A stretch of 64,000 nucleotides of DNA from an uncultured Victivallaceae bacterium (GTDB lineage Bacteria > Verrucomicrobiota > Lentisphaeria > Victivallales > Victivallaceae): positions 186,001-250,000 of the forward strand of contig CALXXL010000001.1 in assembly GCA_944392655.1 (NCBI GenBank). Reading direction: 5' to 3'. Below the pieces are notes generated by a model. That model saw only the letters and a list, made by a program, of their open reading frames with translations. It had not been told where the DNA came from and did not search any database. Position numbers and translations under genes: made by a program. Below, piece after piece: positions 1 to 64,000 of this stretch (its first letter is position 1; every line of letters begins with the position of its first letter).

Positions 1-1
1 T

Positions 2-2902
2 GCGGCGAAGACGGCCCGTGCGCGCGGGGATTTCAAAGGGGCGGAGCAGGCTCTGTCCAAAGCCCGGGAGTGTTACTTGAAGCTCAAGGAGTTGCGTCCG
101 GACTGGAAGCAGGAGGTTATAGATGCGCGGCTTGAATTATTGAATACCGAGCTTGCCGCGATTAATGGCAGTGCGTCTGAGCCGGAAGAGAAGGCCGAAG
201 TTGCGGTTGTTTCAGGCGGGCGGAATGAGGATCGCCGCCGTTTGAGTTTCAGCGAACAGCAGTTGTTGCAGAAAGAGGTTGAAGAGTACCGCAAGCTGGT
301 GATACAGCTGACTCAGGAGCTGGAGACAATGCGTTTGAATGCGCAGAAGGACAATGCGAACAGCGAAGAGCTGGCGAATCTACTGAAGGAGAATCGTCAA
401 TTGGCGGCGGATTATGCGCAGCTTGAGCGTCAGTATAATACCTTGGAGTCGCGTATAAATATGCCGGATGCGGAGAAGGACGATTTGCGTACGCGTCTGG
501 TTGAGGAGCGGATAAAGTCTGAGAATCTGAATCAGCGCATAGCGCAGCTTGAAAAGGAGAATGTGAATATCCGCCAAGACTCCGCCGGGGCCTACCGTGA
601 GCGTAATGAGTTGCGGCTCAAGGAGCAGGATCTGAACACCCGGATCCGGGCGCTGGAGCGGGAGCTGGAAGAGCTGCGCAACCGTGTTTTTTACGATGAC
701 AAAGACCGCGCGGATGCGGTGGCGAAACTGGCGGCCAGAGACAAGGAGATTGGCGAGAAGGCGCGCCAGCTGGAAGAGCTAACGGGAGAAATGACCCGGT
801 TGAAAGAGCTCTATAACAACTTATTGAATGATCCTTCGATTGCTGGGTCGGATGGAGCTGCGGCGTTGCAGGAGAACATTCGGCTGTATGATGAAGTGCA
901 TCAGCTCAAAGAGGAAAACCGCAATTTGGTTGCGGAGGTTTCCGGGTTGAACGAACAGCGCCGCGGGGCGACGCTGGAGATGACTCAGCTTAAGGACTCA
1001 CTGCGTATGCTCCAGGAGCAGGGTAAAGCGCTGGAGGCGGAGCTGGAGTTCTGCCGTAATCACATGAAGGCCGACGGCGAGGATCTGGGAAATCTCCGCG
1101 CGGAGAACAACACACTGAAGGAACGGGTTGGTTCGCTGGAGAACGATCTGGTAGAGCTGACCACCACAGTTGAACAGCAGCGTAAGCGTCTGGAATCCGG
1201 CAGTAACAATGTGCAGAATCTGATTGATCTGAACACACAGAACCGTGAGTTGGCCGGACAGCTTGCGGCGGCGGAAAGTGAATTGAAACTTCTGCGTTCG
1301 CATGTGGAAGAGTATGAAAAACAGCTGACCTCGCAGAATGAACTGGCGAAGAAGAGTCACGATAAAGCGCTGGCAGATTTGGCGGCGGCGCAGGCCAAGA
1401 TCCAGTCGATGAGTGTGGAGATTGCGTCGGCGGAAGAGCTTAAGAAGCGTCTTGAAACGGTGGATGCCGAATCGCGTATAGCACAGGAGAAGCTGGCGGA
1501 GCTGCCCAAGGTTCAGCAGGAGTTGGCGGCGGTACAGAAGAAGAATCAGGAGCTGACAACTACGCTGGAGCAGTTGCGTGGCGAACACTCCGGCAGTGCA
1601 GCGCAGTTGGCGGATCTTGGTGCGGAAAACAGTGCACTGAAGGAGAAAGAGAAGAATTTGACTGCTGAGATTGCCCGTTTGGAAGAAGAGGTTAAAACGC
1701 TTACCGGAGAGCTGACCGAAAGCGGTGAGTTGCTGGAAAAGTTTTCCGGGAAGAGCAGTCGTGAAGAGCAGCAGGCGTTACGAAAAGAATTGGATGATTT
1801 AGCCGCTGAGCGTCAGGCGCGTCAGGCGCGGCTGGCGGAATTGCGTCGTGAAGCGGAAGAACAGCTGGCGCGGGAAGCGGCGTTGACTGCGGCGCAAGGC
1901 CAGGAAGGGGGCAAGATAGTTCCTTTGAGTCTTACGGAGCAGATAAAGAGTCACCTCTCCGGCGGGGAGGATGCGGTCAAGCGTGGAGCGGTGGAAGTGG
2001 CGCTGTTCCACTATCGTAAGATACTGGAATTGGAGCCGGATAACCGTACAGCGGTGCGTGAGCTTGGGTTGCTGGAAGCCGGCCGGGGGAACCGCGGGGC
2101 GGCGCGTGAGCTTTTAGCCCGGTCGTATGGCTGGGATGGTCTGGATCTGGCGGTGGTAAAGGCGTATGCGGGGCTGCTTTTAGCGGAGCATCAGCCGGGC
2201 AACGCATTAAGTGTGCTTGCCGGAGCGGTGGAAAAGAATCCTGAGGATTATGATCTTTTATATATGAAAGCGTCTGCGTTGGGAGAGACAGGAGAGGTTG
2301 ATGCATCGCAGAAGCTGTTCAATCAGCTGTTGTTATTGAAGCCGGATCGTCCGGAGGCGTACGAAGGGCTGGCGGTACTTCTGGCGGAGAATTTTGCAGA
2401 TCGCTTGGAAGAAGCGGCGCAATATTACAATAAGTCGCGGGAAAATGGCGGTGGATTGAACCGTTATTTAGAGAGTGCATTGGCGGATTATCTGGCGAAG
2501 GATGATGAAACGGTAGAATTTCTGTACAGTGCGGCTGCGGATGCGGAAAAGTCGGGCGACTGGGAGTCGGCGATGTGGTTTTATGTGCAGCTAACAGAGC
2601 TTGAGCCGACGCGTGATCTGGCTAAACTGAATCTGGCGTGGACTCTTCTGGAGCAGAAGGATTATGCAGAAGCCGCGGAGCGGGCATCTGAGGTTGATAC
2701 GCCTACTGGTAAAGCGATAGAGGCGTTATCGCTGGTATTGTCGGACAGTGGCAATATTGAAGCTGCGCTGAAGTTGAGTCCCGGCGGTAAAGATCTTGAG
2801 AATGTGGATAAATTCTGGAATCGGATAGGTATATTGATGAATGAGATAAAGGATCGAAATGCGGCGGGTAAATTGACGGAATTATTTGCATCGTGGCAGT
2901 AA
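2..2902 (+). CDS. Coiled-coil/TPR protein, 5' end outside the window
   Basis: The reading frame is open to the left edge: the bases before the first usable start (TTG at 77) translate without a stop into a TPR-like helix pair, so the gene is truncated by the window. About 966 residues are visible. After the short N-terminal TPR-like piece there is an extremely long charged Leu/Glu/Lys/Arg heptad region (roughly the first 600 residues after position 77). It is followed by a C-terminal solenoid of TPR units, for example around the residues ILELEPDN, KNPEDYD and LLKPDRPEAYE. No signal peptide can be judged because the N-terminus is missing. Such proteins usually act as scaffolds; no specific function can be assigned. 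It ends 124 bases before a pseudopilin operon that has its own promoter, so a link to secretion is only positional. Confidence 0.85.
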   Translation, partial: AAKTARARGDFKGAEQALSKARECYLKLKELRPDWKQEVIDARLELLNTELAAINGSASEPEEKAEVAVVSGGRNEDRRRLSFSEQQLLQKEVEEYRKLVIQLTQELETMRLNAQKDNANSEELANLLKENRQLAADYAQLERQYNTLESRINMPDAEKDDLRTRLVEERIKSENLNQRIAQLEKENVNIRQDSAGAYRERNELRLKEQDLNTRIRALERELEELRNRVFYDDKDRADAVAKLAARDKEIGEKARQLEELTGEMTRLKELYNNLLNDPSIAGSDGAAALQENIRLYDEVHQLKEENRNLVAEVSGLNEQRRGATLEMTQLKDSLRMLQEQGKALEAELEFCRNHMKADGEDLGNLRAENNTLKERVGSLENDLVELTTTVEQQRKRLESGSNNVQNLIDLNTQNRELAGQLAAAESELKLLRSHVEEYEKQLTSQNELAKKSHDKALADLAAAQAKIQSMSVEIASAEELKKRLETVDAESRIAQEKLAELPKVQQELAAVQKKNQELTTTLEQLRGEHSGSAAQLADLGAENSALKEKEKNLTAEIARLEEEVKTLTGELTESGELLEKFSGKSSREEQQALRKELDDLAAERQARQARLAELRREAEEQLAREAALTAAQGQEGGKIVPLSLTEQIKSHLSGGEDAVKRGAVEVALFHYRKILELEPDNRTAVRELGLLEAGRGNRGAARELLARSYGWDGLDLAVVKAYAGLLLAEHQPGNALSVLAGAVEKNPEDYDLLYMKASALGETGEVDASQKLFNQLLLLKPDRPEAYEGLAVLLAENFADRLEEAAQYYNKSRENGGGLNRYLESALADYLAKDDETVEFLYSAAADAEKSGDWESAMWFYVQLTELEPTRDLAKLNLAWTLLEQKDYAEAAERASEVDTPTGKAIEALSLVLSDSGNIEAALKLSPGGKDLENVDKFWNRIGILMNEIKDRNAAGKLTELFASWQ

Positions 2903-2959
2903 AAATAGGTTATAAACAGTCAAGAGGGTTAATTTTTTCGTGAAATAGCGGCTCTTGTC

Positions 2960-2988
2960 TTGATTTTTTATTTCTTTCATATTATACT
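2960..2988 (+). promoter_or_regulatory. Sigma-70-type promoter of the pseudopilin operon
   Basis: TTGATT at 2960-2965 and TATACT at 2983-2988 are separated by exactly 17 bases in an AT-rich gap. Transcription would start near 2995, about 30 bases before the first pseudopilin ATG at 3027, which has a TGGAG ribosome site at 3015-3019. Confidence 0.6.
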
Positions 2989-3026
2989 TAAAAAGTGAGA
3001 ATATAAAAGAAAACTGGAGTTTTTTT

Positions 3027-3755
3027 ATGAGAAGATTCATCGTGCGGTCACGTTTTACGTTGATAGAGATGATGATGGTTTTAGTGATAGTGATGGCTAT
3101 GTCTGCGTTCAGCGTGGGGCTGTACAACTATACGCGCAACATAATGGCAGAAACGAAGACGAAAGCGCTGATAGTCCGTCTGGACACAGCTTTCCGCGAA
3201 TTATACGAGATTTACGGAAAATATCCATCATCGAGGCAGGATGGTACTCTGCTGTTTCCGGACATATCTGATGATCTTGATGATGAAGATGATTTAATAG
3301 CGACCCTGCGGGATGAGAATTACAGTTGTCTAAAAGGTCTGCCTGATAATTATATAAAAGATTTTATCAACAAGCTGGATCTGCCGAATCTCATTCGTGA
3401 AAATGGTTGGGAGATTTCAAGTGGGACATATAATGGGTATTACTGTCTGCTAGACGGGTGGGCTCATCCGCTTTATTACAGTCAGCCCGGCAAATGGAAC
3501 ACACAAAGTTTTGACTTATGCAGCTCCGGGGCGGATGGTTTTGCGTTTGAGATAGACTTATCTGTCGAGCCCGGTAATGGCGAAGAGTCTGATTGGGAGG
3601 AAGAGTGGGCTTCCAGTGTGCTGACTGGACCGGATGATACTAGTATCTGGGATGATAGCGAATGTGTTTTAGTGGAAGACGCCTATGATGAGAACGACGG
3701 ATCGGGGAAATTGCGTTTCAGCTCGGTCTATGGTGATGATATTACAAATTTTTAA
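3027..3755 (+). CDS. GspG-like prepilin-type protein
   Basis: A 242-residue protein with an N-terminal prepilin methylation motif, RFTLIEMMMVLVIV, followed by a hydrophobic helix. Glu is at the expected +5 position if cleavage falls before the Phe, but the residue at -1 is Arg rather than Gly. The C-terminal part shows the GspG signature: a DGWAHPLYYSQPG stretch (DPWGNPY-like) and SSGADG. The middle is rich in Asp/Glu, suggesting calcium binding or an extracellular acidic domain. First gene of a six-gene operon, 21 bases before the next. Most likely a major or minor pseudopilin of a type II secretion or type IV pilus-like machine; no ATPase or secretin lies in the window, so the machine cannot be named. 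Confidence 0.8.
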   Translation: MRRFIVRSRFTLIEMMMVLVIVMAMSAFSVGLYNYTRNIMAETKTKALIVRLDTAFRELYEIYGKYPSSRQDGTLLFPDISDDLDDEDDLIATLRDENYSCLKGLPDNYIKDFINKLDLPNLIRENGWEISSGTYNGYYCLLDGWAHPLYYSQPGKWNTQSFDLCSSGADGFAFEIDLSVEPGNGEESDWEEEWASSVLTGPDDTSIWDDSECVLVEDAYDENDGSGKLRFSSVYGDDITNF

Positions 3756-3776
3756 AATATAAGGGAAACTGGGGAA

Positions 3777-4589
3777 ATGAAAAAATTCACATTGGTTGAG
3801 ATACTGGTAGTGATAGCGGTTATAGGCATTCTGGCCTCGCTGATCCTGCCTGCGGTAACAGGGGCGAATCAGCAGACGATGCGTTTGAAGGCGAAGGCGG
3901 ATGTCAGCAACATCATGTCTGCGATAGTGAAATACGAATCGACCTACGGCAAGTTGCCGATTCTCATGGACGGAACTAAGCCTAACAGTAAATATTTTGA
4001 AGATGGGGACGAGCCTAAAAAAGGCCGTCTCACCAAGGAAGGCTATTATGCGTTGATTCAGGCGCTCAGCGGAGTGGACTTGCTGGACGACAGTAAGGAT
4101 GTAGTAGAATTGGGAGATGATTATATCAACATAAGCGATACCACCGGCAACACTTCTGACTGGGCAAAGGGTGCCCGTGCAATGAATCCGCGCAAAACTC
4201 CGTTCCTTGATGTACCTTCTGATTTCCCGAAGAATGGTTTTGTTGATCCGTGGGATAATGAATATGTTATCGTATTGGATTATGAAGTAGGTGCTGGTTC
4301 TTCCGATAAATATGGTGATACAGATACTTTAATTTCCGCGTATGACAAAATTATCGAGCATCCTGCGCTTGAAGCTACTTTTGACGGCAAAAATATCACT
4401 TGCGCGAGTAAAAGCGGTATGCTTGAAGTAACCGAAGAAGGAACTAAAGTTGAAACGCAGATACCTGCGCAGGTCAGAGCGAATATTCTGGTCTATTCCA
4501 TGGGGCCTGACGGAGTGGATGACGGTGGCCTGGACGTTACCGTGACCAATAGTTTTGACGATATCAATTCGTGGAGTGAATTGCAGTAA
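3777..4589 (+). CDS. GspG-like prepilin-type protein
   Basis: A 270-residue protein starting MKKFTLVEILVVIAVIGILA, a textbook prepilin helix with Glu at +5 and a 3-residue leader, but Lys instead of Gly at -1. The C-terminal half has VDPWDNEYVIV and YSMGPDGVDDGG, the GspG-type hallmark (DPWGNxY followed by SxGPDG). This is the better GspG match of the two G-like proteins in the operon. A GGGGAA purine tract just before the ATG may serve as ribosome site. Likely a pseudopilin that assembles at the inner membrane; substrate unknown. Confidence 0.82.
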   Translation: MKKFTLVEILVVIAVIGILASLILPAVTGANQQTMRLKAKADVSNIMSAIVKYESTYGKLPILMDGTKPNSKYFEDGDEPKKGRLTKEGYYALIQALSGVDLLDDSKDVVELGDDYINISDTTGNTSDWAKGARAMNPRKTPFLDVPSDFPKNGFVDPWDNEYVIVLDYEVGAGSSDKYGDTDTLISAYDKIIEHPALEATFDGKNITCASKSGMLEVTEEGTKVETQIPAQVRANILVYSMGPDGVDDGGLDVTVTNSFDDINSWSELQ

Positions 4590-4612
4590 AGAATAGCTTG
4601 GCGGGCGGGATA

Positions 4613-5467
4613 ATGCGAAAACGTTTTACACTTCTGGAGATGGTGGTCGCCATGCTGATAGTTGGCGTGCTGCTAAGTCTGTCGCTGACTGGGCTGGAGA
4701 AGCTGGCGACGGCTGAGGCTATGCAGACGGCGGCCACTCGCCTGGAGAATGCTGCCTTAAAGGCGCGTTCCAAAGCGATTATAGAGGGGCGGGAGCAGGA
4801 CACCTATGTTGCATTGCTTTTGCCGGACAGCAATGAATTCATCAATGTTGGTGGATTGCCATGCCGCAGTTACCGTATCTGTACGGTCAAGAAAAAGGAT
4901 ACTGGCAGCAGTATCTCTTATGAATTTAAGGGATGGATCAAGAATGAAGACTGGCAGACGTTGGGTACTGGTATTGTAATTGTTGGTGCGAGTACGGCGC
5001 AGCGTGCAAACCTTGCGGTTGATGATGAGATTGATGAAGATAACAGCTATAAAATTGAGAATGAATCTTCCGGTAAAAAGCTTAAAGGGGTTTCTGTTCT
5101 GCGTGAAACAAAATTCTACGATTATAATGATGGAGAATACGGTGAAGAGGTATCTTCTTCCGATCTTTCGGCGGTGAGTGACATCGGTTATATCACAGGA
5201 GTACCGGGTGCTCCTGCTAATGGCTGTCCAGGTATAGTGTTCAATAAATACGGTAATATTGTGAATGCGGTGAATCTGTGTCTGGTTTTGGCGGAGGGCA
5301 ATGTACTGGAGTCGAAATACAGCAACAGTGAAAATGTTTACCGTTTCCGCAATGTATTTACAGATACCAAGAATGGAGATCTTTATTTAGGCAACTGGGT
5401 GGAGATAACGTTCAATATATTTACCGGTCGTCCCAACATCAGGATGATGGGTGAAGATCAGCCGTAA
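4613..5467 (+). CDS. GspH-like minor pseudopilin
   Basis: Prepilin motif RFTLLEMVVAMLIVGVLLSL with Glu at +5 and Arg at -1. Just after the helix, the run of Ala/Arg residues through RLENAALKARSKAIIEGRE matches the GspH/FimT region that packs behind the helix. I place the start at ATG 4613, giving the 4-residue leader MRKR as in its neighbours; an in-frame TTG at 4598 would give a longer, unlikely leader. Length is then 284 residues, larger than typical GspH (about 170-200). Third gene of the operon, in the H position of the usual G-H-I-J-K order. Confidence 0.72.
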   Translation: MRKRFTLLEMVVAMLIVGVLLSLSLTGLEKLATAEAMQTAATRLENAALKARSKAIIEGREQDTYVALLLPDSNEFINVGGLPCRSYRICTVKKKDTGSSISYEFKGWIKNEDWQTLGTGIVIVGASTAQRANLAVDDEIDEDNSYKIENESSGKKLKGVSVLRETKFYDYNDGEYGEEVSSSDLSAVSDIGYITGVPGAPANGCPGIVFNKYGNIVNAVNLCLVLAEGNVLESKYSNSENVYRFRNVFTDTKNGDLYLGNWVEITFNIFTGRPNIRMMGEDQP

Positions 5468-5482
5468 TTTGAGGAGTGTAAT

Positions 5483-6277
5483 ATGTTGCTGAGAAGGGTT
5501 CGTCATTATTTTAATATGATAGAGATCACTCTGGCGATAGCGATCATGGGGGTGGGGATAACCTCTCTGATGGTGTTGTTGCCGGTGGGGTTGCGTAATT
5601 CGCAGGAGAGTATATCGAACAACTACGTTCCGATAATTGCCGATTATTTTTACGGTCTGATCCGTACGGATCTGATATTCCGCCGTACAACTGAAAAGAT
5701 AAAACTTCCCGGTGTAAGTTCCGGCGAAGATGAATCTGGTTCGTCTGGTTCTGATGGGGTCAGCTATTATGAATATGAATCATTAACCAGCTCTGTAATT
5801 GATGATTTTGAAGAAAAGAGCAAATTGGATGAATTGCTTTCCGGTTCCGGTTCAGATGCCAATACGATATTGTCAATAGATGAGGATGGTGAAATAGAAA
5901 ATTTCACCTGGATGTTTGATTGGATTACAGCCGGCTCAGACAACGAGTTGGAAATAGACACAGATGGTGACAATAAATTGTCCGGTGTAAAAAATCAGCC
6001 GGTAAATATTTTCTATCACGATACAGATACCAGTGATTATGTCGTGGTTTTCCGTTCCAAATCGGAAACCGGTGATGGATTAACCTATGATATGGTTGAT
6101 TTTGCGGCGGAGGTAAAGCTTTTCAAAGATGATGCGCTGAATATCAATGGTGTTTCAAAAAGCAGTGATGATCTGATGCGTGTATATATGCACATATCCT
6201 GGCCGATAGAGCTTCCGCTGAGCAAGCGTCAGAGCCGGGTTTACGTATGGGATGTAGCCAGAGGAGTTTTTGAATAA
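5483..6277 (+). CDS. GspI/PilV-like minor pseudopilin
   Basis: 264 residues. The N-terminus has YFNMIEITLAIAIMGVGI: a divergent prepilin helix with Glu at +5 and Tyr at -1. The sequence after it (LMVLLPVGLRNSQES) fits GspI/PilV. The body is acidic and rich in Ser/Gly/Asp. GAGGAG ribosome site 7-12 bases before ATG. Its TAA shares the A of the next gene's ATG, so translation is coupled. Fourth gene, in the I position. Confidence 0.7.
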   Translation: MLLRRVRHYFNMIEITLAIAIMGVGITSLMVLLPVGLRNSQESISNNYVPIIADYFYGLIRTDLIFRRTTEKIKLPGVSSGEDESGSSGSDGVSYYEYESLTSSVIDDFEEKSKLDELLSGSGSDANTILSIDEDGEIENFTWMFDWITAGSDNELEIDTDGDNKLSGVKNQPVNIFYHDTDTSDYVVVFRSKSETGDGLTYDMVDFAAEVKLFKDDALNINGVSKSSDDLMRVYMHISWPIELPLSKRQSRVYVWDVARGVFE

Positions 6278-7233
6278 TGTTCTTGAGATTAAAAACAGCG
6301 AAGAGATATTTTTCTCTGGTTGAACTGATGGTGGTAATCGGGCTCTTCTCGTTTTTCATAGTTATACTGACGCAGTTTCTGTTAAAGGCTACGGAATTGT
6401 GGCGTTATACCGAGAGTGAGACAGAGATCAATGTTCAGGCGCAGACGATATTTGCTACGATGGACAATTTATTTGAGCAGGTTTTTATTCCTGAAAAACT
6501 TCCGACATCGTCAACTGGTGAAGCCGTATCTGGCTTTGTAGCAGATTTGCAATTAAAGCCGAGTGGCGTTTCCGGGTCTGGATATTATTATTTGGATCCT
6601 ATTTCCTATGATCCTGATGACAATGAAAAGTGGTATGAAAATGCTCCTATGCTCGTTTTCCCGGTTGCCTCGGAGATGCGGCTGGGTAAGTCGGAGAGTA
6701 CGAACTTTTATATTGCCGCTATAATGCGCAACGCCAAGGATCAGTTAGTTTTGCGTACAATTGGCGACAAAGGTTTTGATTCGACTACTGACGGGTTGAA
6801 AAATCTGCTGGCGGCGGATCATGATAATCTGCTGAAAGCTTTCCGAGGTGATCCGGATAGTGACATAAGTCTGTCTTCCGGTGGGTCTGGTGCAGGTAGC
6901 GGTACTTATACAGATTCTTTAATTCAGGTTATTGCTGACAATGTGACGCAGTTTACCGTTTATCCTATGGTAAGTCTGCGGGAAGATGCGGATGATACGC
7001 TGGATCCTAACGATAAATTTGGTCTTATTCCGGTCTCGCCTGTGCCTGATTCGGTAACGGCCGCCCATCCGTTGATGGGGGTGCAGGTTGAATTTTCGTT
7101 GCTCAGTCGTGATGATTATGACACATGGAATTCTATGTGGGTGGATCGTGAAAACAAACCGGAACCGGACGCGGCCAAGTCTTTCCGGCGTTTGCATGAA
7201 AAGACATTCAGCCGGATATTTGTGTTGAGATGA
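6277..7233 (+). CDS. GspJ/PilW-like minor pseudopilin
   Basis: 318 residues starting with an 11-residue leader and YFSLVELMVVIGLFSFFIVI: prepilin helix with Glu at +5 and Tyr at -1. The helix continues into TQFLLKATELWRYTESE and an Ala/Gln/Met stretch typical of GspJ/PilW. Overlaps the upstream stop by one base (TAATG). Fifth gene of the operon, in the J position. Ser/Gly-rich linkers (for example near residues 203-212) separate beta-rich segments. Confidence 0.7.
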   Translation: MFLRLKTAKRYFSLVELMVVIGLFSFFIVILTQFLLKATELWRYTESETEINVQAQTIFATMDNLFEQVFIPEKLPTSSTGEAVSGFVADLQLKPSGVSGSGYYYLDPISYDPDDNEKWYENAPMLVFPVASEMRLGKSESTNFYIAAIMRNAKDQLVLRTIGDKGFDSTTDGLKNLLAADHDNLLKAFRGDPDSDISLSSGGSGAGSGTYTDSLIQVIADNVTQFTVYPMVSLREDADDTLDPNDKFGLIPVSPVPDSVTAAHPLMGVQVEFSLLSRDDYDTWNSMWVDRENKPEPDAAKSFRRLHEKTFSRIFVLR

Positions 7234-7243
7234 ATGGGGGTGT

Positions 7244-10159
7244 ATGATGTGCACAGGAAATAAGAGAATGGAGCGGGAGCGCGGCGTAGCGTTGATTTTT
7301 ACGCTGGCGATGCTGGGGTTGTTGATGATGCTGTTGCTGGCGTTTGTCGGCAGCATGTCGGTAAAGAAGACAGTGTCGAGCAATGCGGCGAACAAGCGTC
7401 AGCTGGATTTGCTGGTAAATTCCGCGGTATCCCGTTTACGTCTGCATCTTGAGGCCAGTGAAAAGGCTGGAAAAAACCTGGATGAAACAGTCAGCAGTAC
7501 GGATGACAGTGACACTTTAAGTGATGGTTCATCTCCTGGTACGGCTGCCTCCAGCGCCAAATCTTCATTTTCCAAGATAGAGTTTGAGTGTCCGGAAGGC
7601 GATGAAACTCTGTACGATACGAATCTGGTATCGGGGCAGGAGGACGAAATCGAATGGATTTGTGTAAAGGATCCGGTAAGTGACAGTTACTTCGGCCGGG
7701 TTGCCTATGCGGTGATACCGAATGTGCATCCGATTCTGGATTTAAAGTCTTTGGGGACAGAGATACGTGTCGGGGATCAATACAATGAATTAAATCTGTC
7801 TGACTTTTCGAATGGATTTAAATCGGCCGGTACCGTAAGTGTAGACAAATCAAATATTCTGAATCGTGATGCGTATGCGGTCTTTTACAAAGACAATAGC
7901 TTTGACGCGGAGCACAGTAACTTTCTGAATATTTTCACCACAGCCAACGGACTGAATTCAGAAGACACCTACTTATATCGTAACCCCAAAACTGCCGGCG
8001 GTCAGTATCGTGACTCCGTCTGGCGCCGTTTTGACCTTGGGAATGATGTTCTAGTGGATTACAACGGAAATGCCTTTAAGGACATGTCGTCGGAGGATCG
8101 TGTAGAGGCATTGCTTGGCTCAAGTGGAACAACAATATCTGTCGACAGTAACCAGATGCGTTATTTTGACAGCAATGACAAGATAAATAATCCTGATTAC
8201 AGGAACGCCTATGTGCTGCCGTTTTTCAAGAAATTTGACAATTCGACCACAGATGAAGTTGGCAGCAGTGAATACAAAGGAACATTTGAGAGTGCGGATC
8301 AGCTACGCAACCAGGTCGCGGCCAATCTGATCGACTATATTCTGGATGAAGATCAGACGGTTACCAGTGATGTAACTCCGGAATCTGAAAACATTACAGA
8401 GAATGGTATAATCGGCACTCCTCCGGCGGAGCAGGGATCTTGGAGATTGGATATAAGTGATACAACTCCTAGTACCAACAAGAAATGGCCGGAATACACA
8501 GGGAACAAGCGCACGCTTTATTTGAACGAAGCTGGCTTTGCGGCTTGGATTGAATTGGATCCGCGTACGGATTCATTAAGCTGTAAAGTGTATACGATGC
8601 CGATGGTGGAATTGATCGACATCTATGGTCTTGGGTCAAAATCCGGGAATAACATTACAGAGATTGCCGATGACTATTGGATGGGTGTAGCGGGTAATTT
8701 TTCCTTTGATATAACAGTTCAGGTTGGCAACAACAGCTATACCCGTACTATTGATATAACCTTGCCGAACAAGTACGTCAAGCCGAGCGAATATATTGAA
8801 AGCAGCGGTCTTGAGGGGATGTATTTCATTCCGCGCTGGTCTACTTCGGAGTTGACGGGGAGTGATTTTGTCCACACTGAAAACATAAATTATGTCAGTG
8901 GAGATGCGCAATACGCCTATATTGATCTTGATAATGTAAAAGTTGATATTACAGCGGCAAAGCTTTTAAAAAATACTGCCGGTGATTTTGTGCCGGTAGA
9001 CTTTGCCAAAATAGAGAAGAATATCAATACAGATGTTGATCCATACTCTATTACTCTTTCGTTGGGCGGAGGCGTTCATGATGTCACGCTTTACGCCAGT
9101 GCGTATACTAATGATCCGCGTCAGAATCTTAATAATGAAGACTGGGACAATGATGCGCCTGCATTTATAGAAGGTACCCCAGTTCCGACATCTGGTTATA
9201 CGGATATAAACTCATTCAAGAGCAGTTCGAATGACGCGACCTCTTTTGGCAAGGTAAATCCGCACGACTATGATGATGTGATGGATGAAAAGAAGGATCG
9301 CGAGGATAACATTCGCGAAGCGGTTGGCGACAAGACTGGAGCATGGGAGATAGCCGCCTCATTTGAATCTCAGCCTGAAGATCGTCCTATATCTACTGCA
9401 TATATTCGTGAAGCGCCGATCCGTTCGCTGTGGGAGTTGGGTTTCATATCCCGTGGTATAAAGTGGCAGACGATCAATCTCAAGACGGTTCAGGCGGATT
9501 CAGAATCCGATGTTACATCATTTGACCCGAGTTATGAAAAGGGAGATGCGGAAATTCTTGACATGGTCTGTCTGAACTACAAGAATTCGCCTAAGTTTGA
9601 CATCAATGCCAAAAGCACCAGTGAGGCGGTATCGGCCAATGTGAAAAAGATTTGGAAAGGGCTGCTTGCTCCCACATCATCCAATCAGACGCTCAAGATC
9701 GGCAATCCCGGAGGCGACACCAGTGCAGACGAGGACAATAAGGATGTTCTCAACTACGGGGATAATGAATTCACTTTAGCGGCTGATTATAATGCGGAAG
9801 ATGTATTCAAACTGATCCCCAATGATGCAGATGTTGAGGTCAATGATTCAGATTATTATTTCTTTGATACTGATCGTAAATCATTCCTGCGTCGTTCCGC
9901 TATGGCTCCGGCGTTATACAAGCTGGCGATGGATGAAGACTCGGATATTGATACCGATGCCAAGCAGGAGGCGCTGATAGGGAAAGTAATCGGTCTTACC
10001 GACGCATACATATATCCTCCGGAGGTTCGGGTAATTGTGGTGGCGGAATTGCTCAGCCAGCAGAATGCCACAACCGCGATAGACTCGGTACGGAAACTTG
10101 TAATAATGAAGCGCACACCGGACGGGCGTTATATACTCAGCGAAATCCTGCCGCTGTAA
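7244..10159 (+). CDS. Oversized GspK/PilX-like pseudopilin
   Basis: 971 residues. The N-terminus RGVALIFTLAMLGLLMMLLL is a GspK/PilX-type helix (Gly-Val-Ala-Leu start, no Glu at +5, as in GspK). GspK proteins are usually about 300-350 residues; this one is nearly three times longer. The extra sequence is Asp/Ser/Asn-rich and contains many Thr/Ser/Asp repeats that read as extracellular beta domains. The C-terminus carries an APIRSLWELGFISRG segment, reminiscent of GspK-type 'initial residues then structural core' layout but not diagnostic. Last gene of the operon, 10 bases after the J-like gene and 17 bases before a strong terminator. Probably the tip subunit. Confidence 0.7.
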   Translation: MMCTGNKRMERERGVALIFTLAMLGLLMMLLLAFVGSMSVKKTVSSNAANKRQLDLLVNSAVSRLRLHLEASEKAGKNLDETVSSTDDSDTLSDGSSPGTAASSAKSSFSKIEFECPEGDETLYDTNLVSGQEDEIEWICVKDPVSDSYFGRVAYAVIPNVHPILDLKSLGTEIRVGDQYNELNLSDFSNGFKSAGTVSVDKSNILNRDAYAVFYKDNSFDAEHSNFLNIFTTANGLNSEDTYLYRNPKTAGGQYRDSVWRRFDLGNDVLVDYNGNAFKDMSSEDRVEALLGSSGTTISVDSNQMRYFDSNDKINNPDYRNAYVLPFFKKFDNSTTDEVGSSEYKGTFESADQLRNQVAANLIDYILDEDQTVTSDVTPESENITENGIIGTPPAEQGSWRLDISDTTPSTNKKWPEYTGNKRTLYLNEAGFAAWIELDPRTDSLSCKVYTMPMVELIDIYGLGSKSGNNITEIADDYWMGVAGNFSFDITVQVGNNSYTRTIDITLPNKYVKPSEYIESSGLEGMYFIPRWSTSELTGSDFVHTENINYVSGDAQYAYIDLDNVKVDITAAKLLKNTAGDFVPVDFAKIEKNINTDVDPYSITLSLGGGVHDVTLYASAYTNDPRQNLNNEDWDNDAPAFIEGTPVPTSGYTDINSFKSSSNDATSFGKVNPHDYDDVMDEKKDREDNIREAVGDKTGAWEIAASFESQPEDRPISTAYIREAPIRSLWELGFISRGIKWQTINLKTVQADSESDVTSFDPSYEKGDAEILDMVCLNYKNSPKFDINAKSTSEAVSANVKKIWKGLLAPTSSNQTLKIGNPGGDTSADEDNKDVLNYGDNEFTLAADYNAEDVFKLIPNDADVEVNDSDYYFFDTDRKSFLRRSAMAPALYKLAMDEDSDIDTDAKQEALIGKVIGLTDAYIYPPEVRVIVVAELLSQQNATTAIDSVRKLVIMKRTPDGRYILSEILPL

Positions 10160-10176
10160 TTGAAATGACTAAAAGT

Positions 10177-10207
10177 AAAAGCTCCGGGGATTTCCCCGGA
10201 GCTTTTT
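10177..10207. terminator. Bidirectional terminator after the pseudopilin operon
   Basis: Near-perfect hairpin: arm AGCTCCGGGGA (10180-10190), a very short loop and the complementary arm, flanked by A-run and T-run. It works in both directions, ending the pseudopilin operon from the left and the coaC operon from the right. Confidence 0.92.
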
Positions 10208-10240
10208 CATATATGGCTTAAAAATGCGTTTTAAGGCGTT

Positions 10241-10768
10241 TCAGAGGTGGGGAAGCAATATTTCCATAATCTTATCCGGCTCGCACATTCTGCCCATTCC
10301 GGCTGCGCCGCAGGCCACATGTCCGGCTTCCGGGCCGATGAACTGGAATCCGCGTTCTTTAAGTTTGGCAATATTCTCCTGTACGGCGGGATTATTATAC
10401 ATGCGTGGATTCATTGCGGGAGCGATGAACACCTTGCTGTAAAAGGTCAGCATAAAGGTTGACAGTGCATCGTCGCCAATGCCATTGGCGATTTTGCCGA
10501 TGATATTGGCGGTGGCGGGTGCGATTACGGCGATATCGGCACGATCGGCGAGCGCCACATGTTCGGGGCGCCATTCCGGGATATTAAAGAGGCCGGTAAC
10601 CACCGGATTGCGGGACAACGTCATAAAAGAGAGTGGAGTAACGAACTCTGTTGCATTTTCGGTCATAATGACATGCACGTCAGCGCCCGCCTGAGTAAGT
10701 TTACTGCAAAGTGCGGCGGCTTTGTATGCGGCGATACCTCCGGATACACCGAGGACAACGGTTTTCAT
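10241..10768 (-). CDS. coaC: Phosphopantothenoylcysteine decarboxylase (CoaC only)
   Basis: 175 residues matching the flavoprotein half of CoaBC: GVSGGIAAYKAA at the N-terminus, the substrate His in EHVALADRAD, the FMN-site APATANI motif and the Cys-bearing flap ACGAAGMGRM. It decarboxylates 4'-phosphopantothenoylcysteine to 4'-phosphopantetheine in coenzyme A synthesis, in the cytoplasm. The usual bacterial enzyme is a ~400-residue CoaBC fusion; here the CoaB ligase half is absent and must be elsewhere. Ribosome site AGGAG before ATG. It lies 4 bases after gmk, an association common for coaBC (often gmk-rpoZ-coaBC). Confidence 0.92.
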   Translation of the reverse strand: MKTVVLGVSGGIAAYKAAALCSKLTQAGADVHVIMTENATEFVTPLSFMTLSRNPVVTGLFNIPEWRPEHVALADRADIAVIAPATANIIGKIANGIGDDALSTFMLTFYSKVFIAPAMNPRMYNNPAVQENIAKLKERGFQFIGPEAGHVACGAAGMGRMCEPDKIMEILLPHL

Positions 10769-10772
10769 AAGT

Positions 10773-11387
10773 TTACTCCTCCCACTGTCGTCTTTTGGTG
10801 CTTAACTTAAAAGATGAGATTAGGCTGAGCATCTCTTCTGCTGCGAGCTCGAGGTTGTCATTTACGATAATATAGTCGTAAAGATTGGCGAAAGAGAGTT
10901 CATGTTTAGCCTTGCCGATGCGCAGGGCTAACTGTTCCTCGGAGTCGGTAGCGCGTCCGCGCAGTCTGGCCTCGAGGATCTGGAGTGATGGCGGTACAAT
11001 AAAGATGAATTCGCACACATTAGCGAGCAATTGATCTTTTTTGCAGGCCTCTCTGATCTGCATAGCGCCTTGAATATCGATATCGAGGAATACGTCATAT
11101 CCGTTTTTAACCGGGTCGAGCAGTTGGCTTTTCAGGGTGCCGTAGTAGTTTCCGAACACCTCAGCATGTTCGACGAATTCATCATTGGCGATACGTTTTT
11201 CGAACTCCTGGTGGGATAAGAAAAAGTATTCCACGCCGTTTTGTTCGCTGCCGCGTGGATTTCTGGTAGTACATGATATGGAGAATTTGATTTCCGGCAG
11301 AGCCTGCAGCGCTTTGCCGCACAGGGTGGATTTGCCCACGCCGCTGGGGCCGGAGACAATAATTGCGCTTCCGTATAGTTGTTTCAT
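10773..11387 (-). CDS. gmk: Guanylate kinase
   Basis: 204 residues, the usual length. P-loop GPSGVGKST near the N-terminus, SCTTRNPRGSEQNGVEYFFL (GMP-binding, SxTTRxPR-x-E-x-DGxxY-like) and the LDIDIQGA motif. Phosphorylates GMP to GDP with ATP. Ribosome site GAGGG; the ATGA overlaps the stop of the upstream Cys-cluster gene, and coaC follows after 4 bases, so the three are translationally coupled. Confidence 0.96.
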   Translation of the reverse strand: MKQLYGSAIIVSGPSGVGKSTLCGKALQALPEIKFSISCTTRNPRGSEQNGVEYFFLSHQEFEKRIANDEFVEHAEVFGNYYGTLKSQLLDPVKNGYDVFLDIDIQGAMQIREACKKDQLLANVCEFIFIVPPSLQILEARLRGRATDSEEQLALRIGKAKHELSFANLYDYIIVNDNLELAAEEMLSLISSFKLSTKRRQWEE

Positions 11388-11713
11388 TTTGCGCCCTCAC
11401 ACTCGTTTTCCCATCCCGGGAAGTTCCATTTTTTAGGGAAGTTGCGGCACTGTTCCGGCTTGACTTTTTCGATTGCGCATGCCGGAACTGAGCCGGATTC
11501 GTCCAGATAAATACATCTTCCATCCGGTTTTTCCAGCAGAGATAGAGATCTGCGGTCGGCGGTCAATCTGGTATACTGCTGAATAAAATCGTTAACATCT
11601 ATGGCGAGGAATCCGGCGATATCATTGATTTCCTTTTCGCTGACTCTCACCGGCCCCGGCCACCGGCAGCAGTTGCCGCATCTTCTGCACTGAAAATCAG
11701 TAACCGAAGTCAT
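11384..11713 (-). CDS. YkgJ-type Cys-cluster protein
   Basis: 109 residues with CRRCGNCCRWPGP at the N-terminus, a later PACAIEKVKPEQCRNFP and a C-terminal Cys. This CxxCxxCC plus downstream C...C pattern is the YkgJ family signature, thought to bind zinc or an iron-sulfur cluster; biochemical role is not established. The start overlaps the end of the upstream gene by 17 bases and has no clear ribosome site, so it likely depends on translation of that gene. Ends in an ATGA overlap with gmk. Confidence 0.8.
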   Translation of the reverse strand: MTSVTDFQCRRCGNCCRWPGPVRVSEKEINDIAGFLAIDVNDFIQQYTRLTADRRSLSLLEKPDGRCIYLDESGSVPACAIEKVKPEQCRNFPKKWNFPGWENECEGAK

Positions 11714-12257
11714 CGCTGGTAAGGTCGTCGGCGCGCAGGTCGATAAAGAATATACCGGTCACGAAGTCGGCGAATTCCACCGGATGGATATAGAGTTCGC
11801 CTTCGAGCAGGAGTCCGAGAGCTCCGCCGATGCGCCAGAAGTCGCGTTCGCCGTCATAGAAGTCGTACAATTCGCTCTGGATATCCGGTACGCCGAGGGC
11901 GACCTGCTGATAACTTTTGACGCTGCCGAGCAGTCCGGTGCGTGCGAGTTCCTCCTGCTGAGCGGTAACGAGAGACCAGTACCATCCGTTTCGCATTCCG
12001 ATGCCGTACTGGCGGTCATAATCCTTGATTAGTCCGGCGGAGTATCCGATGCCGCCGCCCACCTTGCAGTATTCGGTAGCCATGAGTTCGCCGCGAACGG
12101 TGGATCCCAGGCTGACGCTGACGGAGAAAGTATCCAGTGCGTCGAGGACGCGGTTAGCCGGCCAGAGGGCGATTTTGCTGACGATAGAATCGGCTTTGGC
12201 GCTCTGAACGAATCCGAGAGCGGCGGCAATGCAAAGAGCAAGCAATAATTTTCTCAT
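11697..12257 (-). CDS. Small secreted protein of unknown function
   Basis: 186 residues from ATG 12257, with a classical signal peptide MRKLLLALCIAAALGFVQSAKA. AGGTG a few bases upstream decides this start over an in-frame TTG at 12281, which lies upstream of the ribosome site. The mature protein is Gly/Tyr/Asp-rich, with 'GGGIGYSAGLIKDYDRQYG' and 'IGGALGLLLEGELYIHP', suggesting short beta strands, perhaps an outer-membrane or periplasmic beta-sheet protein. I do not recognise the family. First gene of the Cys-cluster/gmk/coaC run. Confidence 0.7.
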   Translation of the reverse strand: MRKLLLALCIAAALGFVQSAKADSIVSKIALWPANRVLDALDTFSVSVSLGSTVRGELMATEYCKVGGGIGYSAGLIKDYDRQYGIGMRNGWYWSLVTAQQEELARTGLLGSVKSYQQVALGVPDIQSELYDFYDGERDFWRIGGALGLLLEGELYIHPVEFADFVTGIFFIDLRADDLTSDDFGY

Positions 12258-12347
12258 AAAAACACCTCGCATAAAATTCAATCGGTAATATTTTGTGAAA
12301 CACTATAAGTTAATCTAAAAAGTATCTTATTCAAGTTTCCGGCTGAA

Positions 12348-13049
12348 TTAATTTTCCATTAAATGCCTTAAAGTTACGGCGGCGCAATATGCTCCGAACA
12401 TGGCGGGCAGGTATGAAATGGTGCCCGGTTTACCGTCCGGAGTGTATTGGCATGATGAAGGTTCTTCGGAGGAGAAAACGGTAATTACGTCGGGGAACAC
12501 GGCTGTTTTCTTCAATCTTGTGCGCAGAGCCTTGGCCAGACCGCAGTGATGAGTCTTGCTCAATTTTGCTATATGTATCATTGATGGGTCAATTTTTCCT
12601 GCTGCGCCCATACTGGAAACCATGGGGATATTGCGTGCGAAGCATTCCGCAATGAGGCATGCTTTAGTGGGGACAGAGTCGATGGCGTCTACAACGAAAT
12701 CGAAATTTCCGTTCAGGAGTTCCGGCACATCTTCCGGCTCAATAAATTTTTCTATTGCAGTAACACAGATATCCGGGTTGATATCGTTCAGCCGTTGCTG
12801 CATTACTTTTACTTTGGGTTGATGCATAGTGGATTCAAGCGCGAGCAGTTGCCGGTTGCGGTTGGAGATTTCGACGCAGTCTCCGTCGACTATGGTCATA
12901 TTGCCCACTCCGGCTCTGGCGATGAATTCGGCGGCGAACGCCCCCACTCCGCCAACGCCGACCACGAGGACATTTTTGCGGCTCAGCCGTTCAACTTTTT
13001 CTTTGCCGAGCAGCAGCTCACTGCGTTGGAATATCCACTCTCCGTCCAT
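12348..13049 (-). CDS. tcdA: tRNA threonylcarbamoyladenosine dehydratase (TcdA/CsdL)
   Basis: ThiF/E1-like fold: FQRSELLLGKEKVERL, then VLVVGVGGVGAFAAEFIARAGVG (nucleotide binding), DGDCVEISNRNRQLLA and the DAIDSVPTK segment; all match TcdA, which cyclises t6A to ct6A in tRNAs. About 233 residues from ATG 13049, preceded by GGAG; an in-frame upstream start at 13100 would add 17 poorly conserved residues. The start lies inside the end of the TatD-like gene (32-base overlap). The catalytic Cys seen in some homologues is plausibly the one in SSCQYTPDGK near the C-terminus. Confidence 0.85.
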   Translation of the reverse strand: MDGEWIFQRSELLLGKEKVERLSRKNVLVVGVGGVGAFAAEFIARAGVGNMTIVDGDCVEISNRNRQLLALESTMHQPKVKVMQQRLNDINPDICVTAIEKFIEPEDVPELLNGNFDFVVDAIDSVPTKACLIAECFARNIPMVSSMGAAGKIDPSMIHIAKLSKTHHCGLAKALRTRLKKTAVFPDVITVFSSEEPSSCQYTPDGKPGTISYLPAMFGAYCAAVTLRHLMEN

Positions 13050-13659
13050 TGGTAATAAACTCCGTAAAATTTCTGTGCATAATGCTGCATAAAGTTTCAA
13101 TGCTGATGTTCAATTTTTCTGCGACACCGGCATAAAATTTCTCATAATCTATAATCTCATCATCGCTTTCCAGTGCGATCCGGTTAAAGAATTCCGGATT
13201 ATTGCGGAAGAAATCCATAATCCACGACCGCTGTTTTACTTCAACCGGACTTAAAGAGATAAAACGGTTTTCTGCTTTCAGTTGAAATTTCAGCTCTTCC
13301 AGACTGCCCTGAAAGCGGTGCATTAAAACCATGCCATCAAATCTCTTCAATGCCCGGTTGATTTCCGGATATGCTCTCACACAGTGAATCACCACTGGTT
13401 TGTCATATTGCTCTGCCAATCTCAAGAGTGAGTTGAATTTCTGCTCCTGCTCCTGAATTGGCATATTCAGCCGCCGGTCGAGTCCGATTTCGCCAAGGGC
13501 GTCAAAACCATCCAGCGTTATTTCGGCGGGCATATCCTCGCCTGGCAGGATTTGGAGCGAGGATAAAACGCCCGGAATCTTTTGTTTTGCGGAACAAAGT
13601 CCGGTTACGCCGGGTGGCATAACGTCTCTGTGGGTATGGAAATCGAAAAAATTGTTCAA
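13018..13659 (-). CDS. TatD-like metal-dependent hydrolase
   Basis: 213 residues, shorter than canonical TatD (about 260). Metal-binding motifs of the family are present: DFHTHR at the N-terminus, GEIGLDRR, VVIHCVRAY, MHRF and ALESDDE near the end. Probably a cytoplasmic nuclease or related amidohydrolase. The most likely start is a TTG at 13659, with GAGGATAA upstream; this puts the first catalytic motif at residue 6, as expected. Lies 16 bases after the response-regulator gene and overlaps tcdA. Confidence 0.75.
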   Translation of the reverse strand: MNNFFDFHTHRDVMPPGVTGLCSAKQKIPGVLSSLQILPGEDMPAEITLDGFDALGEIGLDRRLNMPIQEQEQKFNSLLRLAEQYDKPVVIHCVRAYPEINRALKRFDGMVLMHRFQGSLEELKFQLKAENRFISLSPVEVKQRSWIMDFFRNNPEFFNRIALESDDEIIDYEKFYAGVAEKLNISIETLCSIMHRNFTEFITNGRRVDIPTQ

Positions 13660-13675
13660 AACAGTTTTATCCTCT

Positions 13676-15025
13676 TCACATATTATACTCGTCTAGTCTC
13701 CGGTAGAGTGTGCGCCGGCTTATGCCGAGTTTTTTAGCGGCGAGGGTGCGGTTGCCGCCGCACTCGTCGAGAGTCTTGAGGATCAGAGCCTTTTCATGAT
13801 CGTCAATGGTATCGCCGTTGGCCTGAATCATGGTATTGGCGCCGCCGGATGCGTCGCGTATATTGCGTGGTACGTCATTGATATCGAGATGATTTTCGCG
13901 GCTGAGGACCACCATGCGTTCGATGCAGTTGCGCAGTTCGCGGATATTGCCCGGCCACGGATATTGCGTCAGAATCTCCATGGCTTCCTGAGATATCGTC
14001 ATAGTTTCGCGGTTATTTTCGGTGGCGAAGTGGTCGAGGAATTTTTTCACGAGAATAGGTATATCCTCTTCGCGTTCGCGCAGCGGCGGCATTTTGATAT
14101 TTACCACGTCGAGCCGGTAGAAGAGGTCTTCGCGGAAAGTTCCCTCCTGAACCATCTTATACAGGTCGCGATTGGTAGCGGCGATCAATCTTGCATCGCT
14201 GTGGATTGGTTCGGTGCCGCCCACGCGTTCAAAGGTGCGGGTTTCGAGTACGCGCAGCAGTTTCACCTGAACCTGCGGATCAATTTCTCCGATTTCGTCG
14301 AGGAACAGGGTTCCGCTGCCGGCGAGTTCAAACCGTCCTTTTTTCTGTTCCACTGCGCCGGTAAAAGCGCCGCGTTCGTGTCCGAAGAGTTCGCTTTCGA
14401 GCAACGTTGCCGGCAGTGCGGCGCAGTGAACGGCAACGAAAGGCCCGTTGCGTCTGCTGAGTTGATGGATAGCCTGGGCGGCGATCTCCTTACCGCTGCC
14501 GCTCTCTCCGGTGATAAGCACGGTGGATCGTGATGGAGCGATCTGCTTTATAATTTCGGTAACTTCGTGCATAGCGGGTGATGCCGACACCATCTCTTTC
14601 CAGTCGAATGAACCCGAGAGTTGACTTTTAAGTCTGTTATTTTCCAGTTTCAGTTCTCTTGATTCAGCTGCTCTTTTAAGTACGATATCGAGTCGGTTGA
14701 GGTTGATTGGTTTTTCGACAAAGTCGAACGCACCGAGTTTCAACGCCTCCACTGCCGATTCAATGGTTCCATATGCGGAGAGGACAATCACAACCGTCTC
14801 TGCTTTTTTGGAAATAGCGCTTTTCAGTACCTCCATACCGTCGGCGCCCGGCATTCTGAGGTCGGTCAGAATAAAGTCGTAATCGTTATGCTTAATGAGG
14901 TTGAGAGCCACGGTGCCGTCCTCTGCCGTAGTAATCTGGAAGCGTCGTGAGAGGTAACGGCTGAGCGCTTCTCTGGTAGTGCGTTCATCGTCGGCCAGTA
15001 ACATGGTTGGTTTACCGGTATTCAT
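13676..15025 (-). CDS. NtrC-family sigma-54 response regulator
   Basis: 449 residues. Receiver domain with ADDER and the phospho-acceptor Asp55 in [11 protein letters not shown]+ domain with Walker A GESGSGKE (about 173-180), the sigma-54-contacting GAFTGA loop and the Walker [12 protein letters not shown]-terminal Fis-type HTH ([28 protein letters not shown], split here only for mention). It would activate sigma-54 promoters when phosphorylated by the adjacent kinase, 6 bases upstream in the operon. rpoN itself lies at 33841. Target genes cannot be read from the sequence; the nearby 16232 palindrome is one candidate site. Confidence 0.95.
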
Positions 15026-15031
15026 ACACTC

Positions 15032-16207
15032 TTACTCCTCGGCGGTTGGGATTTGCGGCGGCAGGTGCGGTTTAGCATCCGGTCGTGGGAAGCGTATAGC
15101 GAATCGGAGGCCTGCGCCCGGATCGGTGCTGACGCTGTACAGGGCTCCGTGTTCATTGAGAACGCGCTGAATAATCATCATGCCGATGCCTGATCCTCCG
15201 GCCTTGAAAGTTTTAAACGGGTTGAACATCTCCTTAAACTGTTCCTGAGTAGCGCCGCCTCCGTTATCGGTAAAGACGAGGTTGAGGAAATTATCGTCGG
15301 CAGTCAGATCGATAATAATTTCCCCTCCTGAGCTCATAGCCTGGATTGAATTTTTCAAAATATTGTAGAATGCCTGTTTAAGCTGGCTTGCGTCGCCCAT
15401 AATTTCCGGCGCTGATTCCGGGAAATTGATTTTGACTTCGATCTGTTTAAGTTCAAATTCCTGATGCATAAAATTAAGGGTTTCCAGTACGGTTCCTGGC
15501 AGACTTGTAAGAGTCAGCTGCGGTTTTCCCGGCCGTATTGCGTGCAGGAACTGATGGATAATATTATCGAGCCGTTCCACCTCCTGGCGGCATGAATGGA
15601 TCATGCTTAGGGTATCACTCATTTGTTCATCGTGATTATTTTCTCCGAGTTCCTGTTCGATAATCTGCAAATTGAGATATAGGCTGTTGAGTGGGTTGCC
15701 GATTTCGTGAGCCACGCCGGCGGCGAGCAGGGAGACAGCTCTTGCGGTATTCATCTCCAGTTCTTCGCGGCTGCGCTGTCTCTGTTCGGTGATATCGCGC
15801 AGGATAACGAGAGCGCACGACTCGTTATTGATTTCCTGTGGCGAGAGGTACATTTGCAGAATTCTGGGTTCCGGGTAAGATATTTCCACCTCTTCGCGGC
15901 TCATTCTGGTCCATTCGCGGACATTTTCCTGCAAAACCATGCGCCAGTTCACTCCCCGGATAAAGTGGGAGAGTCTGAGTTTGGTCAAATCGTCCGGCAG
16001 TCCCAGGAGCTCTTTTGCCTTGGTATTTCTGTATCGTATGGACAGATTGCGGTCGATAACCAATATCCCCTCGTCCACGGAGTTGAGAATAGTGGAGAGG
16101 AACCCTTTATCTTTGCTGAGCCTGAGCATATAAGCCTGAAGGCTGTTGCCGTCCATCGAGTCGATGCGTTCGATAATGCGGTCGATAAAACTTTTTTTGT
16201 CGTTCAT
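15032..16207 (-). CDS. PAS-domain histidine kinase (NtrB/AtoS-like)
   Basis: 391 residues without an obvious membrane segment, so likely cytoplasmic. A PAS domain (about residues 35-140) is followed by a HisKA box with phospho-acceptor His167 in GVAHEIGNPLNS and an ATPase domain with N box, FTDNGGG and GGSGIGMMI. Forms a two-component pair with the NtrC-like regulator 6 bases downstream. CGGAG ribosome site before the ATG. Signal unknown. Confidence 0.93.
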   Translation of the reverse strand: MNDKKSFIDRIIERIDSMDGNSLQAYMLRLSKDKGFLSTILNSVDEGILVIDRNLSIRYRNTKAKELLGLPDDLTKLRLSHFIRGVNWRMVLQENVREWTRMSREEVEISYPEPRILQMYLSPQEINNESCALVILRDITEQRQRSREELEMNTARAVSLLAAGVAHEIGNPLNSLYLNLQIIEQELGENNHDEQMSDTLSMIHSCRQEVERLDNIIHQFLHAIRPGKPQLTLTSLPGTVLETLNFMHQEFELKQIEVKINFPESAPEIMGDASQLKQAFYNILKNSIQAMSSGGEIIIDLTADDNFLNLVFTDNGGGATQEQFKEMFNPFKTFKAGGSGIGMMIIQRVLNEHGALYSVSTDPGAGLRFAIRFPRPDAKPHLPPQIPTAEE

Positions 16208-16231
16208 AATCTGACTCCGGAAAAACTTTCA

Positions 16232-16246
16232 GTGTCAAAATGACAC
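16232..16246. promoter_or_regulatory. Perfect palindrome upstream of the histidine kinase
   Basis: GTGTCA (16232-16237), three A's, then TGACAC (16241-16246): a perfect 6-bp inverted repeat 25 bases upstream of the kinase start. On the minus strand a TTGACT (16259-16264) could be a -35 element with the palindrome covering the -10 position. It may be an operator, possibly for autoregulation by the NtrC-type partner; inference only. Confidence 0.35.
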
Positions 16247-16278
16247 ACTTTTAAAAAAAGTCAAATTTTTTCCCGGAA

Positions 16279-16740
16279 TCAGAAGATAATTTCCGAATTT
16301 TTTCCGGTTATGCGGTATTCTGCGCCGTTTGGAGTAAGGGTTAGGTGGTGGAATTCTCCGCCTGACCGGTTGTAATAGAGGGCGGCGTCGACGGTAATGG
16401 AACGGTCTTCATTTTCGTGCCAGTTATGTAATTCGAGCAGGAATCCCGGTTCTCCGGTTTCGGCGTCGGTAATTTTAAGCGGGGTAATTTCGGCGAATTC
16501 TATAGGGCGCAGTTTAAGTTTCCGGAGCTTAAAATTTCTTGTGATGCCCTGTAATTCCGGTTCGCTCATATCGATAAAAATTACGGTATTGCGGTCGGAG
16601 AGGAAATATTTAAGGACGCACTCTTCAGCCTCTTCGGGCATTTGAGTTTTGGAGTTGTTCCAGATGCATCCGGAAGCCGTCAGTATGAGAAATAGAGCCG
16701 CCGCGGCGTTAGCGAAGCGGCGGCCTGCCTGGATCCTCAT
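16279..16740 (-). CDS. Small lipoprotein of unknown function
   Basis: 153 residues with a signal sequence and lipobox LTASGC (Cys about residue 25), so a membrane-anchored lipoprotein. The mature part mixes charged and hydrophobic residues and ends in beta-like strands; no family recognised. The start overlaps the topA stop by 4 bases (ATGA), hence translational coupling with topA. Confidence 0.75.
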   Translation of the reverse strand: MRIQAGRRFANAAAALFLILTASGCIWNNSKTQMPEEAEECVLKYFLSDRNTVIFIDMSEPELQGITRNFKLRKLKLRPIEFAEITPLKITDAETGEPGFLLELHNWHENEDRSITVDAALYYNRSGGEFHHLTLTPNGAEYRITGKNSEIIF

Positions 16741-19247
16741 TTTGCCTCGTACTTGTCGGCGAGTTTTTTGAGCGCGGCGATCTGTTTATCGCTCAGGGTC
16801 TTACCGTTATTGTACTGGTCTGAGAGCGAGTGATAGAACGCCTGATCGTCGTAAACCCGTCTGCCCTGCTTGACAGGTTCCGCCCACTCCTTGACGTTGG
16901 CCAGTTTAGCGAGCAGCTGTTCAACTTCGGCCTGGTTTCCCGGGTTGGCGGAGTTATTTTCGGGCTGTTCCTCGATTTTGAGTTCGCTGGCGACCATATT
17001 GAAATCGGATATGGAGTCGCGGTATTTGATGGCGAGTTTTTTGAGTACGTCGATCTGCTTATCGGAAAGCACTCTGCCGGACTCTACCTGAGAGTAGAGG
17101 GACTGGAAGAATTTTTTATCGTCAAAGGTTCTTCCTCTCCGGCCGGCTGGTTCCTCCCATTTTACGTCATTGAATGCCTGGAAAACCTTCAGGAGAGGAG
17201 ATTCTCCTGCGAGTTTAATATTTTTCTCTTCATCGAGCCGTTCCTGAAGGGCGGCCAATTTTTCCTTGGCGGCTTTAAGTTCCTCCGTTGCGCCTATCTG
17301 TTCGGCTACGGCGTCGAGATTTGGTATCTGGTCGGCGTATTTAGCTCCGAGTTCGACGAGTGATGCGAACTGTTTGGGGGACAACCGGTGATTTCCGGCG
17401 TATTTCTGAGCGATAGAGTCGTGGAACTTCTTATCGTCGTATGTCCGCCGTCCCACCTTGACCGGTTCATGCCATTTGATATCTTTAAAAAGGTCGAGCA
17501 GCATTTCGGACTTATCTGCGTTTACTGCTCCGGCTGCCTTGGCTTTTTCGAGCCATGGGGTAAACTGGTCGTAGAATGTGTGGAGCATATTGGTCCATTT
17601 TACCTTTCCGTCCTCAATCCGGTCGAGCTGTTCCTCCATCTGTCTGGTAAAGTCGACCTGGAAGAGTTCCGGCAGTGCGGCGACGAGGAAATCGTTGACC
17701 TGGAATCCGAGTTCGGATGGGTATAGCGAACTTTTTTCGCGCACCACATAATTTCTGGCCTGAATAGTTTTAAGGATAGTGGCGTATGTGGATGGTCTTC
17801 CGATGCCGTTTTCTTCCAGTTCCTTAATCAGGCTGGCCTCGGTATATCTTGGTGGTGGTTCGGTAAACTTCTGTTCCGGGGTAATTTTCTCTGCGGTACA
17901 GAGTTCATTTTCCTTGAGGGAACTCAGGAGCCGCATCTGTTCCTGAGCCTCCTCTTTTTTGTTATCCGGGAATACGGCGAGGAATCCGGGGAAGAGGGTA
18001 ACCTGCGCATTGGCGCGGAAGGTATACCGGTTGCCATTAGCTCCGGTTTTGGTTACATCCACGGCGAGCTGTTTAAGTTTCGCCGGAGCCATCTGGCTGG
18101 CGACGAACCGTTTCCAGATAAGGGTATAGAGTTTATGCTGAGCGCTGTCGAGAACGCCTGCGAGGCTCTCCGGGGTACGTCTTACGTCGGTTGGGCGGAT
18201 AGCTTCGTGCGCCTCCTGAGCCAAACCTTTACTGCGGTAGTGGTTGGGAGTTTTCGGGGCGTATTCTGCGCCGAAAGTCTCTTTGATATACTCGATAGCG
18301 CTGTTCTGCGCTTCTTTAGCGATGTTGACGGAGTCGGTTCTCATGTATGTGATGAGACCGACGGCGTCGCCCTTGCCGAGATCCACCCCTTCATATAGCT
18401 GCTGAGCGTAGCGCATGGTTGCGGAAGCGGAGAAATGGAGCTGGCTGTTGGCGAGCTGCTGCATAGTACTGGTAGTAAACGGCGGCTGGGGTGAGCGCTG
18501 GCGGTGTGTTGCGTTGATGGAAGATACGCTGAACCCGGCTTTGCCGTTGAGTTCGTCAACGATCTGCTTCATCTGGTTTTCGTTTTTGATATCGCAGTCG
18601 TTTTCGTTGATTTTGTTAAGTTTAGCGGTAAATTCCGCGCCTGAACCTGCGAGGAAATCGGCGGAGATATTCCAGTATTCCTGAGGTACGAACGATTGTA
18701 TTGCGCGTTCGCGTTCGACGACGAGTCTCAGGGCGACGCTCTGAACGCGTCCGGCGCTGATTCCGCGTACGATTCTGGACCACAAAAGCGGGCTCACCTG
18801 ATATCCGACGATGCGGTCGAGAACTCTTCTTGCCTGCTGTGCGTCGACCAGATCCATATTGATCGCGGAGCTGTTTTCGAGAGCTTTTTCGATAGCAGAG
18901 CGTGTAATTTCGTGGAATGAAACGCGTTTAAAATCGTGTTTAAAATCGTCCTTCAAAACTTCGGAGAGGTGCCATGCGATGGCCTCTCCCTCGCGGTCCG
19001 GGTCGGGAGCTAGGTATACTTCCTGAGCTTTTTTAACAGCGTTACGTAAATCGGCCACCACTTTTTTGCTGCGTGGATTATCGGTATAGATTGGGGCGAA
19101 ATCGTGCTGAACGTCCACGCCGAAGCTGCGTTCCGGCAGATCTCTCACATGTCCCATAGAGGCCATTATTTTATAGTCGGAGCCAAGCATACGGCTGATA
19201 GTTCTGGCCTTTGCCGGCGACTCTACAATCAGAATTTTCTTTCCCAC
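16737..19247 (-). CDS. topA: DNA topoisomerase I with unusual C-terminal repeats
   Basis: 836 residues. TOPRIM domain with catalytic Glu9 (IVESPAKA) and DPDREGE (81-87); the active-site Tyr301 in YMRTDSVNIA; the PPPRYTEASLIKELEENGIGRPSTYA signature. It relaxes negative supercoils. The core ends near residue 585. After it, in place of the usual CxxC zinc ribbons, there are three copies of a ~52-residue unit at about 589-640, 694-746 and 784-836, each reading W-x-EP-x4-GR-x-[YF]DD-x2-F-x-S...G-x2-LS-x-KQ...L...KY. No Cys occurs in this tail. GTG start with AAGGA upstream; initiation at this start puts the TOPRIM Glu where expected. Confidence 0.96.
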   Translation of the reverse strand: MGKKILIVESPAKARTISRMLGSDYKIMASMGHVRDLPERSFGVDVQHDFAPIYTDNPRSKKVVADLRNAVKKAQEVYLAPDPDREGEAIAWHLSEVLKDDFKHDFKRVSFHEITRSAIEKALENSSAINMDLVDAQQARRVLDRIVGYQVSPLLWSRIVRGISAGRVQSVALRLVVERERAIQSFVPQEYWNISADFLAGSGAEFTAKLNKINENDCDIKNENQMKQIVDELNGKAGFSVSSINATHRQRSPQPPFTTSTMQQLANSQLHFSASATMRYAQQLYEGVDLGKGDAVGLITYMRTDSVNIAKEAQNSAIEYIKETFGAEYAPKTPNHYRSKGLAQEAHEAIRPTDVRRTPESLAGVLDSAQHKLYTLIWKRFVASQMAPAKLKQLAVDVTKTGANGNRYTFRANAQVTLFPGFLAVFPDNKKEEAQEQMRLLSSLKENELCTAEKITPEQKFTEPPPRYTEASLIKELEENGIGRPSTYATILKTIQARNYVVREKSSLYPSELGFQVNDFLVAALPELFQVDFTRQMEEQLDRIEDGKVKWTNMLHTFYDQFTPWLEKAKAAGAVNADKSEMLLDLFKDIKWHEPVKVGRRTYDDKKFHDSIAQKYAGNHRLSPKQFASLVELGAKYADQIPNLDAVAEQIGATEELKAAKEKLAALQERLDEEKNIKLAGESPLLKVFQAFNDVKWEEPAGRRGRTFDDKKFFQSLYSQVESGRVLSDKQIDVLKKLAIKYRDSISDFNMVASELKIEEQPENNSANPGNQAEVEQLLAKLANVKEWAEPVKQGRRVYDDQAFYHSLSDQYNNGKTLSDKQIAALKKLADKYEAK

Positions 19248-19364
19248 AATGGAGTATCCTTAAGTTGGCGGTTTTAAAAAAACATAATCCTTTTTACGTT
19301 GCCTCAATCCGGATATTTTGTCAAGTTGATGAATGTAAAAAAATAAAAAAATCCGGCTCATATA

Positions 19365-19392
19365 TTGTATTGGCGTGCAGTTGAGATATATT
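19365..19392 (+). promoter_or_regulatory. Putative promoter of the lipoprotein/dppA pair
   Basis: TTGTAT (19365-19370), a 16-base spacer and TATATT (19387-19392), in an AT-rich gap between divergent topA and the lipoprotein gene at 19445. The -10 lies inside a palindrome (next entry). Confidence 0.45.
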
Positions 19393-19399
19393 ATCTCAA
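19381..19399. repeat. 19-bp palindrome over the putative -10 element
   Basis: TTGAGATA and TATCTCAA form perfect 8-bp arms around a 3-base centre. Its overlap with the predicted -10 suggests a repressor operator, though a simple RNA hairpin is also possible. Confidence 0.5.
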
Positions 19400-19444
19400 A
19401 AATACGGAAGTAAAATTGAACAATTTTTTGGTAGAGGAAGAGAT

Positions 19445-20239
19445 ATGACAATGAAACTATCCAGGCTGTTCCATGCGGTGTTGCTGATTGCGGCCGTGCT
19501 GCTGTTCGGCGGCTGCAGTACATTGATAGAGCCGGAGAAGCATCCGGCGGATATAACGCTTGAGGAGTTGGAGGCGCGAATGGGCAATGCGATGGATCCT
19601 CATCGCCGTTACCGTGATGCGGACAGTTATCTTCAGCACCTGGTGACGCGTCTTTCGACCTGGTATGGTGGAGCGGACATATTGATGAAGGTGCGTTATG
19701 AGAAGCCGGACAAATTCCGTTTTGACTACATAATGGATGGCAAGCCTTTAACTTCGATGATCTACAATGGCAGTGCGGCGTATGTAGTAAATTACAAAGC
19801 GAAAGAGACGGTGAAGCTGAACGATGAAGAGTTTGCGAAGCTGACGATGTTCCTGCGTCTCGGTCAGCCGGACAGCACCTATTCGAATGCGTTTCCGCTG
19901 GTTGAGTTGTACGAGTGTGAGATCGAAGGAGTTCCCTACTATTGGATCCGCTGTTATTTCAATGTAGAGAGCAAGGGCAATCCGTACGATGTATTTGTGG
20001 ACAAGGAGAGTTATCTGATCAAGCGTGTGCAGCTGAATACCGGTCGTTACGGTGAGTACACGGCGGAGATAGAGAAGTATTCGGAGTTTGACAGTGTAAT
20101 AATTCCTGATGTATTTGTCTTCCGTCAGAATGGTCTTGTGCAGGAGTGCGATGTGGTTATCTACAAACTTGATGCCAATATTGCGGACAATGCTTTTGAT
20201 TTGCCGCCGTACAAGATAGTAGAACAGGCGGACAAATGA
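19445..20239 (+). CDS. LolA/DUF4292-like lipoprotein
   Basis: 264 residues with a lipobox LFGGC (Cys about 24). The mature part (for example KVRYEKPDKFRFDYIMDGKPL, shown here only by its ends, and IPDVFVFRQNG) is consistent with the LolA-like half-barrel family, which binds lipids or carries lipoproteins: a string of antiparallel strands with a conserved K-P-x-K-F-R-F-type motif. Likely attached to the inner or outer membrane, facing the periplasm. Ends in an ATGA overlap with the DppA-like gene, so both are made together. Confidence 0.6.
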   Translation: MTMKLSRLFHAVLLIAAVLLFGGCSTLIEPEKHPADITLEELEARMGNAMDPHRRYRDADSYLQHLVTRLSTWYGGADILMKVRYEKPDKFRFDYIMDGKPLTSMIYNGSAAYVVNYKAKETVKLNDEEFAKLTMFLRLGQPDSTYSNAFPLVELYECEIEGVPYYWIRCYFNVESKGNPYDVFVDKESYLIKRVQLNTGRYGEYTAEIEKYSEFDSVIIPDVFVFRQNGLVQECDVVIYKLDANIADNAFDLPPYKIVEQADK

Positions 20240-21000
20240 TCATCTACATTTTTGCTGATCTTGAGGGGATATCGGGGATCAGCGGTGATGCCTACGTCAA
20301 CGGGGAGTTTGCCGCGGCCGGCCGTCAGCTGATGGTGGAAGAGATCAACCTGTGCGCGTCGGCCTGTTTTGAAGCGGGGGCTGACCGGGTTATAGTGCGT
20401 GATGGTCATGGCAGCGGGGTAAACTTCTCTTCGTCGCAGCTGGACAGCCGTATAGAGCTGGTACAGGGTGCGACGCCGGGCAAACGTTTTTTCGGGCTGG
20501 AAGGAGCGTCAGGTCTGATTTTGCTCGGTTATCATGCCATGGCCGGAACTCCCGGGGCGATACTGGAGCACACCTACAGTTCAAAGACGATAATGAACCT
20601 CTACTTAAACGGCCGTCCGGTGGGCGAGATTGGTCTGGATGCGGCGATAGCCGGGGAGTACGGGGTGCCGGTGATTCTGGTTTCCGGGGATGACAAGGCG
20701 TGCAGAGAGGCGGAAGAGTGGATACCCGGGGTGAGAACATGCTGTGTCAAAGAGGGATTCGGGTGTAATTCCGGTCTGCTTTACCGCCGGGATTATACGG
20801 TTAAGCTGTTGCGGGAAACGACATTGGCTGCGGTAAGGAGCGTTGCGGAATTCAAGCCGTTGAAGACGGATTATCCGGCAACGGTGCGCTGGGATCTGTG
20901 CGAACGTTGTCCGGTTCCGGTGCAGGCTGGCTATGAAGTGCTGTCCGGGCGTTCCTACCAGCATACCGCGGAAACGGTGGAAAAGGCGTTTCTGGGTTAA
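20236..21000 (+). CDS. dppA: M55-family D-aminopeptidase
   Basis: 254 residues with the DppA motifs: FADLEGISG at the N-terminus, VRDGHGSG, LLGYHAMAGT and LEHTYSS; the Asp, Glu and His residues of these form the binuclear zinc site of M55 peptidases. DppA cleaves D-Ala-D-Ala and similar D-peptides, and serves in peptidoglycan peptide recycling. Overlaps the lipoprotein gene by 4 bases. Symbol by family resemblance; no dipeptide permease genes are adjacent. Confidence 0.85.
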   Translation: MIIYIFADLEGISGISGDAYVNGEFAAAGRQLMVEEINLCASACFEAGADRVIVRDGHGSGVNFSSSQLDSRIELVQGATPGKRFFGLEGASGLILLGYHAMAGTPGAILEHTYSSKTIMNLYLNGRPVGEIGLDAAIAGEYGVPVILVSGDDKACREAEEWIPGVRTCCVKEGFGCNSGLLYRRDYTVKLLRETTLAAVRSVAEFKPLKTDYPATVRWDLCERCPVPVQAGYEVLSGRSYQHTAETVEKAFLG

Positions 21001-21021
21001 CAAAAGAAGTTGTATTGCAAT

Positions 21022-21057
21022 AAAAAAAGCGGCGGGATTTGAGTCCCGCCGCTTTTT
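21022..21057. terminator. Bidirectional terminator between dppA and the FAD oxidoreductase gene
   Basis: GCGGCGGGA and TCCCGCCGC arms with a short TTTGAG loop, with A-run on one side and T-run on the other. Serves both convergent units. Confidence 0.92.
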
Positions 21058-21072
21058 GTTATCCATGGTCTT

Positions 21073-22374
21073 TTATTCGTTGAAATTGGGGAGGAATGCG
21101 CCCATTTTCTTAAGTCCGCGCTGAAGTTCTTTAACATCGATATCGCGAACCATGCCGTTCTTGGCAACGGCGAGAGCGGCGGCGAGTCCGGCGGCCTGAC
21201 CGAGGATGTAACATCCCGGCATAGTGCGTACGGAGGCCTGCATATACTGGTCGGAGCTCACGCAGCGTCCGGCGACCAGCATATTGTCAAAACTTTTGAC
21301 GACAAGCGAGCGGTATGGAATACCGTAGCTTTCGCCCGGGGCATAGTGAATGCTGTAAAGTTTCTGGAATTTTTCCTGTTCTTCCTTGTCGGTGGAAGAC
21401 GGGTGGATATCCACCGGATAGCAGTAGCGTCCGATTTCGTCGTCGAAGATGCGTTTGGTGCGGTAGTCTTCGATACAAAGGATATAATCGCCGACGGCGC
21501 GTCTGGAGGCGCGCACGCCCATAATAGACGCGGTGAAAGTGAGTTCTGTTCCCTCATATCCCGGGACATACTTGCGGTAGAAGTTCTGGAATTCGACGGA
21601 CTGCTTACGACCTTCGACCATACCTGCGGTAAGTGACTCTTCGCTCAACGGATTAAGTCCGAAGATATGTCCCATATTGCCTCCGCCCAGAGTATTGGCG
21701 GTCTGGCTGATGCCGGTGTGATGCGGGTCGTTGTTGCGGAAGATGTGGTCGTCGAAAGCCTTGAGGAGCTGCTGATATACCGAGACGCCTGAATTGCGCA
21801 GTTTCTGCCAGTCGATATTGGCCCAGTGGCTGCAAACGGTACCTGGCATAACTTCGCCTTTTTCGTTGCCGTACATATACTCTCCGCCGGCGCGTGTGGT
21901 AAGTTCAGCGTCGCCAGAGCAGTCGATAAACACTTTTGCTTCGATGGCGAAGATGCCGGACTTGCTGCTGAAGATGGCGTGGGTGACATTTCTGCCGTTG
22001 GATTCAGCGCCGATGAAGTCGGTAAAGAAAGAGAAATCGACACCTGCTTCGGAGCACATATCGTCATATATGCGTTTAAGTTTTTCCGGGTTGATGCCTC
22101 GTCCTCCGGAGCAGAGGTTGAATTCGGCGTTCATGCGGTCTTTGATTTCGCGTCCGAGTCCGTCGGCGCAAAAGTTGATACCGTCGGTAAAAGTCATATA
22201 TACGGGTACGCCGCCGGCGGTGCCGAGTCCGCCGAACATGCCGAGAGCCTCGGCGAGATACACTTTAGCGCCCGCTCTTGCGGCAGCGACAGCGGCGGTC
22301 ACGCCTGCTGCTCCGCCTCCGACGATACAGATATCAACGCTTTTTTTAACTGGAATTTCTCGAGAGAAAAGCAT
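21073..22374 (-). CDS. FAD-dependent oxidoreductase
   Basis: 433 residues with a Rossmann dinucleotide-binding motif VGGGAAGVTAAVAAARAG at residues ~18-35, EALGMFGGLGTAGG next to it (the Gly-rich segment of the PF12831-like group) and a C-terminal LVAGRCVSSDQYMQ and ILGQAAG. These match the 'FAD-dependent oxidoreductase' family common in PVC bacteria and often found near sugar-degradation genes; the substrate is unknown. AGGAG ribosome site. hpt lies upstream with 24 bases between. Confidence 0.82.
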   Translation of the reverse strand: MLFSREIPVKKSVDICIVGGGAAGVTAAVAAARAGAKVYLAEALGMFGGLGTAGGVPVYMTFTDGINFCADGLGREIKDRMNAEFNLCSGGRGINPEKLKRIYDDMCSEAGVDFSFFTDFIGAESNGRNVTHAIFSSKSGIFAIEAKVFIDCSGDAELTTRAGGEYMYGNEKGEVMPGTVCSHWANIDWQKLRNSGVSVYQQLLKAFDDHIFRNNDPHHTGISQTANTLGGGNMGHIFGLNPLSEESLTAGMVEGRKQSVEFQNFYRKYVPGYEGTELTFTASIMGVRASRRAVGDYILCIEDYRTKRIFDDEIGRYCYPVDIHPSSTDKEEQEKFQKLYSIHYAPGESYGIPYRSLVVKSFDNMLVAGRCVSSDQYMQASVRTMPGCYILGQAAGLAAALAVAKNGMVRDIDVKELQRGLKKMGAFLPNFNE

Positions 22375-22398
22375 AGTATACAGTCTCCTTGTTATAAA

Positions 22399-22899
22399 TT
22401 ATTTTAATCCGATATATGGTAAGTTCCGTCCATTTTCATTAGAGTCGAGCCCGTATCCGACCAGATATGAATCCGGGGCGGAGAATCCGACCCATTCAGC
22501 CTGAGTAGCGGCCGGTTTTTGCAGTTGTTTCTGAATCATGACGCACGAGCGTACCGATGCCGGGTTCATGGAAGCGAGATAATTTTTAACTCTCTGGAGA
22601 GAGAGTCCGGTATCGAGGATATCGTCCACCACGAGTATGTGGCGGTTTTCGACGGGCAGTTTAAGCTGGCTGCGGAATTTGACCTGGCCTGAGCTTGCGT
22701 CATTGCAGTAGCTTTGAACCGCGATGGAGTCGACCCACATGGGTATGGATATATGACGCATAAGGTCGGCGGCGAACGGGATAGCTCCATTCAGAATTAC
22801 GATTAAAGTAAGTTCCTTATTCTGATAGAAAGAGCTGATTTCCCGGCCGAGTTCAGCGACTCTTCCGGCGATTTCATCCTGACTGAAAAGGGTCTGCAA
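22399..22899 (-). CDS. hpt: Hypoxanthine phosphoribosyltransferase
   Basis: 166 residues, slightly short for the family. The PRPP-binding motif is HILVVDDILDTGLSL and the N-terminal VILNGAIPFAADLMRHI carries the flexible-loop residues. Salvages hypoxanthine (and guanine) to nucleotides with PRPP. AGGAG ribosome site. Transcribed divergently from trpL; the two promoters share a 135-base gap. Confidence 0.9.
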   Translation of the reverse strand: MQTLFSQDEIAGRVAELGREISSFYQNKELTLIVILNGAIPFAADLMRHISIPMWVDSIAVQSYCNDASSGQVKFRSQLKLPVENRHILVVDDILDTGLSLQRVKNYLASMNPASVRSCVMIQKQLQKPAATQAEWVGFSAPDSYLVGYGLDSNENGRNLPYIGLK

Positions 22900-22969
22900 A
22901 ATAGTCTCCTTTATTAACTGGTTATCAGGGGTAATCTAGCCTAAATGCGGAAAAAATCAAATAGTCCGC

Positions 22970-22998
22970 TTGACAAAAAAACAACAGTGGATTATATT
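22970..22998 (+). promoter_or_regulatory. Consensus promoter of the trp operon
   Basis: TTGACA (22970-22975), exactly 17 bases, then TATATT (22993-22998). Start would fall near 23005, about 30 bases before the trpL ATG. No obvious TrpR operator was seen, so control is probably by attenuation. Confidence 0.85.
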
Positions 22999-23034
22999 TT
23001 TTGACATTGTGTAGAAAAAACATTGGGAAAGAAA

Positions 23035-23118
23035 ATGATTTTGAACGGCAAAAATTATAACAACACCTGGGGTTGGCGCTGGCGTATTCCCGCCGGAGCC
23101 GGTGTTGTCGTGCCGTAA
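23035..23118 (+). CDS. trpL: trp leader peptide with three Trp codons
   Basis: A 27-residue reading frame, MILNGKNYNNTWGWRWRIP... ending at TAA 23116-23118, with a GGGAAAG ribosome site just upstream. Trp codons are at 23068-23070, 23074-23076 and 23080-23082, three within five codons, which is far above chance for a 27-codon frame. The position directly downstream of the promoter and upstream of a terminator and trpE identifies it as the leader peptide of a ribosome-mediated attenuator. Confidence 0.9.
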   Translation: MILNGKNYNNTWGWRWRIPAGAGVVVP

Positions 23119-23213
23119 TTCAAGGTTTAAGAGATATTGATATAATATTGAGATAACAAAAGATATTCCGGATTCAGGCGGGTTGAATGAAAAAAGTTCA
23201 ACCCGCTTTTTTT
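23061..23213 (+). promoter_or_regulatory. trp attenuator: protector, antiterminator and terminator RNA folds
   Basis: Fold 1:2 pairs CAACACC (23061-23067) with GGTGTTG (23101-23107), plus GGC/GCC (23075-23077 with 23098-23100) and GGCG/CGCC (23081-23084 with 23091-23094), burying the Trp codons. Fold 2:3 pairs CCCGCC (23089-23094) with GGCGGG (23177-23182), which would break the terminator arm. Fold 3:4 is the terminator at 23178-23213. A ribosome stalled on the Trp codons would block 1:2 and free 2:3. Pairings read by eye, not folded. Confidence 0.82.
23178..23213 (+). terminator. trp attenuator terminator
   Basis: Arm GCGGGTTGAA (23178-23187) pairs perfectly with TTCAACCCGC (23197-23206), 10 bp, followed by seven T. 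It sits before trpE and is the 3:4 hairpin of the attenuator. Confidence 0.93.
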
Positions 23214-23244
23214 GTGTCCGGAAGAGGAGAAAAGGAAGCAGATT

Positions 23245-24729
23245 ATGAGGTTTGAAGAGTTTAAGGAGCTGTCGGAGAGTTACAATGTGATTCCGGTGTA
23301 CCGTGAGTTCATTGCGGACATGTCGACGCCGGTATCGGCGCTGGCAGGGCTGATGGGTGAAGACAATATTTTTCTCTTTGAGAGTGTGGAAAACTCCGAG
23401 CGTTTCGGGCGTTATTCGTTTATCGGGTTGAATCCGCGCGGGATATTCACGGTGGAGAAAGGGGTTCCTTATTACAGTGATGCGTCTGGCAAGCGTGAGC
23501 TTGCGTCTCCGGAAGGGGCATTTATGGCGTTGAGGGGGCTGATAAAGGATGTGAAGGCGCCGGAACTGCCGGGGTTGCCGCCGTTGTTTGGTGGTGCGGT
23601 TGGTTTCATGGGATATGAGACGGTGAATCAGTTTGAAGTTCTTCCGGAGCCCAAAGGGGAACTGGACACGCCTGAGAGTGCCTTTATGCTGACGGATGAG
23701 ATGGTGATATTTGACAATCAGCGTCATACGATGTTTGTGATAGCGTGCGTGCGTCCGGCGGAGTTTTCCGGTTTATTTGAGGCGTACAACTATGGATTAT
23801 CGCGTATTGAGTCGATACGCGTACGGCTTGCCGGTTCCGGCAATCCGCCGTCTCAGCCGGTTAAACATACCCGGTGCCGTCTGCGGCCTGAGATCGATCG
23901 TGAGGCATTTATGGAGAAGGTGGAGAAGGCGCGTGATTACATACATGCCGGCGAGGTTATCCAGCTGGTGCTGTCGCAGAAGTTCACGGCGGAGCTCACG
24001 GTGCCGGAGCTGGATCTGTACCGTGCGCTGCGTCTGGTCAATCCTTCGCCATACACTTTTTACATGAAACTTGGCGGGCAGACACTGATCGGTTCATCGC
24101 CTGAGACGTTGATCAAGCTGGATCATGGAGTAGCGACGTTGCGTCCGATAGCCGGCACGCGCAAGCGCGGGGTGGACAAGGCGGCGGATCATCTTCTGTC
24201 GGACGAACTGCTGAGCGATGAAAAGGAGCGTGCAGAGCATCTGATGCTGGTGGATCTCGGGCGCAACGATCTTGGCCGGGTTGCGTTGCCGGGGAGCGTA
24301 CAGCTTAAAGAGTTCATGACGGTGGAGCGTTATTCGCATGTAATGCATCTGGTTTCGACGATAGAGGCGCTGCCGGATGCCGGTATTGATGCGTTTGACC
24401 TGGTACGTGCGGCGTTTCCGGCTGGAACGCTGTCTGGTGCGCCGAAGGTGCGTGCGATGGAGTTGATACATGAATTGGAGGACTCTCCGCGCAACGCCTA
24501 TGGCGGTGCGGTGGGTTACTTCAGTTATTCGCAGAACATGGACTTGGCGATAACGATCCGGACGCTGATAATCAGGGATGGCAGGATAACGGTGCAGGCT
24601 GGAGCTGGTATAGTATTTGACTCAGATCCGGCGAAGGAGTATGAAGAGACCTGCAACAAGGCGGCGGCGCTGTTTCAGGCGGTCAAACTTGCGGCGGACG
24701 GGCTGGAAATATCGGGAGATGAAAAATGA
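23245..24729 (+). CDS. trpE: Anthranilate synthase component I
   Basis: 494 residues from ATG 23245. Chorismate-binding motifs: NPSPYTFYMKL, IGSSPETL, RPIAGTRKRG, AFPAGTLSGAPKVRAME and the FDSDPAKEYEE tail. The N-terminal LFESVENSERFGRYSF is the Trp-feedback region (LLES-like). With TrpG it makes anthranilate from chorismate and glutamine. ATG 23245 with AAGGAAG upstream is preferred over an in-frame upstream start at 23212 that lies in the terminator tail. ATGA overlap with trpG. Confidence 0.97.
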   Translation: MRFEEFKELSESYNVIPVYREFIADMSTPVSALAGLMGEDNIFLFESVENSERFGRYSFIGLNPRGIFTVEKGVPYYSDASGKRELASPEGAFMALRGLIKDVKAPELPGLPPLFGGAVGFMGYETVNQFEVLPEPKGELDTPESAFMLTDEMVIFDNQRHTMFVIACVRPAEFSGLFEAYNYGLSRIESIRVRLAGSGNPPSQPVKHTRCRLRPEIDREAFMEKVEKARDYIHAGEVIQLVLSQKFTAELTVPELDLYRALRLVNPSPYTFYMKLGGQTLIGSSPETLIKLDHGVATLRPIAGTRKRGVDKAADHLLSDELLSDEKERAEHLMLVDLGRNDLGRVALPGSVQLKEFMTVERYSHVMHLVSTIEALPDAGIDAFDLVRAAFPAGTLSGAPKVRAMELIHELEDSPRNAYGGAVGYFSYSQNMDLAITIRTLIIRDGRITVQAGAGIVFDSDPAKEYEETCNKAAALFQAVKLAADGLEISGDEK

Positions 24730-25316
24730 TTTTTGTATTGGACAACTTTGATTCTTTTACTTATAACATCGTGCAGTATCTTCAGCAGCTTGGCTGCGAG
24801 GTGGTAGTGCGGCGAAACAATGCGGTAACGGTGGATGAGGTTATAGCGATGAATCCGGAAGCGATTGTGCTGTCGCCCGGTCCTGGTCGTCCGGAGAAGG
24901 CGGGGATAATGCTGGAACTGATCGACCGGGTAAAGGGGCGGATACCGTTACTGGGGATCTGCCTTGGGCATCAGGCGATTGGTCTGGCGTTTGGCGGCAA
25001 GGTGGTAGGCGCGAAGAAGATCATGCACGGCAAGATTTCGGAGATTACGCATGACGGGAAAGGTGTATTTGCCGGACTTGCTTCGCCGTTAAAGGTGGTG
25101 CGTTATCACTCGCTGGCGGTGGATCGCGAGAGTCTGCCGGCGGAGCTGGAAATATCGGCGCAGGCGGAGGATGGTGAAATCATGGCGATGCGTCACCGGG
25201 AACTGCCGATAGAGTCGCTGCAATATCATCCGGAGTCGATATTGTCGTCGGGCGGCAAGCGTCAGCTGGCGAATTTCCTCAAGCTGGCGGCGGATTTCCG
25301 CGGGGAGGTGCGTTAA
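24726..25316 (+). CDS. trpG: Anthranilate synthase glutamine amidotransferase
   Basis: 196 residues, class I amidotransferase. DNFDSFTYNIVQYL at the N-terminus, LSPGPGRPE, the nucleophile Cys in GICLGHQAI, and the His-Glu pair in YHPESIL. Supplies ammonia to TrpE; may also serve para-aminobenzoate synthesis in some bacteria. Overlaps trpE by 4 bases and is 1 base from trpD. Confidence 0.96.
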   Translation: MIFVLDNFDSFTYNIVQYLQQLGCEVVVRRNNAVTVDEVIAMNPEAIVLSPGPGRPEKAGIMLELIDRVKGRIPLLGICLGHQAIGLAFGGKVVGAKKIMHGKISEITHDGKGVFAGLASPLKVVRYHSLAVDRESLPAELEISAQAEDGEIMAMRHRELPIESLQYHPESILSSGGKRQLANFLKLAADFRGEVR

Positions 25317-25317
25317 G

Positions 25318-26331
25318 ATGCTGCGTCGTTTCATAAACAAGCTGCTTGGCGGGCGCAACCTCTCGGCGCAGGAGATGGAGGAGGCGTTCACGGTTCTTAC
25401 TGGCGGCAAGGTGTCGCATGTACAGATCGGTGCATTTCTGGTCATGCTGGAGAAGCAGGGGATTACCTTTGACGAACTGGCGGGTGCGGCGCGGATGATG
25501 CGCCGTGCGGCGGCGTTTATCGACTGTGGCCAACGGGATGTAGTGGATGTGGTTGGTACAGGTGGAGACCGTTCAAACAGCTTCAATATTTCGACTACAT
25601 CGGCATTTGTGGCGGCGGGCGCCGGTGTACCGATGGCGAAACACGGGAACCGTGCGGCGACGAGCAAGTGCGGGGCGGCGGATGTTTTAGCGGAGCTTGG
25701 GGTGAATCTTGATGCTCCGGCGGAGGTGGTGGAGAATGCGATAACCGAACATGGAATCGGTTTTCTCTATGCGCCGAAGATGCACCCGGTGATGGCGAAG
25801 ATGAAGGTGGTGCGTCACGAGCTGGGCATTCCGACGATTTTCAATTTGCTTGGTCCCCTGACCAATCCTGCGGGAGCGCGCAGTCAGGTTATCGGGGTCT
25901 ATTCTCCGCGCCTGACGGAGCTTTTTGCGGCGGCGTTGCGTGAACTTGGCAGCCGCCGGGCGATGGTGGTGCATGGTATGGACGGGCTGGATGAGATCAG
26001 CAGTTGTGCGCCGACGCGGGTTTCGGAGTTGAAGGATGGGGAGATCCGCACCTACGAGCTTCTGCCGGAGATGTTTATAAGTCAGAGTTACAACCGTGGT
26101 GAACTGATTGGCGGTGATGCGGCGGTGAATGCGGATATTCTGCGTTCGATATTGAATGGGCGCGAACAGGGGGCGAAACGTGCGGTAGTGCTGTTGAATG
26201 CCGGAGCGGTAATTTACGTTGCGGGATTGGCGGCTGATCTGCGTGAAGGGGTACGCATGGCGGCGGAGTCGATAGATTCGGGAGCGGCGGCGAAGAAACT
26301 CAATGAGCTTATCGAGGTGACCAATGGCTGA
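25318..26331 (+). CDS. trpD: Anthranilate phosphoribosyltransferase
   Basis: 337 residues. PRPP/anthranilate motifs GTGGDRSNSFNIST and KHGNRAATSKCGAADVLAELG, plus the typical C-terminal VLLNAGAVIYVAG. Adds phosphoribose to anthranilate. Overlaps trpC by 8 bases. Confidence 0.97.
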   Translation: MLRRFINKLLGGRNLSAQEMEEAFTVLTGGKVSHVQIGAFLVMLEKQGITFDELAGAARMMRRAAAFIDCGQRDVVDVVGTGGDRSNSFNISTTSAFVAAGAGVPMAKHGNRAATSKCGAADVLAELGVNLDAPAEVVENAITEHGIGFLYAPKMHPVMAKMKVVRHELGIPTIFNLLGPLTNPAGARSQVIGVYSPRLTELFAAALRELGSRRAMVVHGMDGLDEISSCAPTRVSELKDGEIRTYELLPEMFISQSYNRGELIGGDAAVNADILRSILNGREQGAKRAVVLLNAGAVIYVAGLAADLREGVRMAAESIDSGAAAKKLNELIEVTNG

Positions 26332-27118
26332 GGATATACTGGAAAAGATCGTTGCGCCGTTAAAAGAGAGTCTGGCGGCGGAAAAGGTGCGTTTTCCGCA
26401 ACCGGAATTGGAAAAGCTGTGCGATAAGCTGCCGGAGAACCGGCGCAGTTTCAAGCGGTCGATCACGCGTAACAGTGGACGGATCCGGGTGATAGCGGAG
26501 TTGAAGAAGGCGTCGCCGAGCAAAGGGGTTATCCGGCTGGATCTTCCGGTGAGCAAGCTGGCGTGCGAGCTTGAACAGTCGGGCGCGGCGGCTCTGTCGG
26601 TGCTGACGGAGACCAACTTTTTTCTGGGGTGCCGTGAGAATCTCATGACCGCATACGCGGCAACAGAGCATATTCCGGTTTTGCGCAAAGACTTTATAGT
26701 GGACGAATACCAGATTTTCCAGGCGAAGCTGTGGGGTGCGAGCGCGGTACTGCTGATTGCGGCGTTGCTGCCGGAACCGGAACTGAAGGCATATATCGGT
26801 CTGGCGCACGGGTTGGGCATGGATGCCCTGTGCGAGGCGCACAATATGCAGGAGGTGGAAAAGCTGTTGTCCTGCGGTGCGGATATAGTAGGGGTAAACG
26901 CCCGGAACCTGCGTGATTTTTCGACTTCAGCGGCGGGAGCGGCGGCGATTATAGAACAGCTGCCTGCGGGTGTGGTCAAGGTGGCAGAGAGTGCAATTAT
27001 TACAAGCGGAGATTTAGCGAATGCGGAAGCGGCGGGTGCGGATGCGGCGCTGATCGGAGAAGCATTGATGCGTTATCCGCATCCGGGGGAAAGGTTGAAA
27101 GAGCTTTATGGAGATTAA
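26324..27118 (+). CDS. trpC: Indole-3-glycerol phosphate synthase
   Basis: 264 residues, TIM barrel. VIAELKKASPSKG (catalytic Glu and Lys), LRKDFIVDEYQI, GVNARNLRDFS, and VAESAI near the end. Converts CdRP to indole-3-glycerol phosphate. Monofunctional, with trpF as a separate gene starting 11 bases before its stop. Confidence 0.97.
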   Translation: MAEDILEKIVAPLKESLAAEKVRFPQPELEKLCDKLPENRRSFKRSITRNSGRIRVIAELKKASPSKGVIRLDLPVSKLACELEQSGAAALSVLTETNFFLGCRENLMTAYAATEHIPVLRKDFIVDEYQIFQAKLWGASAVLLIAALLPEPELKAYIGLAHGLGMDALCEAHNMQEVEKLLSCGADIVGVNARNLRDFSTSAAGAAAIIEQLPAGVVKVAESAIITSGDLANAEAAGADAALIGEALMRYPHPGERLKELYGD

Positions 27119-27722
27119 GATTTGCGGACTCACCCGTCCGGAGGACGCGGCCTTGGCGGCGGAGTTGGGGGCGGACTACTCAGGGGTGGTCTTGTACCCG
27201 GGGTCGCCGCGTGGAGTTGGAGTTGAGCAGGCGGCGGCGATATTTGCCGCGGCTGGGAGTGCATTGCGGGTCGGTGTTTTTGTCCGTCCGGGGATCGAAC
27301 TTCTGGATGAGGCGGTGGAAAAGGCCGGATTGAATGTAATCCAGCTGCACGGCGGTGAGAGTTATGAATATATAAATGAAGTAAAAGAACGTTTTCCGGG
27401 TTGCCTGGTCTGGGCGGCGCGGCACATAGCGGATGCTGATGAGATCGAGTCGGCTTTGAGTTGTCCGGCGGACCGGCTGGTGCTGGATGCGGCGAACGGT
27501 GGTTCGGGCATGGTATGCGACTGGTCATTGGCGGCGCGGGTTGCGGCGGCGCGTCCGGTGATGCTGGCCGGCGGTTTGAACGCCGGCAATATAGCGGAAG
27601 CGGTGAAATCGGTCAATCCGTTCGGGGTTGATCTCTCCTCCGGAGTGGAATCGGGGGAAAAAGGAATAAAAAGTCACATTAAACTTAAAGAAATATTTAA
27701 CATATTGAGGGAAATAAGATGA
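27108..27722 (+). CDS. trpF: Phosphoribosylanthranilate isomerase
   Basis: 204 residues. [11 protein letters not shown] (catalytic Cys) at the N-terminus, VIQLHGGE in the middle, [10 protein letters not shown] and [16 protein letters not shown] at the C-terminus. Overlaps trpC by 11 bases and trpB by 4 (ATGA). Confidence 0.96.
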
Positions 27723-28906
27723 AACACGAAACCCATTACGGTATTTACGGCGGCCAGTATGTGGCCGAAACGCTGCTGCCGACGCTGCACGAGGTGGAGG
27801 CGGCTTATGATGAAGCGATGAGCGATCCTGAGTTTCACCGTGAATTGAATGATCTGTTAAAAGATTACGTCGGGCGTCAGTCGCCATTGTATCATGCAAA
27901 GCGTCTCTCGGCATATCTTGGTGGAGCGCAGATCTATCTCAAGCGTGAGGATTTGAATCACACGGGGGCGCACAAGATCAACAGTGCGTTGGCGCAGGCT
28001 TTGCTGGCGCGCCGGATGGGTAAGACGCGGTTGATTGCGGAGACGGGTGCAGGGATGCACGGGGTGGCGACGGCCACGGTGGCGGCGCTTTTCGGGATGC
28101 AGTGCGACGTATTCATGGGTGCGGTTGATATCGCGCGTCAGGCGCCGAATGTGGAGCGGATGAAGGTTCTTGGGGCGAATGTGATTTCGGTAAGTTCCGG
28201 CTCTGCCACGCTGAAGGATGCGATGAATGAGGCGATCCGCGACTGGGTTGCCACGAGTGAATACACCTTTTACATTATTGGCACGGTTGCCGGACCGCAC
28301 CCGTATCCCATGATGGTCAAGGAGTTTCAGAGTGTTATCGGGCGGGAAACGCGGGAGCAGATTCTGGCGAAGACGGGGCGTCTGCCGGATGAGGTGATCG
28401 CCTGTGTCGGCGGCGGCAGCAATGCGATGGGTATGTTTGCCGGATTTCTTCAGGATGAATCGGTAAAACTTACTGGCGTTGAGGCTGGTGGTGATGGAGT
28501 GGAAACCGGCCGTCATGCGGCGAGCATCAATGGCGGTGAAGTTGGTGTTCTGCACGGGAGCAAGAGTTATCTCTTGCAGACCGGGGATGGTCAGATAGTT
28601 GAGGCCTACTCAGTCTCGGCCGGTCTGGATTACCCTGGGGTTGGACCGGAACACTGTTATTTAGCTGATACTGGCCGGGCGAAGTACGAGGTGATCAACG
28701 ATAGTGAAGCGGTAGCGGCGTTTGATCTGCTGAGCAGGATGGAGGGGATCATTCCGGCGTTGGAATCGAGTCATGCGATTGCGCAGGCGGTCAAGAGTGC
28801 GCCGGGCTATTCTCCGGATGGAATTATTGTGGTATGCCTCTCCGGGCGTGGTGACAAGGATATGGACAATGTAAAGAGCTATAAAGAAAGGGCGGGTTTG
28901 AAATAA
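27719..28906 (+). CDS. trpB: Tryptophan synthase beta chain
   Basis: 395 residues. PLP lysine in the [14 protein letters not shown] motif, phosphate loop [25 protein letters not shown], and the C-terminal [10 protein letters not shown]. Condenses indole with serine. In the ETGAGxHG motif the usual Gln is Met here (the Gln of ETGAGQHG in E. coli TrpB); the catalytic Glu is kept. TAA overlaps the trpA ATG by one base. Confidence 0.97.
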
Positions 28907-29709
28907 TGGACAGATTTGAAGCGGTATTTGAGCGTTGCCGGAGGGAGAACCGTAAAGCACTGGTAGTGTATATGACGGTCGGGTTGCCGGATGCGGATCA
29001 TGCGGAGGAGCTGTTGTGCGGTTTGATCGAATCGGGGGCGGACATAATTGAACTTGGTGTGCCGTTTTCGGATCCGACGGCGGATGGAGCGGCGATCCAG
29101 GCGGCGGGTCAGCTGGCATTGGCGCAGGGGATCAATCTGGAGAAGATCTTTGCGATAGCCGGACGTGTGCGTGCGCGTTATCCTGAGACGCCTTTAATAC
29201 TTTTCAGTTACTACAATGTAATATTCCACTATGGACTGGAGGCGGCGGCTGCGGCGATGAAGAGTTGCGGTATCGACGGGGTTCTGACGGTGGATCTGCC
29301 GTTGGAGGAACGGGATGAATTTCTTCCTGTGTGTGAGAAATACGGTATAGCCTTTATTCCGTTGCTCTCTCCGGCGACTGGTGATGAACGTGCGGAGGCG
29401 ATATTGCGCGGTATGCGTGGTTTTGCCTACTGCATCACGTTGCGCGGTGTGACGGGTGCGCGTGAGTCGCTGCCGGCGGAGCTGGGGGACGAACTGCGTC
29501 GATTCAAACGTCTGGCCGGGGATCTGCCGGTAGCGGCGGGTTTTGGTATTTCGTCGGGGAAGATGGCGAAAGATGCGGCGTGTTATGCGGATGCGGTGGT
29601 AGTTGGCAGTGCGGCGGTCAAGCTGGTCACTGGAGCGGTGGATGGGGCGTCAGGAATCAGTGCCGCCTGTAAATTTGTTAAAGAACTGGCGCAGGCGTTG
29701 CGTGGGTGA
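28906..29709 (+). CDS. trpA: Tryptophan synthase alpha chain
   Basis: 267 residues. Catalytic Glu and Asp in IIELGVPFSDPTADG, with Ala where Pro usually follows (DGP). GVLTVDLPLEE and the C-terminal GFGISSG and VVGSAAVKLV phosphate-binding loops are present. Cleaves indole-3-glycerol phosphate to indole. Last gene of the operon; it ends 1 base before a convergent lipoprotein gene and no terminator hairpin is visible there. Confidence 0.96.
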   Translation: MDRFEAVFERCRRENRKALVVYMTVGLPDADHAEELLCGLIESGADIIELGVPFSDPTADGAAIQAAGQLALAQGINLEKIFAIAGRVRARYPETPLILFSYYNVIFHYGLEAAAAAMKSCGIDGVLTVDLPLEERDEFLPVCEKYGIAFIPLLSPATGDERAEAILRGMRGFAYCITLRGVTGARESLPAELGDELRRFKRLAGDLPVAAGFGISSGKMAKDAACYADAVVVGSAAVKLVTGAVDGASGISAACKFVKELAQALRG

Positions 29710-29710
29710 A

Positions 29711-30148
29711 TTACTGTGTCAGGGAGACTTTTTTTGAGAAGATCTGCTTATCCTGATGATCTTTGGGGAAGCATTGCATTTCCCACTCAAGTATAGAGGA
29801 AGAGTTTCTTGAGAGGTTGGAACGCAGGATATATTCTCCATTTTCTCTGACGATATTGAGCCGGATGACATCGGATGCATAGCGCACGGTGTCGCCGGCC
29901 ATTTTTTCTGCCATCTGATTATTGGCTTTTATTTCGATGGTGGCTTCAGCCGGCACGGTTCCGAGCATAGCGAAGCTGAAAGAGTCGGTCATTAAGTTAA
30001 TTGCCTTTCTGGCGGAGTAGTTCTCTTTTTCCGTCACCTCGAACTGAACGATATCGCCTTTTGGCGGTTCGCCATCCGGGATGGAGCTGCAACCGGCTGC
30101 GGCAGCAGCGGCGATAATGAAAACGACATGGGATAATTTCATAGACAT
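29711..30148 (-). CDS. Small lipoprotein of unknown function
   Basis: 145 residues with a lipobox AAAGC (Cys about 20). The segment NYSARKAINLMTDSF is weakly reminiscent of LpoB/CsgG-like lipoproteins, but that is a guess. Convergent to trpA, with 1 base between them. Ribosome region AAAGAG before the ATG. Confidence 0.7.
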   Translation of the reverse strand: MSMKLSHVVFIIAAAAAAGCSSIPDGEPPKGDIVQFEVTEKENYSARKAINLMTDSFSFAMLGTVPAEATIEIKANNQMAEKMAGDTVRYASDVIRLNIVRENGEYILRSNLSRNSSSILEWEMQCFPKDHQDKQIFSKKVSLTQ

Positions 30149-30226
30149 AACTCTTTTCTTTTTCAGAAAAATAGGTTAAAAAAAAGTTTTTTCAAACGCG
30201 AACAGTCAAAAAAGGGCTGAAAAAAA

Positions 30227-30255
30227 TTGCCGAACCGTCGTATTGGTGCTAATTT
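30227..30255 (+). promoter_or_regulatory. Weak promoter candidate for the LCAT-like gene
   Basis: TTGCCG (30227-30232), 17 bases and TAATTT (30250-30255); the gap is AT-rich and bears no other candidate on this strand. Confidence 0.3.
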
Positions 30256-30285
30256 AAGTTTAACAACAAAATTGGAAAGGCAGTT

Positions 30286-31734
30286 ATGTTCAGGATATTT
30301 CCGGGGGTAGTGGTATTTATTATGGTTTTGTCTGGTTGTGCGGGAGATTCGGCTACCGGGTCCTATGATTCGATGCGTCTTTTTGTGGACTCTATGCCCG
30401 GCAGTATGGCGATGCGTCTGGCGGAGTACGAGGGGCCGGAGCGTCATCCGGTGATAGTGATACATGGTTTGCTGGGAGCAAAGCTGATGAACCGTGACAC
30501 GGGGCGTATGGTCTGGGGGGAATTTTCGCGCCGTTCGTTTGATGATGAATTCATGCGTTCAATCAGTCATCCGATGCGTCCCGGCGTGCCGTTGAAGCAC
30601 ATCCATGACAACATAGTTCCTGCCGGTCTTTTAAAGTCGGCGGAGATCAAATTTCTGGGGATAAAGTTTGAGCGTCCCGGTTACGGTAATCTTATAGACA
30701 TACTCAAATCGGCGGGTTACGCGCTGGACGGCGAACCGTTGCCGGAGGGGAAGCACTACCATACGCTTTTCATATTCACCTACGACTGGCGGCGTGATCC
30801 GGTGGAGAATGCGGCGCGATTGGCGGATTTCATCCGGGAGAAGAGCGATCAAATGGCGAACATCTACCGTGCGCGCTACGGTTATAGTAAAGAGAAGGTG
30901 AAATTTGATATTATAGCGCACTCCATGGGGGGCTTGATCGCCCGTTACTATCTGATGTACGGCGGGGCGGATCTGCCGATGGATGACACACCGCCGCATC
31001 TGACCTGGGCTGGAGCGGATTACATTTCCAAGCTGGTTATAGTTGGAACTCCGAATGCGGGTTATCTGGATACGGTTATAGAGATGACTGGTGGACTTTC
31101 GGTGAGCAGTGCGGCGCCATTGATTCCGCCGGGAGTGGTATCGACGTTGCCGTCATATTACGCGATGCTTCCGGCAGCAGCGGCTGGTGGTGAGATAGTG
31201 GATGATGCGGGAAACAGGGTAGATATTTTCGACTATGACTTATGGGTAAGGAACCGCTGGGGGCTGGCGGATCCGGATGAGGATGATACGCTTGAACTGC
31301 TGTTGCCCGATGTGGAAACCGCGTCTGAGCGGCGTAAAATAGCGCTGGATCATCTGAAAAAGTGCCTTGCCCGCGGCCGTAATTTTGCGATAGCGATGGG
31401 GCAGGCGGTATCGGAGCCGGCTGGGGTAAGGCTGGCGTTGTTTGCCGGAGATGCGGTATCGACCCGTGCGCTGGCGCGGATCAAAGAGAGTGGCGGGCTT
31501 GAGGTGGAGAGTTTTGCCATAGGTGATGGCAAGGTTCTTGCTTCGAGTGCCCGTTACGACCGTTTTGATGGCGGTGGCTGGCAGTTGCATTACGATTCGC
31601 CGATAAAGTGGGAGAGTACGATCTACCTTCCTGCGGCGCACATGGGTATAACTGCGAGCAAGACCTTCGGTGCGAATCTTCTGGGCTTTCTGCTGTTGAC
31701 TTCGCCGGACAACTGGCGTGAATTCCGGGATTAG
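30286..31734 (+). CDS. LCAT-like alpha/beta hydrolase lipoprotein
   Basis: 482 residues with a lipobox VLSGC (Cys about 18). HGLLGAKLM (oxyanion-hole region of LCAT), FTYDWRRDP and the nucleophile elbow AHSMGGLIARYY give the lecithin:cholesterol acyltransferase/triacylglycerol lipase fold. Probably a cell-surface phospholipase or acyltransferase. The catalytic Ser is in AHSMGG; a candidate His is in PAAHMG near the C-terminus, as expected in LCAT families. GGAAAGG ribosome site. The stop overlaps the stop of a convergent pseudokinase gene by 4 bases. Confidence 0.8.
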   Translation: MFRIFPGVVVFIMVLSGCAGDSATGSYDSMRLFVDSMPGSMAMRLAEYEGPERHPVIVIHGLLGAKLMNRDTGRMVWGEFSRRSFDDEFMRSISHPMRPGVPLKHIHDNIVPAGLLKSAEIKFLGIKFERPGYGNLIDILKSAGYALDGEPLPEGKHYHTLFIFTYDWRRDPVENAARLADFIREKSDQMANIYRARYGYSKEKVKFDIIAHSMGGLIARYYLMYGGADLPMDDTPPHLTWAGADYISKLVIVGTPNAGYLDTVIEMTGGLSVSSAAPLIPPGVVSTLPSYYAMLPAAAAGGEIVDDAGNRVDIFDYDLWVRNRWGLADPDEDDTLELLLPDVETASERRKIALDHLKKCLARGRNFAIAMGQAVSEPAGVRLALFAGDAVSTRALARIKESGGLEVESFAIGDGKVLASSARYDRFDGGGWQLHYDSPIKWESTIYLPAAHMGITASKTFGANLLGFLLLTSPDNWREFRD

Positions 31735-32813
31735 TTGACGAGATAATCGTCCTGGAATTTAGCGATACCCTTCTGAATTTTCTGGGAGATGCGTGTAACG
31801 GTCTCCTGTACATTGCGTTTTCTGGCCATTTTTCCTGCGGCGTTGCGCAGAGCGGCTGCGGTTTCGTCGTGATCCGGGCGTTCTCCCGGGTTGGGGGCGA
31901 GCATGGCGCTTATGGTGTTAAACAGGGCGTCGTCGTGGAATGCGGCGAGATTTTTCATTGGTGGAATAGGGCTTTTCAGCTGCCGTTCAAGCAGATCCAG
32001 TTCGCTGGCTTCGTCGACATACCCCATGGGGTGGCGGTTGGTAAACAGCATAAAAAGTACCACTCCGATGCTGTATATATCGGCGGGGGCGGAGATCTCG
32101 TAATCGCGCAGGCGTTCCGGTGCGGCGAAGATGAATTCGTTCTGCGGCATAATTATATCCGGAGTAGCGTATTCCCGGGGGCGGAAATTAAGCAGTTTAA
32201 GTCGTCCCTCGTCGGAAAATACCAGGTGATCCGGAGCGATATTGCCGTGAGGCGCATTTTTTTCTTTATATGCGATTCCGAGCATTTCGACGACCTCGGC
32301 CATAGCGTTGAGGGCGACCAGCGGGTCGGTACGTTCGGCCGGATCCTCATTGAATTTGAGTTTGCCGCCCGGCAGTAGTTCCATCACTTTGAAATCTCTG
32401 TTATCGAGGAGACATGCGCGGTATATCTCCATGGTGTTCGGGTGTTCAACGGCGGTCTGGATCTGGGAGTCGAAATACAGCGCCCGTCTGGAGTGCTGGT
32501 TAAACGACTCATCCTCTTTGCTGACGCGTGGAATTTTTATTGCAACGGAACGGTCGAGCAGTGGATCCAGAGCCAGGTATACGCGTGCGGTGTCCGAAAC
32601 GGATATCCGGTCAAGCAACATATAATCGCCGAAAGGTCTTGGCACATGCAGTTCTGCGCCGCATCCGTCGCATTTGTATTCGCTGAAAGGGGTCATGCCG
32701 GAGAAAGAGACTCTTTTTCCGCACTGGCGGCAGCGGCAATACTCCTGCGGGGCGGATGTAATCTCGTTGCCGGGCAGATACAGTGGTGATTCGCTTGAGA
32801 AGAGTTGGTTCAT
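31731..32813 (-). CDS. Zinc-ribbon pseudokinase
   Basis: 360 residues. An N-terminal Cys-rich ribbon (Cys26, 28, 31, 48, 51) precedes a Hanks-type kinase fold: VAIK lysine Lys93, APE (231-233) and DIYSIGVVLF are intact, but the Gly loop is gone, HRDxKxxN reads HGNIAPDH (189-196) and DFG reads NFR (209-211). Loss of the catalytic Asp, the metal Asn and the DFG Asp argues for a pseudokinase. AAGGAG ribosome site. Convergent to the LCAT-like gene, 21 bases downstream of the WalJ-like gene. Confidence 0.85.
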   Translation of the reverse strand: MNQLFSSESPLYLPGNEITSAPQEYCRCRQCGKRVSFSGMTPFSEYKCDGCGAELHVPRPFGDYMLLDRISVSDTARVYLALDPLLDRSVAIKIPRVSKEDESFNQHSRRALYFDSQIQTAVEHPNTMEIYRACLLDNRDFKVMELLPGGKLKFNEDPAERTDPLVALNAMAEVVEMLGIAYKEKNAPHGNIAPDHLVFSDEGRLKLLNFRPREYATPDIIMPQNEFIFAAPERLRDYEISAPADIYSIGVVLFMLFTNRHPMGYVDEASELDLLERQLKSPIPPMKNLAAFHDDALFNTISAMLAPNPGERPDHDETAAALRNAAGKMARKRNVQETVTRISQKIQKGIAKFQDDYLVN

Positions 32814-32834
32814 AATAGCATCTCCTTTATCCGG

Positions 32835-33671
32835 TTACGAAACGTCGCAATTGGCCCATGCGAGGAGGTCCGGGTTATACTCTCTTATAGGAGTATTCTC
32901 CTGAATAATCAGTGGTTCATCCTGTATAGCGACATGAATTTTGATATCATTGCGTCCCATCAGACCGATAATTCTGGCGCACTCCTGAGCCGCGATGGAG
33001 TATGTATTGCATTCGCGGGAGACGTGAGCGAGTATAACGCTTCTGGTCTCGGCGGTTACGAGTTTAGCGAGCGCCTCGGCCGCGTCGCGGTTATTGAGGT
33101 GTCCTGAAGCGCTGAGAATTCTCCGTTTCAGGTTGTATGTGCGGTTGGAATTTTTAAGCATTTCCAGGTCGTAATTACTCTCCCATACAATGGTATTGCA
33201 TCCGGTCATAGCTTCGACGACGTTTCTGGATACGATACCCAGGTCGGTAGCCATACCTATTTTTGATTCACCGTTGCTGATAACGAACCCGACTGGTTCT
33301 ACCGCGTCGTGCATAACCGGAAAGGTTTTAATATTGAATCCGCACAAAAGGAACGAGTCTCCCGGGGAAAATATTTTAAATCTGGCTGGCAGTTTCTGTT
33401 TCTGTTTAAGATAATTTGCGGTTCCTGCGGAGAGGCACACGGGTATATTCATGGTATCGCAGAAGACCTTGATGCCCTTGACATGGTCGTCATGCTCATG
33501 AGTTACGAGTACGGCCTGAATGGACTCCGGCTTAATTCCGGCGATCTCCATCCGCCGCAGCAGCTCTTTACGGCTGAATCCGGCGTCGACCATAATATTC
33601 AACCCTTTGCAGCCGAAGACGAACGCATTGCCTCTGCTGCCGGAGCCAAGCGCAGTAATATTGATACTCAT
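32835..33671 (-). CDS. Metallo-beta-lactamase-fold hydrolase (WalJ/YycJ-like)
   Basis: About 278 residues from ATG 33671, placed by GGGAG; a TTG 9 bases upstream sits inside the ribosome-site spacing and is rejected. LGSGSRGNAFVF at the N-terminus and THEHDDHVKG (metal ligands) place it in the MBL fold; GSGSRGN plus GHLNN near the C-terminus resembles YycJ/WalJ exonuclease-like proteins. Cytoplasmic, likely a phosphodiesterase or nuclease. Confidence 0.8.
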   Translation of the reverse strand: MSINITALGSGSRGNAFVFGCKGLNIMVDAGFSRKELLRRMEIAGIKPESIQAVLVTHEHDDHVKGIKVFCDTMNIPVCLSAGTANYLKQKQKLPARFKIFSPGDSFLLCGFNIKTFPVMHDAVEPVGFVISNGESKIGMATDLGIVSRNVVEAMTGCNTIVWESNYDLEMLKNSNRTYNLKRRILSASGHLNNRDAAEALAKLVTAETRSVILAHVSRECNTYSIAAQECARIIGLMGRNDIKIHVAIQDEPLIIQENTPIREYNPDLLAWANCDVS

Positions 33672-33775
33672 AAAAATCAAACTCCCGATTAGAATAAATT
33701 TAACTCACCGGGGCAGGTTTTTCAAGGGTACCCGCGGTAAAAAAATGTCATAGTGTAGTGAGGTAATGGAAGTGG

Positions 33776-33803
33776 TTGCAAGAATTGAAATCCGGTTTAT
33801 ATT
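33776..33803 (+). promoter_or_regulatory. Putative rpoN promoter
   Basis: TTGCAA (33776-33781), 16 bases, TATATT (33798-33803), about 38 bases upstream of the GTG start of rpoN. Confidence 0.5.
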
Positions 33804-33840
33804 ATAAAAAAGGCATAGAAAAAACGGGGATAACAGAGAC

Positions 33841-35289
33841 GTGTCGGATCAATTTTTCGGAATAGAGCAGCAGCAGAAGCAGGAGCAGACGCTAACTCCG
33901 CAGCAGCGTCAGTCGCTTGAGGTACTGGCGGCGCCGCTTATGGAGTTGCAGGCGCGTCTGAATCAGGAGGCGCAGTTGAATCCGATGCTGGAGGTTGAAG
34001 GTCCTGCGCTGGAGTATTCTGTTGGAGATCCTTTAAGCAATGCGATTGCGGCGGAGGATCGTGCGGCGGCGGCGGACATGGATCCCGAGGACCGGGAGAT
34101 GGAGGAGCTGTCGGCGGGGATGGACGGCTGGCTGGATGCGCTTCCTTTGGGTGACAGTGATTCCGGCGAAGCCCAGGATCGTTCCCGCCGTCGTGACTTT
34201 GCGTTGAATTCGCTTACGGTATCGGGGAACCGCCAGGATTACCTGCTTGAGCAGCTCCGTTTTGCGGATGTGCCGGAAAAGCTGTTCCGTGCGGCGGTGG
34301 AGGTAATAGGTAATCTTGATGAGCGTGGTTTTCTGCTGGCGACGGACAAGGAGATAGCGTCGGGAGCAGGCTGTGATGAGCGTACGGCGGCGCGTGCGGT
34401 AAAGCTGGTGCAGTCGTTTGAGCCGCCCGGGATAGCGGCGCGAACGCTTGAGGAGTCGTTTCTGATTCAGCTGAAAGCGAAAGGCGTTACCGACCGTATA
34501 TTGCTGGATATTGTATCGCGACACATGGATCTTCTGGCGCGGAATCAGATACCGCAGCTGGCGCGGAATTACCGTATAGGCGTGGACGAGTTAAAGAGCA
34601 AGCTGTCGGTATTAAAAGAGCTGAACATGCGTCCCGGCGCCTCGCTGGACAATGCGCCTGAGCTTACGGTTGCGCCGGAGTTTATAGTCAAACGTCATGG
34701 GCGTGAGCTGCTGATAGTGGACAATCCCGGAGTGCTTCCCCGGCTCCATATATCGAGTGATTACGATGAAATTCTGCGGAACAGCGGTACTCCGCCGGAG
34801 GCGAAGAAGTTTCTGAATGAGAAGCGTACGGCGGCGGAACAGCTGATCCGTGCTCTGACGCAGAGGGAGACTACGCTGAGGCGTATTACGGAGCTGCTGG
34901 TATCGATGCAGTATGATTTTTTCTTCAAGGGGCCGAAGGCGCTGAAGCCGCTGACGATGCTTCAGTTGGCGGAGAAGCTGGATCTGCATGAGACAACGGT
35001 GAGCCGTGCGGTAGCCGGCAAATATCTCGGTACGCCGTTTGGAGTAGTGGAATACCGTTCATTTTTCTCCGGCGGCTATGTATCGAGGGAAGGGGAAGAG
35101 ATAGCGTCCGGGGGCGTCAAGGAGAAGATCCGAGAGGTTATAGCCGGCGAGGATCGCCGCAAACCGCTGTCGGATGAAAAGATTGCGAAGTTGTTGAAGG
35201 AGTCCGGTCTGGCGGTGGCGCGCCGCACGGTAGCGAAGTACCGTGAGGAGCTGGGGATATTGCCGACGCATTTGCGCAAGGAGTTTTGA
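33841..35289 (+). CDS. rpoN: RNA polymerase sigma-54 factor
   Basis: 482 residues from a GTG at 33841. N-terminal Gln-rich activator-interacting region (EQQQKQEQTLTPQQRQSLEVL), acidic region 2, core-binding domain, and the RpoN box ARRTVAKYREELGI close to the C-terminus. Directs transcription that needs AAA+ activators, such as the NtrC-like protein at 13676. Three bases separate it from the next gene. Confidence 0.97.
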   Translation: MSDQFFGIEQQQKQEQTLTPQQRQSLEVLAAPLMELQARLNQEAQLNPMLEVEGPALEYSVGDPLSNAIAAEDRAAAADMDPEDREMEELSAGMDGWLDALPLGDSDSGEAQDRSRRRDFALNSLTVSGNRQDYLLEQLRFADVPEKLFRAAVEVIGNLDERGFLLATDKEIASGAGCDERTAARAVKLVQSFEPPGIAARTLEESFLIQLKAKGVTDRILLDIVSRHMDLLARNQIPQLARNYRIGVDELKSKLSVLKELNMRPGASLDNAPELTVAPEFIVKRHGRELLIVDNPGVLPRLHISSDYDEILRNSGTPPEAKKFLNEKRTAAEQLIRALTQRETTLRRITELLVSMQYDFFFKGPKALKPLTMLQLAEKLDLHETTVSRAVAGKYLGTPFGVVEYRSFFSGGYVSREGEEIASGGVKEKIREVIAGEDRRKPLSDEKIAKLLKESGLAVARRTVAKYREELGILPTHLRKEF

Positions 35290-35292
35290 TAT

Positions 35293-37431
35293 ATGGAATT
35301 GTTCAGAGAGATGTTAAATCGTCACGGTCGTTTTTTCAGGCTGCTGCTGATGGTGCTGCTGATAATGGGTGCAGCCTATTTTTACCGTTCACTGATCGCG
35401 GCGCGCGAGGCGCGTCTGGCGAAAGAGTATTTTAAAACGGATTTTGTACCTTATACGATAGAGGATGGCATAATCTACTCATACATCCGTGCGGTGGCGG
35501 CCGGAGATGATGTAACGCACGATACGCGGATTGCCGGAGTCGGCAGTTACACGGTGGATGAGCAGATGTCGCTTAACATGGAGCGTTTTCTGGGCAATGC
35601 GTTAAAGTTGCGCCGGATGCTGTCCGGGACTCCGGCGGTAGACGAAGCTGATTCGGTATACGAGGACAATCCCGGGGAGACGTTATTTGTGCAGAAGGTT
35701 CTGCGCTGGTGGGTGGCGTTGATTCCGGCGGGGATATTCATAATTGGTGTAGTAAGCGGGGTTCCCCGCTGGCTGTCATTTCTGGCGGCGCTGCTCTATG
35801 TGGTATCGGCCGGGGCGATGGCGCGTTACACGGGTGAGAACCTTTTAAAGGGTAACTTTGCCATGCCGTTCTTAGTATGGGGTCTGGCGTTACAGTTATC
35901 CTGGCAGCTGCATCCGCGCCGTTGGAAGCTGCTTGTACTGGCGGTGCTGGTTTACCTGGCTGCGTCGAGCTGGGACGCGGCGCAGTTATGGTTTGGCATT
36001 ATGGGTGGAGCCGAGCTGTTGCGGCTGCTGTTAGGAGGAGCTGGAAGCCGTCGCCGGGGTTGGAGTTTTCTGGTGGTGCTGGGAGGTCTGGGCCTGGCGT
36101 CGGTGCTGTCGCCATACTGCCGGGCGCATCATCTGCTGTTATCTCCGGCGGTATTGTGGATACTTCCCTGTGTGGTAATACTGAATCTGCGTTCTGCCTG
36201 GGGCTGGCGCGGCCGCTGGGGTTTGGTGGCGTTGCTGGCGTTGTGTTCATATCTGGCGGTGCACGGCAGTGTTTATGCGGCGGATTACAGTCACTTTACG
36301 GATCTGTTGTGGGCGAAGTTAAGATATCTCAACCACAAGCCGGAGGATCCGCTGCTGCTTAATTTTGAACAACGTTACTTATGGACTCCGGCGTTGCAGT
36401 CGACTACGCTGAGCGATGCGGTAAAACTGTTTCCGCTGATATTGCCGCTGTCGTTTGCCGGCTTGCTGTGGGGGGGGATAAAATTCTGCCGTCGCGGTGG
36501 TGTGCGTCTGGGGGGCTATGCGGTTTCCGGGGTTATGTTCATAATTTATCTGGCATTGTTCATACTGTTCTACCGTTTTCATGAATTTCTGGCGGTGGTA
36601 GCGGTGATACTGATTGCGCTGTCGTCGGGGGTGGTGTTGCGTGGCCGTGGCCGGACGGCGCGGATAATATTGGCGCTGGTATTGATTGCGGTGATATTGT
36701 TTGAAGGGTTCTGGCGCTGGGGGATGGTGCGCCGGCATGCGGGCAATCTGCATCCGACGGTGGAGCTGGTGCGTTATTTGCGGACATTGCCGGTAGATGG
36801 CACATTATTTCTGGCGAACATGGATCTTGGTGGTGTATTGAAAGCGTATTGTGATGCCGGTATAATAATCCAGCCGAAGTTTGAATTGAAAGAGGTGCGT
36901 GATCTGGCGCGGGATTACACGATGCTGCTGTTTGATCCTGACGAGGAGAAATTTGCGTCATGGTGTGCGGAAAACGGGATTCATTACTTTATATTTTCGC
37001 GTGGAACGAGTGACTGGTCTCCGGAGCAGTTCCGTGGATATGTATCTGCGTCGCCGCACATTTACGGAGCCCGTTACATGGCAGGAGTGCGTGGTGCACC
37101 GCATCCTGAGAGTACGGTTTTCAAGTGTGAATATGCGCCAGACCGGCTCAAATATCTGGTAAAGCTGGATATTCCGGAAGAGTATTATGAGTTGGAATCA
37201 GGGTTTTATATTTTCCGGGTAGTCTGGCCGGATGAAGTTATGCTGTCTGAATTTGATAATGAATCTGCGTTATCTGCGTTGAAAGATTATGATTACGATG
37301 CTGCTGCGGATCTGGCCCGTTCGGCCTACTATCACAATCCGGTGTACAGTAATTACGAGACATACTGTAAAATATTTGCGATGTTTCCTCCGCGTCCGAG
37401 CCTGGAATTTTATCTTGGCTCAGGAGAGTAG
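35293..37431 (+). CDS. Polytopic membrane protein, GT-C/STT3-like
   Basis: 712 residues with about twelve hydrophobic segments in the first ~480 residues and a soluble C-terminal domain. An early periplasmic loop carries TIEDGIIYSYIRA, where oligosaccharyltransferase-type GT-C enzymes keep their acidic motif, and ARYTGENLLKGNFAMPFL and SSWDAAQLWFGI recall STT3 middle loops. This suggests transfer of a lipid-linked sugar or glycan, but a C-terminal WWDYG-like motif was not found, so the family is uncertain. Coupled to rpoN (3-base gap). No peptide or glycan substrate can be read. Confidence 0.5.
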   Translation: MELFREMLNRHGRFFRLLLMVLLIMGAAYFYRSLIAAREARLAKEYFKTDFVPYTIEDGIIYSYIRAVAAGDDVTHDTRIAGVGSYTVDEQMSLNMERFLGNALKLRRMLSGTPAVDEADSVYEDNPGETLFVQKVLRWWVALIPAGIFIIGVVSGVPRWLSFLAALLYVVSAGAMARYTGENLLKGNFAMPFLVWGLALQLSWQLHPRRWKLLVLAVLVYLAASSWDAAQLWFGIMGGAELLRLLLGGAGSRRRGWSFLVVLGGLGLASVLSPYCRAHHLLLSPAVLWILPCVVILNLRSAWGWRGRWGLVALLALCSYLAVHGSVYAADYSHFTDLLWAKLRYLNHKPEDPLLLNFEQRYLWTPALQSTTLSDAVKLFPLILPLSFAGLLWGGIKFCRRGGVRLGGYAVSGVMFIIYLALFILFYRFHEFLAVVAVILIALSSGVVLRGRGRTARIILALVLIAVILFEGFWRWGMVRRHAGNLHPTVELVRYLRTLPVDGTLFLANMDLGGVLKAYCDAGIIIQPKFELKEVRDLARDYTMLLFDPDEEKFASWCAENGIHYFIFSRGTSDWSPEQFRGYVSASPHIYGARYMAGVRGAPHPESTVFKCEYAPDRLKYLVKLDIPEEYYELESGFYIFRVVWPDEVMLSEFDNESALSALKDYDYDAAADLARSAYYHNPVYSNYETYCKIFAMFPPRPSLEFYLGSGE

Positions 37432-37478
37432 GATTAAGATTTATTAATTGGTTTTGTGGTAAAAAGATAGGTGTAATC

Positions 37479-37507
37479 TTGAAATCCGGGTCTATCTGTT
37501 ATATATT
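37479..37507 (+). promoter_or_regulatory. rnpB promoter
   Basis: TTGAAA (37479-37484), 17 bases, TATATT (37502-37507); the predicted start coincides with the first base of the RNase P RNA (37515). Confidence 0.75.
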
Positions 37508-37514
37508 TAATAAT

Positions 37515-37887
37515 GTCAATGGCGGTAGACGGTCGCCGGTATATTTGCTATACTGGAGGAAAGTCCGGACTACACAGGGCGGGGAGTCCGTTTGTTAAAG
37601 GCGGATACTGCGGACGATATTCCGCAGGAAGGAAAGTGCAACAGAAAGGAAACCGCCGGGCGATTGTCCGGTAAGGGTGAAAAGGCGGGGTAAGAGCCCG
37701 CCGGGCGTTTAGCGGAAGCGGCGTCGCACAGGCAAACCCCTCCCGTAGCAAGACCAAATAGGAAGCGAGCCGTTGCCCGCGGCGTTATCAGCTTCGGGTT
37801 CTGGTCGCGTAAGACAGATGATCGTCGCGGCTGCTGTCAGTAATCTGCGGTGAGCCGAACAGAATCCGGCTTATTCCGTCATTGGCG
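37515..37887 (+). ncRNA. rnpB: RNase P RNA (bacterial class A)
   Basis: About 373 bases. Universal elements are present in order: GAGGAAAGTCCGGAC (about 37556), GAAACCGCCGGGCGA, AGGGTGAAAAGGCGGGGTAAGAGC, AAACCCCTCCC, AAGACCAAATAGGAA and the distal ACAGAATCCGGCTTA. The two ends pair (P1: GTCAATGGCGG with CCGTCATTGGC, some G-U), and a T-run follows at 37888-37894, likely a terminator. It is the catalytic RNA that matures tRNA 5' ends. Confidence 0.96.
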
Positions 37888-37941
37888 TTTTTTTACATGG
37901 GTGACTAAAAAAAGTGTTAAATTAATTTTTAGGGATTTATA

Positions 37942-38742
37942 ATGAAGTATGTGATTTTCAGTGACGTACACAGCAATCTGGAGGCGTTTCAGGCGATGCT
38001 GGAGGTATGTCGCAGAGAGGAAGCTGAAAAGTTCATTTGTCTTGGAGACATAGTTGGTTACAATGCCAGTCCGAAGGAGTGTCTGCACCTGTTATGGTCG
38101 CTTGATCTTATAGCGATGGTGCGTGGCAATCACGACGAATATGTAGCGTTGGATGACATGGAGATGTCCGGGGTCAATCCCAATGCGCGTTTAGCGGTAA
38201 TCTGGACTCGTTCGCAGCTTTCAGCGGAAGAGCGTGGTTGGCTTGGTGAATTGCCGTTGCGCAGTACGCTGCCCGGGTTGCCGATAACGATAGTGCATGC
38301 GACGCTGGATTCGCCGGACACGTGGGGATATGTATTTGACGGACACCATGCGACGGACAACTTCTCATATCAGTTTACGCAGTTATGTTTCTGTGGTCAC
38401 TCTCATGTACCGGTAGCGTTCCGGAAGAAGCCCATGACGTTGGGAGACAAGAGTATAGAAGTCATAGACGGCTGGACGAAGAAGGATCGAGACCGTATGG
38501 ATTTCAGTGAATCTGATTCATTGACGGTGGAAGTGGAAGCCGGTTATAAATATCTGTTCAACATCGGCAGTGTAGGTCAGCCGCGCAATCATGATCCCCG
38601 TGCGTCGTTCTGTATTTATGATGATATAGACCGTACGGTAACGCGTTACCGTGTTCCTTACGACATAGCCGGAGCGCAGGCGAAGATTCGTGCTGCTGGC
38701 TTGCCTGAGCGTTTAGCAGTGCGTCTGGAAAGCGGGAGTTAA
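37942..38742 (+). CDS. Metallophosphoesterase
   Basis: 266 residues with calcineurin-like metal motifs FSDVHSNLEAF, LGDIVGYN, RGNHDEY, and GHSHVP in the second half. Family members act on phosphodiesters; the substrate is unknown. AGGGA ribosome site. Followed 8 bases later by a heptosyltransferase gene, which is only positional evidence for a role in envelope polysaccharide. Confidence 0.85.
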   Translation: MKYVIFSDVHSNLEAFQAMLEVCRREEAEKFICLGDIVGYNASPKECLHLLWSLDLIAMVRGNHDEYVALDDMEMSGVNPNARLAVIWTRSQLSAEERGWLGELPLRSTLPGLPITIVHATLDSPDTWGYVFDGHHATDNFSYQFTQLCFCGHSHVPVAFRKKPMTLGDKSIEVIDGWTKKDRDRMDFSESDSLTVEVEAGYKYLFNIGSVGQPRNHDPRASFCIYDDIDRTVTRYRVPYDIAGAQAKIRAAGLPERLAVRLESGS

Positions 38743-38749
38743 AAAAATC

Positions 38750-39868
38750 ATGAGCGGCGAAACGGAAGGAGTAGTGAGTCATCACGGGCGCAAACTGCGT
38801 CATGTGCGTCGTATTCTGGTGGTAAAGCCCAGCAGTATGGGTGATGTGGTTCACACGTTCAAAGCGGTGCAGCTTCTGTCGGAGAACTATCCCAAAGCGG
38901 TGTTTGACTGGCTGATAGTGAATGATTTATCCGGGGTATTGGATTACTCTCCGGTAGCGATAGCGGAAAAGATAATCTTTCCGCGTCGTGATCTTGGCCG
39001 GATAACGACGTTTCTGCCTGCGTTTTTCGGATTGCTGCGTGATTTGCGTTATCACCATTATGATCTGGTGGTAGATTTTCAGGGTTTGCTGCGCAGTGCG
39101 TTATTTGCGCGTATGACGCGTTGTCATCATGTGCTTGGTTTTGCTGATCCGCGTGAGAAAGCGGCGCGTAAATTCTACACCCGTTGTGGGGAGATATCAG
39201 AAAGTGCGGTGCATTCGATTGATCGCAATATGGATTTGGCGCGGACTTATTGTGTAGACATGGATTTAAAGGCGCCCTATCATGTTCCGAACAACCAGCA
39301 CAATGCCAAGCTGGCGCAGCGCAAGTTGGAGCACCGTCATTTAGAGAACAGGAAACTGTTGATATCGGTATTTCCCGGGGCGCGTTGGGCGAGCAAGACT
39401 TTTCCGGTGGAGCTGTTCATAAAATTGATTTGTGACATACATGAGCGTTATCCGGAAGCGGCGTTTCTGCTGATGGGTTCGTTGCATGAGAACAAAGCTG
39501 GAAGCCAGATATTGAAGCAGACTGGTAAATACGTGCACAGTTTAATAGGAGCAACTAAGATAGGCGAGATGGTAGAGCTGTTGCGTCGTTCGGCTCTGGT
39601 AATAGGCAACGACAGTGGTCCGATGCACTTTGCGGCGGCTTTGAATGTTCCCGGCATAGCATTTTTCGGTGCAACGGATCCGGCGAAGACCGGTCCGGTA
39701 TCGGAAGCGATAGAGGTATTTGAGCGTACAGATCTTCCGTGTCTGCACTGTTTAAAGCGGGAGTGTTCAGAGGCGGCGGAATTATGTCACAAACTGCCTT
39801 ATGAAGAGGTACTGGCCAGTGCGTTAAAGAAATTGGAATCCGGACATGCTGCTGAGGCGGCAGAATAA
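38750..39868 (+). CDS. Heptosyltransferase-like GT9 glycosyltransferase
   Basis: 372 residues. GT9 motifs: VVKPSSMGDVVHT at about residue 24, FPGARWASKTFPVELF, and the nucleotide-sugar/ADP-heptose loop NDSGPMHFAAALNVPGIAFFG. Adds a heptose-like sugar to a lipopolysaccharide core in Gram-negatives; here the acceptor is unknown. Downstream gene starts 10 bases after its stop. Confidence 0.9.
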   Translation: MSGETEGVVSHHGRKLRHVRRILVVKPSSMGDVVHTFKAVQLLSENYPKAVFDWLIVNDLSGVLDYSPVAIAEKIIFPRRDLGRITTFLPAFFGLLRDLRYHHYDLVVDFQGLLRSALFARMTRCHHVLGFADPREKAARKFYTRCGEISESAVHSIDRNMDLARTYCVDMDLKAPYHVPNNQHNAKLAQRKLEHRHLENRKLLISVFPGARWASKTFPVELFIKLICDIHERYPEAAFLLMGSLHENKAGSQILKQTGKYVHSLIGATKIGEMVELLRRSALVIGNDSGPMHFAAALNVPGIAFFGATDPAKTGPVSEAIEVFERTDLPCLHCLKRECSEAAELCHKLPYEEVLASALKKLESGHAAEAAE

Positions 39869-39878
39869 GGAGGGAAGA

Positions 39879-40721
39879 ATGGTTAAGAGATTTTTGCTGC
39901 CGTTATTTTTGCTGATATTGTCGTGTTTGCCTTTGACCTCCTACGGGCAGATCGGGGTAAAGCTGGAATTCAAGAAGCGGGCCTATTTGCAGTATGAGAC
40001 AGTGGTGGCCAAAGTTACGTTGCGTAACGACAGTGGCAATCCGATATTATTTGGGCAGGATGAGCAGCTGCGTGGAGATTTAAAATTCCACATACTTGAC
40101 GGTAACAAGCGGACGGTTAGGGCGAAGGATCCGGATGTGCGGATACTTGAGAATGTGATGCTTCAGCCCGGGGAGACGCAGGAGGTGTTCATAGTGCTGA
40201 ACAACTACTACAATATAGCTGGACTTGGCAATTACACTGCCACAGCGTATATAACGCATCCGTCATTGAACAGCGACTATGAATCATCACGTCAGAACTT
40301 TGAGGTATCGCAGGGTGTTACGGAGTGGTCGAAGAACGTGGGGCTGCCTTCGTTCATGCTTGACAGAGACAATCCTGAACAGGATGACACCCGTACGGTG
40401 AAGATAGTATCTTTAATGGATTACGGGCGTAAGAATCTCTATGTTACGGTGGAGGACAAGGATTACGTTTATTCGGTTCTGGCGCTGGGTGGAATTCTCG
40501 GGGAAGAGAAGTGCACGGCTGAGGTTGACAATCTTGGGCGGCTGCACATACTTGTACCGGTAGCGAGCAAGGAGTACCGTTATTTTGTGATTACATTGAA
40601 TGGAGATGTAGACGAGGAAGCGAGTTATGTAGCGGTGAATTCTGTGCCGGTACTGGCGCGGGATCCTCAATCTGCGCGGATATACATTGTTGGCGGCGAT
40701 AAGATGGAGCTCAGGAAATAG
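39879..40721 (+). CDS. Secreted protein of unknown function
   Basis: 280 residues from ATG 39879, placed by AAGGAGGG; an in-frame start at 39846 overlaps the previous gene and is rejected. Signal peptide MVKRFLLPLFLLILSCLPL plus TSYGQ. The mature part is a series of strands with YLQYETVVAKVTLRNDSG, reminiscent of a single Ig-like beta sandwich followed by a beta-propeller-like C-terminus. No family recognised. Confidence 0.7.
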   Translation: MVKRFLLPLFLLILSCLPLTSYGQIGVKLEFKKRAYLQYETVVAKVTLRNDSGNPILFGQDEQLRGDLKFHILDGNKRTVRAKDPDVRILENVMLQPGETQEVFIVLNNYYNIAGLGNYTATAYITHPSLNSDYESSRQNFEVSQGVTEWSKNVGLPSFMLDRDNPEQDDTRTVKIVSLMDYGRKNLYVTVEDKDYVYSVLALGGILGEEKCTAEVDNLGRLHILVPVASKEYRYFVITLNGDVDEEASYVAVNSVPVLARDPQSARIYIVGGDKMELRK

Positions 40722-40752
40722 AGTTCCTGTTTATGTAATGATGATAAAAAGG

Positions 40753-40782
40753 AAGCCCTCTCTGTGGAGAGGGCTTTTTTTT
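40753..40782 (+). terminator. Terminator after the secreted-protein gene
   Basis: AGCCCTCTC and GAGAGGGCT arms (40754-40762, 40767-40775), TGTG loop, then an eight-base T-run. Confidence 0.92.
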
Positions 40783-40842
40783 GTATGTGTGTTATAAGGA
40801 TAAGAAACAGCTCACCGGTTATTCCGGTGAAGCAGTTATTAT

Positions 40843-43017
40843 TCAGAGGTTCTTGAATGATACATTCTCATCGGTTTTAACGCTGACGATTCTTGAGATA
40901 TTCAATCTTTTTATTTCGAATTTGAGATGACTTTTACCCTGACACAATTCGTTCATCTGTTTAATGGAGAATACGGGGGTATCATCTACTTTAGTAATAA
41001 TCTCATATGGTTTCATGCCTGCGACGGCGGCTTTGCTGCCTGATTTTACTCTGGCGATAACGACGCCGGGGTCGTTGTCTGCCATTTTCAGGTAGTGGCG
41101 AACCTCGCTGGTGAGATTAGCGATAGTGATGCCTAGAGCGTTGCTTACCATTCTCGGGGTATTGAAGAAGGACTCCGGAGCGGCTTCAACGGTCATTTGT
41201 GCGCTGCAATTTTCGGCGTTGCGGATATAGTTAAGTGTATATCCGGATCCGATACCGTAGGCGGATAGGATATTATTGAGTTTATCGTTATAATCGGGCC
41301 ATGGCATGGGTATTTCGTCGTAGTAATTTTCCGGGATCTGGTCATAATACTCCCATGGGAATCCGAAGTTGTAGGTATAGAAATCATTGCTGGTCAGCTC
41401 AATTGGAGTCGGGTTGCTATCCGGGATGATACTTATGAGTACGTCGCCGGGTTCTATGCCGGCTTTTTCGGCGGGAGAGCCGGGCATAATAGCAGTAACG
41501 ATCAATCCTTTTTCGCCGTTTTCAGTAAGGTGTGATATTCCCTGAGAGTATGCCAACTCTTCATCCATGGACTGATACTGAACGCCGAGCCATCCGATCG
41601 CCAATATCTGATCTTTTTTTGGTGCGTAGTCCGGGTTGAACTGGTTCAATTGCGGTACGAGTTTATTTGCGGCGATATTGAAATACTTGCCGGGATTATT
41701 TTTTTCGCGCAGATTAAGAGCGGCGAAGCATATTTTACCGTCAGCGGAAAATACGAGTTCCTGTTCTTCTTCCGGGAAGAAAGTTGGATATATCATATCA
41801 TCGCGGCTGACAGTTCCGTCCTTTCTGGATGGCATGATCTGAAATTCCATACGGTTGTCCATGGGGTGGGTGATAACGGTATAGAGGAGTTGTTCTTCGA
41901 TAAGTTCCGGATTCTGCAAATTAAACTGGATACCTTTTGTTTGGAGAGGTTCTTCCGGTTTAATGATAATTGCGCCGTATTTTTTGAGTGATCCGACATA
42001 TTCAGCTTTAATGGTATTGCCGTTATAGTTGATCCAGAACTCCTGAATCCGGTTGCTGTCGGCGATGCTCATCATCTCCGGAACGAACAGCTCTCCGGAG
42101 TTGAGTATAAGTGCAAAAGTTTTAATTTCGTCATCTTTGCGATCTGCCCATAGATTATTTGCGGATGTAGTTTTTGGCAGAGGAGTCAATTTTATTCTTA
42201 CAGGCACGGTGTTATCATGCAGTTCACTGGCGATTTTGCTGATATTATCGCGGTACTGCTGAATGGATATACTTTCCCATGCGGCGGGATCATGCCGCCA
42301 TTTTTCGAGGCTGTCCACCTCAATATCTGAATCGATGGTGATGCCTACGGGTTGTCCGTCACTGTTTACGATCATCGACAATGGTGGAACCGGGATCATA
42401 TACTCCATTTTTCCGCCGACTTTAACTGCGGCTGCGGTAGAGAAAGGCGTTATTCCGGCAATGCGTTTTCCCTGTTCAATTCCGGCGAACATGGTAAAGA
42501 GCTGGTCATTTTCGTTTGCGTCCTTGAATTCCACCGGTTTCAAATTGTCATCAATAGACGATTCAGCAACAACCGCCACGGCGTTTTCTCCGGGATAGAA
42601 CGCGGTTATATTGGCGGGGATATTTTTCCCGTCGGCAGTGACGATGGAAATTTTGGCGATATTATCCTCTGGAATAAGCAGATTTCTGGATATAACGGTC
42701 TTATCATCCAGAGCGATACCGGGGATAAAGAAGGAGTTATTCTCCTGAATCAGTTTATCGGTATTGAGTTTATGTATTTTGCCGCATATCCGGCAGAAGA
42801 ACCCCGGGCTGTTGGGTTTGTAGCCGGTTTTTCCCGGTTTGAACTTGTATTTTACAGAAACCAGGCGGTTGTTGTACATGGAAGAAAGCTGGGGAGCGAT
42901 GGTGGAAATAGTGATTTTATCCTGCTCTTTCTGCTCTTCATGAGTGCTATCCTGTGCGAATACCGGGAACACCGCGATAGCGGTGGCGGAGAAAACGGTC
43001 AAGAAATTTTTCAACAT
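40843..43017 (-). CDS. Degenerate HtrA-like protein with two PDZ domains
   Basis: 724 residues from ATG 43017 (AAAGG upstream); a longer in-frame start overlaps the upstream gene. Signal peptide MLKNFLTVFSATAIAVFPVFA. The N-terminal trypsin-like region lacks GxSGGP and the catalytic His/Asp contexts, and has a CxxC pair in FFCRICGKIH. Two PDZ domains follow near the C-terminus (GLIVTAIMPGSPAEKAGIEPGD and GVVIARVKSGSKAAVAGM cited by their cores). It probably acts as a regulator or chaperone for the active protease in the same operon, 19 bases upstream. Inference. Confidence 0.7.
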   Translation of the reverse strand: MLKNFLTVFSATAIAVFPVFAQDSTHEEQKEQDKITISTIAPQLSSMYNNRLVSVKYKFKPGKTGYKPNSPGFFCRICGKIHKLNTDKLIQENNSFFIPGIALDDKTVISRNLLIPEDNIAKISIVTADGKNIPANITAFYPGENAVAVVAESSIDDNLKPVEFKDANENDQLFTMFAGIEQGKRIAGITPFSTAAAVKVGGKMEYMIPVPPLSMIVNSDGQPVGITIDSDIEVDSLEKWRHDPAAWESISIQQYRDNISKIASELHDNTVPVRIKLTPLPKTTSANNLWADRKDDEIKTFALILNSGELFVPEMMSIADSNRIQEFWINYNGNTIKAEYVGSLKKYGAIIIKPEEPLQTKGIQFNLQNPELIEEQLLYTVITHPMDNRMEFQIMPSRKDGTVSRDDMIYPTFFPEEEQELVFSADGKICFAALNLREKNNPGKYFNIAANKLVPQLNQFNPDYAPKKDQILAIGWLGVQYQSMDEELAYSQGISHLTENGEKGLIVTAIMPGSPAEKAGIEPGDVLISIIPDSNPTPIELTSNDFYTYNFGFPWEYYDQIPENYYDEIPMPWPDYNDKLNNILSAYGIGSGYTLNYIRNAENCSAQMTVEAAPESFFNTPRMVSNALGITIANLTSEVRHYLKMADNDPGVVIARVKSGSKAAVAGMKPYEIITKVDDTPVFSIKQMNELCQGKSHLKFEIKRLNISRIVSVKTDENVSFKNL

Positions 43018-43036
43018 ATTATAAAAGCCTTTCAAA

Positions 43037-44383
43037 TCATTTTTTATTGGTATCTCTGGAGAAGTCGAGCGCGACATAGTATATGGAGCCGTTGCGCTGA
43101 ATCATAAACAGTGCATTGGATTTGCGGTTGATATTTTCCACTGCGTCGTCATAAACTGCTTTAAGTTCGTCGAGGGATTTAACTGGTTTATGATTGATTT
43201 CCATAATGATATCGCCATTCTGGAGGCCGGAATATGCGGCGTTGCCGCTGCTGTCGATACCGTATATAAAGATGCCGTTTGGCGAGTAGAAGAAGAGGAA
43301 TGGATTTTCGAACCGGTTGATGGTTTTTGCAGTAAATCCCCAGCGTTCCAGAATCAGTTCATTGCCTTCTACTCTGCCTTTAGGCTGTGGTGTAACGGTG
43401 ATGGTTATATTTTCATTATCTCTTATTACGTCGAAATTAATCTCCTGATCAAACGGCATCATGCCGAGTTTGCGTCTCAGTTCGGGCATATCTTCGCTGT
43501 TTTTGATGGTCACCGGCTGTCCGTTAACGCTGACGATGCGGTCGTATGGCTGAAATCCGGCTTTTTGCGCGGGGCTGTCCTGCTGCGTATCTGATACGAT
43601 TACGCCGGAGTCGAAATCGAAATAGATATTCTGGTCGAAGTCGTTAAGCGGCTGGAGTTCCAGTCCGAGCCATGCCCAGTTTGCCTTGCCGTACTCGCGC
43701 AGGCGCGGCAGAATATCTTTTATAGTTGGTGCAGGTATAGCGAATCCGAGTTTATCCGCGCCAAGGGTATTGATTCCCACAACTCTGCCTTCGGTATTGA
43801 CGAGTGGGCCGCCGGAGTTACCGGGTGATATTGCTGCGTCGGTCTGATACCAGAGGGAGTATTCGCTGGACTCCGGCAGATATCGTGTAGCGCACGATAT
43901 GATACCGAGCGAAACGGAGCGGTTCAGACCCCATGGTGCGCCCATAGCCATAACGAAGTCGCCTTCCTGAACGGGTTTATCGGTGAACTCCGCATAAGGC
44001 AGAGGCGGATTATCTTCCGGAATTTTGAGCTGCAACAGCGCCAGGTCGATATCTTTATCGAAGCCGATGATCTCGGCGTCGTATGCTTCAGCGTTGTTGA
44101 GCAGACATCTTATAGAGCTTGCCTTATCGGCAACGTGGAAATTGGTAAGCACCTCTCCGTCCGGCGAGATAATAACGCCGGAACCGCGTACAGCGTTGGC
44201 CTTGTCGGTACCGGACTCGGTATTGGCGGCTATGGCGTGGATATACACCACGGCCGGGAATACTTTGCTGTTGGCCTCTTTAACGATAGCGCGGAAATCG
44301 TTTTCGATGCGGGTCGGATTATCCGTAGTTGCGCATCCGGCGGCAGCGGTGGCGAGCAGAATGGCTAAAAATCTTAACTTCAT
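43037..44383 (-). CDS. HtrA/DegP-type serine protease lipoprotein
   Basis: 448 residues from ATG 44383 (GAGGAGA upstream). Lipobox AAAGC (Cys about 17), so membrane-attached. Catalytic triad complete: His in TNFHVADK, Asp in DKDIDLALL and Ser in PGNSGGPLV. Two PDZ domains: GVIVSDTQQDSPAQKAGF and GIDSSGNAAYSGLQNGD. Likely an envelope quality-control protease. First of two genes, with the degenerate homologue directly downstream. The lipoprotein anchor is less usual for HtrA. Confidence 0.9.
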   Translation of the reverse strand: MKLRFLAILLATAAAGCATTDNPTRIENDFRAIVKEANSKVFPAVVYIHAIAANTESGTDKANAVRGSGVIISPDGEVLTNFHVADKASSIRCLLNNAEAYDAEIIGFDKDIDLALLQLKIPEDNPPLPYAEFTDKPVQEGDFVMAMGAPWGLNRSVSLGIISCATRYLPESSEYSLWYQTDAAISPGNSGGPLVNTEGRVVGINTLGADKLGFAIPAPTIKDILPRLREYGKANWAWLGLELQPLNDFDQNIYFDFDSGVIVSDTQQDSPAQKAGFQPYDRIVSVNGQPVTIKNSEDMPELRRKLGMMPFDQEINFDVIRDNENITITVTPQPKGRVEGNELILERWGFTAKTINRFENPFLFFYSPNGIFIYGIDSSGNAAYSGLQNGDIIMEINHKPVKSLDELKAVYDDAVENINRKSNALFMIQRNGSIYYVALDFSRDTNKK

Positions 44384-44432
44384 CAAGCGTCTCCTCAGAA
44401 TTTAGTGATATATTATGACATTTATATCATTA

Positions 44433-44461
44433 AAGATAGATTAATTCCTCAGCAAAGTCAA
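44433..44461 (-). promoter_or_regulatory. Promoter of the HtrA pair
   Basis: On the minus strand TTGACT (44461-44456), 17 bases and TATCTT (44438-44433). It leaves an untranslated leader of about 40 bases before ATG 44383. Confidence 0.5.
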
Positions 44462-44476
44462 TATGTATCCGGATAA

Positions 44477-44512
44477 AAAAGACAAAAACCCGGAGGGGGG
44501 CAACTCCGGGTT
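44477..44512 (-). terminator. Terminator of the phage-tail-like gene cluster
   Basis: ACCCGGAG (44511-44504, minus) pairs with CTCCGGGT (44495-44488) around a C-rich loop and is followed by T-rich sequence (minus strand). Ends the four-gene unit transcribed from 48590. Confidence 0.85.
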
Positions 44513-44528
44513 GGCAGGAGCCGTTTTT

Positions 44529-45950
44529 TTACCGTTTTGATTCCAGAATGATACCGGATATTACAGCTGCTCCGGGTATGCTGTCATTGTCGCCGCCGTA
44601 TTGGCGGTGTATAGAGAGGGTGCCGGTTACGGGTTCCGGCAGGTCGATACACTGGATTGCGGGGGTATTGGCAATCGTGATTACGGCGGAGTGTATAATG
44701 GCGTTGCGGTTGCGGATTTGAATGGCTATGGTGCCTGAGCTCTCCTCTTCGGCGGCGATTTGTATTTTTATGCGGATGATATTTTCGGCGAATGCGGTCA
44801 GGTATGCGACGGGGGTATTCTGATCGAGTCTGGAGAAGAATCCGCGGCTGGAGTTATAGAATACCGGTACTGCGTCGGCTGGGGTAATGATATTTGGCAT
44901 AGTTGCGCCGCCGCCGAATTTCAGTCGCCATACGCCTTCCGGCGGTTCTTCGAGGGCGGAGAAATCGACGGACAAAGACTCTGTTTTCCACTGTATTTTG
45001 ATATTCTGATTGGCGGAAGAAAGGATGCCTTCCGGGGTGAATAGCTGAACGGTCGGCTGACCGTCAAGTTTGAGCTGTGCGGTATCCAGATTAAAGATGC
45101 CCTCATTGAGATTGGCGGTATCGACTTCAACGTCGTTCACAGGCTGGGCAGGTTCTCCTTTAATGGCGTTGAGGAAATCTGCGGTGGAGCCGGAGTTGCC
45201 CTGAGCCAGCCATATATCGTATGCGCTCATGCCGTTAAAGAGTTCGATCCACGGCGACCACTCGGCGTTGTTGACTGCCCGGCTGCGGAAGCGGATAAAA
45301 TTGTCATTACTCCGTCTTGCAGAGGATACGGAGCTGCCGTCCGGATCCGGGGCGAACTGTATTTCGGCGGCGGCGGCGAGCAGGGCGGCGATCTGATTAG
45401 CGTCGAGGAAGTCGCGGCTGAGCTGTTGCGGCGGAAAATCTTGAAGTGACGGCCGGTTGTATGCGTAGAACTGGCAGAGGGCGAGTACGGAACACTCCGT
45501 GCAACCGGGAGGGGTAGCGGTAATAACCATCTGGCATATTCTGTTTTGTTTACCGGTCAAAGCGTCGGCGAAGTTGATATTTCCGGTTGTTATACGGAAA
45601 GAGAGTTCACCGTTTTCGGGGTTGGCGGTGCTGTTATCGAGCCAGTCGCCGGGGAGGTTAACGCAGTTGTCATTGGGGTCATCCGGATTATTCTGAGCGA
45701 GGAAGAGGAGACTTTCGGATTGATATCCGGTATCGCCGAAGCAGGAGAACGCCGCATGGGGGTTAAGCTGTACTGCATTGGTTTCCGGGATAGCCTCTGA
45801 GCTGTCGACCTGCATAAATTTTGCGCATATTATCACGGTTTCGTCATATATAAGGCGTACGAGTCCGCTGTTTTTGACGACTTTGCCGCCGGAGTCGATC
45901 TGTTCGCCTTTTTCGTTAAAAAACATCTCTATTTTGCGGAAGCTGTTCAT
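44529..45950 (-). CDS. Tail-fibre-like protein, last gene of a four-gene unit
   Basis: 473 residues, no signal peptide. The middle holds AYDIWLAQGNSGSTADFLN followed by AIKGEPA, a motif widely found in phage tail-fibre and receptor-binding proteins (A-Y-x-I-W-L-x-x-G-N-x-G-x-x-x-D-F). The N-terminus reads like a structural adaptor (IEMFFNEKGEQIDSGGKVVK) and the C-terminus is a beta-rich domain. GGAG ribosome site. Gap to the upstream gene is 22 bases. Whether it is a phage remnant or a domesticated extracellular module cannot be told. Confidence 0.55.
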   Translation of the reverse strand: MNSFRKIEMFFNEKGEQIDSGGKVVKNSGLVRLIYDETVIICAKFMQVDSSEAIPETNAVQLNPHAAFSCFGDTGYQSESLLFLAQNNPDDPNDNCVNLPGDWLDNSTANPENGELSFRITTGNINFADALTGKQNRICQMVITATPPGCTECSVLALCQFYAYNRPSLQDFPPQQLSRDFLDANQIAALLAAAAEIQFAPDPDGSSVSSARRSNDNFIRFRSRAVNNAEWSPWIELFNGMSAYDIWLAQGNSGSTADFLNAIKGEPAQPVNDVEVDTANLNEGIFNLDTAQLKLDGQPTVQLFTPEGILSSANQNIKIQWKTESLSVDFSALEEPPEGVWRLKFGGGATMPNIITPADAVPVFYNSSRGFFSRLDQNTPVAYLTAFAENIIRIKIQIAAEEESSGTIAIQIRNRNAIIHSAVITIANTPAIQCIDLPEPVTGTLSIHRQYGGDNDSIPGAAVISGIILESKR

Positions 45951-45972
45951 AAGTATAATCTCCTGAAAAATT

Positions 45973-46857
45973 TTAATTTATATTTAATTCCGGCCATGGG
46001 TTGTATATGCTGAATCCTCCCGGTCTGTCGTAACAGTATACCGGGTTCATCTGAAGGTATATATCGTAGATTTCGTTGTCCTGGGGTTTAATAATTTCCA
46101 GTTCGGCGCGCTGTTCTTCGGTTATAATGGCATGAACTGCCGGATCATCTCCGGTATAATGCAGGAGATAGCTTTTCTCCGGTTCTTTAATGGGGCCGAA
46201 CGGGTGAAAATTGCCGTAACTTACATCGTGTAAAAATATTTTGCTGAAGAAAGCGATATTAAAATGGATCATATCATAATTTTTAACTTCGAAAGTCGAG
46301 AGCCATATTCTTATATTGTACCTCTCTTGCCGGCCAGCCATATAGAATCTGGATGGACTCAGGCTGTCATTTACCGGTTCGCCGCTGCGCACCGCCTGAC
46401 AACACTCTTCGAACGAAGCGGTTCCCTCCAGTCCATATCTTCTTGTCCCGGTAAAATTACCCGTATTGGCGTTAAAAGTTCTTCTTCTCCATCTCATTGC
46501 ATCGAGGAGCAGTTGTCTCTGATATGCCCACATGGGGTCGAACAGCCGTTTAAACGGCTGTTTAAAATATACCGGTTCCATATTATAATGAGCCAGAACC
46601 TCATTGGCATAGAAAGATGAATACGGTATAGTGGTGGAGTTCTCCTGACGCAGGAACGGGTTGAGATAGCTGGTATCGTCGAGCCGTTCGAGATTGTTCA
46701 TCAAATTGATCGCCTCCTGCATGGTAATTTTAGTTCCCTGCGGACACAGAGGCCGGGTTATACCCCGGCGTTCCATAAAGGCCTGAACAAGTTCTTCGAG
46801 GACGAGGTCATATCTGGTAAATCTGATCGCCTCCAGTCCGAAATATTTCCAAGCCAT
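45973..46857 (-). CDS. Unrecognised protein of the tail-like unit
   Basis: 294 residues from ATG 46857, two bases after the upstream stop, with a GGTGGTG ribosome site; a longer in-frame start at 46932 adds an Arg-rich stretch inside the upstream gene. Rich in aromatic residues and Arg/Tyr, with no signal peptide or transmembrane segment. The YLQMNPVYCYDRPGGFSIYN end suggests a folded beta region. Family not recognised; its role is inferred from the cluster only. Confidence 0.65.
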   Translation of the reverse strand: MAWKYFGLEAIRFTRYDLVLEELVQAFMERRGITRPLCPQGTKITMQEAINLMNNLERLDDTSYLNPFLRQENSTTIPYSSFYANEVLAHYNMEPVYFKQPFKRLFDPMWAYQRQLLLDAMRWRRRTFNANTGNFTGTRRYGLEGTASFEECCQAVRSGEPVNDSLSPSRFYMAGRQERYNIRIWLSTFEVKNYDMIHFNIAFFSKIFLHDVSYGNFHPFGPIKEPEKSYLLHYTGDDPAVHAIITEEQRAELEIIKPQDNEIYDIYLQMNPVYCYDRPGGFSIYNPWPELNIN

Positions 46858-46859
46858 AT

Positions 46860-47363
46860 TCACCACCATCTGTAATTGATATTGACGTCTCCGCCCTTCC
46901 ACACCTGGATAATCGCGCCGCCGTCGGAGCATAAGACTTTAGCGAGTAAAATCCACTCTTCGTCCGGATTCCCCGGAATATCCTCATCCAGTGAGGCGGG
47001 ATAAAATTCTGCGAACAGGCTTTTGCTTTCTGTGTCATAATAGATATGCAGATAGATATCGCACTCATTGAGGGGCAGTTTTGTCTCCGGTACTTTTATA
47101 ACTCTGTAGTTAAACATTTTTATCTCGCCGGCCTTTCCATTGCTCTCCTGATATGTCAGGTCGGTGATCAGGATTTCCGGTGGTTGACTGCTGTCGGCGC
47201 CGGAGAGGATAACGGAGAATGGTCCGCGATATGCGCCGTATACGGCGGAAGGCTGATTTTTTATATGTATAACAGATCCGTAAAAAGAGCTTGTTATCTC
47301 CACATCTTTTCCCGGTCGCAGCCGGAGCTGCTGCAACTCCCGGTACAGGTTATTGCTGCTCAT
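46860..47363 (-). CDS. Small structural-like protein of the tail-like unit
   Basis: 167 residues. Begins with a short helix (YRELQQLRLRPG) then beta strands, and ends IIQVWKGGDVNINYRWW, a pattern often seen at the ends of tail-associated proteins (Q-x-W-x-G-G-D-V-x-x-x-x-R-W). GGAG ribosome site. Starts 6 bases after the upstream gene. Family not certain. Confidence 0.6.
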   Translation of the reverse strand: MSSNNLYRELQQLRLRPGKDVEITSSFYGSVIHIKNQPSAVYGAYRGPFSVILSGADSSQPPEILITDLTYQESNGKAGEIKMFNYRVIKVPETKLPLNECDIYLHIYYDTESKSLFAEFYPASLDEDIPGNPDEEWILLAKVLCSDGGAIIQVWKGGDVNINYRWW

Positions 47364-47369
47364 AATCTA

Positions 47370-48590
47370 TCATCTCCACATCCAGTATTTAGAATTCCAT
47401 TGTAATCCTGCGGGCGGGTGGCGGTATATGCGTTCGATGCGGGTCCAGACATCGCCCTGATTATCGGTAATATTTTCAGCTTTAATATCCTGTTTAAGCC
47501 ACTTAGCGTCATATTTGCCGACTTTGCCGGAGAATATGGGGTTATTGTCATTCCATTCAGCGATCAGGTTCAAATGTTCTCCGGTGCTGCCGCGGTAGTA
47601 TCTGGTTTCCGCAACGAGCATAGTTTTAAGGGGGCGGTTGTAGTATGATATCCGGTTGGATGTAACGATGGGGCATTGATCGGGGGACCAGAAGTTGTAT
47701 ACAGTCATGGAGCCGTCGTCGAGCATACAATAACCTGCTTCGGCGGGGGAGATATAGAAGTCGGAGTATACTGCTTCAATATCCACGCGGCTTTTCAGGT
47801 TGCTTCTATCGTCCAGAGAGCCGATGGGGAAAGAGTTAAAAATGCTGTCGGCCTCGAGGGTGACGAGGTATTCTGCGTCCGATTTTTTCTCTGCCTTGAT
47901 ATTGGAAATGAAGCTCTGCTGTCCGGCCCACTCTGATGCGTCGTCGCCGCATTGGGGTAAAAATTCGCTGATCATGCCGGCGGGAACGCTCCATATGCTT
48001 TTCCACTTAAGGTCGCTGCGTCTTATACCGAGAGTATCATATCCGGTATGGGTTTCCGCGTCGGTGAAGGTGATTATTTTCGGGGTGATGATTTCGCGTG
48101 CGGAGATAATGACTTTTGCGTCGAACTTATTATTCTGAATAACTTTGACGGTATCGCAGTAGAAGCCCTCTCCGGCCCACTCTGCGGGTTCTCCTGGTTT
48201 GGGCAGAAAACCGTCCAACTGTTCAGAAGGCACATAGAATGCGGCGGATTTTATTTTGCTGTTGTTGGTATCGATGCTGGTGGTAACCGGTCCTGAGCGG
48301 ATTATTTTTCCGGAGCTGCGCACTCCTGAGAACTCCAGATTGAACACTCTGTCGGACTCCGGTTTTACGTTGATCGTGGCGACAATCACCGAGTTATCGC
48401 GGACAAAGCTGTTGTTTTCGGCGTCCACCGGCATAGGTTCTCCGGTGGTTCCGCATAGTTCTAGAATGGCAGTGATATCATTTTCCGTAGTATCCTGTGG
48501 GGAGATATAGAGTTGGAACGAGGTATGCCACAACTCCTGACCGGAATTTTTCCGGATAATTTCCGGCGGTGAGGTTAAAATAATTTTCAT
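47370..48590 (-). CDS. First protein of the tail-like unit
   Basis: 406 residues from ATG 48590 (GGAGG upstream). An earlier ATG at 48602 lies at the ribosome site and is not used. Two internal repeats have the form V-P-x-x-x-(L/I)-x-x-F-L-P-...-E-W-A-G-(E/Q) (residues about 125-145 and 215-240). No signal peptide. Unknown function. Confidence 0.65.
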   Translation of the reverse strand: MKIILTSPPEIIRKNSGQELWHTSFQLYISPQDTTENDITAILELCGTTGEPMPVDAENNSFVRDNSVIVATINVKPESDRVFNLEFSGVRSSGKIIRSGPVTTSIDTNNSKIKSAAFYVPSEQLDGFLPKPGEPAEWAGEGFYCDTVKVIQNNKFDAKVIISAREIITPKIITFTDAETHTGYDTLGIRRSDLKWKSIWSVPAGMISEFLPQCGDDASEWAGQQSFISNIKAEKKSDAEYLVTLEADSIFNSFPIGSLDDRSNLKSRVDIEAVYSDFYISPAEAGYCMLDDGSMTVYNFWSPDQCPIVTSNRISYYNRPLKTMLVAETRYYRGSTGEHLNLIAEWNDNNPIFSGKVGKYDAKWLKQDIKAENITDNQGDVWTRIERIYRHPPAGLQWNSKYWMWR

Positions 48591-48764
48591 AGATTCCTCC
48601 ATGGAGAGAGTAAAAAGTTCAGTTGTCTTTACTTCAATGCGCTGCTGTCAACCGTGTGCGGTGGTTAAAAAAGGTTATTTTCGGCGTTGTTGGCTTGCCT
48701 TTAGTGCGGATTATGGTAAAGTTGTCAGTGAATATTATGATAAAAGAAGGAGCATGATGATTTT

Positions 48765-51437
48765 ATGCGGATGAACAGGATTATAACCGGTTTGCTCTAT
48801 TTTATATTGACATTGGGAGCGCTGGGTGCGTTCCGTGCGGTCTGGCATACCGGTTTTACGGTATTATGGATCTGGGTGGTATGCGTATTGGCGGCGCTGT
48901 TGCTGGGCGGAGTGATTTCGCGGAAGGTCTGGAAGGGTTGGCGTGGCGGACTGCTGGTGCCCGGAGTTGTGGTGCTGTTTGGCGGGATGCTGCTGTTGAA
49001 TACGCTTGATTGCCCGGAGTGGGGGCGAGCGTTATTGAGTGGAGTGATGTTGTTGTCGTTATGGTGCAGTTATGATGCTCTGGGGTTGTTTGAAGAAGAC
49101 GGTCGTGGTTTGCGGCGTTATCCACTGCCGCTGGCTCTGGCGCTGCTGAGCTGGGCATTGCTGGGCAGGTTATTCGGGGCGGAAGTTTTCGGGACGGCGG
49201 TTTTTGCGTTATCGGGGTTACTGGCGGGATTGCTGGTGGTCTCATTTCTGCCGCTGGCGTGGCTGAGGTTTTTGATTTTCCTTGCGTCGCACACGATATA
49301 TCATGGGGAGATTCTTCATGCAGAGCGTATTCCTGCGCGTGGTGGAGCGTTGTTGCTGGCCAACCATGTATCGCCTTTGGATGCGCTGATGATATTGTGC
49401 TGTACGCCGCGCCATGTACAGTTTATGGTGTACGAATCATTTTTTGCCTCGCCGGTTCTCCGTCTTTTATTTGGGTTGTTGGATGTATGGAAGGTTCCCG
49501 GTCCCGGCCGTGCGAAAGAGATGTGGCACTTGCGTGAGAAGATCCGTTCGGTGCTGAAAAATGGTGGTCTTGTGGCGATCTTTCCGGAGGGTAAAGTCAG
49601 TCCGAACGGCATTACGCAGACCTTCCGTGGTACGGTGGATGGGGTGCTTGGTCCGGTGGATGTTCCGGTTATTCCGATCCGTCTTGGTCTTCTGCATGGT
49701 TCAGCGCTGGAGCTGCATGAAGACCGTCTGCGGTTGGCGAAGACGCTCTACCGTCCACTGATTGCGTCAGCATCGGTGGGCGGGGCGGTTGACCGTCACA
49801 TGGGTGAATTTGAACTTCGTCAACGTCTGCACGAACTTGGGGCGGAGGCTGAGCTTGGGCGGCAATACCGTGAAATGCCGATCCACTATCAGCTGCTGCG
49901 CAATGCCAAGAGTCATCCCTTTGAGCGCAACTATCTTGATGCGCTGGATAAAGGTTCGACTAATCTGGAAATGGTGCTGAAGGGTTTTATTTTAAGCCGC
50001 AAATGGCGCAAACTCTTTTCCTCCGACGAGCGTTATATCGGGGTAATGCTGCCGAACTGTGTCAATATGGCGGCGACGCTTTTCAGTGTAATGATGGCGG
50101 ACAGAATTCCTGCCATAGTAAACTTCACCTCCGGAGTTGCCTCGCGCAATGCGGCGTTGAATAAAGCTGGAGTCAGGCACATAATAACCAGCGCAAAATT
50201 TCTGGAAAAGCTCAATCTTCCGCGCGAGGATTCGATGATTATACTGGAGGAGGTTGCCTCTGGTGTAACGTTGAAAGATAAGCTGTCCGGACTGCTGGCG
50301 TTTCTATTGCCCCGCCGTATTTTTGCGCGGCTGTTCTTTCCGGAGTCGTGGTACGATGTTGAACGTACGGCGCTGGTGCTGTTCTCCTCCGGTTCGAGCG
50401 GTACTCCCAAAGCTGTTCCTTTAACGCACCGCAATGTAAACAGTGACTTTTACAGTTTCTTCCGGGTGGTAAACTGGTCGCGCAGCGACGTGCTGCTGGG
50501 GAATCTGCCGTTGTTTCATGCCTACGGGATGAATGTCGGCTTCTGGGTTCCGACAATGGCCCGTACGAAGATCATCTATCTGATGAATCCCCTGGATGCG
50601 GTATTAACCGGCAAAGCGGTGGAACATCACAAGGTTACATTGATGATGGCGACGCCCACTTTTCTTCAGACCTATATGCGCCGCTGTACGCGTGAGCAGT
50701 TTGCGTCGTTGCGTCTGGTGATAACCGGCGGGGAGAAGTTGCGCCGGGACATAGCAGAGAAGTTCCATGATATGTGCGGTCTGTCGATAGTAGAGGGTTA
50801 CGGCTGTACGGAGCTGTCGCCGATAGTCTCGATCAATCTGGCATCAGTGAGCAGCCGTCTTGGTCGTGAGGCCGGCAAACCCGGCAGTATTGGGGTTCCG
50901 ATGCCCGGTGTATTTGTGCGGATAACGGAGACTGAGAGCGGGCGGATGTGCGAACCCGGGGAGCCAGGTTTACTTATGGTAAAGGGTGGTCTGGTGATGA
51001 AAGGTTATCTGAACGATCCTGAGAACACTCAGCAGGTATTGAAGGATGGCTTTTACAATACCGGAGATGTTGCGGAGATGGACAAACTTGGCTATATTAC
51101 GATCACCGGCCGTCTGTCGCGCTTCAGCAAGATCAGTGGCGAAATGGTTCCGCACGAGCTGGTGGAATTAAAGTTGAATGAGCTTTTGGAGGCTGACGGC
51201 CGGGTGCTGGCGGTCACGGGAGCGCCGGATGCGAAGAAGGGGGAAAAGCTGGTAGTATTCCACAGTCTTCCGGGTCTTGATATTGATGCATTGTCGGAGG
51301 GGCTGCGCCGGGCGGAGCTGCCTAATCTGTGGATTCCGCGCCGTGAAGATTATCACTATATTGAAGCTATTCCGATGCTTGGCAGCGGCAAGATAGATTT
51401 GCAGAAGCTGAAGGATCTGGCGTTGCGCAACGCGTAA
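48765..51437 (+). CDS. Aas-like acyltransferase/acyl-ACP synthetase fusion
   Basis: 890 residues: about six N-terminal hydrophobic segments (residues 1-170), a PlsC-like acyltransferase (NHVSPLD HX4D box at about 205; FPEGKVSPNG later) and an AMP-binding acyl-activating domain (LFSSGSSGTPKAVPLTH near 540-560; GYGCTELSP and a C-terminal IDLQKLKDL). This layout matches bacterial 2-acyl-glycerophosphoethanolamine acyltransferase/acyl-ACP synthetase, which reacylates lysophospholipids at the inner membrane. The N-terminal part is shorter than a full MFS transporter domain found in some relatives. Ribosome site GGAG is rather far (13 bases) from ATG 48765; ATG 48771 is also possible. Confidence 0.83.
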   Translation: MRMNRIITGLLYFILTLGALGAFRAVWHTGFTVLWIWVVCVLAALLLGGVISRKVWKGWRGGLLVPGVVVLFGGMLLLNTLDCPEWGRALLSGVMLLSLWCSYDALGLFEEDGRGLRRYPLPLALALLSWALLGRLFGAEVFGTAVFALSGLLAGLLVVSFLPLAWLRFLIFLASHTIYHGEILHAERIPARGGALLLANHVSPLDALMILCCTPRHVQFMVYESFFASPVLRLLFGLLDVWKVPGPGRAKEMWHLREKIRSVLKNGGLVAIFPEGKVSPNGITQTFRGTVDGVLGPVDVPVIPIRLGLLHGSALELHEDRLRLAKTLYRPLIASASVGGAVDRHMGEFELRQRLHELGAEAELGRQYREMPIHYQLLRNAKSHPFERNYLDALDKGSTNLEMVLKGFILSRKWRKLFSSDERYIGVMLPNCVNMAATLFSVMMADRIPAIVNFTSGVASRNAALNKAGVRHIITSAKFLEKLNLPREDSMIILEEVASGVTLKDKLSGLLAFLLPRRIFARLFFPESWYDVERTALVLFSSGSSGTPKAVPLTHRNVNSDFYSFFRVVNWSRSDVLLGNLPLFHAYGMNVGFWVPTMARTKIIYLMNPLDAVLTGKAVEHHKVTLMMATPTFLQTYMRRCTREQFASLRLVITGGEKLRRDIAEKFHDMCGLSIVEGYGCTELSPIVSINLASVSSRLGREAGKPGSIGVPMPGVFVRITETESGRMCEPGEPGLLMVKGGLVMKGYLNDPENTQQVLKDGFYNTGDVAEMDKLGYITITGRLSRFSKISGEMVPHELVELKLNELLEADGRVLAVTGAPDAKKGEKLVVFHSLPGLDIDALSEGLRRAELPNLWIPRREDYHYIEAIPMLGSGKIDLQKLKDLALRNA

Positions 51438-51445
51438 CTTGGGTT

Positions 51446-52717
51446 TTACTGATAAAACCGCCACTCGGCCATATTGATCAGCTTGCGGTATTTTCTGGAC
51501 GCTTCTGCGGCGAACACCATCAAATGCGATTCGAGAGAAACCTCTCCGTCGGAGAGGATGAGAGATGGGTCGTTATTGCGTACCGCGTCGACGAATGCTT
51601 CGAGGCATCCTTTATCTCCGCCTCCGTGATGTTTGGTCACGGTGCCGTTATCCGGTTCGATATTGATTTCGGAGGTACATTCGCGCAGATACGAGTATAC
51701 GACGATCTTGTTGCCGTCGCATGAAATCTCGCCGTGAGTTCCGAATATTATAGTTTGTCTGTCGCGGTATTGAGAGCATCCGACGAGGGAGAAACATGCG
51801 GTAGCGCCGCCGTCGAACTCCATATTTACGACCTGATGATCAGCTACGTCGTTATCACATGCGAATACACATCTTCCGTATGGGCCTGACCGCATAGCCT
51901 CCATAATGCTTTCGGGGGTCAGGGTATCGGTAACTGATTCGAGATAGTTATCGATATGCCCCTCTTTCAGCCGTTTGAGATAGAATCCCGGAGCGTAATA
52001 AGGGCATGACTCAGCGAGTTTGCAGTCGAGACATCTTTCTGCTGCGCCTTCGGGCATATTTTCTCTTTTAAAGAACATGAGTGACCCGAAAGAAGAGATA
52101 GCGGTGCAGCTTTTCTGCATAATAAAAGATATCCAGTCGAGGTCGTGAATAGATTTAGCGAGTAGAACGTTGGAAGATTTATCTTCGCGGTTCCAGTTTC
52201 CGCGGACGTATGAGTGAGCGTATCTCCAGTGACCTACTGGTTCGAGGTGCTGTATGGATGTAATTTCGCCGATAGCGCCTGAATTGATAATCCGTCTGAG
52301 TATACCGGTATACTCAGCGTATCGCATAACGTGGCATACTTCGAGCATGACGTGATGTCTTTCTGCGGCCGCGACGATGCGGTAACATCCTTCGATATCA
52401 GGAGCGAGTGGTTTTTCGATCAGGATATGATATCCCAGTTCGGCGAAAGCCTCGGCTGGTTCGACGTGCATTCTATCCTGGGTACCGATGATGACGGCGT
52501 CGGCGAATTTTGGTAAGCTTGCGGCCTCTTTCCAATCAGCGAATCGGTATTTTTGCGGGACGTTGTGTTCATCCGCGATGCGGTTGCGGAAGAACTCGCG
52601 AGGTTCAGCTACGCCGACGATTTCGGCCTTATCGGATATAAGTTTAACGAGTTTGGCATAGATAGTGGATCGTCCGCCTGCGCCGATGACCAGAATAGAT
52701 ACCTTTTTTCCGTTCAC
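51446..52717 (-). CDS. Gfo/Idh/MocA-family oxidoreductase with Cys cluster
   Basis: 423 residues, NAD(P)-binding domain with VIGAGGRSTIYAK at the start and the sugar-dehydrogenase EKP motif in HILIEKPLAP. Central CLDCKLAESCPYY (C-x2-C-x5-C) is an extra metal-binding-like patch seen in some Gfo/Idh proteins from polysaccharide-degrading bacteria. Oxidises or epimerises a sugar-like substrate; not specified. Convergent with the Aas-like gene, 8 bases apart. Confidence 0.82.
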   Translation of the reverse strand: MNGKKVSILVIGAGGRSTIYAKLVKLISDKAEIVGVAEPREFFRNRIADEHNVPQKYRFADWKEAASLPKFADAVIIGTQDRMHVEPAEAFAELGYHILIEKPLAPDIEGCYRIVAAAERHHVMLEVCHVMRYAEYTGILRRIINSGAIGEITSIQHLEPVGHWRYAHSYVRGNWNREDKSSNVLLAKSIHDLDWISFIMQKSCTAISSFGSLMFFKRENMPEGAAERCLDCKLAESCPYYAPGFYLKRLKEGHIDNYLESVTDTLTPESIMEAMRSGPYGRCVFACDNDVADHQVVNMEFDGGATACFSLVGCSQYRDRQTIIFGTHGEISCDGNKIVVYSYLRECTSEINIEPDNGTVTKHHGGGDKGCLEAFVDAVRNNDPSLILSDGEVSLESHLMVFAAEASRKYRKLINMAEWRFYQ

Positions 52718-52904
52718 GATATAAAAACCCTGTCTGGTATTAATTTTTAAAATTGCAAACTATACCATTATAAAAGTGAAAATCAAGAAAAAAAGTGTTT
52801 TAAAATTCCAAAAAAGTAAAAATAAGCGTAGATTTAAATATACGCATTGTGTATGGGCAGTATTATTTTACCTGGAAAAGTTACAATAAACTGTTTAAAA
52901 AAGC

Positions 52905-52932
52905 TTGACTTTTCTCTGAAGGGTATTATTTT
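52905..52932 (+). promoter_or_regulatory. Promoter of tRNA-Val
   Basis: TTGACT (52905-52910), 16 bases, TATTTT (52927-52932), about 17 bases upstream of the mature tRNA. Reasonable but not perfect match. Confidence 0.5.
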
Positions 52933-52948
52933 AAAGGTCATACGCAAT

Positions 52949-53025
52949 GGGCGTATAGCTCAGTTGGTTAGAGCGCCACGTTGACATCGTGGAGGTCACA
53001 GATTCGAGTTCTGTTACGCCCACCA
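52949..53025 (+). tRNA. tRNA-Val (anticodon GAC)
   Basis: 77 bases with encoded CCA. Acceptor GGGCGTA pairs with TACGCCC; D arm GCTC/GAGC, anticodon arm CCACG-TTGACAT-CGTGG (anticodon GAC), T arm ACAGA-TTCGAGT-TCTGT. No intron or variable arm. It lies directly at the edge of the AT-rich island, a frequent insertion site for integrative elements. Confidence 0.97.
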
Positions 53026-53038
53026 TTTGAAGATTTGA

Positions 53039-53066
53039 GCCGACCGTTAATCCGGTCGGTTTTTTC
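53039..53066 (+). terminator. Terminator after tRNA-Val
   Basis: CCGACCG (53040-53046) pairs with CGGTCGG (53053-53059), followed by seven T. Ends the tRNA transcript. Confidence 0.85.
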
Positions 53067-53088
53067 GTTTTGTGGTAAATTTCAGCAC

Positions 53089-53108
53089 AATTCGCGTTTT
53101 TGCGAATT
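53089..53108. repeat. AT-rich inverted repeat near the left edge of the island
   Basis: AATTCGC (53089-53095) and GCGAATT (53102-53108) form a 7-bp hairpin; directly after it GTTTTG/CAAAAC (53111-53123) forms a second short inverted repeat. Their role is unknown. Confidence 0.5.
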
Positions 53109-53153
53109 TCGTTTTGTCAAAACAAAAGATATTTACTCAAAAAAAACAAAACG

Positions 53154-53194
53154 GAGCAAGATCTTTGCAATGAAAGAACTTGCTTCATTTTTTT
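53154..53194 (+). terminator. Terminator-like hairpin in the island
   Basis: AGCAAG-A-TCTTT (53155-53166) pairs with AAAGA-A-CTTGCT (53173-53184) around GCAATG, with an adjacent T-run from 53187. A good rho-independent signal although no gene upstream ends near it. It could end read-through from the tRNA promoter, or belong to an unseen small RNA. Confidence 0.6.
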
Positions 53195-53599
53195 ACAGGG
53201 ATATTATTTGAAAAAGGAATTGTATTTCGGAAAAATCAATCCCTTTTCTGATCGATCTCAAGGAGAGGCATAGGGAATTGTGATTTCAGAATTAATCGTG
53301 AAACATCTTTTTCTGTTCCGTCCATGAGTTGGGGAAACATTGATGTATACTTTCCTGTATTCATTCCCACTTGCTAAAAGGGAAAATGTTGCAGGATAAT
53401 AAAAATATTTCAAACCAAAAGAAATGTCAGATAGTGTGTAGCTACTACATTTTAATCCTTCGGAAGTTATCTATAGTACCTGAATTCTAATAAAAGAGAA
53501 CGACTTTTTCTCAAAATAAAATGTCTGTATTTTTATCAAGAATCAAAAAACGTTCCGAAAAATAGTTATATTGCCGACATTGAAAAAAAATACGTTATG
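53195..53599. other. AT-rich gene-free stretch
   Basis: About 400 bases without a credible reading frame, tRNA or conserved motif. Base composition is clearly AT-rich. Nothing resembling an integrase remnant or a copy of the tRNA-Val 3' end was found. It separates the tRNA from the 3' end of the two-gene unit. Confidence 0.6.
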
Positions 53600-54019
53600 T
53601 TATTCCGCAATTTTTTTAAGAGCTCGTTCTTTTTGTAAAAGCAGCTGCAAATATGTATTTTCATCTTCAGTACGTTTTTGCTTTTGTTCTAATCGTTTTA
53701 TCTCTTTCTCATACTCATCAAGGAGTTTTTTGTATTCATCTCTTTGCTGCTCAAAAAGATTTTTTTGAGTCAGAAAACGATCAGCCAACTCAAAAAGCTT
53801 CTTTTCATATTCTGCAGATGCGGTGACATAACCTTCTTTTTTCCCATCAAGTTTTCCTGCTTTATAAACAGAAGCTGTAAAAGGATTGTCTTCTTGTATT
53901 TCACGACGTCTATTTTCTTTTATGCCATCAACTATTCCGTGATCAGCTATATCCTTAATAAGTTCCACTGCTCTAACGTCAGGTAGCAGTGTTTTTATGA
54001 TAAATTTTCCGAATCCCAT
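53600..54019 (-). CDS. Coiled-coil protein of the AT-rich two-gene unit
   Basis: 139 residues. N-terminal helices (KFIIKTLLPDVRAVELIKDI), a Gly-Lys-Asp-rich turn near residues 55-64, then a Glu/Lys/Gln-rich coiled coil from about 68 to the end. No signal peptide. Start ATG 54019 has a strong ribosome site (AAAGGAGAG) inside the 3' end of the upstream gene, with a 25-base overlap, so both are made from one mRNA. Family unrecognised. Lower GC than the rest of the window. Confidence 0.75.
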   Translation of the reverse strand: MGFGKFIIKTLLPDVRAVELIKDIADHGIVDGIKENRRREIQEDNPFTASVYKAGKLDGKKEGYVTASAEYEKKLFELADRFLTQKNLFEQQRDEYKKLLDEYEKEIKRLEQKQKRTEDENTYLQLLLQKERALKKIAE

Positions 54020-55239
54020 ACTGAACTCTCCTTTAGATTAAGTTGTTCGCCTTGAATCATTTTGTTGAAACTACCCAAGATAAATTCTTCCTTTACTTTT
54101 GCAATAAAATCATGATCAGTCATTAGCCGATAAAGAGTCACTGCAATCCCTCCGAAATCAAGATGTTTCCAAGCATCTGCTTTTCCCATATGGGCACTTA
54201 CAGCAACATAAATAACATTACTTGTAGATGCTATCAAATTTGAATAAAGGAGCAGTTTTCTAGTTTTTACCTCGTATACTTCCCTACTGACATATTTATC
54301 ATGATCATAGAATAAACCATGTATCAAACCAATAATCATGTTGATTATTATTGCATATGCGGCCTGTTTTCCGATTGTTTGCAAATCTCTTGTCAAACAT
54401 AAAGAATCATACTGTTCCAAATAAAGCTTGCCCGCAAGATCTTCTGAAAACACGGATAATGCGGGGATTGGCAAACCCATTTTAGTAAACTTATCAGATT
54501 CCAAGTGTACAGCTTCTGCAAAAATGGCAGCAGGAAGTCTCAATTTATCTTCCTTAAAACTGAAGTAAGCATCTTTGAAGCCATGGATCAATGTTGTTTC
54601 TTTAAGGAAATAATGCGTGTTTCTATCAATATCGAAGGTACGCAAAGTATTCATTGTACATGTATCAGTCATAATATTCATTGTGCCGAATACCCAACCT
54701 AAAATAGGATCATGGCCTAATGTTTTCATTCGATGATTCCGGCCATTCAAATTTAATCCGAATGCCGCAGAACCTTTTATTGCGTCGTATGGTACAGAAC
54801 TGGATATGATTTCCATCCATGTTTTATAAGATTTTTCACTTTGTTTAATATCATAACCGCTTTTAGGATCATCGGGATTTCGGAGATGTTTTTTTCTAAA
54901 CTCAGCATTTCGTTCTTTAACACGATCTTTAATTGATTTGTCATTTTCTGCCAACCTTTGGTCTTGATCAGACGATTCTCCAAAATGAGAAGTCATGTCA
55001 ATAATAACCCAGCGAAGAACTTGCAATGCTGTTGCAAAGAACAGAAATACGCAATCGGTTTTATTGAAACCAGTTTGTTTTTCGAATTCATCTTCCAAAT
55101 TGTTCAGCAGAGATTCTGCATTTTTTGCAACGTCTGCAACGCGCAAAGATTCATCTGCAATGAGTTGCATATTATCTAAGATATTTTGTGTATTTTCGTA
55201 AATAAAAGCCCGCTTTTTTCTCAAATCATCCAAAGACAT
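53995..55239 (-). CDS. Membrane protein of the AT-rich two-gene unit
   Basis: 414 residues. N-terminal helical region (about 1-60), hydrophobic segments near 63-82, 290-311 and 329-349 and a central soluble part with GHDPILGWVFGTMNIMT (175-191), a clearly conserved-looking Gly/Asp/Trp motif. AGGA ribosome site before ATG 55239. Family unrecognised. The pairing with a downstream coiled-coil gene in an AT-rich island next to a tRNA fits an accessory, perhaps defence-related, cassette; that is inference. Confidence 0.8.
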   Translation of the reverse strand: MSLDDLRKKRAFIYENTQNILDNMQLIADESLRVADVAKNAESLLNNLEDEFEKQTGFNKTDCVFLFFATALQVLRWVIIDMTSHFGESSDQDQRLAENDKSIKDRVKERNAEFRKKHLRNPDDPKSGYDIKQSEKSYKTWMEIISSSVPYDAIKGSAAFGLNLNGRNHRMKTLGHDPILGWVFGTMNIMTDTCTMNTLRTFDIDRNTHYFLKETTLIHGFKDAYFSFKEDKLRLPAAIFAEAVHLESDKFTKMGLPIPALSVFSEDLAGKLYLEQYDSLCLTRDLQTIGKQAAYAIIINMIIGLIHGLFYDHDKYVSREVYEVKTRKLLLYSNLIASTSNVIYVAVSAHMGKADAWKHLDFGGIAVTLYRLMTDHDFIAKVKEEFILGSFNKMIQGEQLNLKESSVWDSENLS

Positions 55240-55621
55240 ATATTATTGTCCTTTTTTGCTAAACTCATAGATAATTGCGTCTCTATTCTAGGTTGAACAA
55301 CTTTTATTAAAAAATTGACATAAATGATTTTATTCTACTATATCACATCGCTTTTCGATTGCAAATTCCGGAATAGATTTTGTCCGGTGTTCGATATTGG
55401 AGTGTAAAATGAATTCGTTTTTTTGGGGGGTAAAAATACAGACTCCTCTGCAGTTTGTGTGAAAAAAAGGGGGGTAAGAGAATATCCAGTTCCTTTGTGC
55501 AACCAAGAGGCAATCCGGAATAATCGGTCTCGCAACTATCGATTATGCCATTTTTTTATTTTTTGTTGCTGGAGAGAATTGTCTCTAAAAAGTTGTGACA
55601 GTGATATTGCGGTTCCGGAGC
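55240..55621. other. Gene-free stretch at the right edge of the island
   Basis: Mixed sequence without a credible gene; contains the upstream region of the 53995-55239 gene on the minus strand. Two G-runs of six (near 55426 and 55474) occur within a short T/A-rich context. Composition returns to the window average near 55600. No promoter of clear quality for the minus-strand genes was found. Confidence 0.5.
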
Positions 55622-55625
55622 GCAC

Positions 55626-55654
55626 TTGACATTTGCCGGGTAAAGGGATATATT
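55626..55654 (+). promoter_or_regulatory. Consensus promoter of the Flp/Tad operon
   Basis: TTGACA (55626-55631), 17 bases and TATATT (55649-55654): nearly ideal, consistent with high expression of the pilins. A roughly 60-base leader precedes the first pilin ATG. Confidence 0.85.
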
Positions 55655-55721
55655 ATTTATACTATTATGATAGGGGTATATCATTCACAGACAACGTTAC
55701 AACGATAGGGGATCCGGATTT

Positions 55722-55973
55722 ATGAGAACTATATTAAAGAAGCGTGCGGTTATGATGGAATATGTCATTATAGCTGTGCTGATAGCAGCTGCGGTAGTGG
55801 TAGCAGTTATTATGTTTGGCAAGAATGTTTCCAAGGAGATGAATGTTGCCACGCAGGCCATGAGTGATGCCAAGGGGGCCGAGACTTCGCAGAAAGATGT
55901 TCAGACTGGCACCACCAGTGATATCAAGAAGGCCAATGAGCACGAAAAAGCGATGCACAATTACGACAAGTAA
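55722..55973 (+). CDS. flp: Flp-like major pilin, copy 1
   Basis: 83 residues, a short Flp-type pilin with a class III leader: MRTILKKR, then A-V-M-M-E-Y with Glu at +5 and Tyr at +6, and a hydrophobic helix VIIAVLIAAAVVVAVIMFG. The C-terminal third is charged and ends EHEKAMHNYDK. No Gly precedes the cleavage site. Ribosome site AGGGGAT. Nearly identical N- and C-termini to copy 2, 26 bases downstream. Would be processed by the adjacent prepilin peptidase. Confidence 0.85.
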   Translation: MRTILKKRAVMMEYVIIAVLIAAAVVVAVIMFGKNVSKEMNVATQAMSDAKGAETSQKDVQTGTTSDIKKANEHEKAMHNYDK

Positions 55974-55999
55974 CCGAGTTTACTCCTGAGGGATCGAGG

Positions 56000-56251
56000 A
56001 TGAGAGTCATATTAAAGAAGCGTGCGGTTATGATGGAATATGTCATCATAGCTGTGCTGATAGCGGCTGCGGTAGTAGTCGCGGTAATTATGTTTGGCAA
56101 GAACGTCTCGCATGAGATGAATGTTGCGACCAAGTCCATGAGTGATGCCAAAGGTGCGGAGAATTACCAGGGTGAGCTCAAGAGTAACTCAGCCAGTGAC
56201 ATCAAAAAGGCTAACGAGCACGAAAAAGCGATGCACAATTACGACAAGTGA
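56000..56251 (+). CDS. flp: Flp-like major pilin, copy 2
   Basis: 83 residues, paralogue of copy 1: only 2 of the first 44 residues differ, and the last 18 are identical. The middle (about 45-65) differs: the first copy has AETSQKDVQTGTT there, this one AENYQGELKSNSA. A terminator after it limits expression of downstream genes. Divergence confined to the exposed middle suggests antigenic or partner variation, which is inference. Confidence 0.85.
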   Translation: MRVILKKRAVMMEYVIIAVLIAAAVVVAVIMFGKNVSHEMNVATKSMSDAKGAENYQGELKSNSASDIKKANEHEKAMHNYDK

Positions 56252-56277
56252 TTTTTCGTTTTCATAGTTAAAAGATT

Positions 56278-56315
56278 GACGGATGCTCGTATTATTATCG
56301 GGTATCCGTCTTTTT
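56278..56315 (+). terminator. Internal terminator after the Flp pilins
   Basis: GACGGAT (56278-56284) and ATCCGTC (56304-56310) plus inner CTCG/CGGG pairs, then five T. It lies just before the prepilin peptidase gene, a usual way to keep the pilin mRNA much more abundant than the machine's mRNA. Confidence 0.75.
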
Positions 56316-56331
56316 ATAAAGCGGATTACGG

Positions 56332-56877
56332 ATGGATTATCTGATTCTTGTAAAAATCGTTCTGGCATTGCCCTGGCTGCTCTGTCTTTCCATTCGTGAT
56401 ATCCGGAAGCACGAGTTGCCGAATGCCTGGGTAATGGGTGGGATACTTGTGATGCTGGCGATTGCGTTAGGTGTCGGGGTAGAATATCTCATAGGCTCAT
56501 TGGTCACGGCCTTTTTCTCATCGCTTTTTCTGCTGCTGCCGTTTTTTCTGCGTGCGGCGGGAGCTGGTGATGTGAAGATGCTTTTTGCGGCGGGGTTGAT
56601 TGCCGGTCCCTGGAACACCTTGAATCTGATACTGTTAGTTTCGCTGTCCGGGTTGGTGTTAGCGTGTGTGATGTTATTTCTCCGTCAGGTCAATCCGGTA
56701 AGGGTAAAGCATTTCTGCCGTTGTCTGTTTGATTTTCGTTATGACCGTGTGGAGGGGCGTCGAAATCTTCCCTCGCCGGAAACGGAGAGTTGCCGGGTAC
56801 CTTTCGGGGTAGCGATTTCTGCGGGTCTTTTACTGAATCTGCTGTTGCAGCTGTTTTACTCTATGGAGGTTGCGTAA
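56332..56877 (+). CDS. tadV: Prepilin peptidase TadV/CpaA
   Basis: 181 residues, six hydrophobic segments. A24-type aspartates: the first in SIRDIRKHELPN and the second in the GAGDVKMLF motif (GxGD). Cleaves Flp and TadE/F leader peptides at the inner membrane. TAA overlaps the next ATG by one base. Confidence 0.9.
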   Translation: MDYLILVKIVLALPWLLCLSIRDIRKHELPNAWVMGGILVMLAIALGVGVEYLIGSLVTAFFSSLFLLLPFFLRAAGAGDVKMLFAAGLIAGPWNTLNLILLVSLSGLVLACVMLFLRQVNPVRVKHFCRCLFDFRYDRVEGRRNLPSPETESCRVPFGVAISAGLLLNLLLQLFYSMEVA

Positions 56878-57548
56878 TGAGACGCAGATCAGGTTTTCTG
56901 AAGCGTAAAGATGGTGCGGCGCTGTTGGAATTTGTATTCTGTTTTCCTATTTTATTCATACTGTTTCTTTTTGCGGTGCAGTTTGCCTACATAATGCTTA
57001 CCTGGCAGGTGGTGCATTATTCGGCCTATATGGGGGCGCGTTCTGCCATGACGGTGAACAATCTTCAGCGTAAGAGTCGTGCGGAGAGTGTGGTAAAGCG
57101 TATTCTTGCGGTGGTTTCGGCCTCTCCGTCGGACTCCCGGGAAGCGGGGGATCGTGCGGATGACAAATACATCAAGCTGGATGGATGGGGTCGTCTTCCG
57201 AACACGAAATATCTTGACCAGCAGGTTGATGTAGATATTCCCATATTGGATATAGATCCCCGTGGAGTTCAATGTACGGTAAAGTTCAAGATGTTTCTCC
57301 AGGTGCCGGTAGCCGGCCGGATAATCAGTTTTTTTGCTAAGCCGGACAAGACGGAGGAGGAACTCAAGTGGGCGGAAAAACTTGATAATCAATCTTATGC
57401 GCTTAATCCTGCATTGCTTTCGCAGTACTCTAATGAGTTGGAAGTAAGTGGAAAAGAAGACAAGATAAAGTATCCGTATATCACCTTGAGTTCGAGTTGT
57501 GTAATTCCGATTCCCTACGCGACCAAATTTTATCCATTGACCAGATGA
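56877..57548 (+). CDS. TadE-like minor pilin
   Basis: 223 residues from ATG 56877; a longer in-frame start lies inside the peptidase gene and is rejected. RKDGAALLEFVFCFPILFILFL is the TadE-type leader and helix (Gly-Ala-x-x-Glu-Phe). A long periplasmic part follows. Overlaps the next start (ATGA). Confidence 0.82.
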   Translation: MRRRSGFLKRKDGAALLEFVFCFPILFILFLFAVQFAYIMLTWQVVHYSAYMGARSAMTVNNLQRKSRAESVVKRILAVVSASPSDSREAGDRADDKYIKLDGWGRLPNTKYLDQQVDVDIPILDIDPRGVQCTVKFKMFLQVPVAGRIISFFAKPDKTEEELKWAEKLDNQSYALNPALLSQYSNELEVSGKEDKIKYPYITLSSSCVIPIPYATKFYPLTR

Positions 57549-59257
57549 GTGCGCCCTATCCAACAATATGGACTGTTTTTTCCGGCCGCTGTCGTGAGCT
57601 TGCGGTAGACAGCAAAGGTGCGGCGTTAGCCGTCACGCTTGCGTTTGTCATGCCGATCTACCTTTTGGTTATCGGCATTTACGGGGTAGGAGAAGTTGTG
57701 CGCAACAAGATCGAGCTTCAGAATGCGGCGGATGCGGCGGCCTACTCTGCTGCGGTGGTTCAGGCGGACTATCTCAGCCGCATAGCCACGGTGAACAAGG
57801 CGATGGCGTGGACTTACGTTGATCTTCAGAAGCGTTCGCTGGATCTGGCGATGGATCTATTCTGCAAATATGTTTTCCTGCAGTTCCAGAAAGATTTCAA
57901 CATGGTTCGTCAGAAGAACACTCCGTGTCACATGCATGTGCCGGGTCTGCACTATAACTGTGGTACTGATATACTTGTAAATGATATTATTCTGAAGATA
58001 GCGGGAACTGGTGCGGGTGTGCCTGAGCTGGCGAAAGCGTTCAACGGGCAGGGTATGCTGGACCGTTTTCTTCTGGCGCAGCTGGTTTACACGACCACGG
58101 CGGAGATCAAAGGCAAGGGATCCGTTGCCAATATACCCAAAGTAGCGGAGCACAGTTTGAGCATCACCAAAATGATGCTGAAGCTGAACAATTTGCGTAA
58201 AGAGTATCCGGAAAAGGTCAGGGAAACTGCGCGTCAGATCGCTGCTGCCAACATGATGGAGTGCCAAGACGATTACATGATCAATGTTTCGATGGGGGAT
58301 GCGAACACCTGTTTTTTCACCATGCCTGGCATGGAAGAGTATGAGAAGACCTTCATCTCCTTTGCAGATCCCTCGCTCAAGGATTTCTCGCCCAAAAAGG
58401 TCTTCGGTCCTGGTACGGATGACTGGATTGTCCGTAAAAGTCCTGTTGGGTTCTGGCGGGTCTACAAGCAGACGGACACCCATCTTTATGCCAAGTGGGA
58501 CTGGTTCTGGACGCGTTGGGTTCATATAAGTCTCGGGGAGATCCAGCTTCATATGCCGCCTATATTCCCCGGCGGCGGCACAGGTCGTGGACATCCTGAG
58601 TACCATGGTTACGACAGTTTCTTTCCGCTTATCAAGAAGGATCTTCCGATTGGACTTGCGGTTCCGCCTGCGATTCCGCTGACTTTAACGCCGCTGTACT
58701 TTGGGAAAGGCGGCTCGATTACGGTGGCGATTGTGCGCAAGACGAGCAATCCATTTTCGGTATTCAATGGAGGCCGTTCGCTTACTGCTCCGGCGATACT
58801 ATCGGCATTCAATCCGTCGGTCGCGGGAGGCAACCGTCCGGAATACATGTGCGCGATAGCCTCGGCGCGTGCCGGTTACAAATCCTATGACAAGGACCGG
58901 GAAAAGAAGCGCAAGAGTGCCGACTATCTGCTTGGCTATACTGTCGCCGAAGGTGAGAAGGCGTGGAATCTGGTGGAGACGGATTGGGATGCGGTAATGC
59001 TTCCGGTCCGTAATGCCTGGGATCTCTGTGCCGGGGTGGGCGAGGCTCAGGCGTTCACGGTGGGCAGCGGCAACATTCTCAAAGAGATCATGCTGGACAA
59101 GAAGAACTGGGTGAATGGCAAGGGTGAAAAGGTTGATGAGAAGAACCTGCCCGACTGGGAGAAGCTGAAGCCACCTGCCGGTCTTATTACAGATGGCAAA
59201 GAAGATAAGGATGGCAAACTCCAGTGGGACAAACTTCGTGATTATCTGGGGCATTAG
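57545..59257 (+). CDS. TadG-like pilus assembly protein
   Basis: 570 residues from ATG 57545. Single N-terminal helix (ALAVTLAFVMPIYLLVIGIYG) and the TadG hallmark LQNAADAAAYSAAV directly after it. A long extracellular Lys/Gly/Pro-rich region follows (for example PIFPGGGTGRGHP). TadG proteins are surface-exposed minor pilins of Flp pili. Chosen start lies in an ATGA overlap with the preceding gene. Confidence 0.8.
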   Translation: MSAPYPTIWTVFSGRCRELAVDSKGAALAVTLAFVMPIYLLVIGIYGVGEVVRNKIELQNAADAAAYSAAVVQADYLSRIATVNKAMAWTYVDLQKRSLDLAMDLFCKYVFLQFQKDFNMVRQKNTPCHMHVPGLHYNCGTDILVNDIILKIAGTGAGVPELAKAFNGQGMLDRFLLAQLVYTTTAEIKGKGSVANIPKVAEHSLSITKMMLKLNNLRKEYPEKVRETARQIAAANMMECQDDYMINVSMGDANTCFFTMPGMEEYEKTFISFADPSLKDFSPKKVFGPGTDDWIVRKSPVGFWRVYKQTDTHLYAKWDWFWTRWVHISLGEIQLHMPPIFPGGGTGRGHPEYHGYDSFFPLIKKDLPIGLAVPPAIPLTLTPLYFGKGGSITVAIVRKTSNPFSVFNGGRSLTAPAILSAFNPSVAGGNRPEYMCAIASARAGYKSYDKDREKKRKSADYLLGYTVAEGEKAWNLVETDWDAVMLPVRNAWDLCAGVGEAQAFTVGSGNILKEIMLDKKNWVNGKGEKVDEKNLPDWEKLKPPAGLITDGKEDKDGKLQWDKLRDYLGH

Positions 59258-59261
59258 AGTT

Positions 59262-59951
59262 ATGAGAGCGAATTTTTTCAAACGGATGAGTTCCAGCCGC
59301 GGCTCCGTGCTGATGGAGTTTGTGCTGGTGCTGCCGGTCTACATGGCGGTGATAGGCGGTATACTCTGGTTGGGGATGAAATCACTGGATGCGATAAATC
59401 TCCGGGCGGCCGATCACTGGGGTGTCTGGATGGCTGGCAACCGTTTTTCGATGCGTTTGCCGGCGATAACCGCGTTGCAGTCTATGTTTCCCCGGACGAC
59501 GCTGATTACCACGTCGCAGGAGCGTGCGCTGACTGGGGAACACTCGTTTCTGCAATTTATCGGTTCCAAGACCACGCTTTACGAGACGCGACCGGAGTTT
59601 CTTGACAACTGGATCAACATGCCTTACACTGCGCGGGGGGAGAGCAAACCATTCTCGATACCGGAGTTTCAGCTCACCTCCTCCCGTTACGGGAACAAAT
59701 ATACGCAATGTATAATTATGCGTACGAAAGGTTCGGATACGGACAAGCGCCACTGGGATTCGAGTCTGGTCGCCAAACATAACGTCTGGAAGTTTGAGTC
59801 GAAGGACGACGAATATCCGAAAGAGTGGAAACTTGAACTACTTGACGATCCCAAATACAAGGATGATACCAAAGAGCAGGAAAAGGAGCCGAAGAAGATA
59901 GATTTTTACACCCGTTATAGCAAATACGAGCAATGGAGCACTAAAAAGTGA
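59262..59951 (+). CDS. TadE/TadF-like minor pilin
   Basis: 229 residues from ATG 59262. SSRGSVLMEFVLVLPVYMAVI matches the TadE/F leader (Gly-Ser-x-x-x-Glu-Phe). Charged extracellular part with many Lys/Glu/Asp at the end. The next gene starts with a GTG overlapping its stop (GTGA). Confidence 0.8.
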   Translation: MRANFFKRMSSSRGSVLMEFVLVLPVYMAVIGGILWLGMKSLDAINLRAADHWGVWMAGNRFSMRLPAITALQSMFPRTTLITTSQERALTGEHSFLQFIGSKTTLYETRPEFLDNWINMPYTARGESKPFSIPEFQLTSSRYGNKYTQCIIMRTKGSDTDKRHWDSSLVAKHNVWKFESKDDEYPKEWKLELLDDPKYKDDTKEQEKEPKKIDFYTRYSKYEQWSTKK

Positions 59952-60415
59952 GGAAATTTCTATTGCCTGCCGGAGTTTTTCTGCTGATCTTTTTTTGCGG
60001 CACCGGTTTTATTCTGTTTTTGCGGGAACCTGGGCGTAATATGGAGAAAAGTTCTTCAGGGACTTCAGTCCGTCTGTTATCGCGTGATACCGGGAGCGGC
60101 GTCCTGCCGCCTTTGCAGCTCCCACCGGGAATAACTGCGCAGCGTTGTCCGGAGAACAGCTGGGAGTACAGTGGCGAGATATCTGCTAATTTTGTCTCTG
60201 CCCGTGGCCGTCTGAGCGCCTGGTTTCAGAACCAGTCGTGGCGTCCGGAGAAGCAGATTACTCTGGATGCGAGTTTAAAGCCCCGGGTTATTTTAACATT
60301 TTCCAACGGGGAATATGAGTTAACACTGCTGATATGGAAAATCGGTACAGATCTTACGGGATTTTCCTACCGGCGGGATAAAAAATCTGATTTTGAAGGA
60401 GAGATAATCCAATGA
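59948..60415 (+). CDS. Anchored protein of unknown function in the tad operon
   Basis: 155 residues from GTG 59948 in a GTGA overlap with the upstream stop. Single N-terminal membrane segment (FLLPAGVFLLIFFCGTGFI), then a beta-rich periplasmic domain. No family recognised. Ends with an ATGA overlap with tadA. Position suggests a pilus assembly accessory. Confidence 0.7.
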   Translation: MRKFLLPAGVFLLIFFCGTGFILFLREPGRNMEKSSSGTSVRLLSRDTGSGVLPPLQLPPGITAQRCPENSWEYSGEISANFVSARGRLSAWFQNQSWRPEKQITLDASLKPRVILTFSNGEYELTLLIWKIGTDLTGFSYRRDKKSDFEGEIIQ

Positions 60416-61485
60416 ATGATAATTCGTCGTTTCTGGTTCTGTTTTTGGCTCCGGTCAAGGAGTATCTTGCGGATGACCGTGTATCGGAAATTCTGATAAA
60501 CGGTCCCGGTCAGATTTATATAGAGCGTAACGGGAAGCTGGAAGAGACGCCTGCCCGTTTTGCGAGTGAGGCGCAGTTGAAGGCCGCCGCGGTGAACATT
60601 GCCAAATCGGTTGACCGTCAGCTTGATGAGCAGCATCCTGATCTGGATGCGCGTCTTCCGGATGGTTCGCGGGTACACGCCACGATTCCACCGATCAGCC
60701 GTTGCGGTACGATATTATCGATCCGTAAGTTCAAAAAGGATATGCTTACCATAGACAAGCTGGAAGAGTACGGCAGTATTCCCCGTGAGGGTGCGTTGCT
60801 TTTGAATGCGATCGTCAAGTTGCGTAAAAACACCATTGTATCCGGGGGTACGTCATCGGGAAAGACCTCAGTACTCAATGCGTTGAGTGGTCTGATTCCG
60901 GAGAACGACCGTATTCTGGTGCTGGAGGATGCCAGTGAGCTTCAGCTTCAGCAGAAGCACTGTGTTTACTTTGAAACGCGCAAGCCGGATAAGAACGGGC
61001 AGGGAGAGTTTTCGATCCGTGAACTTGTCATAGCCTCATTGCGTCTCCGTCCTGACCGTCTGGTAATCGGTGAAATCCGTGGTGGAGAGGCGCTGGATCT
61101 TCTTCAGGCGATGAATACCGGACACTCCGGATCTATGTCGACGATTCATGCGAACAGTCCGATCGACGCTTTAAGCCGTATGGAGACGTGTGCGATATTA
61201 AGTGGAGTAAATCTGCCGTTGACGGCGCTGCGGATGCAGGTTGCCTCAGCCATCAATTGTGTAGTGCATACGATGCGTCTGCCGGATGGTTCGCGCAAGA
61301 TTGTAGAGATAGCGGAAGTTCTGCCGCTTGAAAACGGGGAGTACCGTCTGCGTTCGCTGTTGCGCTGGGAGACGCGTTCGGTATCGCCGGACGGCACCGT
61401 TTCCGGTGGTTTTGTGCTGGGGGAAGAGCCGACCTTCCGCCGTGATGCGGAGTTGCTTCATCTGGAGCTGCCGGATTACCGATGA
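60412..61485 (+). CDS. tadA: TadA/CpaF-type secretion ATPase
   Basis: 357 residues. N-terminal DDRVSEILINGPGQIYIERNG (the typical start of the family), Walker A SGGTSSGKTS, then VIGEIRGGEALDLLQAMNTG and STIHANS as Walker B and His boxes. Hexameric ATPase that powers Flp pilus assembly. Overlaps the kinase gene by 4 bases. Confidence 0.95.
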   Translation: MNDNSSFLVLFLAPVKEYLADDRVSEILINGPGQIYIERNGKLEETPARFASEAQLKAAAVNIAKSVDRQLDEQHPDLDARLPDGSRVHATIPPISRCGTILSIRKFKKDMLTIDKLEEYGSIPREGALLLNAIVKLRKNTIVSGGTSSGKTSVLNALSGLIPENDRILVLEDASELQLQQKHCVYFETRKPDKNGQGEFSIRELVIASLRLRPDRLVIGEIRGGEALDLLQAMNTGHSGSMSTIHANSPIDALSRMETCAILSGVNLPLTALRMQVASAINCVVHTMRLPDGSRKIVEIAEVLPLENGEYRLRSLLRWETRSVSPDGTVSGGFVLGEEPTFRRDAELLHLELPDYR

Positions 61486-62342
61486 AGCCGGAATCTCCAG
61501 CACCGTATTTCTTTACCGGCGAACAGATTTCCGGTTTTCAGCTTATTCGTCCGTTGCGTGTGCGTGAGCTGTCGGAGTGCTGGTATGCTTTCCGCCGGGC
61601 GGACAGATTACCGGTTGCGGTAAAGTTTTTGCATCCGGGGCATCCCCGTATTCCGCAATTTTATGCTATGGCAGAGTTTCTTGAAACTGCGCCGGATGCT
61701 TTTCTGATCCGGGTATTTGAGAGTGGAGAAACGGTATCCGGTTTTCCTTACGCAGTCATGGAATATGCTTCAGGTGGTACACTCCGGCGGCGCCTGTCAG
61801 AGTGCGGCAGACTCTCTCTGGCTGAGTCAGTTCATCTTCTGCGCAGTATGCTGTGCGGTCTTGCGGTACTGCACAGTCGTGGCATGGTGCATCGTGATGT
61901 CAAGCCGGATAACATCTGGCTGACCTCCGGAGGTGATTTCCGGCTGGGTGATTTTGGTTTGACCCGCATACCCGGTTATCCGGAGGAGCGGGGGAAAATA
62001 TTTGGAACTGCCTCTTTCATGTCGCCGGAGCAGGCGTGTGATTCGACGGTGGTTGATGGGCGCAGTGATCTATACAGTCTTGGCGTAGTGTTGTTTGAGG
62101 CGTTAACAGGAGAGCGTTTCCGGCCGAAGGGGAGTTTTTCCGAGACGCTCAAATACATTCTGAGAGACCGCACTGCGCCTCCGGTTGACCGTTTAAAGCC
62201 GCTCGCCACGGAGAAACTTGCACTTCTGCTGGGGCGTATGCTTGAGCCGCTTCCGGAGCTGCGTCCTGCCAGTGCGCATGATCTGCTGCTGGAGTTCGAT
62301 GCCATGTCATTGCCGGGAGGATTTTCTCCGGCAGATTCATAA
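61482..62342 (+). CDS. Hanks-type Ser/Thr kinase in the tad operon
   Basis: 286 residues; no transmembrane segment. The Gly-rich loop is weak, but VAVK (Lys48), VHRDVKPDN (137-144), GDFGLTR (156-162) and a SPEQ activation segment are intact, so an active kinase is likely. Translationally coupled to tadA (ATGA). Probably regulates pilus assembly by phosphorylation; the target is unknown. Its end overlaps the convergent metallopeptidase gene by 6 bases. Confidence 0.88.
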   Translation: MKPESPAPYFFTGEQISGFQLIRPLRVRELSECWYAFRRADRLPVAVKFLHPGHPRIPQFYAMAEFLETAPDAFLIRVFESGETVSGFPYAVMEYASGGTLRRRLSECGRLSLAESVHLLRSMLCGLAVLHSRGMVHRDVKPDNIWLTSGGDFRLGDFGLTRIPGYPEERGKIFGTASFMSPEQACDSTVVDGRSDLYSLGVVLFEALTGERFRPKGSFSETLKYILRDRTAPPVDRLKPLATEKLALLLGRMLEPLPELRPASAHDLLLEFDAMSLPGGFSPADS

Positions 62343-63173
62343 CTCTGTTTTGATGGGGAAACAGTCGGCAAATTGCTGCCATCGTGGAGAAGATGCTTTT
62401 TTTGCGGCCAGCTGTTCGCGGGTCATAGTCGCGGTCTCGAATATCTCCCGGTCAGACATCCGCAGCAGAACCGGCATTGGATCAAATCCGGCATTGCGCA
62501 GATTATCAGCGGCATTTCTTATGCGTCGCCGGAGCTGAAACTCTCTGGCGATAACGATCAGAGGAGCGATCAGAGTCACTCCCCAGAATGAGCATCCGGC
62601 TGCGGCGAGAACCGGAGTTGCGGCGATACCTCCGAGGAGCATCATAGGCAGATACCATTTACGGAAGATATTCCCTGCGTATCTCCGGAATTTTGCCTGA
62701 TGGATCTGACATGGAAAGAACTCATCGTACACGGAGTCCGGGAATGCGGTTCTGGCGGCGTGAACAAGCTCATGAGCGAGGGTTTCCGCCGCGTCATATC
62801 CCATTCTCCGTTTCCGGTGCATAAAACTTCCGTGCAGGAAGATCATTGGCAGAATGCCGTCCACAACCAGAGTTATTCCGGCGGAAAGTCTGCCGGTTAT
62901 TTCCGAAGAGTACCATGCCGGGACCCATTCTGCGCGGAAGCGGTATTTCTCCCAGGTCAATTTATCTGCTGCGTCGCGGAGTTTATTTGGAATGGGCGTT
63001 CCTTTTTGGACGAAGCTCATAAGGTCGGAAGATCTGTCCTGAATGGCGGAGAGTTCTGCGGAGAGTTTCTCCATGCGTGCATAAAACTCCTGGTTATTTT
63101 CGTTGGGGATATGAAAAAGCCCCTCGTTTTCCAGTTTATCCGGAGTTTTCTGTTGCCATAATTGCTGGATCAT
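62337..63173 (-). CDS. Membrane-associated HExxH metallopeptidase-like protein
   Basis: 278 residues. HELVHAAR (gluzincin HExxH) about residue 133 and a downstream DEFFP (possible third ligand) with two hydrophobic segments near 172-205. An earlier helical region precedes it. This suggests a zinc-dependent membrane peptidase; the exact family is not recognised. Located 4 bases after a mini Flp-like protein. Confidence 0.65.
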   Translation of the reverse strand: MIQQLWQQKTPDKLENEGLFHIPNENNQEFYARMEKLSAELSAIQDRSSDLMSFVQKGTPIPNKLRDAADKLTWEKYRFRAEWVPAWYSSEITGRLSAGITLVVDGILPMIFLHGSFMHRKRRMGYDAAETLAHELVHAARTAFPDSVYDEFFPCQIHQAKFRRYAGNIFRKWYLPMMLLGGIAATPVLAAAGCSFWGVTLIAPLIVIAREFQLRRRIRNAADNLRNAGFDPMPVLLRMSDREIFETATMTREQLAAKKASSPRWQQFADCFPIKTEL

Positions 63174-63177
63174 TTTT

Positions 63178-63378
63178 TTACGGGATAGGCAAAGAGATAA
63201 TGGTGATAATCCGTTGATACAGAGCGACGATCCCCTTTCCTATCGGGCCGAAAGATCCTCCGGAAAGCGAATATACAGAAGCAGAAGCCGCGAATACCAG
63301 CGGCAGAATAGAGCATAACAGTATAGTATACTCCAGGAGTATGCTTCTTTTTGCCGTGATCAGCCTTTTTCTACTCAT
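63178..63378 (-). CDS. Short Flp-like pilin
   Basis: 66 residues. Leader MSRKRLITAKR, then S-I-L-L-E-Y with Glu at +5 and Tyr at +6 as in the Flp pair, and a hydrophobic helix TILLCSILPLVFAASASVY. Short C-terminus SLSGGSFGPIGKG plus a hydrophobic end. No Gly before the cleavage point. Probably a third Flp-type pilin or pseudopilin, transcribed opposite to the main tad operon. Confidence 0.6.
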   Translation of the reverse strand: MSRKRLITAKRSILLEYTILLCSILPLVFAASASVYSLSGGSFGPIGKGIVALYQRIITIISLPIP

Positions 63379-64000
63379 TATTCAGGCTCCATATCCAGTT
63401 CACCAGCGGGTCACCCGGTATGCCGTTATCGAGCAGAGTCTGTTTTATACCGGCCGCGCCCTCAGGGTTCAACGGGTCATATTTTTCGAAGGTCGCCTGC
63501 TGTTCAGCGCGGAACTGCTTCCATGCGGCGGCATACTTCTGCATCTCCTCTTTCGGGACAGTTGAGGCTGGCGAGAAATAGAAATAGGCAGTTTTGGCGA
63601 CGAAGTAAGTTCGTGTATCCGGCGAATTTTCTGCAATTTGGTTGAACATAGCGAGCATATTGGTGCGTTGCTGCATTAAATTTTCGCATTGCAGTTTAAG
63701 TTTCATTATTTCGTCGCGTATAAGCCATTGATTTTCCGGCATGGAGAGCCACAAGCTGGTCTCTTCCACCGTCCGGTACAGGTCGGCCAGTGCGATGCAT
63801 TCGGGTTTAAATTCGAGGCTCTGAACGATATCGTCGGAGTATAGATTGGTTTGCAGGAGAGCTGATTGCTGAATCATTTCATAGAAGTATCTGATTCCGA
63901 ACATCCGGTCATAATCCCCGTCCGGAGTCTGTCGGCGCGGGTTGGGCATTTTCCCCTTAAGACATTCGAATTCAAACGCTTTGCCGATCACCTCTTTTGA
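63371..64000 (-). CDS. Unknown protein, 5' end outside the window
   Basis: The frame is open to the right edge: codons before the GTG at 63991 continue without a stop (Ser-Lys-Glu), so the gene probably begins beyond the window. About 210 residues visible. Helical with many Gln, Met, Leu and Tyr residues; ends in an 8-base overlap with the mini-pilin gene. Function unknown; likely part of the same pilus-related unit. Confidence 0.65.
   Translation of the reverse strand, partial: SKEVIGKAFEFECLKGKMPNPRRQTPDGDYDRMFGIRYFYEMIQQSALLQTNLYSDDIVQSLEFKPECIALADLYRTVEETSLWLSMPENQWLIRDEIMKLKLQCENLMQQRTNMLAMFNQIAENSPDTRTYFVAKTAYFYFSPASTVPKEEMQKYAAAWKQFRAEQQATFEKYDPLNPEGAAGIKQTLLDNGIPGDPLVNWIWSLNNE

Follow-up and report, generated by a model that had tools for sequence, protein, structure and literature searches.

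Bunzi is an anti-phage defence system formed by the two proteins BnzA and BnzB (Millman et al. 2022, as cited in PMC10952713 and PMC11206119). A 2026 review lists its mechanism as unknown (PMC12926258), and the literature we searched contained no described mechanism. Separately, an influence of the plasmid pNP40 on phage DNA penetration has been reported (Garvey 1996, going by its title in the reference list of PMC9146914), an effect to which no gene is linked here. In this work we describe a minimal two-gene locus found in a 64-kb stretch of DNA (hereafter the window, the whole stretch that was analysed) from a 2.34-Mb draft genome (G000). One gene encodes a BnzB-like membrane protein, the other a short coiled-coil protein. 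The first-pass annotation of this locus knew no named system for it. This holds for the combination, which is absent from PADLOC, Pfam, NCBIfam and PHROGs, but not for the membrane protein, which belongs to the BnzB family of Bunzi. While that family is already known, its pairing with a short coiled-coil partner appears, by sequence comparison, to be new. The same pair is present in the mobile element of an unrelated bacterium, suggesting interchangeable partners for the membrane half of Bunzi-like defence.

Results

An AT-rich patch beside tRNA-Val

An oxidoreductase gene (51446-52717) and the Tad/Flp pilus genes (from 55722) enclose roughly 3 kb of AT-rich DNA, which contains a tRNA gene, two overlapping minus-strand genes and the relic of a transposase. 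Its features are:

52949..53025, plus strand: tRNA-Val(GAC), neighbour of the AT-rich patch (ARAGORN)
53600..54019, minus strand: 139-aa partner with a C-terminal coiled coil (homology to the 143-aa ORF of the element L012; no BnzA match)
53807..53845, minus strand: shared adaptor motif GKKEGYVTASAEY, partner residues 59-71 (present in 8/8 partners of the inner BnzB branch)
53995..54019, minus strand: 25-base overlap of the 414-aa and 139-aa genes (ORF coordinates)
53995..55239, minus strand: bnzB-like gene for a 414-aa membrane protein (PADLOC BnzB, identity to relatives, 30-homologue alignment)
55276..55440, minus strand: relic of orfB (3' end), the transposase gene of an IS3-family element, located upstream of both genes (DNA and protein similarity)

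GC content is 0.33-0.36 across 53.0-55.5 kb versus 0.50 window-wide, and the GC3 values of the pair (0.29 and 0.21) are the lowest among the 54 ORFs of the window, the next lowest being 0.44. Coordinates, GC and GC3 thus bear out the first-pass description of an AT-rich patch carrying an overlapping minus-strand pair next to tRNA-Val(GAC). Its statement that the AT-richness begins directly after the tRNA needs correction, however, as the AT-rich DNA starts at about 52.74 kb, ahead of the tRNA, and flanks it on both sides. The strong ribosome site that had been noted for the 139-aa gene was found as the Shine-Dalgarno sequence AAAGGAGAG, and the overlap makes it likely that the two genes are translationally coupled.

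The IS3 relic is 73-76% identical in DNA to a fuller IS3-type copy of the same genome (G000:C19); the protein-level match, which includes an internal stop, gives 48% identity across 48 residues (E=1e-8). The fuller copy (L079, 1378-2552) comprises orfA- and orfB-like ORFs and adjoins a small GTPase-like gene. That the patch is horizontally acquired DNA is supported by base composition, by the IS3 relic and by the absence of the bnzB-like gene from G001, the only other genome of this genus, and from the other family genomes searched, in keeping with the earlier view of an accessory island. A more specific part of that view, insertion at the 3' end of the tRNA, received no support. No second copy of the tRNA-Val 3' end, as a direct repeat, exists within the 64-kb window, and the patch has no integrase gene, only the pair and the IS3 relic lying between tRNA-Val and the Tad pilus genes. 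The AT-rich DNA already begins ahead of the tRNA, so that it has no particular tie to the 3' end of that gene, and we found no evidence that this end had been the integration site. In relatives, the surroundings of tRNA-Val are not syntenic and hence provide no clean empty site; as far as these contexts can be compared, an AT-rich stretch at the same site is not common to them. The Tad pilus proteins are 85-89% identical in four relatives, with similarity starting at about 55740, and those copies do not stand beside tRNA-Val. The Tad cluster itself, common to other genera of the family and without a match in G001, opens with two Flp-type pilin genes duplicated in tandem (55722-55973 and 56000-56251, 84% identical).

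BnzB homology of the 414-aa protein

The PADLOC BnzB profile matches residues 91-397 of the 414-aa protein with E=4.2e-31, and likewise matches relatives from a Pontiellaceae bacterium (L003, 5.7e-32), from a mobile element that encodes a large serine recombinase (L012, 7.9e-25) and from the genome G277 (1.3e-27). The Pontiellaceae protein, from the same phylum, is the closest named relative (55% identity), and identity to the L012 protein is 46%. Neither the 414-aa nor the 139-aa protein has a family in Pfam, NCBIfam or PHROGs. The three hydrophobic segments seen at first pass were located at about residues 62-80, 293-311 and 329-347, and the accompanying motif, GHDPILGWVFGTMNIMT, is truly conserved in an alignment of 30 homologues. 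Across this alignment, which reaches down to about 18% identity, the invariant positions are D152, G166, H169, H176, P178, G181, H245, D249 and P259, a set that looks like a metal-binding or catalytic site.

The same residue order, D / HR / H / HxxxDxxTxxG, is found in the YdjM/DUF457 (PF04307) membrane hydrolases, and hhalign blindly aligns HxxxDxxT..GLP between the two, with E ~0.05 and a probability of 1%. The genome G000 has no PF04307 match, and the idea of a YdjM- or phospholipase-like BnzB received no significant backing from profile comparison or fold search. Structure models were obtained for the window BnzB (pLDDT 72) and for its relative L015 (pLDDT 85). The Foldseek search that the first-pass annotation had proposed returned no significant fold match for these models in the PDB (best E 0.18-1.7), and no significant relative of the window model was present among viral structures.

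A short partner conserved in a mobile element

The 139-aa protein shows a hydrophobic periodicity of 3.5 residues over residues 60-139 (p ~0.01), in agreement with the coiled-coil character first assigned to it. It gave no match to the PADLOC BnzA profile, and no BnzA was detectable anywhere in the whole genome G000. Weak coiled-coil matches to JetC, Nsp1_C and LegC2C7 were attributed to composition and set aside, and a search of plasmids and phages gave no homologues. The mobile element L012 carries the same two-gene pair in the same order, its partner being a 143-aa ORF (139 aa from an in-frame MGF start) with 43% full-length identity (tblastn E=1e-37). The window and L012 BnzB proteins, both with a short partner, are not sisters in the BnzB tree, the supported branches of which force at least two changes of partner type. 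Since the L012 homologue is full-length and the two BnzB proteins are not sisters, the short partner counts as a genuine protein that has been conserved, either exchanged or retained from an ancestor.

This conservation bears on whether the pair is the decayed remnant of a larger Bunzi-related operon, with the 139 residues left over from a longer GTPase- or TerB-type partner and the system dead or reduced. Such decay would fit the 575 bases downstream of the 139-aa ORF, which are AT-rich and hold no convincing gene, as well as the presence of the partner's motif at the start of the 575-aa GTPase of L003. Nevertheless, we regard it as improbable: a homologue of the same size, identical from end to end at the level given above, marks the short form as conserved, the downstream DNA holds no significant trace of a partner C-terminal domain (best tblastn E 0.05), and neither ORF is disrupted, each having a good ribosome site.

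A common motif in otherwise diverse partners

The partners of related BnzB proteins vary widely, and comprise a septin-like GTPase (L003), a dynamin (L004), a 205-aa helical protein (L005), a protein with EF-Tu domain III (L006, which is pNP40), a TerB-like protein (G037), an S1-domain protein (G277) and the coiled coils of the window and L012. Near the N terminus, all of the partners of the inner BnzB branch (8/8) carry GxxxGxxx[AFGS]xx[KED][YFIL], a pattern with a background rate of 1.3% in the first 130 residues of 915 proteins; it was defined after viewing seven of the sequences, and the eighth (G277), found later, fits it. Among partners of other BnzB branches, 8/9 are without the motif, the exception being one loose and probably accidental match in the BnzA of L005. 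The motif is also missing from the glycine-zipper-type partners of L011 and L013, two loci that lie deeper on the window-type side of the tree, and so is a mark of the inner branch with its eight BnzB proteins. What follows the motif differs from locus to locus: the pNP40 partner (5218-6678) ends in EF-Tu domain III (PF03143, E=7e-23), and the 616-aa G277 partner (L163 3822-5672) carries a hydrophobic helix at its N terminus and an S1 RNA-binding domain at its C terminus, with a Schlafen/AlbA_2 gene nearby. The motif would unite the unnamed plasmid loci of pNP40, pLLI11B and Eubacterium eligens into one family.

Distribution and links to phage defence

In a tree built without full canonical BnzB, the window-type branch is separated with 100/100 support from homologues on viral contigs, whose neighbours carry BnzA-like glycine-zipper genes. 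BnzB homologues also occur on Lactococcus and E. eligens plasmids, as well as in a small number of the phylum's genomes. A bnzB-like gene was found in 4/388 genomes of the phylum and, within its family, only in the source genome, the other family genomes searched, including G001, having none; these counts come from a non-exhaustive search, as the divergent BnzB of G344 was reached only via its BnzA match. As far as the searched genomes allow, the gene is not part of a fixed core set of the genus. The locus of G344 (L183 5088-7260), from the same taxonomic order as the window, encodes a Bunzi-like pair, an HTH/glycine-zipper protein with a BnzA match together with a BnzB; a gene that by eye resembles a tyrosine recombinase is about 1.8 kb away.

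The presence of several homologues on plasmids and integrated elements means that the pair may serve the biology of such elements instead of defence. More specifically, a BnzB-like membrane toxin with a small antitoxin could form a toxin-antitoxin-like or superinfection-exclusion module, serving element stability or the exclusion of competitors. Two overlapping genes, one for a membrane protein and one for a small charged protein, would suit such a module, as would the fact that relatives reside on plasmids and recombinase-bearing elements, among them pNP40 with its reported influence on phage DNA penetration. Yet the partners of relatives are often large multi-domain proteins (486-616 aa), unlike antitoxins, and the effector gene comes first in most loci; we consider this module unlikely, if the least so of the three alternatives weighed here.

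The neighbourhoods of relatives point instead to defence. On the Lactococcus plasmid pLLI11B, a window-type BnzB (L005:4001-5119) is followed after 177 bases, in the same orientation, by a complete canonical Bunzi (BnzA E=5e-128, BnzB E=3e-150), and the two together (L005 4001-8496) stand behind a WYL-domain gene. WYL-domain genes also flank the relatives in E. eligens, pNP40 and Pontiellaceae, and BrxR, a WYL family, is known to co-localise with phage-defence systems (PMC9122601). The accessory or defence role suggested at first pass appears likely in light of the BnzB homology, the WYL neighbours of relatives and the one adjoining canonical Bunzi, with the function itself deduced from these comparisons. 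TerB-like and dynamin-like proteins are also found among stress and membrane-remodelling genes, and the pair could accordingly be accessory outside defence, for example in membrane stress response or envelope maintenance. The patchy distribution, the acquired composition, the BnzB homology and the adjacency to canonical Bunzi and WYL regulators all speak against this, and we give it little credence.

Discussion

We interpret the pair as probably a Bunzi-related, acquired anti-phage module. The 414-aa protein would be an integral membrane effector of the BnzB family, and the 139-aa protein its dedicated cytosolic partner, acting as sensor or regulator. The helix with the GxxxGxxx[AFGS]xx[KED][YFIL] motif would be the partner's docking site for BnzB, and the partner's coiled coil may oligomerise or sense a phage-induced change. 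A trigger would then lead BnzB to stop the infection, either by damaging or depolarising the membrane or by blocking the entry of phage DNA. We infer the anti-phage function, the docking, the direction of signalling and the membrane damage from sequence; the homology, the recurrence of the pair in distant bacteria, the partner motif, the composition typical of acquired DNA and the patchy occurrence are observed directly.

A broader reading, which we put forward tentatively, is that BnzB is a membrane metal-site enzyme (D152, H169, H176, H245, D249) serving as a common effector, onto which sensor or decoy modules are swapped via one short adaptor helix. On this view, Bunzi would represent a single branch of a larger, modular superfamily of membrane immunity, with EF-Tu and S1 modules that might act as baits for phage attacks on translation. 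If so, the swappable modules would comprise the coiled coil of the window, EF-Tu domain III, S1, dynamin- and septin-like GTPases and TerB-like domains. For the anti-phage module proposed here, a common partner motif combined with exchangeable C-terminal domains provides a direct, testable idea of BnzB control, and a minimal Bunzi relative with a partner of 139 aa is a convenient object for dissecting BnzB.

Among known systems, Leo, defined by dynamin-like GTPases (PADLOC LeoA/LeoBC), is weakly matched by the GTPase partners of L003 and L004, but the window pair contains no GTPase. Closer are the loci of pNP40, pLLI11B and E. eligens (NC_012780), which combine a BnzB-like protein with a WYL regulator and a dynamin-like or EF-Tu-domain partner. 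They share the BnzB branch and the partner motif with the window pair, but differ in the C-terminal modules of their partners and in the WYL regulator, which the window lacks. Compared with Bunzi, the window partner is a 139-aa coiled-coil protein without BnzA profile match, TerB domain or glycine zipper, and the window BnzB is shorter (414 aa versus about 510 aa for the canonical protein), is about 29% identical over the best segment, and stands apart from the viral-contig homologues in the tree, which does not include full canonical BnzB. Because the partner is not BnzA, the activity of Bunzi cannot be transferred to the window pair, and because BnzA was looked for and is absent, the pair is best classed, on present comparisons, as Bunzi-related and not as a Bunzi member. 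What it has in common with Bunzi is a two-gene layout that includes a membrane protein, and a 414-aa protein of the BnzB family with the same invariant D, H, H, H..D and P residues.
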